64,000 bases of DNA from Maylandia zebra. Lineage: Eukaryota; Chordata; Actinopteri; Cichliformes; Cichlidae. The notes under the pieces were generated by a model. That model searched no databases. It was not told the origin of the DNA and was given only the letters and a program-made list of their open reading frames with translations. A program made the position numbers and the translations under genes. This document shows positions 1 through 64,000 of the stretch, piece after piece; the first letter of the stretch is position 1; each line of letters begins with the position of its first letter. The DNA lies in NCBI RefSeq assembly GCF_041146795.1, contig NC_135179.1, positions 7,971,547 to 8,035,546 on the forward strand. Reading direction: 5' to 3'.

Positions 1-311
1 GTCAGCACAACTGTAAATTTGCTAAAGACATGTTTCTTTACAAAATGCCCATTAAGAGTTTGAGCAGATTACTCCCTTTAAGTATGAGTTATTTTGCAGT
101 TGCTATCATTTTTCCTGTGTTGGGAAGGATACATTTTATGTGCCTGCACTTGGAGTAAGCTAAAAAAATAATAAAGAGAAAAGAAAACCACCTCCAGACA
201 CCCACATGCACAAATGGCAAAGAAGAACATAACTTAGTAACTGATGTTATGATATAAAATCAATGTTCTGTAATTTATCTAACTTTTTCATTTTTGTCCT
301 TTTGCCTGTAG

Positions 312-702
312 CTATGATGAGTGTGTCGGTCCAGGTTCGACTCAGATCTACATCCCTACAGATGACCCACCTCCTTACTCATTGGTGGACCCCTGTCAGG
401 GGGGAGCAGAGCAGGATGAACGGCCTTGCTACTCCCTTACAGATCCTTCCCCACACTGCGGAGAGACCTCAGCCAGTGCTGCCTGGTTTTCTCCCTCCCA
501 CTACCCACTGGGACTGCAAGAGCAGGAGCATCAACATCTTGCATCCATCTCCTTCCCACTGGAGGCAGCACCACCTTATGAGTCAATGCTGCCAGAGCAG
601 GGACAGCCCCTCCCTCTCATGCCATGTGACCTTTATAAACACCAATCAGAGAGGGGGGATGATGGCAACTCCCAGCAACTCCCTGCGAACCAGATCTCAT
701 AG
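312..702 (+). CDS. bean1: BEAN1, last coding exon (partial gene)
   Basis: This is the terminal coding exon of a gene whose 5' part lies left of the window. A good acceptor (pyrimidine-rich, ending ctgtag) precedes base 312, which is codon position 3; codons then run from 313 to the TAG-free end at a TAG-type stop ending at 702, giving 129 residues. The exon opens YDECVGPGSTQIYIPTD and continues DPPPYSLVDPC, which matches the C-terminal tail of BEAN1 (brain-expressed, associated with NEDD4), a single-pass membrane protein that recruits NEDD4-type ubiquitin ligases. One canonical PPxY ligase-binding motif (PPPY) is present. A later APPYES stands where I recall an LPPY motif in the mammalian protein, so the second site looks weakened. 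The transmembrane segment must lie in upstream exons. I am confident of the family from the motif order. Confidence 0.85.
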
Positions 703-1960
703 GACAGTTAATTTGTTTCTCTCACCTGTGGGCTTGGTGAATTAAACAAACACTTGGGATGTGTGGAAAATAGCTTTCATTAGCAGCTGTGACACCAAAC
801 GATGGTCCAAAAGATGTGCATTTCTTCCACACGGTTGCAAAGACCTGAAGAGGCTGAAGCTTGACTGCAGTGCAGTCAAAACTCCAGCTTTCAACCATTT
901 TACTGTTGTTTGACTATGGACAAAATAAAACTCAAGAACTGCATTATACTGCAAAGTTCCTGGAATGGCAACTTCTCTCAATGGCTCTCCTCTATGTTGT
1001 TTAGTTTAGTTTTGCCATGTGTTGACTGTTATCGTCTCCTTGAAGTAGGACTGATACAAGAGTTGTGTGTCTTGTGTGGAGTTTAGTCTGAATCGCTTCC
1101 AAACAAATGCATTTACATTTATCCATCATGTCATAGACAACAGGAAATTGAGTTTGTCTTTACAAGAAAGAGTATGAACAGTATAGATGTGGGTTTTAGT
1201 AGTCTAGTTTAAGGTATACACAAGCACACTCAGTACCATCCCTGAGTTTATTTTGCTGTGATGTCACATATCTTCGTATTTAGAAATGTTTTGGGAAAAA
1301 ACTGTACTTAGCTCTGATGTTATATAGAACATGTCAACTACCAGCACACCACTGCTGATTTACAATCTCTATAGTGTGTGCAGACAGTAGCGTGGTTTAT
1401 GGCAACCTCCAGTGTTAGTTTGTTGGTTGTGGTAGTTTGATTAGAAGGAGTTTGTGATGAAATGGCTGTGTATAACAGGGGAACTACCTGGACAAGGAAT
1501 TATCAACATGCCATTTTTCCAGGTATATTTGTATTACCTTTTAGCACCATGATGATGCTATAGAAAACATTGCTAGCATGTCATTTGAATCTGTCATCAC
1601 CAGAGAGGAGTTCAACTTGTCCAGCTGTATAAGTTGTCATAATTCTTCCAATCAAGGGCTCTGGTTTTAATGTCAATGCTGTAACTGGATCCCAGCAGCA
1701 AAATGTAGCTTGGAGCTCTCCTCTTGTCGAGGTTGGGTTGATGCAACGGAGAAGAAACACAGTAAACTGTAGACTTTATTACATTATTCACTCATAAGGG
1801 ATGCTTCTGCGTTGTTGTTCTTGTTCTGCTCTCATAAAATAATTCACTTGGCTTAAACCGTTACAAATGTTCTCTGTATTGCACACAGGTGAGCAACACA
1901 TGGCTTGCGATAGCCACTAAACTAATTACTAATGAACAAAATAAACTGATGTGGAAACTT
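703..1960 (+). other. bean1: bean1 3' UTR (probable extent)
   Basis: Non-coding sequence follows the bean1 stop. Candidate AATAAA polyadenylation signals lie at 924-929 and 1940-1945; the true end is not determinable from sequence alone. No other gene is visible here. Confidence 0.5.
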
Positions 1961-4722
1961 TTTGGGTCATTCCATCTTAACTCATTAAATTTCTAGTAAC
2001 TTCTCTTTTCAGCCACCTTTGTTTTCGACGAAATGTTCAAAGTTTGGATATATTCTGTATGATAATTGTTGTGAAATTTTACCTTAAGATATTAAATACC
2101 TTTCTAGATTTTAAAAACAACAACATTAATTTACACATTAGTGTAATATTCAGGCACGTATCCTAAACACAATGAAAAATTTAAAACAGCATGGAAGTTT
2201 AGTGAAAATAGCATTTTTAGGTCAAAAAGCATTCTGTGTGTTTCATTTTACATTAAATTTTGAACATTTAAATTACTTTGTCAATAGTGGTCTTTGACAA
2301 CGTGAGATGGTTTTGGGGGCAAAATGTCATAGCATGAAAGCAAAATGTCATAGCAATCATGGCATATATGCAAACCATGAATATTTTTAGGAAAGTCAAA
2401 GATGGCTGAGCTGAAGGACAACGATGATTTGAGACAGAGTGACCCAGTAAGATTTTTTGTAATATGCGAAGCCTTTCGCATTTGATTCTAAAAAAATGTT
2501 TCCGCTACAGTATCTCAACATTTAAACATGTAACTGTCAGCTGCAAAGTTTCTGCTGGTACTTGTAAATCAAAGGGTCCCCTTGAAAGGTTATTACATCA
2601 TTCTGCCTGACAGGCACCAGACTTCTTTTACAGGCATTATTTAAAAATGTTTAAGGTGATAAACATGTATGGACTGTTCCAAGTGTTAGAATTGCAAAAT
2701 GGTTCAAGACAAGACAAAAGAAAATTATCATTGTGTCCTTGATACAGTATTTCCTTGTTATTTTGCTGTAGATGCATCAGGGGAAATTAGTTTATACAAC
2801 AGCAGATATGTGGTCAAATGCATCCCATTAGCAGGTGGTTTGGGTGATCTGGTAATGCTGTGTATTGGTGGTCATTTACACTAATATGCATCAGAGCTGA
2901 CTGTTGCTGAGCAAACTGCTTAAAGTGTAAACAAAGTAAATCCAGATACAAATGTTCTCGATGTTTCACCATTTATGCATCATTTCCTAATCAGAAACAA
3001 AGCAATAGATATGAGCTAAAATGCATCAGCTGTACATAAATTGAGTTGAGCAAAGGGGAAGTAAAGCCAGTCGGAAGCATCTGTAGTGAACAATTTTGCC
3101 AATTAATAATTAGTCAGCATTAAAACGGTAAATAAGTTAATAACGGAGAGATAATGTTGTTATTTTAATATATATCTGCAGCCATTCTTTCAAATGGACC
3201 ATGCAATCATTACACACTCCATTCTGTTAATGAGATGTGGGGAAACATCAGGGCAATTAGTTTCCAAAGAAATCTAAATTGTTCATTATTTATTTTGTGT
3301 TTGAGTTTGAAACATAATAAGTTGGGAAATTCTTTAAAGTACAACAAACATGGTACAGTTACCATGACATAGACATGTTCAGAGGGGGATTTTTACAATG
3401 TGGGTGTTATCTCTGAACAGCCCGGTTGGATAAAAGCAGAACAAATCACAAACTTTTCTAACTTAACCAAAACGGAACAAAAACCCAGACAGCCACTGTT
3501 GGTGCACAAAATATGAATATACCTGCATTATGGTCACCAGGCAACCTGATCTATCACCTCAGGTGTCTGTGTACATATGTTATATAATTTACTATATGTG
3601 TCACAAATACACAAAATGTTTGAATGAAGTGTTTAGAGTTAAAATTGGGGCTATCCTGGAGACACTAAGACCTGTAGACAACATCATCATTCACCAGTTA
3701 TTGAAGCAGGAAGCCACTAAAGGCTGAGCTTTAATAACATTTTTTTTCAATGTTAGTTTAATTTGAGAAATTGACAATTTTTTTAAAATTATCTTTACGT
3801 GTGACATAGTGTTTTAGTTAAAGATGTGCCTATTAGCCCCCAGACTGTTAGCTTGAACATTGTAGCCATAATTATCTCAAGGCAACCAATCTGCTGCTTT
3901 GAGCTAAATCTCTGGTGATGTACTGATTTTGTGATGTAGGTAAAAGCATGCTATTGTAACTGAATCCCTGTTAAATGCCTTGTGATGACAGATTTTACTA
4001 AAGGATACCATTTTCTTGACTGTTTCAAGCTGTTCTTAAGGGTTCTAGTTAATCACTGGTTGTCTTTTGGCTCAAATTAGCACCTGGAAACGAGCCACTC
4101 ACAACATTTACTTCATTACGTTAGAATCTCAGTACTGCTTTTAAGATTTTAAGCATTCAGTCAAGAGTAATTTTCTCTGATGGATTACCATATGTTGTAA
4201 TAAAACGTTTTTGTCTGCCATTTCAAAGTTTCTGCACTATTCATGTTTACTTATTTTCCTCTCTTTCATTTTTCTGACTTCTATATACTATAGAAAAAGT
4301 ATAGAGTAAAATCATTTGTAAAAATAATATGAAATAAAAATGATGGGTTTTATGAGAAGATGTATAAGCCACATAACAAACGTGATAGAATCACCCAGGC
4401 TAGCAAAGATTCAGACAGGCACATTTAAACCACTTATGTATTTTGACCATATTCTCCTGAGAACCGAGGAAAAAAGTATCTTCCTGTTGAACTTTTTTGT
4501 GATTTCCTGTCTCTTCGGAACTGAAAGAGACCACCCAAACACATGAGATATCATCCGAAAGACCAGGAAATTCCACAATTAGGCACATCAGGACTTAGTA
4601 GGGTAGCTCCAATAAGTCAAAAGTTATAAAGACCAAAATGACAAATGACCATGAATGAATATGCTGGGTCTCGGAAGAATATTTAAAAATCAGACATTAT
4701 GATAAGCCAGTTTTACATTTAT
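1961..4722. other. Intergenic, nothing recognised
   Basis: AT-rich unique-looking sequence. The short open frames have no splice-site context, no recognisable motif and no codon pattern suggesting protein. I see no RNA gene. Confidence 0.6.
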
Positions 4723-4740
4723 CCACTAGGGGGCGCTGCA
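4723..4740 (+). promoter_or_regulatory. Putative CTCF site, forward orientation
   Basis: The sequence CCACTAGGGGGCGCTGCA matches the vertebrate CTCF core (CCASYAGRKGGCRS) at every core position. It reads forward on the + strand, so it points toward the reverse-oriented site at 8882-8898. Confidence 0.6.
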
Positions 4741-4788
4741 GAACAAAATAGTCTACACAGAATGGTGAGAACATTTATCTAACTACAG

Positions 4789-5220
4789 CAGTGTTTCCCG
4801 ACCTTTTGGAGCCACGGCACTTATTTTACATTAGAAAACAGCACACCACCAAACAAAAATGTCACAAAAAGCATATTATATTTTTTTCCCGTGCATTAGG
4901 TATAGCGGAATTGGCTTGGTTTGTCCCCAGTATACCTTTTTTGCTTTCTTCTGATCGCTACTCATGCTAGGGCCTTCATCTGGGTCAGAATTTTCTCCAG
5001 GACCCAGGTCAGATTGACTACTTTTAAAAAAAAAAAAATTTTTTATCTATTGCTATTACGCGTCTCACAGCATGACTATTACGCAATTGCTTCTTTGTCT
5101 TTGTTTCACTGGCAGTTGGCAAACCATTTAATTAGAGCAGGAAGAGAAGGTAATTATCCTGCCCGTTACTCATGCCGATTGCTTAGAGTACTAATCAGGT
5201 GGAACGGTTGGGAAACACTG
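4789..5220. mobile_element. Non-autonomous hAT-type transposon (432 bp)
   Basis: The element begins CAGTGTTTCCCGACC and ends GGTTGGGAAACACTG, which are imperfect terminal inverted repeats. It is flanked by an 8-bp target duplication, aactacag at 4781-4788 and aactacac at 5221-5228 (7 of 8 identical). An 8-bp duplication with CAGTG termini is the hAT signature. There is no transposase ORF, so it is a MITE-like deletion derivative. Confidence 0.85.
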
Positions 5221-5639
5221 AACTACACAACGTTCTGTATCAGAGGAGGAATGTGTCACACCTTTATAAGATTAAACAAAAGGTAAAATGGAAAGATCAT
5301 TAAATTTGTCTGATTTAATGCAGTTAATAGGAACTGTGTGAATTCTTTCTTAGTTAAAGTGTCTCAGTCTTTAACTTAATTGTTCAGCTAGGATTGCATT
5401 ACTTTGCAGGTGCATTCTCTGTAAGTAAATACAATTTTGATGGTTTACATGTGTAACCAATCATAATCTAAATAAATTGTTTTTTGAGCAAACACTAGCA
5501 AGGCCCACATTAGAGGCTCTACAATGTTGAAATATTGCATCAGTGTGACATTTGCAAATTCAAACTTGTGATTAGATTTATCCATTTTTTTCTAAACAGA
5601 TTTTTAAAAGTTGGCTAATTATGGGTTATTTTAACCTGA

Positions 5640-6170
5640 CATTTTCCTCGGTGTGGCTGTTGTGATTCTGTGGATTTTGTGTTATTATTTTCCGTGTTTT
5701 TGGTAGATGTTTAAGTTCCCTGAGCATTTCCCTATCTGCTCCTCTCTCTGTCACATCTTTTTGTGTTAAGTGTTAGTCTTCATGTTCTTTCATACATGTT
5801 AAGTGTTAGTACCCATTGTATTTTCTCCTATTTTACAGTGAAGATTTGTTTCTCTCATGCCCTGTGTAGTGTTGCTCTCATCTGCCTGATTGTCCTTGCC
5901 AGTCCTTACTCTGCTGTTGGACATTCCCTAATCAGCCTTTATACTTTTTCACAGCATCTACTCCATTTCCCGTGTTTGTTCCCTGTGCTCAGCATACTGT
6001 TAGCCTCACTCATTGTGGTTATTGGATTATTGTTTCTTTACTTTCTGGACTTTTCTCTGCTATTTTAGACTTTCTCTTATAAACCATATTAAAGGCTCAC
6101 TTTTTGCTGAAGTCGACCTCTTGTGTTCTGCATTTGAATCCTCAGCCTTACACTCCACACACCTTGACAT
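5640..6170 (+). repeat. Degenerate retroelement terminal segment (tentative)
   Basis: A pyrimidine-rich stretch ends with a TATTAAAGGCTCACTTTTTGC segment and a CTCTTGTGTTCTGCATTTG tail. This resembles the 3' or LTR ends of dispersed teleost retroelements with a poly(A) signal. There is no terminal repeat pair or ORF to confirm the class. A TM-like open frame in this stretch is probably a by-product of its T-richness. Confidence 0.35.
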
Positions 6171-7030
6171 CTTCTAACTTCATACTATTCTCTTCTACAT
6201 TTTGTTTTTGTCTGGTATGTTATTCTGCAAAAACAATAGCAGTTACAAAAGTGATAATAATAGTATTGACAATAAGATATTTGGAGAGGTTAGCTGAAGA
6301 GTGACAGGGAGATTTTCTGAGTTTGTATTGACTTTTTTACAGAACTGCGGAGGAGGGGAGTCTCATTTTACTCTAAGAAAAACAAGCTCTTTGACAAAAC
6401 AAAATCTTTGATAAATATGAAGTTACTCTGTTTCTAAATTGCAGTCATCTGGGGAAATGAAAAACAACATGCAAATGGCACACTTTTTCTATTTCTTTTT
6501 TTTTTTTAGAGCTACATAGTTACACTGCTGAAAAATATGCAGTCATGATATATCTGTTCATCTACTGTTTACAAGTTGCAACATAGAATACTAGGAATTA
6601 CAGAAGGAGTCGTTTATACGGAGCCCTTTTGGTGGATCTCATTGTAACAAAAACACAGGTTTTCGTGATTACTTTAAAAAGGGTTTGACTTTTTGTAACA
6701 TTAAAACAGAGTGACTGTAGATGAATAGTTTCAACTCCTATTTGCCTTGCTTATACGTGCAAATTTAAATTGAAGCTTAGTTTCAAGTCTTTTATTTCAC
6801 AATCATTGTTTTTATTTAGCGTCAGTATGTTTGCTTTGAGTGCTCTTTATTGCTAACCCAGTCAAATACCTCATATCAGTGTGAGCAGTTTAGTTCAGTT
6901 CGCCAAGCTCTGTGCTTTTGAATACAGGGAACATGTGATTTATTTTTAGAACACTTTATTTCCCAAAACTGACCTGGGTAGATTTTTAAGATGCTTCTGA
7001 CATGTGCACACCTAGCTTAAGTCCTGCTGG
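6171..7030. other. Intergenic, upstream of the peptide gene
   Basis: AT-rich sequence with no recognised coding or repeat feature; its right end is the proximal promoter region of the small secreted-peptide gene. Confidence 0.5.
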
Positions 7031-7035
7031 ACTGG

Positions 7036-7043
7036 TTTATAAG
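7036..7043 (+). promoter_or_regulatory. TATA-like box of the secreted-peptide gene
   Basis: TTTATAAG lies about 25-30 bases before the presumed start of the noncoding first exon (about 7066). That first exon ends at a strong donor (AAAAAG|GTAAGA, exon end 7117). TATA placement, a short leader exon and a secreted product together suggest a tightly tissue-restricted promoter. Confidence 0.6.
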
Positions 7044-7065
7044 TCAGTCTGAGACACTGTAAACA

Positions 7066-7117
7066 GCAGTTATAACTTTAAAGACCCATTGAGAGGCTAC
7101 TGCTCGTGAATAAAAAG
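7066..7117 (+). other. Noncoding first exon of the secreted-peptide gene
   Basis: The exon is bounded on the left by the expected distance from the TATA box (an estimate) and on the right by the consensus donor after 7117. The matching acceptor is cctgtag, ending at 7207, three bases before the ATG at 7211. No ATG of note lies within it. Confidence 0.55.
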
Positions 7118-7210
7118 GTAAGATGAGCTATTATTAAAAATCTGTTTTTCTCCCCTTAATGTGGAATTGAAGCCAAAGGACTACACTAAACCTCATTTCT
7201 CCTGTAGAAA

Positions 7211-7526
7211 ATGAAAGCTCATATTGTGCTCCTGATCCTTGTTCTTGTGGTCGGACTTACAGTGATGCCTGCTTATCCCAATGAGGACTCTAAAGGTAAG
7301 ACCTGTGTGTATGACTTAGAGAATACTCAAACAGCCCTTACTAAACACTAAGTTTGTTTATGATGGTTTCAATCTTACAGTCATTCCAGATTACATAGCC
7401 CTACACGAGCTAGAGAGAGATGGAACTTTGAAGCCATTTATACCAGAAAATGCAGGAGGTATGTTTTTTTGTTTTTTTCTTGCGCAGGAGGTATGTTGAC
7501 TAAGAATAGTTTTGTGTTTGCTCACA

Positions 7527-7575
<49 letters not shown>

Positions 7576-8148
7576 CATGTTTAGATATCTTTGTAAGGAC
7601 CAAAAATTGGAATGCTACTATACTTGTGGGGACCAACAGCCCTTATGGGGACAAAATGCCCAGCCCCACGAGTTTGGAGACATGTTTAAGGCTCAAAATG
7701 TGGTTTAGTGTCAGGGTTACAGTTAGGCTATGGTTAGGTTTAGGCTAAGGGTTAGAGTTAGCCATTCACTTGTGATGGTTATGGTAAGTGGCTAGGGAAA
7801 ACATAAAGTCAAGCAGATGTCCTCACTAAGATATGAAAAGAAGTGTGTTTGTGTTTAAAGTCTTTACCACTATGGCCATGAAGTTGCCATAAAAAACTGT
7901 ACATGCAGTACCTCAGGGTTGCACCTCAGCACAATTTTGAAAGTACTGACAGGTGTGCTGTACATAAACTTACCAGAAATGTATTTACTTAGACCTCGAA
8001 CAACTATGAAACCAGAAAGTTGTAGAGTTCAGGATAACAGACTAAACCTTTCTCAGAGTATATGTTGGTTGTACTTGGTGTGGAAGTAGTGTTTGTGACT
8101 TAATGATCTTTTGTTTTTTTTATTGCAGGGAAACCTGATGATCCATGA
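7211..8148 (+). CDS. Small secreted peptide precursor, 60 aa, unrecognised
   Basis: Three coding exons, 7211-7295, 7381-7458 and 8129-8148, join in frame (183 bases, 60 codons plus TGA). Both introns are phase 1, and every junction is consensus: AAAG|GTAAG, cttacag|TC, GGAG|GTATG, attgcag|GG. The product begins MKAHIVLLIL and has a textbook signal peptide, hydrophobic to about residue 19, with likely cleavage near MPA|YPNED. About 39 acidic residues follow, ending ENAGGKPDDP, with no cysteine and no dibasic processing site. The ATG is the first in the exon after a noncoding leader exon. Poly(A) signals follow at 8208 and 8280. I do not recognise the family. It could be a secreted hormone-like or host-defence peptide, or a fish-specific gland product. 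The gene model is strong; the function is unknown. Confidence 0.75.
7529..7573 (+). repeat. (TG)n microsatellite
   Basis: An uninterrupted TG run in the second coding intron of the secreted-peptide gene, directly abutting a dispersed teleost repeat. Confidence 0.95.
7574..7860 (+). repeat. Dispersed teleost repeat with GGTTAGGGTTAG-like core
   Basis: The stretch starts after the TG run (accatgtttagatatctttg), contains a variant GTTAGG-rich middle (7700-7760) and ends before another TG-rich stretch (gtgtgtttgtg). From memory this layout is a common interspersed repeat in teleost introns. There is no coding content. It is intronic in the secreted-peptide gene. Confidence 0.55.
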
Positions 8149-8207
8149 CAGAAAAGAGAGGTTTTCAAAAGCTTCTTATAAATGTGGCTCCCACCCAAGG
8201 CATGCTG

Positions 8208-8285
8208 AATAAACAAACATGGCAATCATACAAATAATGCTAATGTAAATATTTTGTGTTATATTATATACAGAAAAATAATAAA
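8208..8285 (+). terminator. Two poly(A) signals of the secreted-peptide gene
   Basis: AATAAA occurs at 8208-8213 and again at 8280-8285, 60 and 132 bases after the TGA. Either gives a compact mRNA of roughly 0.35-0.45 kb. Confidence 0.65.
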
Positions 8286-8623
8286 GTTCAACTTGGATTT
8301 AAAAGGATAATCTGATATCTTTAATTCCTAATTTACAATGCTCTAATTTAGATTATTATAAGAATACATTTTCTTATATGGTAAATAATTAGTAAAATAA
8401 AAGGTACGTTACTTTGTTTTTGATCTTTACCTCACAGAACTCACATGTATGCTATGGAAAACAAATGAAGAACTTTAACCTTAATTAGGTTGATCAAACC
8501 TTCCTGCAGTATTGCTACCTTTTATAATATATAAAATGCATAGGACCTTGCAGAAGAATATAAATCCACTAAACAGAGACTTGCAAGAACAAAACTTTTG
8601 CATTGTAAAGATGAAAAAAAAGG

Positions 8624-8628
<5 letters not shown>

Positions 8629-8683
<55 letters not shown>
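8629..8683. repeat. (TA)n microsatellite
   Basis: About 27 uninterrupted TA units between the peptide gene and the CTCF-like site. Confidence 0.95.
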
Positions 8684-8685
<2 letters not shown>

Positions 8686-8881
8686 TTTAAAATGTTGCCA
8701 GTGTGACTGCTTTAAGTGTCTTTATTGTATTTATATATGTATGAATAACAACTATTATTATTATTACTGTTATAACCTAGCGTTTAAATCTGAATGATAC
8801 ACAGTTAGGATCCTGCTCTATAAATACTACCATTGCACAATATCAGATCGTATCATCTTACTCTGAACTCATCGTGGACTT

Positions 8882-8898
8882 TAGCGCCCCCTGGTGGC
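8882..8898 (-). promoter_or_regulatory. Putative CTCF site, reverse orientation
   Basis: The + strand reads TAGCGCCCCCTGGTGGC, the exact reverse complement of the CTCF core CCACCAGGGGGCGC. It points left, toward the forward site at 4723-4740, with the secreted-peptide gene between them and tmem41a just outside. Confidence 0.7.
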
Positions 8899-9275
8899 TG
8901 GTCGCATAAGTGCAACTGTAGATATATACCGACCATTAACTCATCCTGATTATTACGACCTGTTGGGATGAATTTTTGGTGTTATTTTAAATAAGACGTG
9001 TTGGGGGAGAAACTGTGGGCACAAAGCTTCTTTTCCATCAGTCTAAAGAAAGTTTGCCCGGCTGCCATGTGATCCGTGTGCCGAACACCGGCCAGAATGT
9101 CAGCCGTCACCGTAGCCTGGTTCTCGGTAAGCGACACCCACTTTTTTCGCTGCCGTCCAACTGAACCGCAGCACGTCGACTTTATCTCATCGGCGGTTTT
9201 CCCCTTTGCTTAAATTCAGCCCGAGTTGTCAGCGGAGTTTTATCCGGTGATCACGGAGTTTCTGTAGGGAGCAAC

Positions 9276-13962
<4,687 letters not shown>

Positions 13963-16340
13963 CGGAGTGTGAGGTAAAAGAAGACCTAAATGTAACTTAA
14001 TGTGAGAAGAAGTGAGGTGAGGAAAAACTGACCGCTGGTTGGCATGTGACCTTTTGGTGACTCCAGATTTCTGTAAGGTCACGCCAGAGAGTTATCATAC
14101 CTACAGTACGATCTGTTCTGAACTTGGCTTCTGATCATGTTACACCAAGTTTTAATACTGAAGGTTCCCTAAAGGTTTGGGGTAAGTTTTCTGAGATGGG
14201 GCTGGAAATGTCTTGGGCTCCTTTGTTACAGCAATACAGAGGCAATTAAATGCCCTAAAACAATAAAGGTATTGTTTAAATACATACGCTGTAATGATCT
14301 GCACCTATTGTCTTAATTAAACAGGACAGGACTGGCATTTTTATAAGGCTAAGCAGTCCAAAATCTAGAAATGTTCAGATTATTAATCAGATATTATGAA
14401 GAAAAGCTGCACATTAGAGCATGTGAGAAGGTAAAACAATCTATTTACAAAATATTTTACCTTAAAAATAGTTGCAGGTTTTTATTTTTTCGACAGTGCC
14501 TTGTTTCATGTCATTTTCTTTAACCCTGCGTAATGACCCTGAGAAACTTTTTGAACTTCCCCATCTACAGATCCCAATCTAAATCCTAAAACAAACAAAA
14601 CATAATTGAAACGGACCGTGCAGTCTCAGTAGTTCTTATGGATATGGCTTTTATGATGATTATGAGTATGTTTGTCATACTGTGAGTTTCATTTCTGGGC
14701 AAACTGAAGGGTGTCTGATATACAACATTTTGGTGTTCTTTCAAAAATATAATCAAATTTAGTGCCTTAAAATGACTTTTTTCCCCCTAAGTTTCCATTG
14801 GCTGCTATTCAGGGTTTGTCTCTCTGATCTGGATCTGTCATGGTGGAAAATACACACAAAATATGTAAGGTAGATTTAGACTGAAAGTCCTACGTAACTA
14901 TTTTTCTAATAACTTTAACATATTACATGGACACTGGACTGGATCTCTTTACAGATATTAGTTTAACAATGTTCTTTATTTTATTCATAAAGAAGAGAGC
15001 AGCTAGACTAACATTTCTCTTACATATGTTTATTTAGTAACTAATTTGGTAGTCATTGCTGTTAAAGAAGCTTCATGGAGAAAATATATTTGGACTTTAA
15101 AATGTTTTGTACCTGTATTTCCTGAAGCATTTACACATGTGTCTTAATGAAGCTGTTTTTCACTGACATGAGAGGTGTGAGGTTTCATGGTGGTTTCAAC
15201 AAAGATAATTTAGAGCAACATGCTCTAAATGTTGCAGAAATGTGGAGCTTTTCTGGACTCATTTACAGTAATGAACTAGCTTGTTTTTTTTGTTGTTGTT
15301 TTTTAAGAGAGACATTATAATCACTTGTAGAAAAACACTTAAATCACTCAATTCATTCAGTGAAGAGTTAAAATCAGCTTTCCAGCCTTTTATTGTGTCA
15401 TTTTTTAATATTTAAACTACAGACATGAGAAAATCGTATAATGTGCTCCTATTAACACGTGTGGTGTTGCACTTTACATTTGACTGGAATTGTTCTTTAT
15501 TTATTAAGTCAATGTTTGAGAGAAGAAAGTCTTTAGAAAGGAGTCTTAAAATCTAGCTTTTTATTTATATCATGAAAGAAAACACACAAAAACAAATGTT
15601 AGGTGCAACAGAGGGGCAACAAATAACCTTAACTGAGAAAATGACAAACCTTACTTACAGAAATCTGAATTGTCTGGTGTGTATTTTAGAGGCATTTCAT
15701 GATCAACCTCATTTCAGGATAATTGTTTGAGTATATGTATATGTACTGTTTTTTGATATTCAACAATATACTACAGTTTAGGATTTAGAGTATCACATTT
15801 TATAATGTAGCCTCCCAGTGTGTGAACTTTTCCTGCTTTCCCTGATTTGTGAATGTGAAAAACACCCAAAGTGCCTAACTTATTTTTATCTGTAATTTTG
15901 TCAAAGCTACATGATATAAATAAATAAATTCAAGTTTGTTTGTTTTTTTATCAGCAGCGTGAAATTACACATTTATGGGGGGCTGGGGAGTTGCTAAGTA
16001 TGCTGCCTTTATTTTTAAAGGGCTTTTTGTGTGGGTGGAAGAGGATTTTTATTTTCCTCTTGTTTGATCAAAAATCTTTTCTTCCCCCCTCCATGTTTTA
16101 GCCATAGACAGCAGAAATGATGGATTTAGCTTACAAATCTGAAAAGTGAAGCCAATGTTTTTGACTTAAACCTTCTATTTAATGCCCATCATGGGGCAAA
16201 AAAGATTTTCAGTACTGTGGGAGCCTATGGGAAGTGGCCTAGTGATGAAATTACAGGCTCATCTACACGCTTCAAAATGGGACATCATGGTGGAGTTATC
16301 CATCATTTTATATTCTATGGTTGTATGTAATGTAATAAAA
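13963..16340 (+). other. tmem41a: tmem41a 3' UTR / downstream sequence
   Basis: Non-coding. AATAAA signals lie near 14262, 15922 and 16335, so the 3' UTR may be anywhere from 0.3 to 2.4 kb. No second gene is visible; a MITE occupies 16102-16320. Confidence 0.5.
16102..16320. mobile_element. MITE with CCATAG termini (219 bp)
   Basis: The left end CCATAGACAGCAGAAATGAT and the right end, read on the other strand, CCATAGAATATAAAATGAT, form terminal inverted repeats. The interior contains no ORF. It lies in the possible tmem41a 3' UTR. Confidence 0.6.
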
Positions 16341-19066
16341 ATCTAAAATGTTTTTTACTTTGTTTTACTTGTGAATTTCCAATTAGAATCAATAATCGAG
16401 TTTAGTGATGAAGTAAAAACGAATTTAGATGCAAACATTTTTTATTTATGCCTTCTGTTACAGTCACTGACCCCGACTAACTTAAAGCAACACACTAAAA
16501 CAATCCACTGTTACACTGAACCTGCTGACCGACATTAAAATGTCTTACTTTATCTCAGTGCTTTGCAACACGCGCATACACACTCAGACATTTTTGTTCA
16601 TGCAAACACAAAGACACACACACACCTTCATGTTAACTGAGGCAGGCACTCTTTAAAAAAAGGTGAATCACATTTTTATCAAACATCATAAACACAAGGA
16701 CCTGATGTTGATTGCATGAACCAGTATGGTGTTTGTTGGCAGAGGATCAAAAGATGGAAATATATGCATGGGGACCAAATACATTAGTAGGTCAACAAAA
16801 AAAAAAAAAAAAATCACAGCAAACATTAGTTTGACATTAACATGATCTGTGTCCCTGACATTTTTTAAACATGCATATATTTCCATCCACCTTTTATAAC
16901 TTCGCCAACACACTGTAAACTTCATAGTAGCAATAGTGTAAAACAGCAACAACGTAACAGGTATTTACGAAAGTGCAACCACACAGTTTTGTAACTCTGC
17001 CCACTTAAAAAGTAATAATAATAAAATTGCATCCAACAACCATTTAATTTTTTTTTTTTTTAAATTCGGCTCAAGCCTGCTTTAATGTCACCTGAGGATG
17101 ACACTCCTTGAACATCCCAGTTTGACCACTTTCAATTGCACATCTTCGATTTCCAAACGCAAAGGAAACACACTAGGTCTGGAGCACTACTGGGATTGTA
17201 TTCACTATTCACAGAGAAGTCAAGTCTAGGGTAGCGCAAGGTCCACGGTGACCATCAGGGCCGCAATTTCCAGGGGGGGATAGGGGGGTATGACCCCCCC
17301 AATAATTAGACATTAATTAGGGGCAGTCATGCAGATCCTTACATTTATACTTGGTAGCCGCACCCCTAATGGTCATTTACAGCATCCAATACAACTTTCC
17401 TAATTTACCATATATGGATACACATAGCTGATGTGTGTGTGTGTGACACAAATGCTCAGGCCCCTATAAAACAGGATGTGTGGAGGTATGCCGTACCCTC
17501 TCTGCACCTCGGGAAGAAGGGTAACAAACTTCTTCTCTCTTTCCTGTTTCTGTTCCATACATTCCTAGCATCTCCCAACTGTGGCTTCCTATTTCCTTTT
17601 ATGACAGGCAGACCCCCACTTTTACATTACAGTTACAAATTACACACACACACACTCAGGCTTATAGCTAAACCAGCCTAAAACACGCACACACATTCAC
17701 AAATCCTTTCTTATTCCTCTGATTTACAGCTGGACCCTATCATCTAAACAAACTTCATCACATTTTATTCTAATCGTTTTCTTGTGCTCACAACACCCGG
17801 CCTGCTGACGACATGCAGGGGCATCTGGATTTATAACACAAATTTCTAGTGTCGCCACTGAAAAGACTAGAAATGGGGGTAATACATTAGATGTTGGCTA
17901 GTCTACAGTGGGATTCAGCACTCCTATTGGACCAGAGCGTAGAGTGTCTACGTTCACCGTAGACTCCGGGCCAATGAAAAGACGTAACCGTCTACAGTGA
18001 CCGCAGACTTTGCTACCGTAGACTCGACACATTTTGAACAGGATCTTTTTAAATGGACAGAGTAGTAGAACTTTCTTACAGATGTAAACAGTTTAGCAGT
18101 GGTTTGTAAAGAAAGATAAGCCATTTGAAACAAAAACAGGACTGTATCTGTGACAACGTGAGCCCTCTGGCTTTACCTGTCTTTCATTCAAATGGACAGA
18201 TTTGTCATTCCAATAACTACTGTACGTGCTTTTGTCTTCTGTTGTGTAGGTTGGGCTCAAAGGCAAAGAACATGAGAGGAATTTTGGCTGAATTCTCAAA
18301 TTAAGCCCGTATGAGGTGGTGCTCCACCATGGATAAGTGAATTCAAAATCAGTCCTGAACAAATATTTAAAACTAAACAGCTGCAACACAATTACAGTTG
18401 CAAAGAAAACAAACTTCCTCTGCAGCATCACCAAGAGACAGCTATCCAGTGAGTTGCATAATTTAAAAAAAAAAAAAAAAAAAAGGGAAGAATGTATTTA
18501 TTCAGTTAGTGCAAACAGCTCATTGCTGAGGAGAAGTCCATACTGCTGAGTCATGCAAGCAGTCAGCATAGACTGGAGCTTTTAAAAAAGACACAGCGTG
18601 CAAAATGATAACTGAACTAACAGGCAGATTCTGGACGCTTTGATATCCCCTGAAAGAAAATATGACATTGTTCTTTGATAGAAATGTCACAGGCTGTCAC
18701 TGAGTAGTTTACTGACGGCTTTTCTGGTCTTCTCACCACGTGCATGCTTATCTTAAATATTATTTATTTAAGCATGGTCATTTAAGTTAATTTCTTTGAA
18801 AAATATATCCAGAAAGCAATCAAGGAAATAAAACTTTTACCTGCTACAATTGGGACTGATTCTGTACTGTTTACATCTCAGAGTGATTCCAGTGAGAAAA
18901 CTGAGAGCAAAATAATCGATGAAAATAAAATAGAAGAATATAATAGCCATAATAAAATTCCAAAGGGCTCTTTCCACAACCAAAAGGAGGCAAGTAACAG
19001 TCGGAAGTGATCGTTTCGCCTTTTTAACTTTTTAACCCCAACCATCAATTTCCTTGTTTAAGTTCC
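16341..19066. other. Convergent intergenic region, tmem41a-gpr155
   Basis: No gene recognised. It holds a G-run/C-run palindrome (about 17273-17300), a cluster of inverted GTAGAC motifs (17901-18023) and short poly-A and CA tracts. The part nearest 19.5 kb probably contains the gpr155 3' UTR (minus-strand AATAAA at about 18492-18497). Confidence 0.5.
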
Positions 19067-19074
19067 TTCTAATA

Positions 19075-19299
19075 CAGGGGTGGGGAATCCAGACCTCAGG
19101 GGACGATGTCCTGCAGCTTTTAGATCTCACCCTGGGTCAACATACCTGAATCAAATTATTAGTTCCTTATCAGGCCTCTGGAGAACTTCAAGACATGTTG
19201 AAGAGGTAATTTAGCCATTTGAGTCAGCTGTGTTGGATCAAGGACACATCTGAAACCTGCAGGACACCGGCCCTTGAGGTCTGGAGTTCCCCACCCCTG
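19075..19299. mobile_element. hAT-type MITE (225 bp)
   Basis: The left end CAGGGGTGGGGAATCCAGAC and the right end, reverse-complemented, CAGGGGTGGGGAACTCCAGA, are near-perfect inverted repeats. Flanking 8-mers ttctaata (19067-19074) and ttctaaag (19300-19307) share 6 of 8 bases, consistent with an 8-bp hAT target duplication. No ORF. It lies just downstream of gpr155. Confidence 0.85.
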
Positions 19300-19557
19300 T
19301 TCTAAAGCAACTGCAAGCGCAACCTCTCTCCCGATTAGCTAATAAGTTGATATTCAACTGGGAACCACCCTGAATATACAAGGACAAATAACCCAATTCT
19401 GGTGGGCAAATGAGTGTCTCATATGATCCAGATTCAACCTTAAGTGGCCTTTGAAGCAGCTGCACCATAAGGCACTTCTGCTTTGGCACTCAGCTATGGT
19501 GGCCGTCGCTTGGTATGCCGAAAGCTTTGTTCATCACTTTCATCATCTTGATCCCTC

Positions 19558-22500
19558 CTACTCTTCCTCCCGTCTTGGCTGCGTGAAGTGATAAAGAAAG
19601 TTGGGTTCATCCTTGAAGCTGTGCTGACCTGTCAACACTCCTCCCCGCTGAAGACGGGCACCATACAGCTGTGCCTCGGCTCGTCCAGCGCTGAGGCCTC
19701 GTTCCACCAGCCAATCTACTAAGTCACTGCCTCGGAACACATTTTCAAGATGGGACTGGGGATACTGATGAAACTGGGGAGGGCTTGAAGCATTACCATG
19801 CTGAGAATTGGTGGGTTCGTGGTCAAGGGAGGTTCCTGGTGCAACAGGGTTGGAAATATGCGCTTGCAATTCATTCTCGGGCTCTAGGTGGGGTTGACTC
19901 GGAAGCAAACACTGGCTGCTGGATTTATCTGGATTGTGGTTTCGGTTAAGAATCTGTGAGTGATCGTTTAGCTGACCCTGATCACTAGAATTTGTGTTTA
20001 GGTAAAGGGGTTCATGGGCTGAGGAATGTCTCAGAACTTCATTTTCATCCTCCAGTCCTCCTCCAAACCTGTTAGTATCAGAGGAAGGATTCACCTGTCG
20101 AAGTGTTCACACTCTCCCCTGAGCCACTATGATGATGATGGTGATGGTGAAGAAAAGAAGAGGGAATGGGCAGGCAAAAGAAAGGAAGGGTACATGAAAG
20201 GAATAAAAGAGAAAGCAAAGGAAGGATTATAAGGCATAAAGAAGGTATAGAGATAATATAAATTATTTTGTGTTAGAACGATAGCACCCAGGACTTGTAA
20301 AAAAAAAAAAAAAAGTTTTAGTTTTGTAGTAGGGTGACTAAATTTGATCTTCAGTATTTTAAAACAGGCACGGCAGAGTATAAAATTAAAATGGTTAGAC
20401 TTGATTTTAAGAAAAATAACATTCTTGTGTAGAGGGAAACCCAGAAACTGATGCAACATGCAAAGAGGATTCAGAGACAAACTGGAAAATCAGAAGTAAT
20501 TATTTGGACATGCTCAGAATTGAACAAGAACACAATTTAAAAAAAAGAGAGAGAGAGAGAGAATTCAAACTCAAAAACGGAGATCTCTAATAATTTTTTT
20601 TCCGTGTTTACTTCAAAAATATTTTGCTTAGAGGGAATAAATTCTATAAGCAGATGATGTGAGGGGTGATTTAAAAACAAATCATATACACAAACTGTAC
20701 TATGTAACACACACAAATGTCCTTAAAGAAAACCCCACACAAATACATGTAAACAAGTACTCATACCTGCGTGTGTGTACTATGTCTTGTACACACTGGT
20801 CTTTGTGGTAGCGGACAAACTGAGTACAGGTGAGCCTGACCTCCTCTGGTACACCCGAGGGACTCAAATCATCAATGTCCCTGCCCTGCCACAGGCTAAG
20901 CAATCTAAAGAAAATGCAGACAAAAAAAACTTGTTCTAGTATTGTTTTATTTATTTGATCACAAATTAATTTAGAAACCACAATGAAGTCTCAGATCACC
21001 TCTTCTTAAAAGGCAAGATGATTAGGTGTCTGTCCAGACCAAAAATCCCAAAGGACAAAAAGCCCTGGGGGAAAAAAGAAAACAAAATGTAGTAGATACA
21101 ACTGAACATAGTATTTTTTTTACTCGCAACACTTCATATATACAATAAGCTGATGTATGAGATACCTGTCCATAGTTAGCCACAGCACAGAAGAACTGTA
21201 GTTCAAGGTAGAGCCTTCCTGGATCTTTGTTGAACAACCACCACAGACAGCTGGACAGGTTCTTCATTTAGGCAGAAACATTCACCAATCAGGCACCAGG
21301 ACATTGTTATGGCATGCATTACAACTTTCCATTTTTACAAACAGGTAATCCAACGTAGCATAAGGTTACTAATTATTAACAGCTTTTATATTAATCCAGA
21401 TGTTTATATCATAAACAAGATAGATAAGTAGATAAAGACAACACTACAAAGGATTTATTATATTTAAAGGTCTCATTCATCTAACTGATAACACTGTTTG
21501 AAGGCAATTTTCATACACTTGTAATGTCCATATAAATGGTGATTTAAATGTGGATGACAACAGCATCAGTCCATTCACACATTTTCTCACACATAATCAT
21601 AAAGAGTGTTTCATCCTTACTGCTAGCAGGCTGACAATGAGCAGCAGACAGAGCAGAACATGTCTCACAGTCTGTTTATCGTCTGTGGTTTGAAGCCCGG
21701 GTGGTGGAAGATTCAGCGGCTGCTCAGAGGAGGAAGTACTTTGCTGATGCCCATCACACAGCGCCCCAATGTGGCCTAGAGAGGAAGAGAATTCCAAGTA
21801 AAGATGACAAAGCCAACTTTATGGTTGTAAACCATCTTTATTGGATTATACAGACTACTGTTGGCTATACACTTGGTTTAGTTATAAAAATGCATAATAA
21901 TCAACCACAGAAGACAAACATTTAAATTTGTGTCATTTACTTATTGTTAGAATTAAAATAACAGAATTCATAATAAAACTAATGAAACGTCACAATTTAC
22001 TCTGAACGGTGAATGGTGAGGTGAAATGTATGTTTATTACCTGTGCTGTTCGTGTGGTCCCTCTGTGTACTGGCTATCATATCAGGTATGGGCTGGAGAG
22101 GAGAGAAACCGTGGAGGTCTGCACAGCAACAGAACAGAATGAATGAACATATTTACTGCACATCATCTGGTTACAAACTCAATGACAACAGATAACAGAG
22201 ATTCAGACTCAGATTATGTTTAAGTTAGAATAAACTAAAGACAAAGTGAAAGAATGGAGTTACCCGAGTTGATACCACAGGCAGGTGAATTTGACATCTG
22301 TGTCTGCTCTTGCTGTTGGTGTGAATCCTCCAGGCCACCAGGGACCCTCACCTCATCATTGATACCCGTTACAGTAGCTCTGCTCAGGGCTTGGTAGCCG
22401 CTCTGCTCCCAGTCTCCCTGGCTGAGACCCATCAAAGATATTGCACCGAGAACCAGGCTGACCGCAAGAATTACTGCAGTGCTGATTATCTGGAGGAGAA

Positions 22501-25500
22501 TTGATGAGATTATGAATTAAACTTCCCAAACAAACCTTGTTCTAGAATTCCTGAAGTGTGCTTTTTATAAATATTACTTTAATTTGGTAAAAGAATTTCA
22601 GTGCGTTTTCTCCACATACAGCATTAAACCTGAACTTAAAATAAAAAGTCTTGAGCTGAAAAAAAAAAAGGAAAAAGACTGGACAAAAATAAACAAAGAG
22701 TTCAGAACGACTCTTTAGAAAGTGTAATGTAGAGTTACAGCAGGTATTGTTCCAACCTGGGCTCTGCCATAGAAGAAGGCAGAGTCTATCGTATCACTCC
22801 TCTCTCCTGATATGAGAAGACCACCAACCATTAGGAAAGGAACCCTGTGCGTGGAGAAAGGTTGAATAATTTTGTTATTACTTAGACTTTAGATCATATT
22901 CTCTGATATGATCTTCTTTTCTTGTCTCCACAAAGAAAAAGAAAGTCACATTTCAATCAGTAAAAGTTTTAAAATGTTTCATTCTCTTATTCTATTGTCA
23001 ATTAAAATATCCTTATTCATTTCTCTGTGGTGGCCTACCCCCAACCCAAAATCATGAATACTCCTGGTCGGAGTCTCAGCAGATCATCTCTGTTAGTCAG
23101 AGCCAGACAGAGAGGGATTAAACCTGAAAAAGAGAACAAAACATTCAAATACAATCACCAACATCTACCAGCTAAACACAAATCATTTGACTTTTGGGGT
23201 ATTTCATTCATAAAACAGGTGTAACCACTTACAGGTATTCACTTACCTGTCCAAATGTATGTACTGTAAAGAGACCCATAGAGCAAAGTGAAGGTGAGAA
23301 TTTTGCCGAGCAGGTTGTCCTCTTGTTTCACCAAGAAATTCCACAGGATCATACTGACACACACTAGGAACTATAGAGAAAAGTACAGAGTTTAAGGTAC
23401 AACATGTACCTATACAAGGTTCTCAATTAACATTTCATGAATGAATCAATTGAATTAAACACTGAAATCTCATTTTAAAAAATGTTTTCGAAATAAGACT
23501 GACCTGGGCCAGGAATAGATTTAGCGCAAATAGGTGAGGGAGTTTGTTAAATTTCCTGCTGAGCAGCATCACCGCTATGGTCCACACCTGAATGAAGATA
23601 ATCATACTCGATCATTTGATATGTCTATATTTGGAAAATCAATCATGACACCAGCTATCATCCACAACTTCCTGTGCTTAAGCTCTAGGTGTTGTTAAAG
23701 CATTTCTGTGCTTCTTCTTTATCATTTTAAAATTCTTCCCTGTCCCACTGATCCAACCAGAGCACTGGGGTGAATTCAAAGGCACTTACCAGAGCTATAA
23801 GGCTGACAATGCTGATGTTGAAGCTTACATTTTCAAGCTCTGTAACCAAGGGGGTTGGGTCCATTAAAGGGATTGTTAATAGCCAGGCGGACACATACAT
23901 GATTGGTGCCGACAAGAATGTACTGATTACCATCCCTGACGTTACCTAAAAAAACCCAAACAAACAGGATTTGGGGGTGAGAGAATGTAAAAACCAAGTT
24001 TAAAATACCTGGCTAAGTGTCGACCATGTGGGTTTCCATGCCATCATTACCAGTAGCATGAAAGATGGAACATTTTAGTCACAAGGGAGTCCTCTTCTCT
24101 TTGTGTTTCAACAACAACAACAAAAAGTAATATTCCTTTCATACAGCTTTTTAAAGTATGATTGTTACATTAAGAGAACATACCACTTCTAACTCCATGT
24201 TATAGTGTCCAGCATAGATGGCCACACTGGGGGCTGTTGGGAAAACTCCATATAAGAAAGCAAAGTTGGACAAACTTGTGTGATTGGCACTCGTGCTGTT
24301 CACTCCAGTGTCCAGAATATCCACCATGTCTTTACAGACCAGCGGCATTATCAAGCTGAAAGGATGACATTGAGAGAGACAGACAAAAATATACTCATGG
24401 AGCTGTGTAATCAACCAAAAACCAAACTGACTATTAAAAACACTTCTGTACTTCATATTTTGTTCATTTTCTTTAAGAGTTCTTGGTGAAGCTTAACGGC
24501 TTGTTGCCATTTTAGAAAGATGCATTTCCGTATTTTTGAAGACAGAGTGTATCTTGCATTACATATTATATACAAAATAATGGCAACTAACACAAAAATA
24601 TGTACCATGCAAAATATGGTCAAATACAAAAACCCACTAGCTCAGGCCACCTTAAACCAATTACGCTCACACTATTCCATTCAGGCTTCACTTACAGTTT
24701 GGCTGTGATGAGCAATATCAAGGCAACTCCAGTGTCTCTGGTTAATTTTCTAAGCTGACCAACCTGCCAAATAAGACGGCAGCTGATGATATCCTTCATG
24801 GTAAGTAAAACAGGTTATCCTTAGGAGAAGAAAAAAAGATAGACAAACACAAGAGTGCAACTCACCATAGTGAGGCCAAGGTAAAACAACGCTGCCCCTC
24901 CAAAAGAGTTTGCGAGACCATCTATAAACTCTGACAACACAGCAGGGATCTGCTGGCCCAGCGCAAAGTGAGAGATGATTCCCACTATCACCATGAACAC
25001 TATTGGGTTCTTCAACACCTAGAGTGAAAAAAATAATAAAAATTAAAACTCGAAGACCTAAAATTGGTGCAAAAGGTCAAAGTGGGAAACAGCTACAAAT
25101 GTACAAATTGGGTCCTTAAAGTTTGCAAATAAAGTAAACCTTAGGATATACAGGTGTATTAATGCACTTGTCAAAACACCTGCATGCTTAGTACCTGTAA
25201 GACAACAACTCCCAGGATGCCAAGACTACTGTGCTGTGGATGGCTGGCCTGTCTCCACCTCTGCACCTCACAAAGAGCAAAGCCGATGGGATTGAGGAGC
25301 ATGAGGGATACAGGAGCAACCAGGTATATGTACTGGAGGTATTCTGGATATGTACTTCGATACAAAGCATCAACTAGAAAAGTGAAGACAGAGAGGCAAT
25401 GAAATATATACACACTCTCTATGTCTTAATTAGATAAGATTAAGATAGACTTTATTGCCATTGGCACAAAGCAGTACAGCTGCTGGTGGATTTATCAGTC

Positions 25501-26797
25501 TTTCTCACAAAATTATCTTCTTAAAGATCAAGATCCATTTTGACAGCTTTTTGGCTTTCCGTATGTTAAGAAGAGGAATTATTCTCCTGTCTATAGCAAG
25601 TTATATCGTTTGCCAGTCCCCTGTACCATGACTCCTCTTCTATAATGCAGCTGAGGATGGCTGTGCCATAACCATATCTACATACTTTATGGTGATCTTT
25701 TCTGAGTAGAGGCACAGTCAAAGGTTTACAATCATAGGTGCTGAAGTGGCATCCTTGGGAGGCTCCTGTGTTGACTGAAAGCTTGGCAGAGCTGTTTTGT
25801 ACCGTCACCAACGGTGATCTGTGAGCAAGGAAGTCTAGGATGGAGATGCCCTGAGACCCTATATGTGTGCTACCTGAAGTTTGATATCAACGTTGAAAGG
25901 TCATTATGGTTTTCCAGTAGGGTGTTGTCCTGGATCCCTGACCAGTGTGTATTCCGTTGTTTATGGGTAGTTAAAACTTTGATTCCCTGCCACATATCTC
26001 AGCAGCAGCACTTAAGTTATTGGGAATATGCTTCCTTGGCAGCCTTGATAGCACTTTGTAGCTCATATCGAACCTGTTTATACTCTGTGTTATTCCCTGA
26101 CATGAGAGGACTTTCTCCACTGCTAACCCTGAATGAAGAGCAAACAGTAATGTTTTGTTGCACTTACCTATAGGATATCCAAGGGCGAAGTCATTACTCT
26201 GAGTAGCAAAGATGGCATACAGACCAGCCTTGCTGTATCTGTTGTCTGGACTGGCTACCATCAGTGTCAGCACACATACCAGCACAAAGACTGTCACCTA
26301 CACAGGACAGAAGCGTGATGATCAGGTTTTTGTTTTCTATAAATCTTCAGCATAATGCAAACTTACAAGTGGTTAGACACAAACCTTAGCAACCAAGACA
26401 CTCCACAGAAATGCCCATATGACATTTCTGAAGTCCAACAGCACCATGTTTTTAAAAAGCAGCGCTGGAAGAGCAAACTTGGATACGAAGTTCCCCAAAC
26501 CTTTAGCCTGGCTCTCTGTGATGATGTCACCCCTGGGTGGGGGGGGTAAATACACATTTACACTAGGCACTTACTACATTTCCCAGCCAATATTTTGGGA
26601 AAACTGGGCAAAAACATGGTCTAATTCTCAATCACCTACCTGCCTGCTATATAGCCACACAGTATGATGCCAAAGCACTCCAGGAGAGCTGGGAAGAGCT
26701 TGTCTATGGACATGTGAGGTCCTGCAGCAGGCCCTGTCAGAGTGCTATGGGAGATGTTCTTCCCATGGATTAACACATAGCTGTTGGTTGTCTCCAT
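19558..26797 (-). CDS. gpr155: GPR155 / LYCHOS, lysosomal cholesterol sensor
   Basis: Nineteen coding exons read leftward from ATG at 26797: 26640-26797, 26385-26532, 26168-26297, 25195-25373, 24866-25018, 24696-24763, 24184-24355, 23790-23945, 23504-23587, 23247-23370, 23039-23123, 22757-22844, 22264-22489, 22041-22118, 21621-21775, 21166-21261, 21000-21064, 20767-20904, 19558-20068. All phases agree and give 937 aa (human about 870 from memory). The N-terminal half is a PIN/auxin-carrier-like transporter fold (ITESQAKGLGNFVSKFALPA, TQSNDFALGYPI, TYPEYLQYIYLVAP). GPCR-like membrane segments follow (DSAFFYGRAQ, RHVLLCLLLIVSLLA), and a C-terminal DEP domain spans residues 878-930 (FRGSDLVDWLVERGL). 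The family sits in lysosomal membranes, senses cholesterol and promotes mTORC1 signalling by sequestering GATOR1. Unusual here is a roughly 105-residue polar linker (769-874) ahead of the DEP domain. Confidence 0.95.
25427..26160 (-). mobile_element. Degenerate LINE-like fragment in a gpr155 intron
   Basis: The left edge (agataagattaagatagact, then ttattgccattggcaca) is, on the minus strand, an AATAAAG-type 3' end with a short TCTTA-like tail. The copy at 59887-60000 has the same design. The adjoining 600 bases carry only broken frames. I read it as a 5'-truncated, decayed non-LTR element, antisense to the + strand; its clade is uncertain. Confidence 0.5.
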
Positions 26798-26848
26798 TGT
26801 GATGTGGGACAGGGTGATCAGAGAGGTCAGGTGAGGAATATCAGCACA
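26798..26848 (-). other. gpr155: gpr155 5' UTR, start-codon exon part
   Basis: A consensus acceptor (tcctcccttag) ends at 26849. The 51 bases from 26848 down to the ATG contain no upstream ATG in frame. Confidence 0.65.
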
Positions 26849-27296
26849 CTAAGGGAGGACGCCGAGAGGAAACTATCAGAGGTTGGAGCGATTCAAAAAC
26901 AGGCAACATAGAAATATAACAGCGGGTAAACTAAGACTAAGAGCAAATTGCAACGTCACGTCTATAGAATTTAAAAAGGGCTTTAGACAAATATGTAAAT
27001 GAAAGGTTAGCGACTGGTTGAGTCTCAGGGTTACCAGCATCTCTATTTACGCATCCGCGTCACTATAAGCGATGTTAGCACGGTGCCTTTTTTTTAAATG
27101 CAATATCCGGAAATATTTAAAGTCTACCAACGCTGATACAAAATATGCTATTTTCCAAACAAGCACCGTTTCTACTGCCTACCGCAGGTTAGCGCTAGCA
27201 TAATTAAATGCTAAAAACGAATACGAGGGCGCGGTAACTTTACATCTGACTGAGTGTGCTGTTTAAAATACTTTGTTTCACAGCGACACCTCCTAC

Positions 27297-27400
27297 CTCT
27301 CTATTTTAGACGAACATCGTTGTGCAGAAAAGCTCGCTGTGCAATTCCGTGTTATTGTCATTTGGATACAATCTGACAGCTGCTGAGATGTGGCAACGCC
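27297..27400 (-). promoter_or_regulatory. gpr155: gpr155 noncoding first exon and promoter
   Basis: A minus-strand donor, AGAG|GTAGGA, ends an exon at 27297, whose 5' edge I can only estimate at about 27400. Just upstream lie CCAAT-box motifs: CCAATGAGAG at 27428 (+ strand) and ATTGG at about 27464 in the opposite sense. No TATA box is evident. Confidence 0.5.
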
Positions 27401-27429
27401 CTGAAAAATGACTGACAGATGATTCAGCC

Positions 27430-30320
27430 AATGAGAGCCGAGGTATGTTGGCACACGACTGTGATTGGGTTTTCAAAAAGTTTGGCGTGTCGCAGCTTCA
27501 TGTGCGCTGGATTTATTGAATTTAGGGAAAGTGTGCAAAAATTGCAGGTATTTTTGTCGCTTATCAGCTATAAATGTTTGTTGCACGTTTTCTGTGGAAA
27601 AAAAGAAATAGTGCCTCAAATAATGATTGTAAGTTCCAGAGGTGATGATTTTATAAACATACCTTTACGGTTTAAGCAATTACTGAATAAATCCTTCACT
27701 TGATGATACTGAGCAAATGTGAGGAGGTATGACTGAGCCTGCGCAAGGAAAACTGTTGGATTTCAAGTCCATCAATAAGACTTGAACTGGTATGTAGTCA
27801 CAGAAGTGATATACTTATTAAAGTAACGTGAAGAAGACTGTATGTAACTGAAATGATGGGAAACAATAAATCAGTTCAGAGGAAGGAGGGGTAAAAATAA
27901 GGGGAAGACGATGGGGAGATGAAAATCCATCCAGTTTACATCAGGGGTGTGGATTCAATATCACTAAAGGAAGTGACAGCCATGTTAAGGGGCAGACACA
28001 GTTTACTGACATAATTTCATCTAACTAAAAATGATTACATAATGAAATTTGAAAACTGAAAGAAAAAAATGGATGATCTTATACTTGCAAAACAGTTCTT
28101 ATATTTTAGTTTTGTAATGTGGGCTTTTTAAACTCTAATTCAGCAGGGTGGGTTTCTTAACATTACATTGTGATTTGAGTGATACACCACATCAAGCAGG
28201 GATAAATTATGCCAAAGGAGCAAAATGTCTGAGACGACTCCCAAGTTCTGCAGCTCAAGAAAAGATTGAGATCGAGCCTGCACTTGCAGTAACACAATGT
28301 GAAATAATAATCAGTCATACTGCTGGGTAATGAAAGTTGCACATACTATAATTCTGCCTAATTATGTTACAGAAGACACAAACAAAACAAAACAACAATA
28401 AAACAGACAATGCCTTCTTTGATCTCACTCAGAAGAATGTATTTGCTGATTTTATTGCACAGATATGTAAAAGATGCATATTTTTATTTGGCAATACAAA
28501 AGAAAAGTCACTTCATCTGGATCCTGCCACTACAATGCATCGTTCCCATTTTATCACATGATCATTGTACAGTCATATCAAATTACTTACAATGCATAAC
28601 AGAATAAAAGCGCTCCATTTTCACCCCCAAGCAAAGAACATAAAGCATTGTTTTAAAGTAAATAAGTTTGTGTATGATTGTCTTTAAGAGTTCCTTTTTG
28701 ACATGTAGGTTTCAAAATCCATACATGTATCATATATATGGATCATACACGATCCATACATGTACTGTATATGTACGATCCATCATGTATACATGATCCC
28801 TACATGATGGATCATGTATACCGGACAGTTTTAAAGCAATGCTTTGTGAAGCAAACACATAATACTGCACAGTTCTTAAACATAACTTAAAATAATACCA
28901 TCATTCAATATTGGTTGTTGAAATTATACTGATACAAACACATGACCTTCATATTAAGTCAAGGGAGCTTTGACAAAAAAACAAACAAAAAAAACAACAA
29001 CAAAAAAACGCAAAACAAAAATCAGTTCAATTATGTTGCCATATTCCCATACAAAATTTATTTTAACACCTCAATCATAAACATTAGAAGCAAGCTCATG
29101 TCACACATAACTGTAAAAGACAAACAAACAAAAAAACGTACCATTCAGTGGCTCCAACAGAAACACACAGATGCACATTGTTAAGGCACATGTGGTTTTG
29201 GCAAATTAGACATTCATGTTCCCCCTGATGTGTTTTCTGCAGTGGAGCCTGGAAGTTAAGGCCTTTTACACTTTGGTTCCATGTCTAGGTCTATGTAAGT
29301 ATGACACGCTGATATAGTACTGATGTTCTAACTGTTTTATTGATAATGTGGGAATGATGCTTTTTGTAGTTGCGCCAATGGTCCCTGTATGTACGTATGC
29401 AATTTTCAGTCATACCACATTCTTTAAAGAAAATTATTTTGTGGACCTTTAAGTTGTGGACTCCCTAAGGTTCCTGAACCCCACTTTGAGAACCTCTGTT
29501 CTAAATGATCTGGTAGTCAATGCTTCTGTTTCAACACTGACATCACCAGAGTTGTTCCAACTTAACAAATAGATGAGGCATAAGCATCATAAGGCACAAA
29601 AGGCATCTCTAGCTAATTCCTTTAAGTAACCTTAAGTATAATCATGAATAGAAAAGGCACTAGGGAAACACTGGTTCATAAAATAACAGCTTGCAGCTTT
29701 TCAACACTTGTATAAGATGACTGATTGCATAAGAAGCCTTGCACTACACAACAATCCTGGAACTAAAATATAGTCATAAGATTTTTAATCCGTTTTAATC
29801 CATAAATAGTCCCAGAAAGTCACATGTGCTACATGCCACATTTGTCAAGTATGCTTTTCTATTCCTTTTCAAAAGTGTAACTGGTTGGTTGATAAGAATG
29901 GAATAACTAGCAAGCAGTTTATGCAATCCAAACATTGGAAGCAAAGACTAAATAAGTTATTGGAATAAAGTCGATGTGCATAAAGGGTCATGAAACCACT
30001 GTTGCTCATGAGGCAGCTATGACTCAGGACACCCAAATAAAACGGCATGGTTGTAAACCTAGACAAAGTGTACCAAAATATAAACATGCTTTGGTCATTT
30101 AATGTGTCATTCTGCTGTTACAGAGGCACATGATGTAAACTCCACATTGTGAGTTTGTCCTTTTTTTGGACAACTGTATTTCAGGTCCATCTTACATGTT
30201 GCAGTTCTTACTTGAACTACATGCTGCAGGTCAAAGCACAATGAGCGCAACAAAAAAGACAAATAGGGCAGGTAGACAAAGGGGGTAGTTCCAAGTGTTG
30301 CGATAGCTTCCATCTTATCT
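27430..30320. other. wipf1 3' UTR and wipf1-gpr155 spacer
   Basis: No ORF with coding character. It probably holds a long wipf1 3' UTR; minus-strand AATAAA signals lie near 28451, 29060 and 29337. It contains a palindrome-rich GATCC/ATGTA tract (28716-28822) and A-rich tracts at 28975-29030. Confidence 0.5.
28716..28822. repeat. Palindromic ATGTAT/GGATC-rich tract
   Basis: Repeated, mutually inverted copies of CATACATG, GGATCAT and GTATAC alternate over about 100 bases. The tract could form cruciform or hairpin structures. It lies in the presumed wipf1 3' UTR or spacer. Confidence 0.7.
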
Positions 30321-33300
30321 TCACCTGGGTATAGGAGGAAGAGGAGGTGCTCCTCTTTCCTTTTTACCAGAACCTGCAAAGAATCAAAGACACACAAAGT
30401 TAGTGCTTTCTTTAGTAACAGAGCATGTTTTCTTCCACCAGATGGCAGTGTCTGACAAGCCAGATCAACAGTTTTCCCACTTGTTTGGAAGTTTGGACTA
30501 ATATAATGTAAATATCAGCCAAAATCTTTAGTGAGTTCAATATTTTTAATTTAATGGTGCACAAATGCTTAAATATTGTAAGGTAGTCTGATTATAGCCA
30601 GAAAGACTTAACAGAACTAAACTGAATGTTGTGACGTTTTACAGTTGGGACATTGATTGATTGTTGAAAAGAAGATTACAAAAGCAAAGTAATGAACTGG
30701 GAGGGACAGCAAACTTTGATGTTGGGAGTTAAATGGGAGTTATTGTCAAATGTCGGAAAAGTACTGCAGACGATTATAAGAGAGATAAATTAATGTTGAG
30801 GCTAGTAGTAATAGGCCACAGACAACACAATTAGGACTGGTACCAGAACGTGGCCTGGGCTGAAATGAGGAGCTACAATGTCAGATGTCAGTTCATCAGA
30901 AGTAATTTACAAACCATAAAGGAATGCTGATAAACTACTTTGCTTTGATTAGAATCTCATATTGAATATATTAAATCAATAATATATCGTTAATTTGTAA
31001 TGTTATAATCAGCATCACTTTTTCCTGTTTTGTATTCTTTCCTTTTTTCTGATGTTTTTTGTGCTGTAAAGGACTGTGGATCAAGTGGCTCATGTCCAAA
31101 GTAATGTTAAAATATGTAATGTTATGCACTGGTCTGTCAGTGTCTTTAACAGGTTACTAAGCAAACTGAAAACTGCATGAAGATCATCTAACGATGCTGA
31201 GTGCAGATAACATGCAGAACTCACCTTTGCTTTCATTTTTGCCAAGCTTACTGGGGTAGGTCTTCTGGGAGTGCACATAGGGCTCAGGTGGAGGAAGGTC
31301 TGACACTGGGTGAAAATTGAACCGACCCTCCCACTCATCTATTAATGGAAAGAATGAAGGTGTCAGTGTTAATTTCTCCAGGAGAATGACTTAGCTTTAT
31401 GACAGTATATGTATAAAGGATATTGTATTTGTTTAGAATTGGATGAAACATGACTAAAAATGTAATTTTAAAAAATGGATCCCTGTAAACTCGTTTTACA
31501 ATCTTACTACTTTGGTTAAAGGAGTAAAAACAACTGCAGCGGAGGTGAGTGAGTTCTTTTGCCATAACTGAACATAACAGACTTTACGTCTTAAAAACAG
31601 TGCTGAAGGATATCGTCTGAAAAAGTCCTTTAGAAGTCAGAGTTAGCCTCTTCTGTTTGGAAAGTAACCACTGGTACACATGGGCTTACGTGCTGGTTTT
31701 AGGATTTTATTGTTGTTCCTTAAACAGACTCGACATACTTCAGTGCTATTTTCCTCTTTATTTTTGCATCGTCTTGCCATAAAGTAGCAAAATTATTTTA
31801 TAGACTACTCAAATAAACCTTAATGACATATTAAAGGTTTTTCTCACCTTGTATTTGGTTGTGGTTTTGGAAACCATTCCCCATGGGTGGTGGTGGAGGA
31901 AACCCACCTCCTGTTCCCGGCCTGTCAGGAGGAAGGGGAGGCCTGCCTCCGGGTCCACCACGAGGGGGCTCTGGGCCTGGCCGTCCCATAGGTCGACCTG
32001 CAGGAGGTGGAGGAGGTAGAGGGCCTTTGGAGCGGGAGAAAAAAACAATAGGATGTTAAATGATCCAAAGTGGCATAAAATCCAGTAACTTTTGATGTTA
32101 ATGGGCATGCTATATCATAAATATGTCTAATATAAAATTAGAATGCTGCAGTAATTCATAGTTCAATTAACAGGTGAGCTCTTTTTTACCCGAGCGTACT
32201 GATGACTGGTTCCTTCCAAGAGCTGGTGGTCTCTCATTTGGAGGAGGAGGGAGAGGTCCTGACCGGGTAGGTGGTGGTGCTGGACTATGGCTGGCGAAGA
32301 TAAATGTAATATTAATCTATGTTAATCCTTTTTAAAGTATCCCTATTTTTTAAGCACACATCCCTTAGGAAATATAAATCATTGTGCACACTACTTTAAA
32401 ACCTTGAGGATTAAACTGCATATCTGAAATACGACATACAGATTTAACTTCATAGAGCATCAAGCACTAATCGCTCTTCTTTCAGATTTGCACCCCAGTC
32501 ACTTTTGCCATTTTAGTTAAACAAACTTGGATGTTGCTGTGTGCACCTCTCCTTCTGTTCTCCACAGTTAGCAATGTTTGAATGCCATCTGTTAAATCAG
32601 CCAATGTTGTAAGCAGACACCAGGTGGAGTTTAGCTAAGAGATGAAACCTGCCACAATCTGATATTGTCATGTTGGTGTTGTTCCCAGATCAACATAGTA
32701 AATGTTGTTCCAGCATCAACATTGCAAGTGACCAATCAGAATATTGTGACATCATACTTTTACCTAACCCTAACCCTTTAATAAACACTAAGCAGAATTG
32801 ATATTGTCCTTGCAACATTGGAATTTCATAAATGCACGAATGGCTTGGCGCGCCAAAGAATAACGTCACAACAATGTGATTGGTCACTTGCAATGTTGAT
32901 CCTGGAGCAACATTTACTATGTTGTTCCAGCAAAAACACCAACACGACGATATCAGATCATCCTGAAAGCTGAGGAGTGGGGTAGACTTAACTTTTTTAT
33001 AGATACACACATTATTTTGTGTTTTTTGGTGTGGACAGGTAGTTTAGCTTTATTTTTATTTTTCCTTGCAATTTGCAAGTTTGCTGTTTTATTGTGTACT
33101 TAATTTTGCTTTATCTGTTTGTCATTTATTTTGTGGTTTGGGACGATTACCTACTGCTTAATAGCAAAGCAAACACCTAATTTAACAGTAGGTTTCCCAC
33201 CTCAGTAGCAACAGGAACCTTCCAAAGCTAGAGTAAGTGCTTAGTGGTATGTATGTTTTAGACTGTGACTAGACTAGGAAACCTCTTAGTTTAAAGCCAA

Positions 33301-35859
33301 ATTAAATTCGAGAAAAAAAAAAGATTTTATCAACATTCAACTTAAGTTTTCAAACTGCGAGTGGCCTTTTTAAGGAAGGTACTGGTTCCTTTGCATGAAG
33401 TGTGAACTGCAGCATCATAGAACAGCTATTAGATTTGAATCTATGCAAACTCTGATATGTCGACCAAAGTAGATACCATGCTCACATTGTCTGATAAGAA
33501 ATGCACCGCTGCATTTCTTATTTCTTGCAGTCATCCATTAAGATTTAACAGATTTCAGGTGGCATATCAGATAAAACTTTGTCAGTACCTGTTGAGCGAG
33601 CTGTTTCTTTGGGGTAGACGAGGTGAGGGGTCATCACCTCCTACTGGGGTGGGAGGTAAGGAAGGAGGCCCTGGACGTCCTGGTGGAAGAGGAGGTGCAC
33701 CCCCACCGGGTGTGGGACGCGAAGGTGAGGAAGAAGCAACAGACGGAGAAGGTTTGGAGTTGACTGAAGGAGGAGGAGGTGGCGGCATGTCACGTGGTAT
33801 GGATGGCCGGTGTCCTCCAGGGGCAGGTGGTGGTGGCGGTCGATCATCAGGAAGTGGGGGCCTCCCTCCTGGAGCAGGTGGTAAGGGAGGTCTGCTGCTA
33901 TTTGAAGGTGGAGGAGGCGAGGAGAAGCTTGTTCGAGGGCCTGGTGTGGAACCTCCTGGTGGCGGAGGAAGAGGGCCGTGCCTCCCTGATGGAATGCTTG
34001 GTGGTCCAGATGGAGATCCATGGCCCGGCCTTGGTCCTGTGGGGAGTGATGGTGGAGGTGGGCCCCCACGAGATGGGAAGGACTGAGCAGGTCGAGGTGT
34101 GTTGGGTACGGGAGGAGGAGCACCTCCTGGAGAGTCTTGCCTGGATGGAAAACCTGGGCGGCCCTTGGGAAGATCAGGGGCACTGCTACGGCCACCAGCA
34201 GGGGTTCCTGGAAGTCTAGGTGGTCCGCCGCTAGGGCTTCCACCACCACCAAAAGGGCTTGGGCCACCGGATCGGCCTCCAGGTGGGAGAATGGGTCCTC
34301 GGCTGGGTCCCGAGTCTGACAGAGAACAAAACGGAAAAATAAACTACGAGATTGCACAAAATTTTCTTTGTTGTTTGTCATTGTTTTGTATCTTTTTTTT
34401 TTTTTTTTTTTACCATTGGAGTCTCTGTTCGCTGCAGATCTCAGTTTTGGCATCCCACCCGCAAACAGGCCTCCTAAGCCAGCAGGAGCCCCACCACCAC
34501 ATCCTCCTCCTCCTCCCCCGCCTCCTCCTCCTCCTCCTCCTCCCCCACCTCCTCCTCCTCCTTTGGGTTCTGATAGAAAAAAACAAACAAATATTGAGTT
34601 AATCATTCTTGCGACATGTGGAGGACATTCATTACTGAATCATATTATTTCCTCATTACTTGTGACTAAGTTAATATGACTAACTCCCATTATTTCTCCT
34701 TTGCAATCATAACTGAAATAGTCACTGAAATGACATCGACTTACTGTCAAATACGGGTGCACTGCGGTCATTTGTAACAGTTTTCTTTAGTCTGGCTCCT
34801 TTACCAATATCAGACAAAAGAGCACTCCTTCCATGCTGCTCTGAACGGCTTAGATTTGGTTTTTCTGTGTTGGCCTGAAAAAGACACACAAACACTGTCA
34901 GCCTTTGGAAGCCACTAGCAAATTGAGAAATACATGTAATTGTAATTAGTTATGCTTAATTGGAAAAAGATGTCATTAAATTAACATTAAAGCAAAATGT
35001 TAGTGGTTAAAATCAAGGTTACAAGTTATTTTGATATATTTTTGATTAAGGGATTTATAATACATCTAACATTAATATTGTTGTTTTGAACATGCCTGCA
35101 CTTCTTTTTCAGATATTACTGGACAACGCAACTCAGCAAAGGATGATACTGTTCATTATTACCCAGTGTTCAATACATATTTAAGCTTTCTTTTCCCTTC
35201 AAATTCTTGGCAGAAATTACACTGCCCTTTTTCTGCTGGTCGCATCACTGCTGATTGCTATCTGCCATGCCTTCAACCAGTCAAATGCCTCAAAGTGGGT
35301 GGTCTTTTCGTCTGTCACAAAAGACTAATTTCTGGAAATTAAATAGCATTTTCCTTTTGAAATAATAAAAAAAAAGCTCCAACACATATTCTTCAGTGTG
35401 AAACGGTGAAGATGCTGTTGCTATTAAATGCTCAAAGAGGTAAGGTCAATCTATTACATTGAGGATGTGATTAAAATGTTGACATTTCTTTCATTTTTGG
35501 CAGGGTACCTAGTCAATTGTAAGCTTTTAGATTTCTAGAGCAAGCTTTTCAACACTACATTACTTTATAGCATTTTATAGAGAGATGGATAAACAGTCAG
35601 TGAAAGAAAGAGAAAACTGTCATTTCTTAAATTACTTCAACTTTAAAGTGACAGGCCATGTAGATGAAACTATGAATGAAAAATAACAAAAAAAAAAAGA
35701 TTTGTTATGACATTATATGGCCACAAGATGTCTCTAGCTCAGTAGAACAGAGCAACAGATCTGGCTTGATTTAGATAAATGAAAACAAAAACTCACAAGA
35801 GCAAAAGTAGGAGGAGGGGGAGCTGCTGGAGGTGGCGGTGGTGGAGGTGGTCCTGGCAT
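30321..35859 (-). CDS. wipf1: WIPF1, WASP/N-WASP-interacting protein
   Basis: Eight coding exons read leftward from ATG at 35859: 35797-35859, 34745-34874, 34414-34569, 33589-34315, 32190-32290, 31848-32024, 31225-31338, 30321-30373. They join in frame to 506 aa (human 503). The N-terminus [17 protein letters not shown] binds profilin and SH3 partners. The WH2 actin-binding helix and LKKT motif are at residues 36-53. A Gly-rich run and [15 protein letters not shown] follow, then a long Pro-rich body. The C-terminal WASP EVH1-binding segment at about 452-473 ([20 protein letters not shown]) and the terminus [12 protein letters not shown] are intact. The protein stabilises WASP/N-WASP and couples it to actin filaments in the cytosol. 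The gene lies in tandem with gpr155, as in other vertebrates. Other-frame ORFs on both strands are by-products of the proline codons. Confidence 0.96.
30435..30450 (+). promoter_or_regulatory. Putative CTCF site, forward, in last wipf1 intron
   Basis: CCACCAGATGGCAGTG matches the CTCF core CCASYAGRKGGCRS. It lies in the last intron of wipf1, about 60 bases from the terminal exon, near the boundary with gpr155. Confidence 0.5.
32659..32956. mobile_element. MITE with about 95-bp terminal inverted repeats (298 bp)
   Basis: The left arm starts CTGATATTGTCATGTTGGTG and the right arm, reverse-complemented, starts CTGATATCGTCGTGTTGGTG. Both then run through near-identical AACATAGTAAATGTTG and TTGCAAGTGACCAATCA blocks. 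The central part has no ORF but has a short CCTAACCCTAACCC telomere-like motif. It is intronic in wipf1, and flanking AT dinucleotides are too short to prove a target duplication. Confidence 0.85.
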
Positions 35860-35905
35860 CTTCTGCTTTCCTCTGTTTTACTCTATCTGCACTGGATGCC
35901 GCACC

Positions 35906-36290
35906 CTGGAATACAGATCACAGACATTCTTGAAAAACAGGGAAAACAAGCTGATGTTGAATTATGTTTGGACCTCTTAAGCAGCAGACTGCATTTTTAA
36001 AGCATCCCAGTGTCCCATTAGGGATGAGGCAGGATGCTTGCACTGCAGTACATTTGTGTTTCCTCTTACAATTTGTTTATCAATTAAAGGCTTTTCTGAT
36101 GACTATATTATTCATGACTCCACCACAGGATGGTAGAGACAGTAAAAAAATGGCAGACGGCAAACAAAACTGAATCACAAAAATAGTGACAAAAATGCTG
36201 TATGCTGCTGACATCACAATGTAGTGATTGCCATTGCTTTTTGCCTTTTTAGGGACATTTTTTTCCTCCTTCAGTTACACGGTTTTTGTG
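35906..36290. other. First wipf1 intron start; nothing further recognised
   Basis: A minus-strand acceptor (tgtattccag) near 35906 begins the start-codon exon, so the wipf1 mRNA continues to noncoding exons farther right. The rest of this stretch shows no feature. Confidence 0.45.
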
Positions 36291-36291
36291 A

Positions 36292-37279
36292 TACACTTAC
36301 TCGCCAGTTTGTTAGGTACACGTGTTCAACTGCCCATTAACATAAAAATCTAATCAGCCAATCACATGGCAGCAACTCGAAGCATTAAGGCATGTAGACA
36401 TGAAACAGATGACCAGCTGAAGTTCAAATGAAGCATCTGATTGAGTGATAAAGGTGATTTAAGTGACTTTGAATTTGGCATGGCAGTTGGTCCCAGACCG
36501 GTTGGTCTGAGTATTTCAGAAACCTATGAACTACTATGACTTTCCCATACAACCGTCTCTAGAGTTTATAGAGAATGGTCCTAAAGAGAAAGTTTCCAGT
36601 GAGCAGCAGTCCTCTGGGAGAAAATGCCTTCTTGATGCCAGGGCCAGACTGCTTTGAGCTGATGCAAGGGCAACAGTAACTCAAATAAGAACTCTTTACA
36701 AACCAAGTTAAGCAGAAGAGGATCTTTAAATTAACAGCAAGCCTTGAAGCACATGGGCTAGAAGGCCACGCCTGTTGCCACTCAGGTCAGCTAAAAAAAG
36801 GAAACTGAGGATTCATACGAATTCATTGAAATTACATGAATGAATATCGGAAACAAGTTACCTAGTCTGATGAGTCTTAATTTCTGCCATGACATTCAAA
36901 TGGTAGAGTCAGAATTTCACCAACATGAAAGCATGGATCCAATCTGGCCAGTGGTTCAGGTTGGTGGTACACATTTAGAGCCTTAGTACCAACTGAGCAT
37001 TGTTTAAACTTCACAGCCAACCTGCTATTGTCCATCCAGCCACTGATGGCTGCGTCCAGCAGGATGACACATTTCAAATCATCTCAGACTGGCTGCTTGA
37101 ATATGGCAGTGAGTTCACTGTATTCAAATGTATTTCACAGTCATCAGATTTCAATCCAACAGTGCACCTTTGGGATGTTGTGGAACAGAAGATTTGCATC
37201 TTGGATGTGCATCTGACAAATTTGCCACAACTATATAATACGTAGCGAGGTGTACCTAATAGTGTGGCTTATGTGTGTA
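36292..37279 (+). mobile_element. Degenerate Tc1-like transposon, both ends present
   Basis: The element begins TACACTTACTCGCCAGTTTG, then TTAGGTACAC. It ends, read in reverse, TACACACATAAGCCACAC, then TATTAGGTACAC, with TA at both borders as Tc1/mariner elements require. The interior is a decayed, internally deleted transposase with sense blocks such as AGTATTTCAGAAACC, AAAGCATGGATCCAATC and CATCTCAGACTGG. No usable frame remains. It lies inside the putative long first wipf1 intron. Confidence 0.85.
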
Positions 37280-40200
37280 GATTACAGATAACTGTTTCGT
37301 GTTTCAAATATCACAGGAACGCAACATTATACATAGCTTTGATGTGATAGTATTGTGCTGTGAGTTACTCTCTGACTTCCTCAACTAGTTTCTACAAACC
37401 AAAAGGTTAAACTACAAAATGTTGGTGTGGAAGTAACAGTTCTCATTATGTTCGTGCCAGACAGCAAAAGCACACTCTGATGATCATTTCTCTAGCAAAA
37501 TCTCTGTCATTCACAGACTAGCAGGGATTGATAGGACTACATATGGATGCTAATAACTGTTTAGAAAAATACCACAAGGAAATCCTTTTTAAAGTATTTT
37601 AAGCTGTAGTTTATTTAATGACAAGTACAGTAGATACTATGAGCTGACTGCACTGAAGTGCATGCGTCTATATATTTTGCACACAAAAAACAGTGGCTAA
37701 AGAAAGTTACTTTCATTTCCTTAAATTTGGTGAGAAGTCTGAAAATATGCAGAATACAAAAAAAACAAAAAAACAAAAACTGTAGGTTACTTTGTTTGAC
37801 TGGCAGGGATCGCACAACATCACAATCATTTATCGTGGTGGTGCTCGTTCACTACATCTGAGCTCCACTTGGGTTTTAGCCTGCTGTACAAATCAGTGGG
37901 GGAGTCCAGCAACTGCAAAGACAGCAGCAAAGGCTCTCTATGATATGACTTCCTCTTTAGTCGAGTCTTTTTTTAACTAAACATTACTAATAAAAGTGGT
38001 TCTGACTGGAAAATGTATCACCCTTTGCACTATAATGTCATGTATTTATGCTATGTTGAATTCTTGGAGGAACTGAAAGTAAACGACGGAGACAAGATCG
38101 CTCGAGAAGGAAATATTTTTTTCCAGAAATATGAGGAGTAGCAGGTCATAACAACAAATCAGTTGATATCGATCTCACATACAACGGCAAACTGACAGTA
38201 AAAGTTTCATCACTAAGGAACTTGAGTGTTCAGTTCCTGTAACCACAGCTTCAAAAAGTGTTGTAAATCTATATAAAGAGTTTATTTTTACAAAGCCAGA
38301 AGACAATGTTACAAGGGCTCATTCTGTGTAAATGCCAATGGGAAGTCCAAGAGTTTATAATGCTTATAATAAAATACTGATGATTAACACACCATCCTGT
38401 GACTGTGATAATGTATTAGCTGCTATTATTCTCATTACCATTGCTCTTTTCCACTGAGAAGAAAATAGGGGAAAGAAAAACAGTACGTGAATAGTGAATG
38501 CATGCAGCTTAAGGACAAACTGAACATGGCTGATGTAGAAACAGCTGCAGACCACTGATTCTCATGTCCATGAAGCTGTGCAGCGGCAGCTTTCTGTTCT
38601 AACATCAGGCAGAACTATGAACTTGCTAAACTCATTTGCTTCAAGCATCCACTATGCGTTGTTTTTCACGAGGGAGAGATTCAGTTTTTCTTAACCTATC
38701 ACAAGATACCAATGTATCTAACTGAATCTAAGATTATTTTATGTGACCGCTGACGTGTAGTTATGCAAGTATACTGGTTTACCTGCATTTCAAGAGTTAA
38801 GTCAGATAGAAATGTTCAGTACAGTTGTCTGTTTGTATAACAGTAACTGTGTCATAAGGATGGCAAAGAAAAACAAAAATAATGAGCTGGATCTCCATCA
38901 TTACGTGCTTAAGTTTAAAAGTTCTTTTCAATTGGATCTCTTGAATGTAAACTCTCATCGATGAGGCAAATAAGTGCAATCCCTGTCTGTAATGCAATGT
39001 ATCCAGAACACTACACCAATGCAAGTGGCCATGTCACCAGTCACATTTCACCCTATGAGAAAAGGACTAAGATTCCAGTAAAGAGTAAGACTTGTTTACT
39101 ACCAGAGAAAATGATGTCAGGAAGGTGTCAGAAACCCAGTGCGTCACTCACATTTGACACTTCCCCAAATAAACTGAAAATGAACAAGACTTCTGAGTCG
39201 ATATCTGAGTGGATAGTTTAAATTACCTGTTTGATAAAAAAGGTTGATGTAAAAAAAGCCACGAAGTAATCAAGGCAGGGTTGTGATTACTGATTTACTC
39301 CAAAGATGAATATATAAATAATATAATATTTATTTTCTAAGCCTAATCCATTGCTATCATAATGGCAAACTAGTCTGAATGCAAATAACAAACAAACTCA
39401 TTGGTTTGTCTGTTTACCAGTGTCAACATAACTACTCTAATCACAGAGGTTAGGCGAGGCCACGTACAGTAGGCAAAAGGCATTTAACCTTATTGACTAA
39501 CTTTCACTTGTATTTATCCATATCAACTGTTTCATCTCACAAAAATACACACCTCACGTTCTCACTTCATTTTTATTTGCACGCATAAAAAAAGACCATC
39601 CTCAAGGGGCCTCTTACTTCCTGTATGCTGCTGACAAACAGGAAGTCACGATGCGCCTCAAGAACCGCAGCCATCCGGTTGCCATCCGATGCCTCTACAT
39701 CGCAGCCACGCATCATTTTGATATTCTCCTACCTCATTTTCTTTCTCTCAACTGTGACTCGCCAAACCACACCCCAACTCCACACACACACCCTGCATGT
39801 GTGTATAACCCCCATGTTCCTCCTTTTTTGTGCCTTCATGTTCACCCTTGCATGAACTATCAGCCTTCTTTTCTCAGTCTCGGACAGTTTCACTCAATGC
39901 CCTTTCCCTATCGCCCAGTCTCACTGGTTCCTGCGTCCTTTGTCGCTCTCAGTGTCTCAAAACAGCGAAAAGTGAAGTTTAGATTTTGTCTGCTTCCTAA
40001 AGCTAGCAACACAAATCTTATTGTAAGGCATACATGGGTCTTCAAAAATGATCCCCATCTCGTACTGGGGTTGTTATAGGGATACAGCAAATGTCATACA
40101 AATTTACTTCCATTATAACAACTGTATATCTGTTACAGGGAAAAAAGAACATGTTTATAGCAAAAAAACAATAACAATAATATTCAACATGATTATTAGT

Positions 40201-40890
40201 AAGAAGTTGAAACATTAGGCAGTTATTTCTCAATGTAGAGCAAGAAAAAGCCTGTAAATGCTGCAGAAACAAACGATAAAACACTGAGTGAGAACAGAGT
40301 CTAAAGAGGACAGCATGTACCGTAAACATGCATCAGTGTCAGGGCTGGTATATCACACCACCTCAAGTAATTAAGTTACTCAGAAATTGGAAACTTCTCA
40401 TTTGCAATTCCTTTCATACATTCTTTAGTCATATTTAGCAGTAATAAGAATACAGATTCGGTGAAGAGTAAAGAGAGGATTTAGAAGAAAATTGTGTGTT
40501 GGTGCACAAAGATGTTCACCAATTCCTAAATATTTCTGTTTTAAAAACTACAGAGTTGAAAAATTCAGTGTATAACATTTATTTGGAAATATAATGTATC
40601 AGTTCGTGTGGGGTGTTTTTGAAGATTGTGAAAGACCTCTTGCCTACTGTGCCCGAGCTTACCTAACCTCTGTGATCACAGAGTAGCTCTGTCAACACTG
40701 ATACACAGGAAAAACTAACGTGTTAGTTAATGACATATATATTTGTTTTAAACGAGTTTTCCTCTTACAGTAGCAATGTATTTGGCTTTGAAGACAAGCA
40801 TTATATCCTGATACTTGCAATATAATTTATCCTTGCGCTTTCTACTGTGGTACAAGTAGATGATAATCATAGAAATTATACATAGACAAA
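37280..40890. other. Putative wipf1 intron / intergenic, nothing recognised
   Basis: Open frames here are short, lack splice context and show no family motif. A 142-codon frame at 39651-40079 is rich in C-heavy codons without recognisable domains, and I do not regard it as a gene. Confidence 0.5.
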
Positions 40891-40894
40891 AGGT

Positions 40895-41400
40895 ACGAAG
40901 CCACCTACACTTCTACACAACCTTTTAGGACAATCCACTTTAAATAGGTGGAGTAACTTTTGCAGTTATAAAGGCCGTTACTCTTCCGGGTAGGCTTTCA
41001 GCAAAATTTTGGAGTATGTGTGTGGGAATTTTTACTCATTCATCCAGAATTCCCAAGCATTTTGAGGACAGATAATGATGTTGTAGAACAGGGCCTGACT
41101 TGCAATCTAATGTGTCCCAAAGGTGTACGGTGCGGTAGAGGTCAGCACTCTGTGCGACCCAATGAAGTTCTTCCACAATCAAGGTCTCTAAAGGCACCCA
41201 GCCCATGCCTTTAGGGACCTTGATTTGTGCACTGGGGCACAGGCATGCTTGAACAAACTGCTCCCATAAATTTTGAAACATAGAATTGTCCAAGTTGTCT
41301 TGATAAGATGAAGCTGGCCCAAGCCAACCCCACAGAATTATTAAATTCAATTCATTTTTTGAGTTACCACCAGACATTGTATGAGAGAGACACAACTGTG
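40895..41400 (-). mobile_element. Degenerate Tc1/mariner-type transposase fragment, second family
   Basis: Read leftward, the fragment encodes decayed matches to the C-terminal catalytic region of a Tc1-like transposase: LWEQFVQACLC, then VEELHWVAQSADLYRTVHLW. The latter is a mutated form of the usual WPAQSPDLNPIEHLW block around the second catalytic Asp. Frames shift between blocks. It is a different family from the copies at 11.3, 36.3 and 59.6 kb. Confidence 0.7.
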
Positions 41401-43110
41401 ATTTCTACTAGTGCTTAGTGAAGTCCTGCTGTGAAGCCTCATCCATCTTGGCGTTTGGCTGTGATGAGGGTTGGATGAGACTGAAAAACTCAAGAAACTG
41501 AAATTAAATGTCTGGTAAACTGTGTGATTTTATGCTCATACAACCTGCAATCATACAATAAACATTATGCAGTATTCAAAAAGATTTGAAACTCATGAGT
41601 GAGCCCCTAAGCCTATTGGTCTATAGACTTTTATACAACAGATTTATTTTTGAAGCTAGAGAAGTCCCCTAATTCCCCTCAAAGACATTACAAAGAATGC
41701 TATTTTAAGGCATTCCTTTTCTGTGTATTATTGTAGGGTCTTTGCTTTACAATTGAGGTGACTGCTGTTGTGATTTGATGCTACATAAAGAAAAAAAATA
41801 ACATTGAAATCACAGTAGACAGCGCAAGGATTAGATTACTAGCAAGAGGTTAATTCATGATATCCTGGTAATCAGTAAAGGACTAACAAACAAGGGATGT
41901 CTGATCTTGCTTTTATCTGTAGTAAATTTTCTCCAAATATGGCTAAGTTGCCAAATACCAAGACTGCTGCATCAACTCATTTCCTCTCCCAGTGATGAAA
42001 TTACACTGATACAACTGCAGATAGAAGACTGGTAAGTGAGCGTCAGGATTACCAAAGACATTTTTCACACATGCATTGAACCCTGAATACCTGACAGAAT
42101 GCATTTGAGAATGCAAATTTCCGACATAGTTGAATGATTTTCCACCTGCCAGTTCCCTAGTACACAGTTCGTGTGATGTCAGTTGGTGCAATATCTGAAG
42201 AGTGCAGTTAATTGTTGGGTGCATTCACTGCTGACAACTGGTCATTGTGTTCAATGCACAATCCATCCACTCTCGTGTGTTGGCAAGGGAGTGAAGCTGT
42301 GGTTAAAACCACCTTTCTGGTTTTATATAGTTGAAAGTGAGCATGTAAGTTATTTAAGGTGACAACAACAAAACAAGAATTAATTTGCATTATGAGCTGT
42401 GTGCTAGCTGCATTTTTAAATAATGCTGAAACAGCTCTGACTAACTGCAGAAAGACATCAACTTCCCCAAAGGAAACAGGCTTGTGTGATGAAATGGTAA
42501 AATGCGCTTCAAAACTTCTCTCCCTCTCTCTTATTCACACATAGCCTAATATTAGCAAAGCACTTCACAATGGTTCCTTTGACAAACAGAGAGGAGCAAG
42601 AAGGGAGAAGCAGGGAGGAAGATTTGAGGGACTTTGAAGAGACTCCATGAAAACACAGACTCAACCTCTAACATATGCTTCAGTTTACAAATGGTCATAA
42701 AAAGGCTTCTTCATCCCGCCACTGAACCCCCTGTGCTCCACATCCTCATTAGATTTACTGCTTAAGTAAAATCATACATACACAAATTCATATTACAAAG
42801 CACAGACTTTGTGACTGCTACCCTGAAGAAGAACAAAGTTTGTTCTTTTGTTAAGATCTCCACATTTCATTGCTTGGTGACTCGCTAACTTGATGCATTT
42901 TACCGACTGAAGGCTCCCTAAAATGGAAACATCACATTTTGGTAGCTTATTAAGTCACGTCTATGTGTCCCCAAAGCACCACTGGCTGGGCTTGCTGCAA
43001 TGAGTTATCGGTAACCGAATGCCAGTCAAAGTGTTTTCCCACTAACACATTAAATTTAATCGGCCCCATTATACTTTCATCTTGGCATCTTTGCACTGAA
43101 CCAACACACA
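41401..43110. other. Nothing recognised
   Basis: AT-rich non-coding sequence with no identifiable exon, repeat termini or RNA gene. Confidence 0.5.
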
Positions 43111-43224
43111 TGACTCACGTGCATACACACTTGTGCACACGTGCATGCACATACAAACTGACATACATGACTCACGTGCATACACACTTGTGCACACGTG
43201 CATGCACATACAAACTGACATACA
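43111..43224 (+). repeat. 57-bp tandem duplication with CACGTG boxes
   Basis: Two virtually identical 57-base units occur at 43111-43167 and 43168-43224. Each contains TGACTCACGTGC, ACACGTGC and GCATGCAC elements, so E-box-like CACGTG and AP-1-like TGACTCA motifs are duplicated. A partial third copy seems to start at about 43225. Confidence 0.9.
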
Positions 43225-46200
43225 TGCTCACACATCTAACCTCTTTGAATTTAGCGAGAAGTGTCTATTCATAAAGAGAGAAAGCAGAGGGATTGTATCT
43301 CTGTCTGTTTTGTGAAAATGGATGGGCAGACCCCCCAGTCTACATGCTACAGCCTTTGCAAAAATATGTATTACGGCTCGTAGGAATACAACCCCCACAA
43401 ACCCTCTGATTTTTAGCACTATATCTTCAAATAGTCTATGTCGCAAACCACAATACAATTAGAAATTGACTTTGAGTGCTTGTGGTCTGTAAACAGAAGA
43501 GATGGCACTGCATATACAGGACCATCTAACTCCCATACCATTTGGACTTTTTATTATACCGCCATAATAGTGTTGCCATTTCAACAAGAAAGCTATCTAA
43601 TGAAAAGAGAAATTAAAAGGATTCAGAGTGTCAAATTTCATAGGAACGTCACAAAAATTCTAAAAAATATTTCTGATCAAAGAGGCTGCTGAGTCTAAAA
43701 TGTGCCTGATCAGCAATAATTCTCTACAAAGATCAGATCTGCAGCTTTTCTTTACAACTTGTTAAATAGCCGTTATACCTCGGGGTTGCTGTTTGTGATA
43801 TCCCAAAGTTGAAAACTCTTGTTCTAAAGGGTGTCTCTGAAAAAACGTTAACGTGCACAGGTTGTTGGCTTCATAAGCGATGGAGCTATGATGTGCAGAT
43901 ACAAAGGAGCAGCCACACTTCTGTGTGGCAAGAATAACCCTAATCTGACTGTGATTCACTGCATCATTCACAGTTAAAGCCTGGTACTGTAAAAATAACA
44001 TTATAGAGTGAATTCACATACATTAACACATTAACTTTTAGACTTCAGAAGTCTACTACTGTTCTCAGTTAATCGAACAGAATCACCTCTGTCCCTTTCT
44101 GGATAAAAGAGGGGTGACATGACATGCTCCACATGAAAGCCAGAAAGTCCATCATCAAAGCTGAGCGTTTTCTTATGGAGCTTAGAAATTTGCACTCCTG
44201 TATTTTGACATTATTTCATATTCACTGTTAAAGTTAAATGGCACAACTAGCCAAATAGCTAAGTGGAATTAGCTAAGTGGAAGGGAAATTTAATTCTGGC
44301 ATCTTAAAGCATTTACATTATTGCATGCGATGGTGAATGTCTGAAAAGAAATATATGGCATTTAGAATATTGTGCATAATGATTAATTAAAAAAATACAT
44401 CACAATATTGTAAATGTTGTGATTTTATTTTCAAGCTCTAAACTTGATTATTTAAAGTTCACAAATGTTAGATGCACAGCAGTAACAAACACTATCAGGC
44501 TTCAGAGCATACAGGAACGCTGTGGTTCGTGAATTAGAGCAGGAATCCGCCCCCCTTTTGTTATTTTTTTCTTTCCACAAATTGCACTTCAGTTTTACAC
44601 GTATACAAGAACAAACAGGTTAGCACAAAGACAAAAAGAAACAAGTAAAGAAGAAACAAGGACCATTTAATGACTTGATAATATAGCTGGTATTCTGGTA
44701 TCCATCCACTTGTATTCACCGTTACCGTGAGCCAAAAGTCATTCATCACTGTATGTGAACAAGGCTCCCTTACTGTTATTACATACATTGTTTGTTATTC
44801 TTTTCCTGCACGTGGGAAATGAACTCACCAGTGTGCGTTTCTCTCCATCTGTAATGTTGATAAGAGCTGTTGTGTTTTTTGCGTTTGTGCCATGCACTAT
44901 GCTTGCAGGGTGGGAGGGTGGACAGTGCTTCTCTATGGAAATGGCATTGACAAATATTGACAATCCCACACAGGGACAGGCAAAAAATAAATAAATAAAT
45001 AAATAAAAGCTGATTTTATCTCAAACTGACTTCAACATTTTGATTACGTGCAGATGAATGGCCAAAATAGTAACTTTTCCAAAGATTGATTCTACATTCA
45101 TATGGAAGTAAAGAAATGTGGAAGACTGTGTATAAACTATTTTTTAAAAAGCTGTTTGTCAGTATAACCATGTGTAATAATTTCAAAGGGGTCATGTTGG
45201 GTGGAAGCGGGCTTATCATTAAGGGGAAGCCTGCAATCACTTTTCATTCAACTCCACCCAAGCTGCAAACAGGTTCAGTAGTGAGTGTTAAGTTACCATA
45301 AACGATAAGACAAATCAGACACATTTTGTGTATTTCAAAAATTTTAACTCTATAACTACAAATTACTATTTTAACATTTTCATGCATTGGAAATCGAACA
45401 AAAAATTTGATGCCAATTCCAAAAGGATCCGAATGTGAGGTGATTTTAAACATGAGCTGCAGGAAAACTGTAATATTATACACTTTACAAGAAGCCCAGG
45501 GTAGTAATAAATGTGTCTGACACTAAGCAGAAACAGTGCTGAGTGGCTAAGCTAACATCCTGTGGTGTGTTCACATACACACACCCGCTGACACACACAC
45601 CAGCTGAATGTTGACAGATGTGGTTCCATTGCTGCTGTTTTAGTCTTCGACTCAGCAGGGTAATTTTACCTCTCAAACATTTCTCCAAAATAGAATTAAA
45701 AGCTGAAAATAGTTTGTGATGGGAATGTGTCTTCCTCCAACAACAACAAAAAAAACACCTAAGTTTTTCTTCAAAAAACGTTATTGTAAGTATTGTGGAT
45801 TTGTGTTTTTCCCCTGACCTGCATTGAAATATGGACAGACAACATTTAAGCAGAAAAGGAAAAAAAGGTTATTGCACAAAATTCACATAAGACAAATATA
45901 GACTGGACAGGCATATGAAACCACTCGGCGACGTGATGTGATTTCTAACCACTTTTACCATTTTTTCTGGTTTTCCTCCATACCTACACCACTTCCTACA
46001 AAAAAGACAATGTATTTACCTTGACTTTGGCTACCATTCAAAGATTTTGTTTTACGATTCATCATGTGTGTTTTTTCTGAAGCAGGCTGAAGGATGATTC
46101 AATACAGTCCTTTTAAATAAAAAAAATTATGTTTTTTAAATTGATGGTACATTCTATAACTACCCACAGAGTTGGTTATTCAAAGACCTCTTTTAACACA

Positions 46201-47516
46201 ACAGCCAGATTGCAAGGGCTTTCAAAGTAACTGGACATGTAGTTATTATGTTTCAGTTTATATTTAATTATATAGTTCCAAATTACAACAGTCACCTCAA
46301 GGCTATATAGACTCCAGAGACACTGTTTGGGCAGCAGCATGTCATTTAAAAACAGATCATGCACAAAAGACTCAGATAGGAGATGACCACACAAGTGAAG
46401 ATGAAACTCAAAAACAGTTGGATACTTTCTAACAACATATGTTAGAAAATATAACAGGGAAGTAGGAGAAACATTATATTATTATATATAATGTTCTTGT
46501 ATAACATACTGAATTGACAGTCAAGCTACGTGGTGCAAAAAAAATCAATAATAATAATAATGATAATCTAAGATGTAGGCATGCATATCTATCTTTTGCT
46601 AGAATTTTGAGGATTACTGTGAATATAAACTCACAATGATCATTAATCCTCAAAGAGCAGAAAGGCCCATTTGTAGTTTGCAAATACAAATGTAGGCTCC
46701 TGAGTCACAGCCCAATGAGCTGAAACAAAATAAGGCTAAGGCAAAAAATACACCGGAAAATAGCATTGAAAGCATGTGACTGCATATTGGTGGTGTTTCT
46801 GTTATGCTATTGCCTTAATAATTATTGCCAGCTGAACTACTGTGTTGTTGTACTGCTGTTTCACATTCTTTGTGCTCAGATTCAGTTAAATGCATCAAAA
46901 CTAATATCCTTGTTAAACATGATATTCTTGAACATAAATCCAAACCTAATAAAGACCTTTTCAGGGCAAAGAAATTGATCTAGTATGCTGAATCTGCAGC
47001 ATACTAAGTAACTCACCTGTTACGGTGAAGACCAGGCTTAAGACAGCGAAAGACCACAATAAGCTAGAGCTAAATGGGGCCCGGTAAGATCATCATCATG
47101 TACAATATAGCAAGTCTGCTAATGTGGGCTAAACAACTCCAGGAAGTCAATGTGTTATGTTTATCCATCTAATTGCTTTTGAAGAACCTAAACTTTGAGT
47201 GTTATGTTGTAAAAGGTCAGCATTCATTACCTAATGTATTTGTTTTATCTAGTTTCTCAATGCAATGTACTTTCACATTACTAAAAGAATCCAGGAAATG
47301 AATTCTAACGGATGCTCAGCTGGCTTTAACCAAGACTGGGCTTTGCCCTCAAACTTCCTCACCATAGGAACAAATTATTTTTTAGCTCATAACTTCAACT
47401 AAACTACTCCAAAAAAGGGGCCGCCAGGTTAACAACAGACTTCAGGCTGATTTAGAGTCTTTTTTTTTTAATGTGACGCAAAACAGTGGAAAGAACATAG
47501 AAGTGAATGGACTTAC
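43225..47516. other. Nothing recognised
   Basis: Non-coding. It includes a short (AAAT)n run at 44983-45006 and scattered A/T tracts. One minus-strand frame at 44561-44788 is hydrophobic but without exon boundaries. Confidence 0.45.
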
Positions 47517-47624
47517 TCAATCTGTGTCCATAGAAGAATCAGCAGTATATTCAGTAGACAGTAGAAAAAGCACCTTAGCTCATTCCTCATAAAAAGGCAA
47601 AATGCGAACAGCAGCCACATACAG
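47517..47624 (-). other. wipf1: Candidate 5' noncoding exon, probably wipf1
   Basis: On the minus strand a strong polypyrimidine acceptor (tttttccgttttcag) ends at 47625, and a donor, TTGA|GTAAGTCC, follows 47517. A 108-base exon is therefore well delimited, or its 5' edge may be a transcription start instead. It contains an open hydrophobic frame starting MWLLFAFCLF, but nothing links this to a downstream coding exon. Position upstream of wipf1 on the same strand and the PU.1-like sites just upstream favour a wipf1 leader exon. Confidence 0.4.
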
Positions 47625-47703
47625 CTGAAAACGGAAAAAAACAGAAGATTAGTAGCATCTAAAAGTCTTCAACACACATTCATTACCAAGTAGGACTTCT
47701 TGA

Positions 47704-47798
47704 TTCCACTTCCTCTAAAGTTGCATATCACATATTCAGAGAAGTCCCTCTTAAACACATACAGAGCATACATACAGCGTGCACCACTTCCTTTTTTC
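47704..47798 (-). promoter_or_regulatory. wipf1: Two PU.1/ETS-type sites, candidate myeloid promoter
   Basis: On the minus strand, TTTAGAGGAAGTGG (47706-47719) and AAAAAAGGAAGTGGT (47783-47797) both fit the purine-rich PU.1 consensus. They lie 80-175 bases upstream of the candidate exon at 47517-47624, with no TATA box. WIPF1 is strongly expressed in blood cells, so a haematopoietic promoter here would make sense. Confidence 0.4.
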
Positions 47799-49993
47799 AG
47801 TTCCCCCACCTGGTGGAGGGGGAGGGGAGCTGGAGTTTAAAAAGAAGTCTGGGCCAATAGAAATCCAGCAAATATCTGACCTCTGTGGAGGTTATTCATC
47901 CAGGTAGGAGTCCAGCAATATCATTAGAATGCAATCGTACACTGAGGCAGCAAAATTCACTAAATAAGAAGAAATATGCAAAGTTATTTTTTGTTATATA
48001 ATCTAGCACAACAAGGTCCTTCTAGAGTTTTTAGAAGTAATGTATCTATAATATATTATACTTTTAAAAGTTAAATGCAGTAATTCATCAGCATTGCAAT
48101 TCATGTTTTAAAGGACGTTCTTTTCAAGTAAAGATCATCTGCACACTGTGTGTGAAACAAACAGCGACTATAAAAAAGGTGAAACCTCAGAGAAGAGGAA
48201 TTAGCGCACCCTCGCTCGCTTGCTCTTCACTCAGTTTACAAGATGTGATGACCTATTTGGTTGCAGTGACCTTCCTGCACAACCAGATTTCGATACTTCT
48301 TTACATAGAAAGGCAGTGTTATTTTGTGCGACTGTTTAAGATCTAAGATTCTAAAGGTGGCCTTAATGGCCAATTTCACTAATTGATAAATAGATGTTAC
48401 ACTATTATCAAGAGACATTTTTTATATATTTTATAAAATTAACAGCTCTTTGGTATGCAACACCTGAGTGCAGTAGAGTCAAGTGAGTACTGAGATGAAC
48501 CAGCTAGGAACATTAACATCTTTGTCAGTCTTTTTGCATCCTGCAAACTGAAGCCTAGTGATGACACCAAAACATTTTCTTTTTTGCTACAATTTGGTGT
48601 CTTCAGCTGCTGTGTGGTGAATGGGACATGACTGTGTCATATACATATACACACACACACAATATATATATATATATATATTTATTTATTTATTTTCCCC
48701 TGCTTTTTAATGACAGAATATCAGGTGCAGCTGTTATTTAACTGAAAGTGAATTGATTGATTCCAGCCCATAATGTGGCTGGACATAAAGGTTAGCATAG
48801 CTCCACAGCAGACGCTTCCTGTGCTCTCAGTGTCAAACTTCCTGCTTCACCACACAGTCAGAGGCGGTCTGCCAAGCCACCGTCAGCTGCACTTCAATAC
48901 TCTCCCTCATGTCTCCGCTTTCCATCCAACTACAGCAACAGAGCAGCGTCTTAAGGAGACACCTTGGCTTATTCTCATGTACTCAGCTGTTTTTCTTTAC
49001 CAGAATCGAGTCTCCAGTGAGGGGAAAAAACACGTCTGGGTAGTTACCTCAGTTAACCATATAAAAGGCCACTGTTTCCCTTAACGGAGACTGTTGCAAC
49101 TGGCTAATCCATCAAAGAAATGCCTATTCTGTTAAATCATCACTCACCCAAACAAAGCAAACACAGATTTAAACACAGTCATTGCAGGTGATGGGACTGA
49201 TAAATGACTGAGAATGAAGCAAGCATTCAAAAAACAAACATCCCTCTATATCTCCTCGAAACATTCTGAAACACAAGAACATTAACCTTTAAGAGATCAA
49301 CAGCAAAATCCTTCCATGTTTTCTAGCCCTGCTTAAATGCATCCCTAGCAATAGCATGGTGATTTACATTACAATACTTTAGCATGCAGTGTGTATTAGT
49401 GTATTTTTACTCATTCTGCACAGATCCTGCTAAAATTAAACAGTCTTAAAGCTTTGAATCCAGAGATTAAGTATTAAGTATCTTTCAGTGTGTGACTTTT
49501 TTGGAGATGCACGGGTTATTTTTTGTTATGCACCAACACTATGTCTAAGATGTTTTCCCATTACATCATGTTGCAGTGTTTAGTCACTGCAGCATCAGCA
49601 GTTTGGGCTGCAACTGTAGTAAATCTCAAAAATAATCTAGGAAAATGCATCTTTAAAGGAACAGAGTCACATTTTTGTTCTTATACCTCCCTATAGAACA
49701 GAGGCTGTCTGCACTGTTTCATACCAGACACGTTTTCATTAGTCAGGTGTTTGTGGGTGAGTTCTGTTATGACAAAGCAAAGATAACCGTTTCCCTGTTT
49801 CCACTCCGTACTAAGCTAAGTCGGTGCTGGTTGTAGCTTGATCTTAAACTAACAGATATGAGAGAGCTATCAATCTTTTTGTCTAGCTCGTAACAGCAAG
49901 TGGATGACTCCATATTCCAAAATTGCCACAGGCTTCTACCTGAAATGCTGATGTATTTCTTGTGGCATGTCAAATTTTAAATTAACTTAAGTG

Positions 49994-49995
<2 letters not shown>
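47799..49995. other. Nothing recognised
   Basis: Non-coding, with short CA/TA tracts at 48650-48680. A 103-codon + frame at 48773-49084 has no recognisable motif or splice context. Confidence 0.45.
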
Positions 49996-50052
<57 letters not shown>

Positions 50053-50098
50053 CGAGATTGGGTACATAGCCCCATGTCTGGTATATATATATATATAT
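49996..50098. repeat. (TA)n microsatellite interrupted by a LINE-derived 25-mer
   Basis: TA units fill 49996-50050 and resume at 50082-50098. Between them, 50050-50074 is identical over 25 bases to 50632-50656 inside the LINE ORF to the right. The TA tract is the apparent insertion target of that LINE. Confidence 0.9.
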
Positions 50099-50103
50099 TG
50101 TTA

Positions 50104-50181
50104 AGCAGCTGGATAGCGTAGTGGTTAGACTACACGCCTTTGGAGCAGAGGGTCGCAAGTTCGATTCCTGCCTGGGGCGTC
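50104..50181 (+). other. tRNA-derived (SINE-like) head of the LINE
   Basis: An A-box-like TAGCGTAGTGG (50114-50124) and a perfect B-box GTTCGATTC (50160-50168) are spaced as in a tRNA gene, so the sequence carries a type-2 RNA polymerase III promoter. The T-arm pairs four of five bases, but the D-arm and acceptor stem do not close, so this is a tRNA-derived element, not a working tRNA gene. It runs directly into the LINE leader. Confidence 0.65.
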
Positions 50182-50215
50182 TGTATCCAGTAAGGGTCCT
50201 AAGGCTAGACCCCCT

Positions 50216-53200
50216 ATGCTAAGCAAGCCTACCGCAGACATGAGCGAGACAGATAAATATGAAGGCATGCCGGCTCGGACGTCGCCCGGATCAACAAGGT
50301 CCGCGTCAGGTGTTGAGGAACCAGGGCACCCTGACGAAAAGTGGGCTACTGGAACAAGAAGGCATCGGTGGGCAAGGGACGAAAACAGGGCGTTGTTGGA
50401 ATGCTACTACGCAAGTAACCCCGGTGGAAGGGGCTACATGAATAGGATGAGGGACCTATGGATTCTTCGATACCCAACATCCACAATGACGGCGAAACAA
50501 CTAGTAGCTCAGTGTTCCAACATTCGAAAGAAGGGACTGCTCTCACAGCTAGACATTGACGAGGTACAACACAAATGCTACGGCAAGGAGGAGTCAGGAC
50601 GCCAGGTCAGGGGGGAGATATCATCACCCCCACCCGAGATTGGGTACATAGCCCCAAGTGTGATAGGAGAAGGATCGTTGAGTGCGAGAGGAACTGACCT
50701 GAAAAATAGGATCATGGCCAAGCTTGAAACCTGGATCCCCTGTAGCCGGTTACCAAGATTACGTGAAGTACCCTCAGAAGGTCTGCTAGATGATGTTAAT
50801 GCAGCACTACGGGCAATACCTACAACCACGATTACCGACACTAACAAGCTGATCTACAATACGGCAGCAGTGATCAGTGAGATGCTTGGCTACAAGTTGA
50901 ACAGCCACAAGGGGCAGTACCCTCCATGGAGAAGGAGGCTAGAGGGCAAGATCAAAGTAGCACGGAGAGAGGTTAGCCAACTAACGGAGTTGCAGAAAGG
51001 TGCGACGAATAAGGTGCCTAAGAAATACAGCAAGCTGTCCATACCTGAGGCCTTGGAAACTGCCAAGCAAAGACTCACAGCCTTGGCCAGCCGCTTGAGG
51101 AGGTACACCAGAGAGATAGAAGGCAGGAGAATAAACCAGCTGTTCTCCACAGAACCAGCAAAGGTGTACTCTCAGTGGCAAGGGAACAATAAGAGAACAG
51201 CACCACCAAGGCTGGAGACGGAGCAATACTGGAAGAGCATATGGGAGAAGGATGCAACCCATAACGGCAATGCTCAGTGGCTAGAGGATCTGAGGGCAGA
51301 CCACAGCGACCTCCCTGAACAGGGTCCAGTAACCATCACAGTGGCAGATATCCAAGAAAGGGTCTCCAGTATGAAGAGTTGGACAGCACCAGGGCCCGAC
51401 ATGGTTCACGCCTACTGGCTGAAGAAGCTAACTGCACTCCACGAGCGTCTGGCAGCACAAATGAACCAGCTGCTAGTTAACGAGAGACACCCAGAATGGC
51501 TAACTGAAGGCCGGACGGTCCTGATCCCCAAGGACCCCAAGAAGGGACCGGTCCCCTCCAACTACCGACCAATAACCTGCCTCAGTACTACATGGAAGCT
51601 CCTGTCAGGCATCATATCGGCTAAGATGAACAGGCACATGGGTCAATACATGAGCGGGACACAGAAAGGAATTGGCAAGAATACCAGAGGCGCAAAACAC
51701 CAGCTACTGGTAGACAGAACAATCAGCCGAGACTGCAAGACCAGACTGACCAACCTGTGCACTGCCTGGATTGATTACAAGAAGGCCTATGACTCAATGC
51801 CCCACAGCTGGATACTGGAATGCCTAGAATTGTACAAGATCAATGGGACCCTAAGAGCCTTCATCAGGAACTCAATGGGGATGTGGCGTACAACACTAGA
51901 GGCCAACTCCAAGCCCATAGCACAAGTCACCATCAAGTGCGGGATCTACCAAGGAGATGCTCTGTCCCCACTGCTGTTCTGCATAGGCCTGAACCCCCTC
52001 AGTGAGATCATTAACAAGACTGGCTACGGATACCGACTACGGAACGGAGCAGTTGTCAGCCACCTCCTGTACATGGATGACATCAAGCTGTATGCCAAGA
52101 GTGAACGAGACATCGATTCACTGATCCACACTACCAGGCTATACAGCAATGACATTGGAATGTCGTTCGGACTGGAGAAGTGTAGTCGGATGGTAACAAA
52201 GAGAGGGAAGGTAGTCAGAACTGAGGGGATTGAACTACCAGAAGGCAACATTGCAGACATAGAGGACAGTTACAAGTACTTGGGGATCCCGCAGGCGAAT
52301 GGGAACCATGAAGAGGCCGCTAGAAAAGCTGCAACCACCAAGTACCTGCAGAGGGTCAGGCAAGTCCTGAGGAGTCAGCTGAATGGTAAGAACAAGATCC
52401 GGGCCATCAACACGTACGCCCTGCCCGTGATCAGGTACCCTGCTGGGGTAATAGGCTGGCCAAAGGAGGAGATAGAAGCCACTGACATAAAGACAAGAAA
52501 GCTCCTTACCATGCATGGAGGGTTTCACCCCAAGTCCAGCACCCTGAGGCTGTACGCTAAGCGGAAGGAAGGGGGCCGGGGACTGGTGAGTGTCAGCACC
52601 ACAGTCCAGGATGAGACAAGGAACATCCAAGAATACATTGGGAAGATGGCCCCAACTGACCGAGTGCTCAGTGAATACCTCAGGCAGCAGAAACCCAAGA
52701 AAGAGGAGGGAGACGAGGAACCATCATGGAAGGACAGGCCCCTGCACGGTATGTACCACCGGCAGATAGAGGTGGTGGCTGATATCCAGAAATCCTACCA
52801 GTGGCTGGACAAAGCTGGACTGAAAGACAGCACAGAGGCACTAATCATGGCAGCACAAGAACAAGCTCTGAGCACAAGATCCATAGAGGCTGGGGTCTAT
52901 CACACCAGGCAAGACCCCAGGTGCAGGCTGTGTAAAGATGCCCCAGAGACAATCCAGCACATAACAGCAGGGTGCAAGATGCTAGCAGGCAAGGCATACA
53001 TGGAACGCCATAACCAAGTGGCCGGCATAGTGTACAGGAACATCTGTGCGGAGTATAACCTGGAAGTCCCGAGGTCAAAATGGGAGATGCCCCCAAGGGT
53101 GGTGGAGAATGACCGAGCTAAGATCCTGTGGGACTTCCAGATACAGACGGACAAAATGGTGGTGGCTAACCAACCGGACATAGTGGTGGTAGACAAACAG

Positions 53201-53497
53201 AAGAAGACGGCCGTAGTGATCGATGTAGCGGTTCCGAATGACAGCAATATCAGGAAGAAGGAACACGAGAAGCTGGAGAAATACCAAGGGCTCAGAGAAG
53301 AGCTCGAGAGGATGTGGAGGGTGAAGGTAACGGTGGTCCCCGTGGTAATCGGAGCACTAGGTGCGGTGACTCCCAAGCTAGGCGAGTGGCTCCAGCAGAT
53401 CCCGGGAACAACATCGGAGATCTCTGTCCAGAAGAGCGCAGTCCTGGGAACAGCTAAGATACTGCGCAGGACCCTCAAGCTCCCAGGCCTCTGGTAG
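50216..53497 (+). CDS. LINE polyprotein: Myb-like, reverse transcriptase, REL endonuclease
   Basis: An uninterrupted 1,093-residue ORF. In order: a Myb-like DNA-binding region at about 49-106 (HRWARDENRALLECYYA); a reverse transcriptase from about 425 to 690, with NYRPITCLSTTWKLLSG, GIYQGDALSPLLFC and the catalytic YMDD at 619-622; a thumb region; a CCHC zinc knuckle with C903, C906, H915 and C920; and a restriction-like endonuclease with PD at 987-988 and D1003 (PDIVVVDKQKKTAVVID). A C-terminal restriction-like nuclease instead of an N-terminal APE nuclease, with a Myb-like front end, places it in the R4/Dong group, of which Rex6 is the fish representative. These enzymes nick DNA and copy their own RNA at the nick. 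All key residues are present. The start could instead be the ATG eight codons in (MSETDK). Confidence 0.92.
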   Translation: MLSKPTADMSETDKYEGMPARTSPGSTRSASGVEEPGHPDEKWATGTRRHRWARDENRALLECYYASNPGGRGYMNRMRDLWILRYPTSTMTAKQLVAQCSNIRKKGLLSQLDIDEVQHKCYGKEESGRQVRGEISSPPPEIGYIAPSVIGEGSLSARGTDLKNRIMAKLETWIPCSRLPRLREVPSEGLLDDVNAALRAIPTTTITDTNKLIYNTAAVISEMLGYKLNSHKGQYPPWRRRLEGKIKVARREVSQLTELQKGATNKVPKKYSKLSIPEALETAKQRLTALASRLRRYTREIEGRRINQLFSTEPAKVYSQWQGNNKRTAPPRLETEQYWKSIWEKDATHNGNAQWLEDLRADHSDLPEQGPVTITVADIQERVSSMKSWTAPGPDMVHAYWLKKLTALHERLAAQMNQLLVNERHPEWLTEGRTVLIPKDPKKGPVPSNYRPITCLSTTWKLLSGIISAKMNRHMGQYMSGTQKGIGKNTRGAKHQLLVDRTISRDCKTRLTNLCTAWIDYKKAYDSMPHSWILECLELYKINGTLRAFIRNSMGMWRTTLEANSKPIAQVTIKCGIYQGDALSPLLFCIGLNPLSEIINKTGYGYRLRNGAVVSHLLYMDDIKLYAKSERDIDSLIHTTRLYSNDIGMSFGLEKCSRMVTKRGKVVRTEGIELPEGNIADIEDSYKYLGIPQANGNHEEAARKAATTKYLQRVRQVLRSQLNGKNKIRAINTYALPVIRYPAGVIGWPKEEIEATDIKTRKLLTMHGGFHPKSSTLRLYAKRKEGGRGLVSVSTTVQDETRNIQEYIGKMAPTDRVLSEYLRQQKPKKEEGDEEPSWKDRPLHGMYHRQIEVVADIQKSYQWLDKAGLKDSTEALIMAAQEQALSTRSIEAGVYHTRQDPRCRLCKDAPETIQHITAGCKMLAGKAYMERHNQVAGIVYRNICAEYNLEVPRSKWEMPPRVVENDRAKILWDFQIQTDKMVVANQPDIVVVDKQKKTAVVIDVAVPNDSNIRKKEHEKLEKYQGLREELERMWRVKVTVVPVVIGALGAVTPKLGEWLQQIPGTTSEISVQKSAVLGTAKILRRTLKLPGLW

Positions 53498-53521
53498 AGG
53501 ACCCGAGCTTGAAGGATAAAC

Positions 53522-53535
53522 CGCCCGCAGGGGCG
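53522..53535 (+). other. GC hairpin in the LINE 3' UTR
   Basis: CGCCC-GCAG-GGGCG forms a perfect 5-bp stem with a 4-base loop, 25 bases after the LINE stop. LINE 3' ends often carry a structure recognised by the reverse transcriptase; that role here is inferred. Confidence 0.5.
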
Positions 53536-54312
53536 TGCTGGGTGTTTATGTGCTGCTGTAATATACTGTAATAAGAGTTTGAAAAGGTTACACACCATCT
53601 CTGTAGTCTTCACAACCACAGCAGGCACTCTTGTTGTGTCTCGGGCATATTCAGCCCTATCAGATTCACAGTCTGAGCGGAGTTGTGTCTCAGTATTTCC
53701 TCTTTGTTACCATTGACATCACAACCACACCTAAAGCATGTACTATAAAGCAAGTTCAACATACCCAAGATATATTTTCCTTATCTTTGGAAACATGTAT
53801 CTAGGTTCATTTATACTTCTTTTGTCAGGCTGAATGGTAACACAACTCAGTAAGTCAACCCAGGGTTGGTGGGTTGGCTGAGGTATCAGCACTTATATAT
53901 GTAAGGGGAATATGTTGGCAGTGCATCACCAATACAAACATGGATAAGTCTATAGGTTCCAGACTGGGGTTTTTTTTCAGTTGTAAAAATGTAATATGAC
54001 AAAATAAAGGCAGGTGTTGGTGTAAAGCAGCAGCATATAAATCTACTACACAGCAGCCTAGTGCACAAAAAGTGTGGTATTAATGTGATAATACGGCTTG
54101 CAGTCTATATTGTCTATATAGTCTATATATTACACACTTCCCTGTGTAGACACAGGGAAGTCTCAATAGAGTTCAGGACTCTCAATAGAGTTCAGGAAGG
54201 AATGTCATGGGGTTCAAATGCTTATTGATTTTTTTTGCATCTCAACACACAACTTCAAATATGGTATTAATATAGATGCAAACATCAAACACTGTTATTA
54301 GACTCATTAGGC

Positions 54313-54364
54313 TGAAGAGAAGAGAAGAGAAGAGAAGAGAAGAGAAGAGAAGAGAAGAGAAGAG
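54313..54364 (+). repeat. (GAGAA)n microsatellite
   Basis: About ten tandem AGAAG/GAGAA pentamers, essentially perfect: a purine-only tract able to form triplex DNA. Confidence 0.95.
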
Positions 54365-55929
54365 ACTCATCCTTTGCTGTATGTCACAGTCACATGAGTG
54401 TTAGTGGAACTTGCCTGCAGGCCACTCAGTCACTTTAGATGCTTTGTGATCACACATCAGACCGCATATGACTCATATAGTGTAGGTTAAACAGAGATGA
54501 CACAATTGTGTCACTTAAATGCTTCAATAGTGTGAAAAAAACATCGGAAAATATGCAACAGCTAATGCTTATTTGAAGAAACACTTTAACTTGTACATCT
54601 GTTAAGTTAAAATAATTATCCCATGATTGATATGCAGTTGGGAAAAACGTAGAGTACCAGAATGAATAGTGACATTGAATTGGAGGAATACTAATCAAGC
54701 GTTGGAATTTAACCACTCTGGCATTTCCTGACCACATAAATCATTGTTTCATTTGTGACTGTGCCTGTTTATAGCTTTGGCTGGTTACATTAATGGCACA
54801 TGAAGCACATGGTCATGAATTTCAGTACTGGACGGACACAGTGGTGCCAGAATCACATGCTTTACACAGGAAACCGAGCAGAGCACAAAAAACGAGTTTT
54901 TTGGTTTTACTACTACCCGCACATGCTACACAAATGCATCTGAACAGTGGTGCATTTCTTTTCACATCATAGCCTTCATAGAAGGAAATGGTATGATGTT
55001 TCTTAGAACATGTCTTTTCTGAGTTATTTTAGGAGATGACAGAAGTGGAAGCTCCTCGCTTCCTAACTGACGCTGGGTTCGGCCCACTGCGCACTGTGGA
55101 ATGAAAAGAACTCTGAGCTAATACTAGTTCTGTGACGAGGCACATGAATGAAATACAACCGGGGGCGATATGAGCACACTCACGAGGCTGCCCTCTGTTG
55201 TGCAATGACCAAAACCTCAAACGATTTTAATGAAACCCAGACATAAAGTAGAACAAAACTTTCTACACAGTGCTGCTCTTTTTGAAGGTTGTAATCCAGA
55301 GAAGTAACAGGTTCAGTCCAAAATAAGGTTACACAGGAACACCACATATTTACACACAGCTACCTTATTAGGCCGCTTAATAGACAAAGCTTGAAAAGGT
55401 CAAGTCAAAGAAGATGTGATGGCACTGACGTGAAAGTATTGGATTTTTTTCCAAGTTTCAGGATCCCAAAAAGCACCACTTCTAGTCATCCTCACTCACG
55501 CAGTCAAGTAACTTTCAGCAAGATACTAAAGGTCAAGACACATAATCCTAACCCTGAGCCCCCACAATGTATCCAAACATTATCCCAGTAGCTGATACAG
55601 GCGCTCTTGCAGCATAGGTAAATGTAAAGTGCTCTAAACTGTCCTCAGTTAAAAGTAATTTCAAGAATACAGTCCATTTCCCCAGTTAAGGATACTTGAC
55701 TTCACTGCAGATTTCAAGAGGCTCTACTTATGAGCAATAAAGCCTGCTTCTTACTGAGGATGGAACAAAGCTCAATGAGTGCTTGTATGGTAATGCTTTC
55801 AGTTTAAAAGCATCTCTAATAATCTTAAATTAACAAAACTTTCTAATGGAAGAAACAAATCTCTATAGGTGCCATAGTTCCAGGAACAACACGACAACAT
55901 CATCCCCTCTAAAAGAGGCATTTAAAACC

Positions 55930-55934
55930 TTTTT

Positions 55935-55965
<31 letters not shown>

Positions 55966-55966
55966 G
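55930..55966 (+). repeat. T15-G22 homopolymer junction
   Basis: Fifteen T are followed directly by 22 G. The G run could form a quadruplex. Homopolymer lengths in assemblies are error-prone. Confidence 0.9.
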
Positions 55967-57362
55967 TAATAAAATGAGTCATTAAGATCCAAGATACTTA
56001 CAGCCTACTCTATTCTTTTGTCCTTCTAGACATTGCTTTGATGAAATGCACAGATCACACTGGATCATCATCCCTGGAGCTACTGGTGCACTAATGCTCT
56101 GAATACATTATGCAATTAAGTAAATAAAGTGAGAGAGGTCTGGGACAAACCAGGAGGTTTGGTGAATTAATACACTGAGGATATAAGAAATAAGAAGTGG
56201 CTACATATTGACAAATGCACAAATAGCATTTCAGTAGTGCTTCAGTACGGAAAACTGAATTCAAGTCAATTTCACACCATTCAGAACGAAATGTATACTT
56301 GGTTAATTTACAAGTGTTCCTTTTAGTGTCAAGTGTCCCGAACTATACCAGCATGTTTGCCGACTCCCCATATCTGAAAAAAGTTATCTACCCAGGCACC
56401 AAAACGTAAAGTTTTTTGAACAACAGTAACAGGTGAGATATTACACAATATCAAGAAAAGCTACACAGTGGAAAGAAAGAAAAAGTCAACTGATTTAAAC
56501 TACTGATAAAGCCATGCAAGTCAGACTGGAGCTAAGAAATGTCAGATAAAGTGGCTGCTAAACTGTGAAAGTGACTCTCCAGGCCTTGCAGAGAAGGGAA
56601 GCAGTACTGTGTTCCCCATTTGATTAATGTGTTGTCGCCATTCCTCCATTCAAAGTAAGTAGCCTTATAAACTAAACGTTTACAGTACTAGCTCGGGTTT
56701 ATGAATCTGTCTGTGTAAGTGCATGCAGAGATACTGCTTGCCAAACAGGTTGTGGACGCACACAAACTCGCGTTATACGCTTTCAGCCTAATATCTCTTC
56801 TGTGCAGCTGTAGTCAAGTGCATTTTTGTATGTGTGTGTGTGTGTTGCCACAAGTGGCCCCTGCTTTTTACAAGGCTCTTTGAAAATAAAACCCAACATT
56901 GCAGCCCGTCCCCGCACGCCTGTAGCTCTCTTTACAATTACGCAACACGAAACGCATGCCTTATGTGTAGCTTAACTGTAAGAGAGACGAGCTACATCTT
57001 CATGATCTATGAAAAATCGGAAGTTTTAACAGAAACCAACACTGAGCACTATTTGTGGGTGGAATGAAGAAGGAAAAAAACCCTGGCCTGTGCCCAAAGT
57101 CCCAGCCAGATCCCCGCAAGTGCCTTAAAGTCGTATTTTAAGCGTGTAAACTACTCTTCTGATCTTGAAATAAACAGTTGTTTCCATCTCTGCTCAAATC
57201 ATTCCCAGCTGCTTTCGGAAAGATGACAATTCTCCTTCTTTCTGCTTGTACAGCGAACTCGTCTGTCACGGTTTCCGCTTAAGTGAAGCTTTTTATTTTC
57301 TCCACACAATCACACAAAAGCAAAACTTCAACGAAATTTAAGACAATGTTTGCTTAACTTAC

Positions 57363-57545
57363 CTCTGCAAGACCGAATTGCTGTCCACGGCCGATGTAAT
57401 CTTCCATCGACCGTCAACACAATATGGTTGATGTTGAGGACCGCTACGCAGCCAATCCTGAAGTCTGCAGAGGGCTGGCAGGCAGACAGACAGCCCTGCC
57501 ACACTCGCCTCATCCAGAGCCTTGTGCACAGTGGGTTGAGCAAAG
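57363..57545 (-). other. Candidate alternative 5' exon (wipf1?)
   Basis: A strong minus-strand donor (CTTGCAGAG|GTAAGTTAAG) is followed upstream by an open stretch of moderately GC-rich sequence, unlike the AT-rich flanks. An ETS-like ACTTCCTCATG lies just upstream at 57565-57580. No coding homology is recognised. It could be a distal noncoding first exon of wipf1 or a separate lncRNA. Confidence 0.3.
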
Positions 57546-57599
57546 ACTGCTGAAGGAGAGCTACATGAGGAAGTAGTTTCATGATCACAGTGACTGTGT

Positions 57600-59345
57600 A
57601 GAAAATGTAGTTTAGCTAAATGAGACCATAAATAATATTTATACTTTCTATAGACAACACAAGACATTTAGTCATAAAACATTGTAATAACTTCGGTAGT
57701 GTTACCAGTAAATATTAAGATGTAGGTGTGTGTCTAGAGGGGAAGGTATGTGGTGGCACTGGCCAGACCTGAAAAAGGATTGTAGGTGCAGCTAACTGCC
57801 AAAATACTGTAAAGAGAATGGCAGGTAACAAATATGCATTTGTATTTTAGGTGTTTTAAGCTTTATATATTTTATTTTTTAGAAGAATCAGTACTATTAT
57901 GCTACTTCAGTAGAATTTTGACATATTCTTCAATGGCTAAATACTTTGTTTGCCACTTTGGAAACAGCTATTCTTTACAAAATGATAAATGATATGTAAC
58001 CCTTTTCATGTCTTAGCATTGATCTGGCTGCACAGGCCTGCAAATGATGCACACAATAATATGCAGTGTTTCCATGCTTTCTAAAATCCCTGATCAAACA
58101 TTTTGTTTTCCTGTCGGGTTCTCCTGCCTTGTTCTTGGTCCCCCCTTGTCTTCCTATTCAAAAGCTCCTGGAAGCAGCCCCTTAGCTATTCAACCAGGTA
58201 ACAAATGAAAGCAACTGTACTTAATAGCAGCTTTTTCAAGAAGCCACAATCATCTGTTCACACAATAATGTACACGCTGGATGTCTGTGGGATACGTCAG
58301 GAAAACTTTGGGGTGCAGTATCTTGCCTCAAGAACAATTTATGGATTGAAAGAGCCAGGGATCAAACCACTGACCTTCTGACTGGTAGATAACCACCTCT
58401 CCTCTTAAACTGACTGAGCAAATCTAAACCTCTTCTAGAAGCAAGTCTTTCAGCTTGGCATCCCTCTTGGAACACCTCCAAGTAATTACTTGTTCATCAT
58501 TACCTAAATGAACTTCAATTTTAGTGATCACTTGAACATAAACGGTATAAAGAACTGCCAGGGAAACACTAAAAAATGCTTTATGGTTAAAAGCTTTTCT
58601 CCCCACAAATGTCAATTCTACCCCCATCTTTTACATCTACATAGACCTAAAATGATCCTGTTCTGTTCATGCCATTTTCATTTTCAGATGACAGTATTTT
58701 TCCTCCTTCCTAGGCTCAACTCTTTGAAGGTATGACTCTGGGTTCGGCCAATGCAGCTGTGCCGGCAGGGTCTCTTATCCGGAGTTTTAATAGTGATGCA
58801 ATGTTTCCAGATGTGGAACAAGAGAGAGAAAAAACAGCATTAGTGTAACCTGAAAAAGTTATTTTCTCAAAAGACACACAAATACTATATATAAGGGTTT
58901 CTGACGTCATTGAATTTGGAAAGAAACACCAAATTCCACTCTCAGAGAGAAGACCGTCAACAGTTTGATTACATAACCCTTTTCCCCCAGCGAGACAAAC
59001 AGCTGTATCGCGATACTTACTTTTAAAATTAAAAAAACAAAAACAAATCCATGTTTTATCATTCTTTTGCTTGATTTTAACATTTTGAACTATATCTTAC
59101 TCACATATTATTTTCATATTTGTGCTAAAGTTACACGTCTTTTACACAACATGAGTTCAGAAATGCTTGTGACAATGCAGAAGCCCTTCTTGCAAAAAAG
59201 GACTTAAAGGAAACCCGAGCTGATTGGTGAGTGGGTGGACAAGCATGCTGGACATATCAGAGGTGCAGTTTGTTCTGCCAGAATGCCTCCTCACATCTGA
59301 CGGACATAAGCTTCACGTGGCCCGCCTTACACGAATAAGACAAGG
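57600..59345. other. Nothing recognised
   Basis: AT-rich intergenic sequence. No exon, RNA gene or repeat termini were identified. Confidence 0.45.
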
Positions 59346-59359
59346 CTGCCTCCTGGTGG
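59346..59359 (-). promoter_or_regulatory. Putative CTCF site, reverse orientation
   Basis: CTGCCTCCTGGTGG is the exact reverse complement of CCACCAGGAGGCAG, a full match to the CTCF core. It lies downstream of ciao2b, on the side toward the gene desert. Confidence 0.55.
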
Positions 59360-59599
59360 ACTAATGTAAACACAAGTTTTACTAAATAAACAGTTGCCGT
59401 GTTTAACCATAAATTACCAGCTCTGTAGTAAAAGTTCTACATCACAGTACACGTACAGGGAAAAAAGACAAAAGCATCATTTTCATTTAATAAGCTGTAC
59501 ATTTTAATAACATTTCAAAAACATTAAGATTATATACAACAGTTATTGCAGAGAAATTAGTCACAAATGCCTTTGTTAGGTACACCTTACTGTTATCAC

Positions 59600-59690
59600 G
59601 TTGGAACCCGAGCCTCAACTCTCGCGGCCCGGTACCAAACCACTCACAGACCGGTACCGGTCCGTGGCCCATGAAGGGAACCGCTGCTCT
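59600..59690. repeat. hAT-like transposon fragment
   Basis: GTTGGAACCCGAGCCTCAAC, then ACCGGTACCGGTCCGTGGCC and GGAACCGCTGCTCT, are blocks of a dispersed teleost hAT-type element (recognised from memory). It appears inserted in or fused to the Tc1-like element. Confidence 0.5.
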
Positions 59691-59886
59691 ATTGGATTGA
59701 GATCTGGTGACTGTGGAGGCCATTGGAGTACAGTGAAGTTATTGGCATGTTCAAGAAACCAGTGAGTGGACTTCAGTTTTGTGGAATGATGCTGGAAGCA
59801 AAGTTCTTTGTGTTACTCATGCATGAGGGAGACCTGCCTGGAGCCAAGTGTCGTTCCACCCACTTGACCTCCGTCACTCTCAACCA

Positions 59887-60000
59887 GGTTTAAGATAAGA
59901 TAAGATAAGATAACCTTTATTAGTCCCACACGTGGGAAATTTGTTTTGTCACAGCAGGAAGTGGACAGTGCAAAAGTTATGAGGCAAAAATTAGAATACA
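59887..60000 (-). mobile_element. LINE 3' tail with (TCTTA)n
   Basis: Read on the minus strand, the fragment ends in CACGTGTGGGACTAATAAAG, then GTTATC followed by repeated TCTTA units. This is the terminal part of a dispersed percomorph non-LTR element with a short-repeat tail; the clade is uncertain (Rex1 or L2-like). Only the extreme 3' end is present, as expected for a 5'-truncated insertion. Confidence 0.6.
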
Positions 60001-61029
60001 ATAAGAATAAATACAGTTTCCCATAGCAATCCTTTTATTGTGGTTACATGAATATGTATAGGTTCATTAACATATGACATTTCATATAGGTATACATGTG
60101 GACAAAGAATACCTTGTCTGTGTGAGGTCAAGATGTGACCCTGTGAAGACTCCCCAAAGCTGGTGCCAGGAGTCTAGCGGTCCATCTGAACAAAAGGCTC
60201 TTATACTTAAACAGATATACGTGTGTTTGCTATACCATATATCAGCAAGAGAAGATACGACCTCTCCTAGGAGGTGTGTGATCTATGCCAGAACCCTCTG
60301 AAGAGGAGTGAACGCACTCCCCTCTTCATGCTACACAGAGTTGTTACAGACCTTCAAAGCTAAGCATATATAAATATATATTTCTAGGCATAAATGACAA
60401 TCCAACAATACAAATCTAACAGAAACCTGCCTCTCACTGGATATTTTCTCTTTTTTATTTAGACCATTCTCTGTAAACCCCACAAGTGGATGGAGAGTGG
60501 GGAAACCCCACTAGATAAGCATTTTATAACATCCTCAGGCCAGCCAGTCTAGCACTGAAACTTCAGCGGATGACCCTTCTCGTGTATATATGTTGAAATG
60601 CATTTGGTTCTTCACATAAGAGTGGCTGATTAATAATTAAATGAACGAGCAGTTGAACAGGTATACCTGACAAAGTGGCCGGTGAGTGTATATGACAAAT
60701 GTAACAGGTAGAGTTTCTCTGCATTTCCACACTGTTAAAATTTCCAGGTGGAAGAATAATTTATTTGTCCAAACGACTCTGTGTTACGAGCTTACACTCA
60801 GATTATATTATTCTTTGGCAATTTAAGAACTGGCTTTGTCTGCACTCTTATTCAGTAAATGTTGCCAATGTACAGAACCTGTATGATCCTGATCATTCCC
60901 ACTACTCATACCAGGAGTAGGGGTGTGCAGATAGTTGGTAGATACAAACCAAGTTTTCAAAGAAACCAAACAAGTCCTCCTGCAAAAATCTGAGTCTAAA
61001 AGCTGACAAGAGTAAAGCTGGCTGACTGT

Positions 61030-62786
61030 TCAGATGCTCCTGGTCGACAGACACTGGTTGACCACCTCCAGTAGAGATGCATTCTCCAGAGCTGCTGCCA
61101 CTCTCTCTTTGTCTGCCAGCTGTTTGTTCACTGTACACACAATGACATAAGCAGTATGATAAATAATGCATTCGATTATACTGGTAAAAATGGTCTAAAA
61201 TTCCATCTCGCCTCGTTTCTCTCTATGGAGTTTTACCTGCTTCCTCTGAAGCATGAGTCCCAGGAGTGATACAAACATCAATCTGAGAGGAAATAGAAAA
61301 AATATACTGCAATTTAGGCCACAATTGAAAATAACAAAAAATTAAAGCACATAAAAATTTGACACTGTAAAATATGTTTAAGGTTAAATGTGCATGCCAT
61401 GTGAAAAAACATGCATAAACATACTTTGAACCTGTCTGGCAGGGAGCGCAGAAGCTTGACTTTGATGGACAGACCAATGAGTGTTGCCATGCTGCAGTGA
61501 GGGATGGTGGGCGTGAACTCAATACCCACAGTACTCTCTGCATCATTAACCTGAGGAAGCATACACAAATAATAAACTTCATTCATCAATTTATCTTCCT
61601 AACAGCATACTGCATTCATTTATCAATGAAATTCACTGTTAATACTTTTGAATGAAATGTTTGTTGTTGGATTCAACTGTCTTCAACCATGTCTTTACTA
61701 AAGTAATCTGCAAGTGTGTTATAGAGCATCTTTTTATTTCTTTATTCACACTACTACAAACATAGGAAAAATATAAGATAATAGGAAGCAAAAAAAAAAA
61801 CCCCATACCTTAACTCGAACTTGCTCCACAACATTGAGCTCTTCCAGTGACAGTGGATGCTCTGGGTCATTGATAGATCTGATCAGATGTAACTTTAGTT
61901 AAAGAATTCAAGACGGTATAATACAAATAATAAATATTTTTGTTTCTGCACTACTGTAATCAGTGTACTAATGATATTAAAGTAAAGATCCAACAATATT
62001 AGAAAGAAACGCAAAGAACGATATCTCCTGTGAAGCAAGTGTTTGGTAAAAGTGGAACAGAAGAGCTCCCTTGTAACAGGGAGAGACCTCCAGCAGAATC
62101 AGGCTTTTCAAAGTACAGAGATTGGCCATAACCAGTTGGGAGGAGGGGAAAGAAAGGACAAAAAGACAAACTTTAAGCTGTTTGCATAGCCACTGTACCT
62201 AAGTCCAAGAAATACTAACATCAGCTTAACAATAACTCAATTAAAAACTGTCAAATTGTTCAAATTATATAATAAAATATATTTACAAAAATGAGACAAT
62301 TTTACATTCCTGAGAATACGAATTGAGCAACCTAAATCATTAACGGTGTTTATAAATTTAATCTACGATGGTTAACTAACCTATTAAAACACAGTTGCAC
62401 TTCAAAATGTTTAGTTACGCTTTCAATACTAAAAATGTGACTACTGTTACTTGTCGGTAAACCCAGATACAATCGTGCTACTTCTTAAACTGCTGTTAAC
62501 TCCCTCCATTTCATTATCTAGCTGAATGGCACTGGCATTAGCTTTTAAGTCAGGCAAATAACAGAATACATGAACATCAGTAAAAAAAAAAATGATGAAG
62601 GGCATATCTCTAAAGCGTAAATGCACTCTAAACCACAGTAAAACATGAAAACAGGATATCGAATATTTCTCTGTCGTCGATGGGGTCGTGGACGTCTTCA
62701 TCCTCTTCGGACGCCGTCTGTACTCTGTCCCCCGACCGCTGAAAAATCACAGGGTTTGCATTCTCCAAGCGGGTCCCCTCGGACAT
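61030..62786 (-). CDS. ciao2b: CIAO2B (FAM96B/MIP18), cytosolic Fe-S targeting factor
   Basis: Five coding exons read leftward from ATG at 62786: 62660-62786, 61809-61888, 61425-61550, 61237-61282, 61030-61130. They sum to 480 bases and 159 aa, close to the human 163. The protein contains [65 protein letters not shown] (reactive cysteine C88) and [20 protein letters not shown], ending [13 protein letters not shown]2B works with CIAO1 and MMS19 in the cytosolic iron-sulfur assembly targeting complex, delivering clusters to DNA-replication and repair enzymes. Conserved DLIRSIND is obtained only if intron 1 (61889-62659) is spliced AT-AC; the other three introns are GT-AG. The 3' UTR extends left of 61030. 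Confidence 0.95.
61889..62659 (-). other. ciao2b: U12-type AT-AC intron of ciao2b
   Basis: On the minus strand the intron begins ATATCCTGTTTTC, matching the U12 donor consensus ATATCCTTT at 8 of 9 bases. It ends TTCTTTAACTAAAGTTAC: a U12 branch-point motif (TTCTTTAAC) about 10 bases before a terminal AC. Splicing here restores the conserved REIFDLIRSIND; no GT-AG alternative gives that sequence. Confidence 0.85.
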
Positions 62787-62883
62787 CTTCAGCGCTTACT
62801 TTAGTCCGCGTTAAACAGTAAAAAACCTCGTATTTTGTCAGAGCTTGCTGTCTCTACCCGATCCGTACCGGAAACCCAATCGG

Positions 62884-62925
62884 TAACCGCATGCGCAAAT
62901 CTTACGTCACTTCCTCTCTTTGCCA
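62884..62925 (-). promoter_or_regulatory. ciao2b: ciao2b promoter with NRF1, CRE and ETS motifs
   Basis: Within 45 bases lie CCGCATGCGCAA (NRF1-type palindrome), TTACGTCA (CRE/ATF-like) and CACTTCCTCT (ETS), about 100 bases upstream of the ciao2b ATG. There is no TATA box. The combination is typical of housekeeping and mitochondrial-linked genes. Confidence 0.6.
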
Positions 62926-62940
62926 ACATTGCGACGTTCA

Positions 62941-64000
62941 ATATATAAAAAAAATATATATATATAATATTTAAACAATGGATAATCCGTATACAAATAC
63001 ACATTCTTTTAGTAGGATATTCAGTTAACTTCGTGCGTTTTCGGACGTGTAAGCCTATACAAATGTTTAAAAAATACCATTTAAATTTCCTTTCCTAGTC
63101 TTTGCTTATTCTCTTGCTATTTTCAAATTTCCCCAGGCTTCCCATTTTGAAGGCTTAGACTGTACATGGAAATATATATATTATTTTTACTGGCATATGT
63201 TTCCCTGTTTGTCCGGCAGATGGCAGATACAGCCCATTTTAGCACTTGACACTAACACAGAATACGCTTTAATAAAAGTGTTATTGCAATAACAATATAC
63301 TGACCACAATAATCTTAATTTCACAGGAATTTTTACATGAAACATTATTACTTTATTGTTTTTTGTTTTGTTTTTTTTTTTACTATATTTTAGTTTGTGT
63401 TTTTTTTTAAACACAAACATATTTCTTTTTCTCGCATTTCTTTTATTTTGTACACAAACACATTTGACCTGTTAGCGGGAAGAAGAGCGATTCTGCTTTT
63501 TCATCTGTGCAGAGTAAAGAGTGTATCCTAATTAATTTATGACAAGCCACCAGTGGTAGTTTAGATTGGTGGGTTAGCTATTCCTGATTTTTATGCCATT
63601 ACCTGTAAGTTCTCGCTTTAGTTTCCTAGAATTTTCTCTCTGTTTGCAAAGTTCGAGTATGATAATGAGAATTTGTAACTGTATTCAAAGCTAAACTGGT
63701 ATCTACAACTCAATTAAACACAGTAATTTCACCATTTTGATGTTAAGTCCCTACAAACTCACTGCAATGATTATCTTTGAAAAAATTAAAACAAACTGGT
63801 TAGAACACAGGTATTACATATTTGTGTCAGCCTTTCAGCCAAACCCCTTTATGGAAGCACTTTATTTAAAGATTAAATTATCATATGGTCTTCATTTCTG
63901 TACTACACAACCACCATCACCTACTTCTATCAAGTCAGAATCTTAATGAACTGCTGCAGTCACTGGAAATATGGAGTGCGGTAGATGTGAAGTTTTACTT
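62941..64000. other. Upstream of ciao2b, nothing further recognised
   Basis: AT-rich sequence with short A/T tracts and no recognised exon. A weak CTCF-like CCGGCAGATGGCAG is at about 63212-63225. Confidence 0.5.

Follow-up and report, generated by a model that had tools for sequence, protein, structure and literature searches.

Small open reading frames conserved among animals encode small peptides, some of which carry predicted signal peptides (PMC4568590). That survey reports that signal peptides are rare among the novel small frames and no more numerous than in a length-matched control set (PMC4568590); a leader by itself is thus weak evidence for a gene. Those frames were chosen by their conservation in multiple alignments (PMC4568590), whereas the candidate described here was read from one genome and its frame is divided among three coding exons.

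The candidate lies in a 64,000-nucleotide stretch of the Maylandia zebra genome, called the window below, where it falls within a gap of ~8.6 kb on the forward strand, the orientation shared by its two neighbours (Table 1). Peptide hormone precursors resemble it in having a leader, a short mature part and a TATA-type promoter, but differ in that the candidate possesses neither a dibasic site nor cysteine. A prohormone or neuropeptide precursor was accordingly rejected, the dibasic convertase sites of such proteins being absent from the 60 residues. We estimate a probability of roughly 55% that the interval between BEAN1 and TMEM41A contains a genuine small gene, spliced and driven by the TATA box, that encodes a secreted, cysteine-free, acidic peptide.

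Anatomy and predicted product

The letters of the TATA-like box, the noncoding exon, the three coding exons, the splice sites and the phase-1 junctions are as the sequence-only reading had described them, and both of the AATAAA signals that it had named can be read at their positions. The spacing from the TATA-like box places the inferred cap site at ~7065-7070. As 7064-7117 lacks any ATG, the inferred mRNA first has one at 7211, in a good context with an A at -3. The spliced frame comprises 60 codons with phase 1 at both coding junctions.

Table 1 Features of the candidate gene and its neighbours.
Feature	Coordinates	Strand	Basis or remark
Window	C13:7971547-8035546		Genome of 962 Mb, 63 contigs
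BEAN1, last exon (presumed)	Frame end at 702	+	Upstream of candidate
TATA-like box TTTATAAG	7036-7043	+	Direct reading
Putative 5' noncoding exon	7065-7117	+	Start approximate; TATA spacing and donor AAG/GTAAGA, score 6.15
Putative exon 2	7208-7295	+	ATG 7211, leader residues 1-21 and first mature residues; sequence, splice scores
Putative exon 3	7381-7458	+	78 bases, phase 1-1, least certain part; sequence, splice scores, chain search
Putative exon 4, coding part	8129-8148	+	Stop TGA 8146-8148; acceptor score 9.18
Putative introns	7118-7207, 7296-7380, 7459-8128	+	
Donors	7117, 7295, 7458	+	AAG/GTAAGA, AAG/GTAAGA, GAG/GTATGT
Poly(A) signal AATAAA	8208-8213	+	
Poly(A) signal AATAAA	8280-8285	+	
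TMEM41A (presumed)	ATG at 9276, later exons ~12881-13920	+	Downstream of candidate; VTT domain (Pfam)
GPR155 (presumed)	Further right in window	-	One piece with DEP domain (Pfam)
WIPF1 (presumed)	Further right in window	-	No Pfam match

Transcription from the TATA-like box followed by splicing would yield an mRNA for a 60-residue preprotein, which the leader would direct into the secretory pathway. TATA promoters suggest tissue-restricted expression, and expression of the candidate may likewise be confined to a restricted tissue. The leader is strongly hydrophobic, the best 11-residue segment having a Kyte-Doolittle mean of 3.69. A small residue is usual at -3 of a signal cleavage site; the leader has no ideal site, the residue at -3 of its best one, after Ala21, being Met. 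Judged by eye, cleavage would most likely occur after Ala21 and generate a 39-residue peptide beginning at Tyr22, with nine acidic residues, four lysines or arginines and a pI of ~4.35. The 60-residue product contains no cysteine, and the acidic, cysteine-free character ascribed to the mature part is thus borne out (pI 4.35 from Tyr22). None of the dibasic pairs KK, KR, RK and RR occurs in the 60 residues, so the peptide would be released whole; it would presumably leave uncut and flexible into the extracellular or luminal space.

The long, V/L-rich hydrophobic stretch, together with the Met at the Ala21 site, would also suit a small membrane-anchored luminal microprotein in which the uncut leader serves as a signal anchor. 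In our judgement a leader of this length, followed by a short hydrophilic tail, is equally compatible with a cleavable signal; we regard the anchored form as improbable, though a serious alternative.

Splice sites, coding character and chance

Splice sites were scored with general textbook weights for vertebrates. The three donors are strong: among the forward-strand GT dinucleotides of the window, the first two rank within the top 0.6% and the third within the top 1.4%. The acceptors are uneven: among all AG dinucleotides in the window, that preceding 8129 is excellent (top 0.05%), that preceding 7208 is fair (top 3.9%), and that preceding 7381 is weak, since it ranks only in the top 14.5%. 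Rival middle exons outscore the proposed one. The chain with exon 7381-7458 has a sum of 22.67 and is tied sixth among 210 chains in 6001-9000; with the same leader exon, higher sums are reached by middle exons 7488-7625 (28.08), 7917-7952 (24.31) and 7390-7458 (23.24). Alternatives for exon 3 are an acceptor at 7390 and a donor at 7490. The latter arises from a 14-base direct repeat, GCAGGAGGTATGTT, which holds the exon-3 donor at 7452-7465 on the forward strand and recurs at 7484-7497, duplicating this donor 32 bases downstream. The second donor occurs in chains, where its product would be 92 residues with the acceptor at 7381 or 89 with that at 7390. If exon 3 were skipped, the reading frame would be preserved and the product, by manual count, would have 34 residues.

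The codon log-odds of the frame total 2.6 bits, a value matched by at most 1.5% of 3000 stretches sampled where the window was taken to be noncoding, but in weak contrast to -0.3 for the next frame. When only synonymous choice was scored, the frame gave -5.9 bits over 58 codons, compared with -0.7 to +33.2 for 11 neighbour-gene pieces, which are the model's own training set. (Thirteen such pieces were given; two of GPR155 are absent from the window and were dropped.) The coding support is therefore one of amino-acid make-up, not of codon choice. Such codon choice would be expected if the locus were transcribed and spliced into a long noncoding RNA, or held a young frame that is untranslated or functionless; the ambiguity of the middle exon and the want of a homologue in Pfam or elsewhere in the same genome point the same way. 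Against this, a leader-like frame starts at the 5'-most ATG of the inferred mRNA, which has a good context, and runs through three exons of equal phase; we consider a noncoding or functionless locus unlikely.

Whether such a structure could assemble by chance was addressed with a chain pattern consisting of an acceptor, an ATG at most 60 bases on, a leader-like exon, a middle exon, and a last exon with a stop and poly(A) signal; the full pattern also demands a donor further upstream, accompanied by a TATA box. This pattern was defined after the fact, with thresholds chosen to let the candidate locus pass. The candidate is the sole full-pattern locus in the window (1 in 128,000 strand-bases). 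The six-site splice sum is 28.82 for the proposed chain and 30.46 for the best chain at the locus, which has another middle exon. In other DNA of the same genome, a small control of 29 loci read on both strands (578,000 strand-bases), no locus had a six-site sum of at least 28.8; three full-pattern loci scored lower, the best of which begins at the genuine first exon of a second TMEM41A copy. Reversal of the control DNA gave 1 locus in 578,000 bases and reversal of the window 0 in 128,000. Simulated Markov DNA was added for size. It contained no TATA-bearing full chain in 241 Mb; a single full chain without the TATA box came from the 124.1 Mb simulated at order 2, and none from the 117.0 Mb at order 4.

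The candidate was picked after 64 kb had been read, and chance may have brought together splice-, TATA- and leader-like words where there is no gene. When the TATA demand was dropped, the 28 real loci outside the window (560,000 strand-bases, both strands) yielded one full chain, with a five-site sum of 29.8 versus 22.67 for the proposed chain. The same real DNA held two leader-exon candidates, compared with 49 in the 241 Mb of Markov DNA (21 in 124.1 Mb and 28 in 117.0 Mb); they are thus far commoner in real sequence, and Markov DNA understates chance. Reversed DNA in this search held no leader-exon candidates in 688,000 bases, which makes it a weak null. It is the complete pattern that exceeds chance, rather than the splice sites by themselves. 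As neither the real nor the simulated controls contain its equal, a real small gene is likelier than a chance assembly, which we hold to be decidedly unlikely. If the locus is not transcribed and conserved, it would serve as an example of how convincing a short gene can be read from AT-rich intergenic DNA. The claim of a small secreted-peptide gene consequently stands in that a spliced gene with a leader best fits the anatomy and exceeds the controls; the middle exon on which it was built is only one candidate among several.

Relatives and genomic setting

A protein search of the 962-Mb genome at E values up to 10 found no second copy, with only the self-match among the best candidates, and searches with the DNA of 6990-7470 and 8090-8330 likewise returned self-matches only. 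These results argue that the candidate is not a common repeat, and an origin of its exons from repeats was rejected; the intron segment 7471-8089, between the two queries, includes a (GT)n run.

The sole entry in a Pfam profile search at E values up to 10, run with HMMER filters that discard many weak matches, was PF11714, Inhibitor_I53 (madanin), with E 0.091. The match covers only residues 4-27, that is, the leader, and its 13.4 bits against a Pfam gathering score of 25 led us to reject membership. The motilin/ghrelin profile was not matched in this search, and that family was set aside as well. Defensin- or hepcidin-like antimicrobial peptides require conserved cysteines, which the candidate does not have. 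Secretory calcium-binding phosphoproteins (SCPP) have phase-0 introns, so the phase-1 coding junctions exclude the candidate from that group.

One match at chance level (E 0.55) was obtained among PDB chains. A search pattern fitted 22 stretches in IMG/VR and 118 in GTDB contigs, none of which was confirmed; the scan detects close relatives only, and these negatives say little about a fish gene. In the literature, strings from the peptide sequence were not found, nor was work on tmem41a in teleosts; among the titles listed, a search for tmem41a with bean1 gave nothing on the candidate locus, and one for small teleost-specific secreted orphan peptides gave unrelated work only. The term fish-specific, which the sequence-only reading had proposed, would reflect no more than a lack of matches in sequence collections without a second vertebrate genome. 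A small orphan secreted-peptide candidate of an ordinary kind is plausible, and the evidence as read from the sequence does not support a stronger claim of a new fish factor. If transcribed and conserved, it would add one more orphan secreted peptide to the fish secretome.

A second TMEM41A copy is located at C16:22853643-22857567 on the reverse strand, in head-to-head orientation with putative coding pieces of EHHADH. A TMEM41A-EHHADH neighbourhood is known from mammals. The neighbours of the window copy differ from those of the C16 copy. A paralogue of the candidate derived from genome duplication was sought in 9 kb at the C16 copy, ~6.5 kb of it upstream, and none was found: the best E values of a low-stringency tblastn, among the matches listed, were 0.27 for the whole peptide and 0.11 for the mature part, and the best match was a 12-residue stretch that reads TMEM41A exon 1 in a different frame. 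One might imagine a lineage-restricted signalling peptide, perhaps of percomorphs or cichlids, that is secreted, belongs to no known family and arose or was kept only in the BEAN1-TMEM41A interval, with no counterpart in the sequence read next to the C16 copy; taken jointly, these features make a distinctly improbable proposal.

Among the flanking genes, the names of which are presumptive, Pfam had no match for the BEAN1 frame, for two other GPR155 pieces or for WIPF1. Promoter words in 6401-7070 (five FOXA-like words, four E-boxes and several single matches) had no control, were uninformative and were dropped.

Elsewhere in the window, an unbroken forward-strand frame of 1122 codons at 50129-53497 contains an RVT_1 domain (E 8.7e-26) and presumably represents a non-LTR retrotransposon ORF; as it is uninterrupted and apparently intact, it is probably a young copy. 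In the left flank, at a distance of ~31.2-30.2 kb from the window, a 348-codon open frame resembles a Tc1/mariner transposase. Large gag/pol-like frames, which we take to belong to an LTR retrotransposon, lie closer, at ~11.9-5.8 kb. They are bordered on both sides by a 107-codon frame, identical in its two copies (-11886 and -6080), which suggests near-identical LTRs and a recent insertion.
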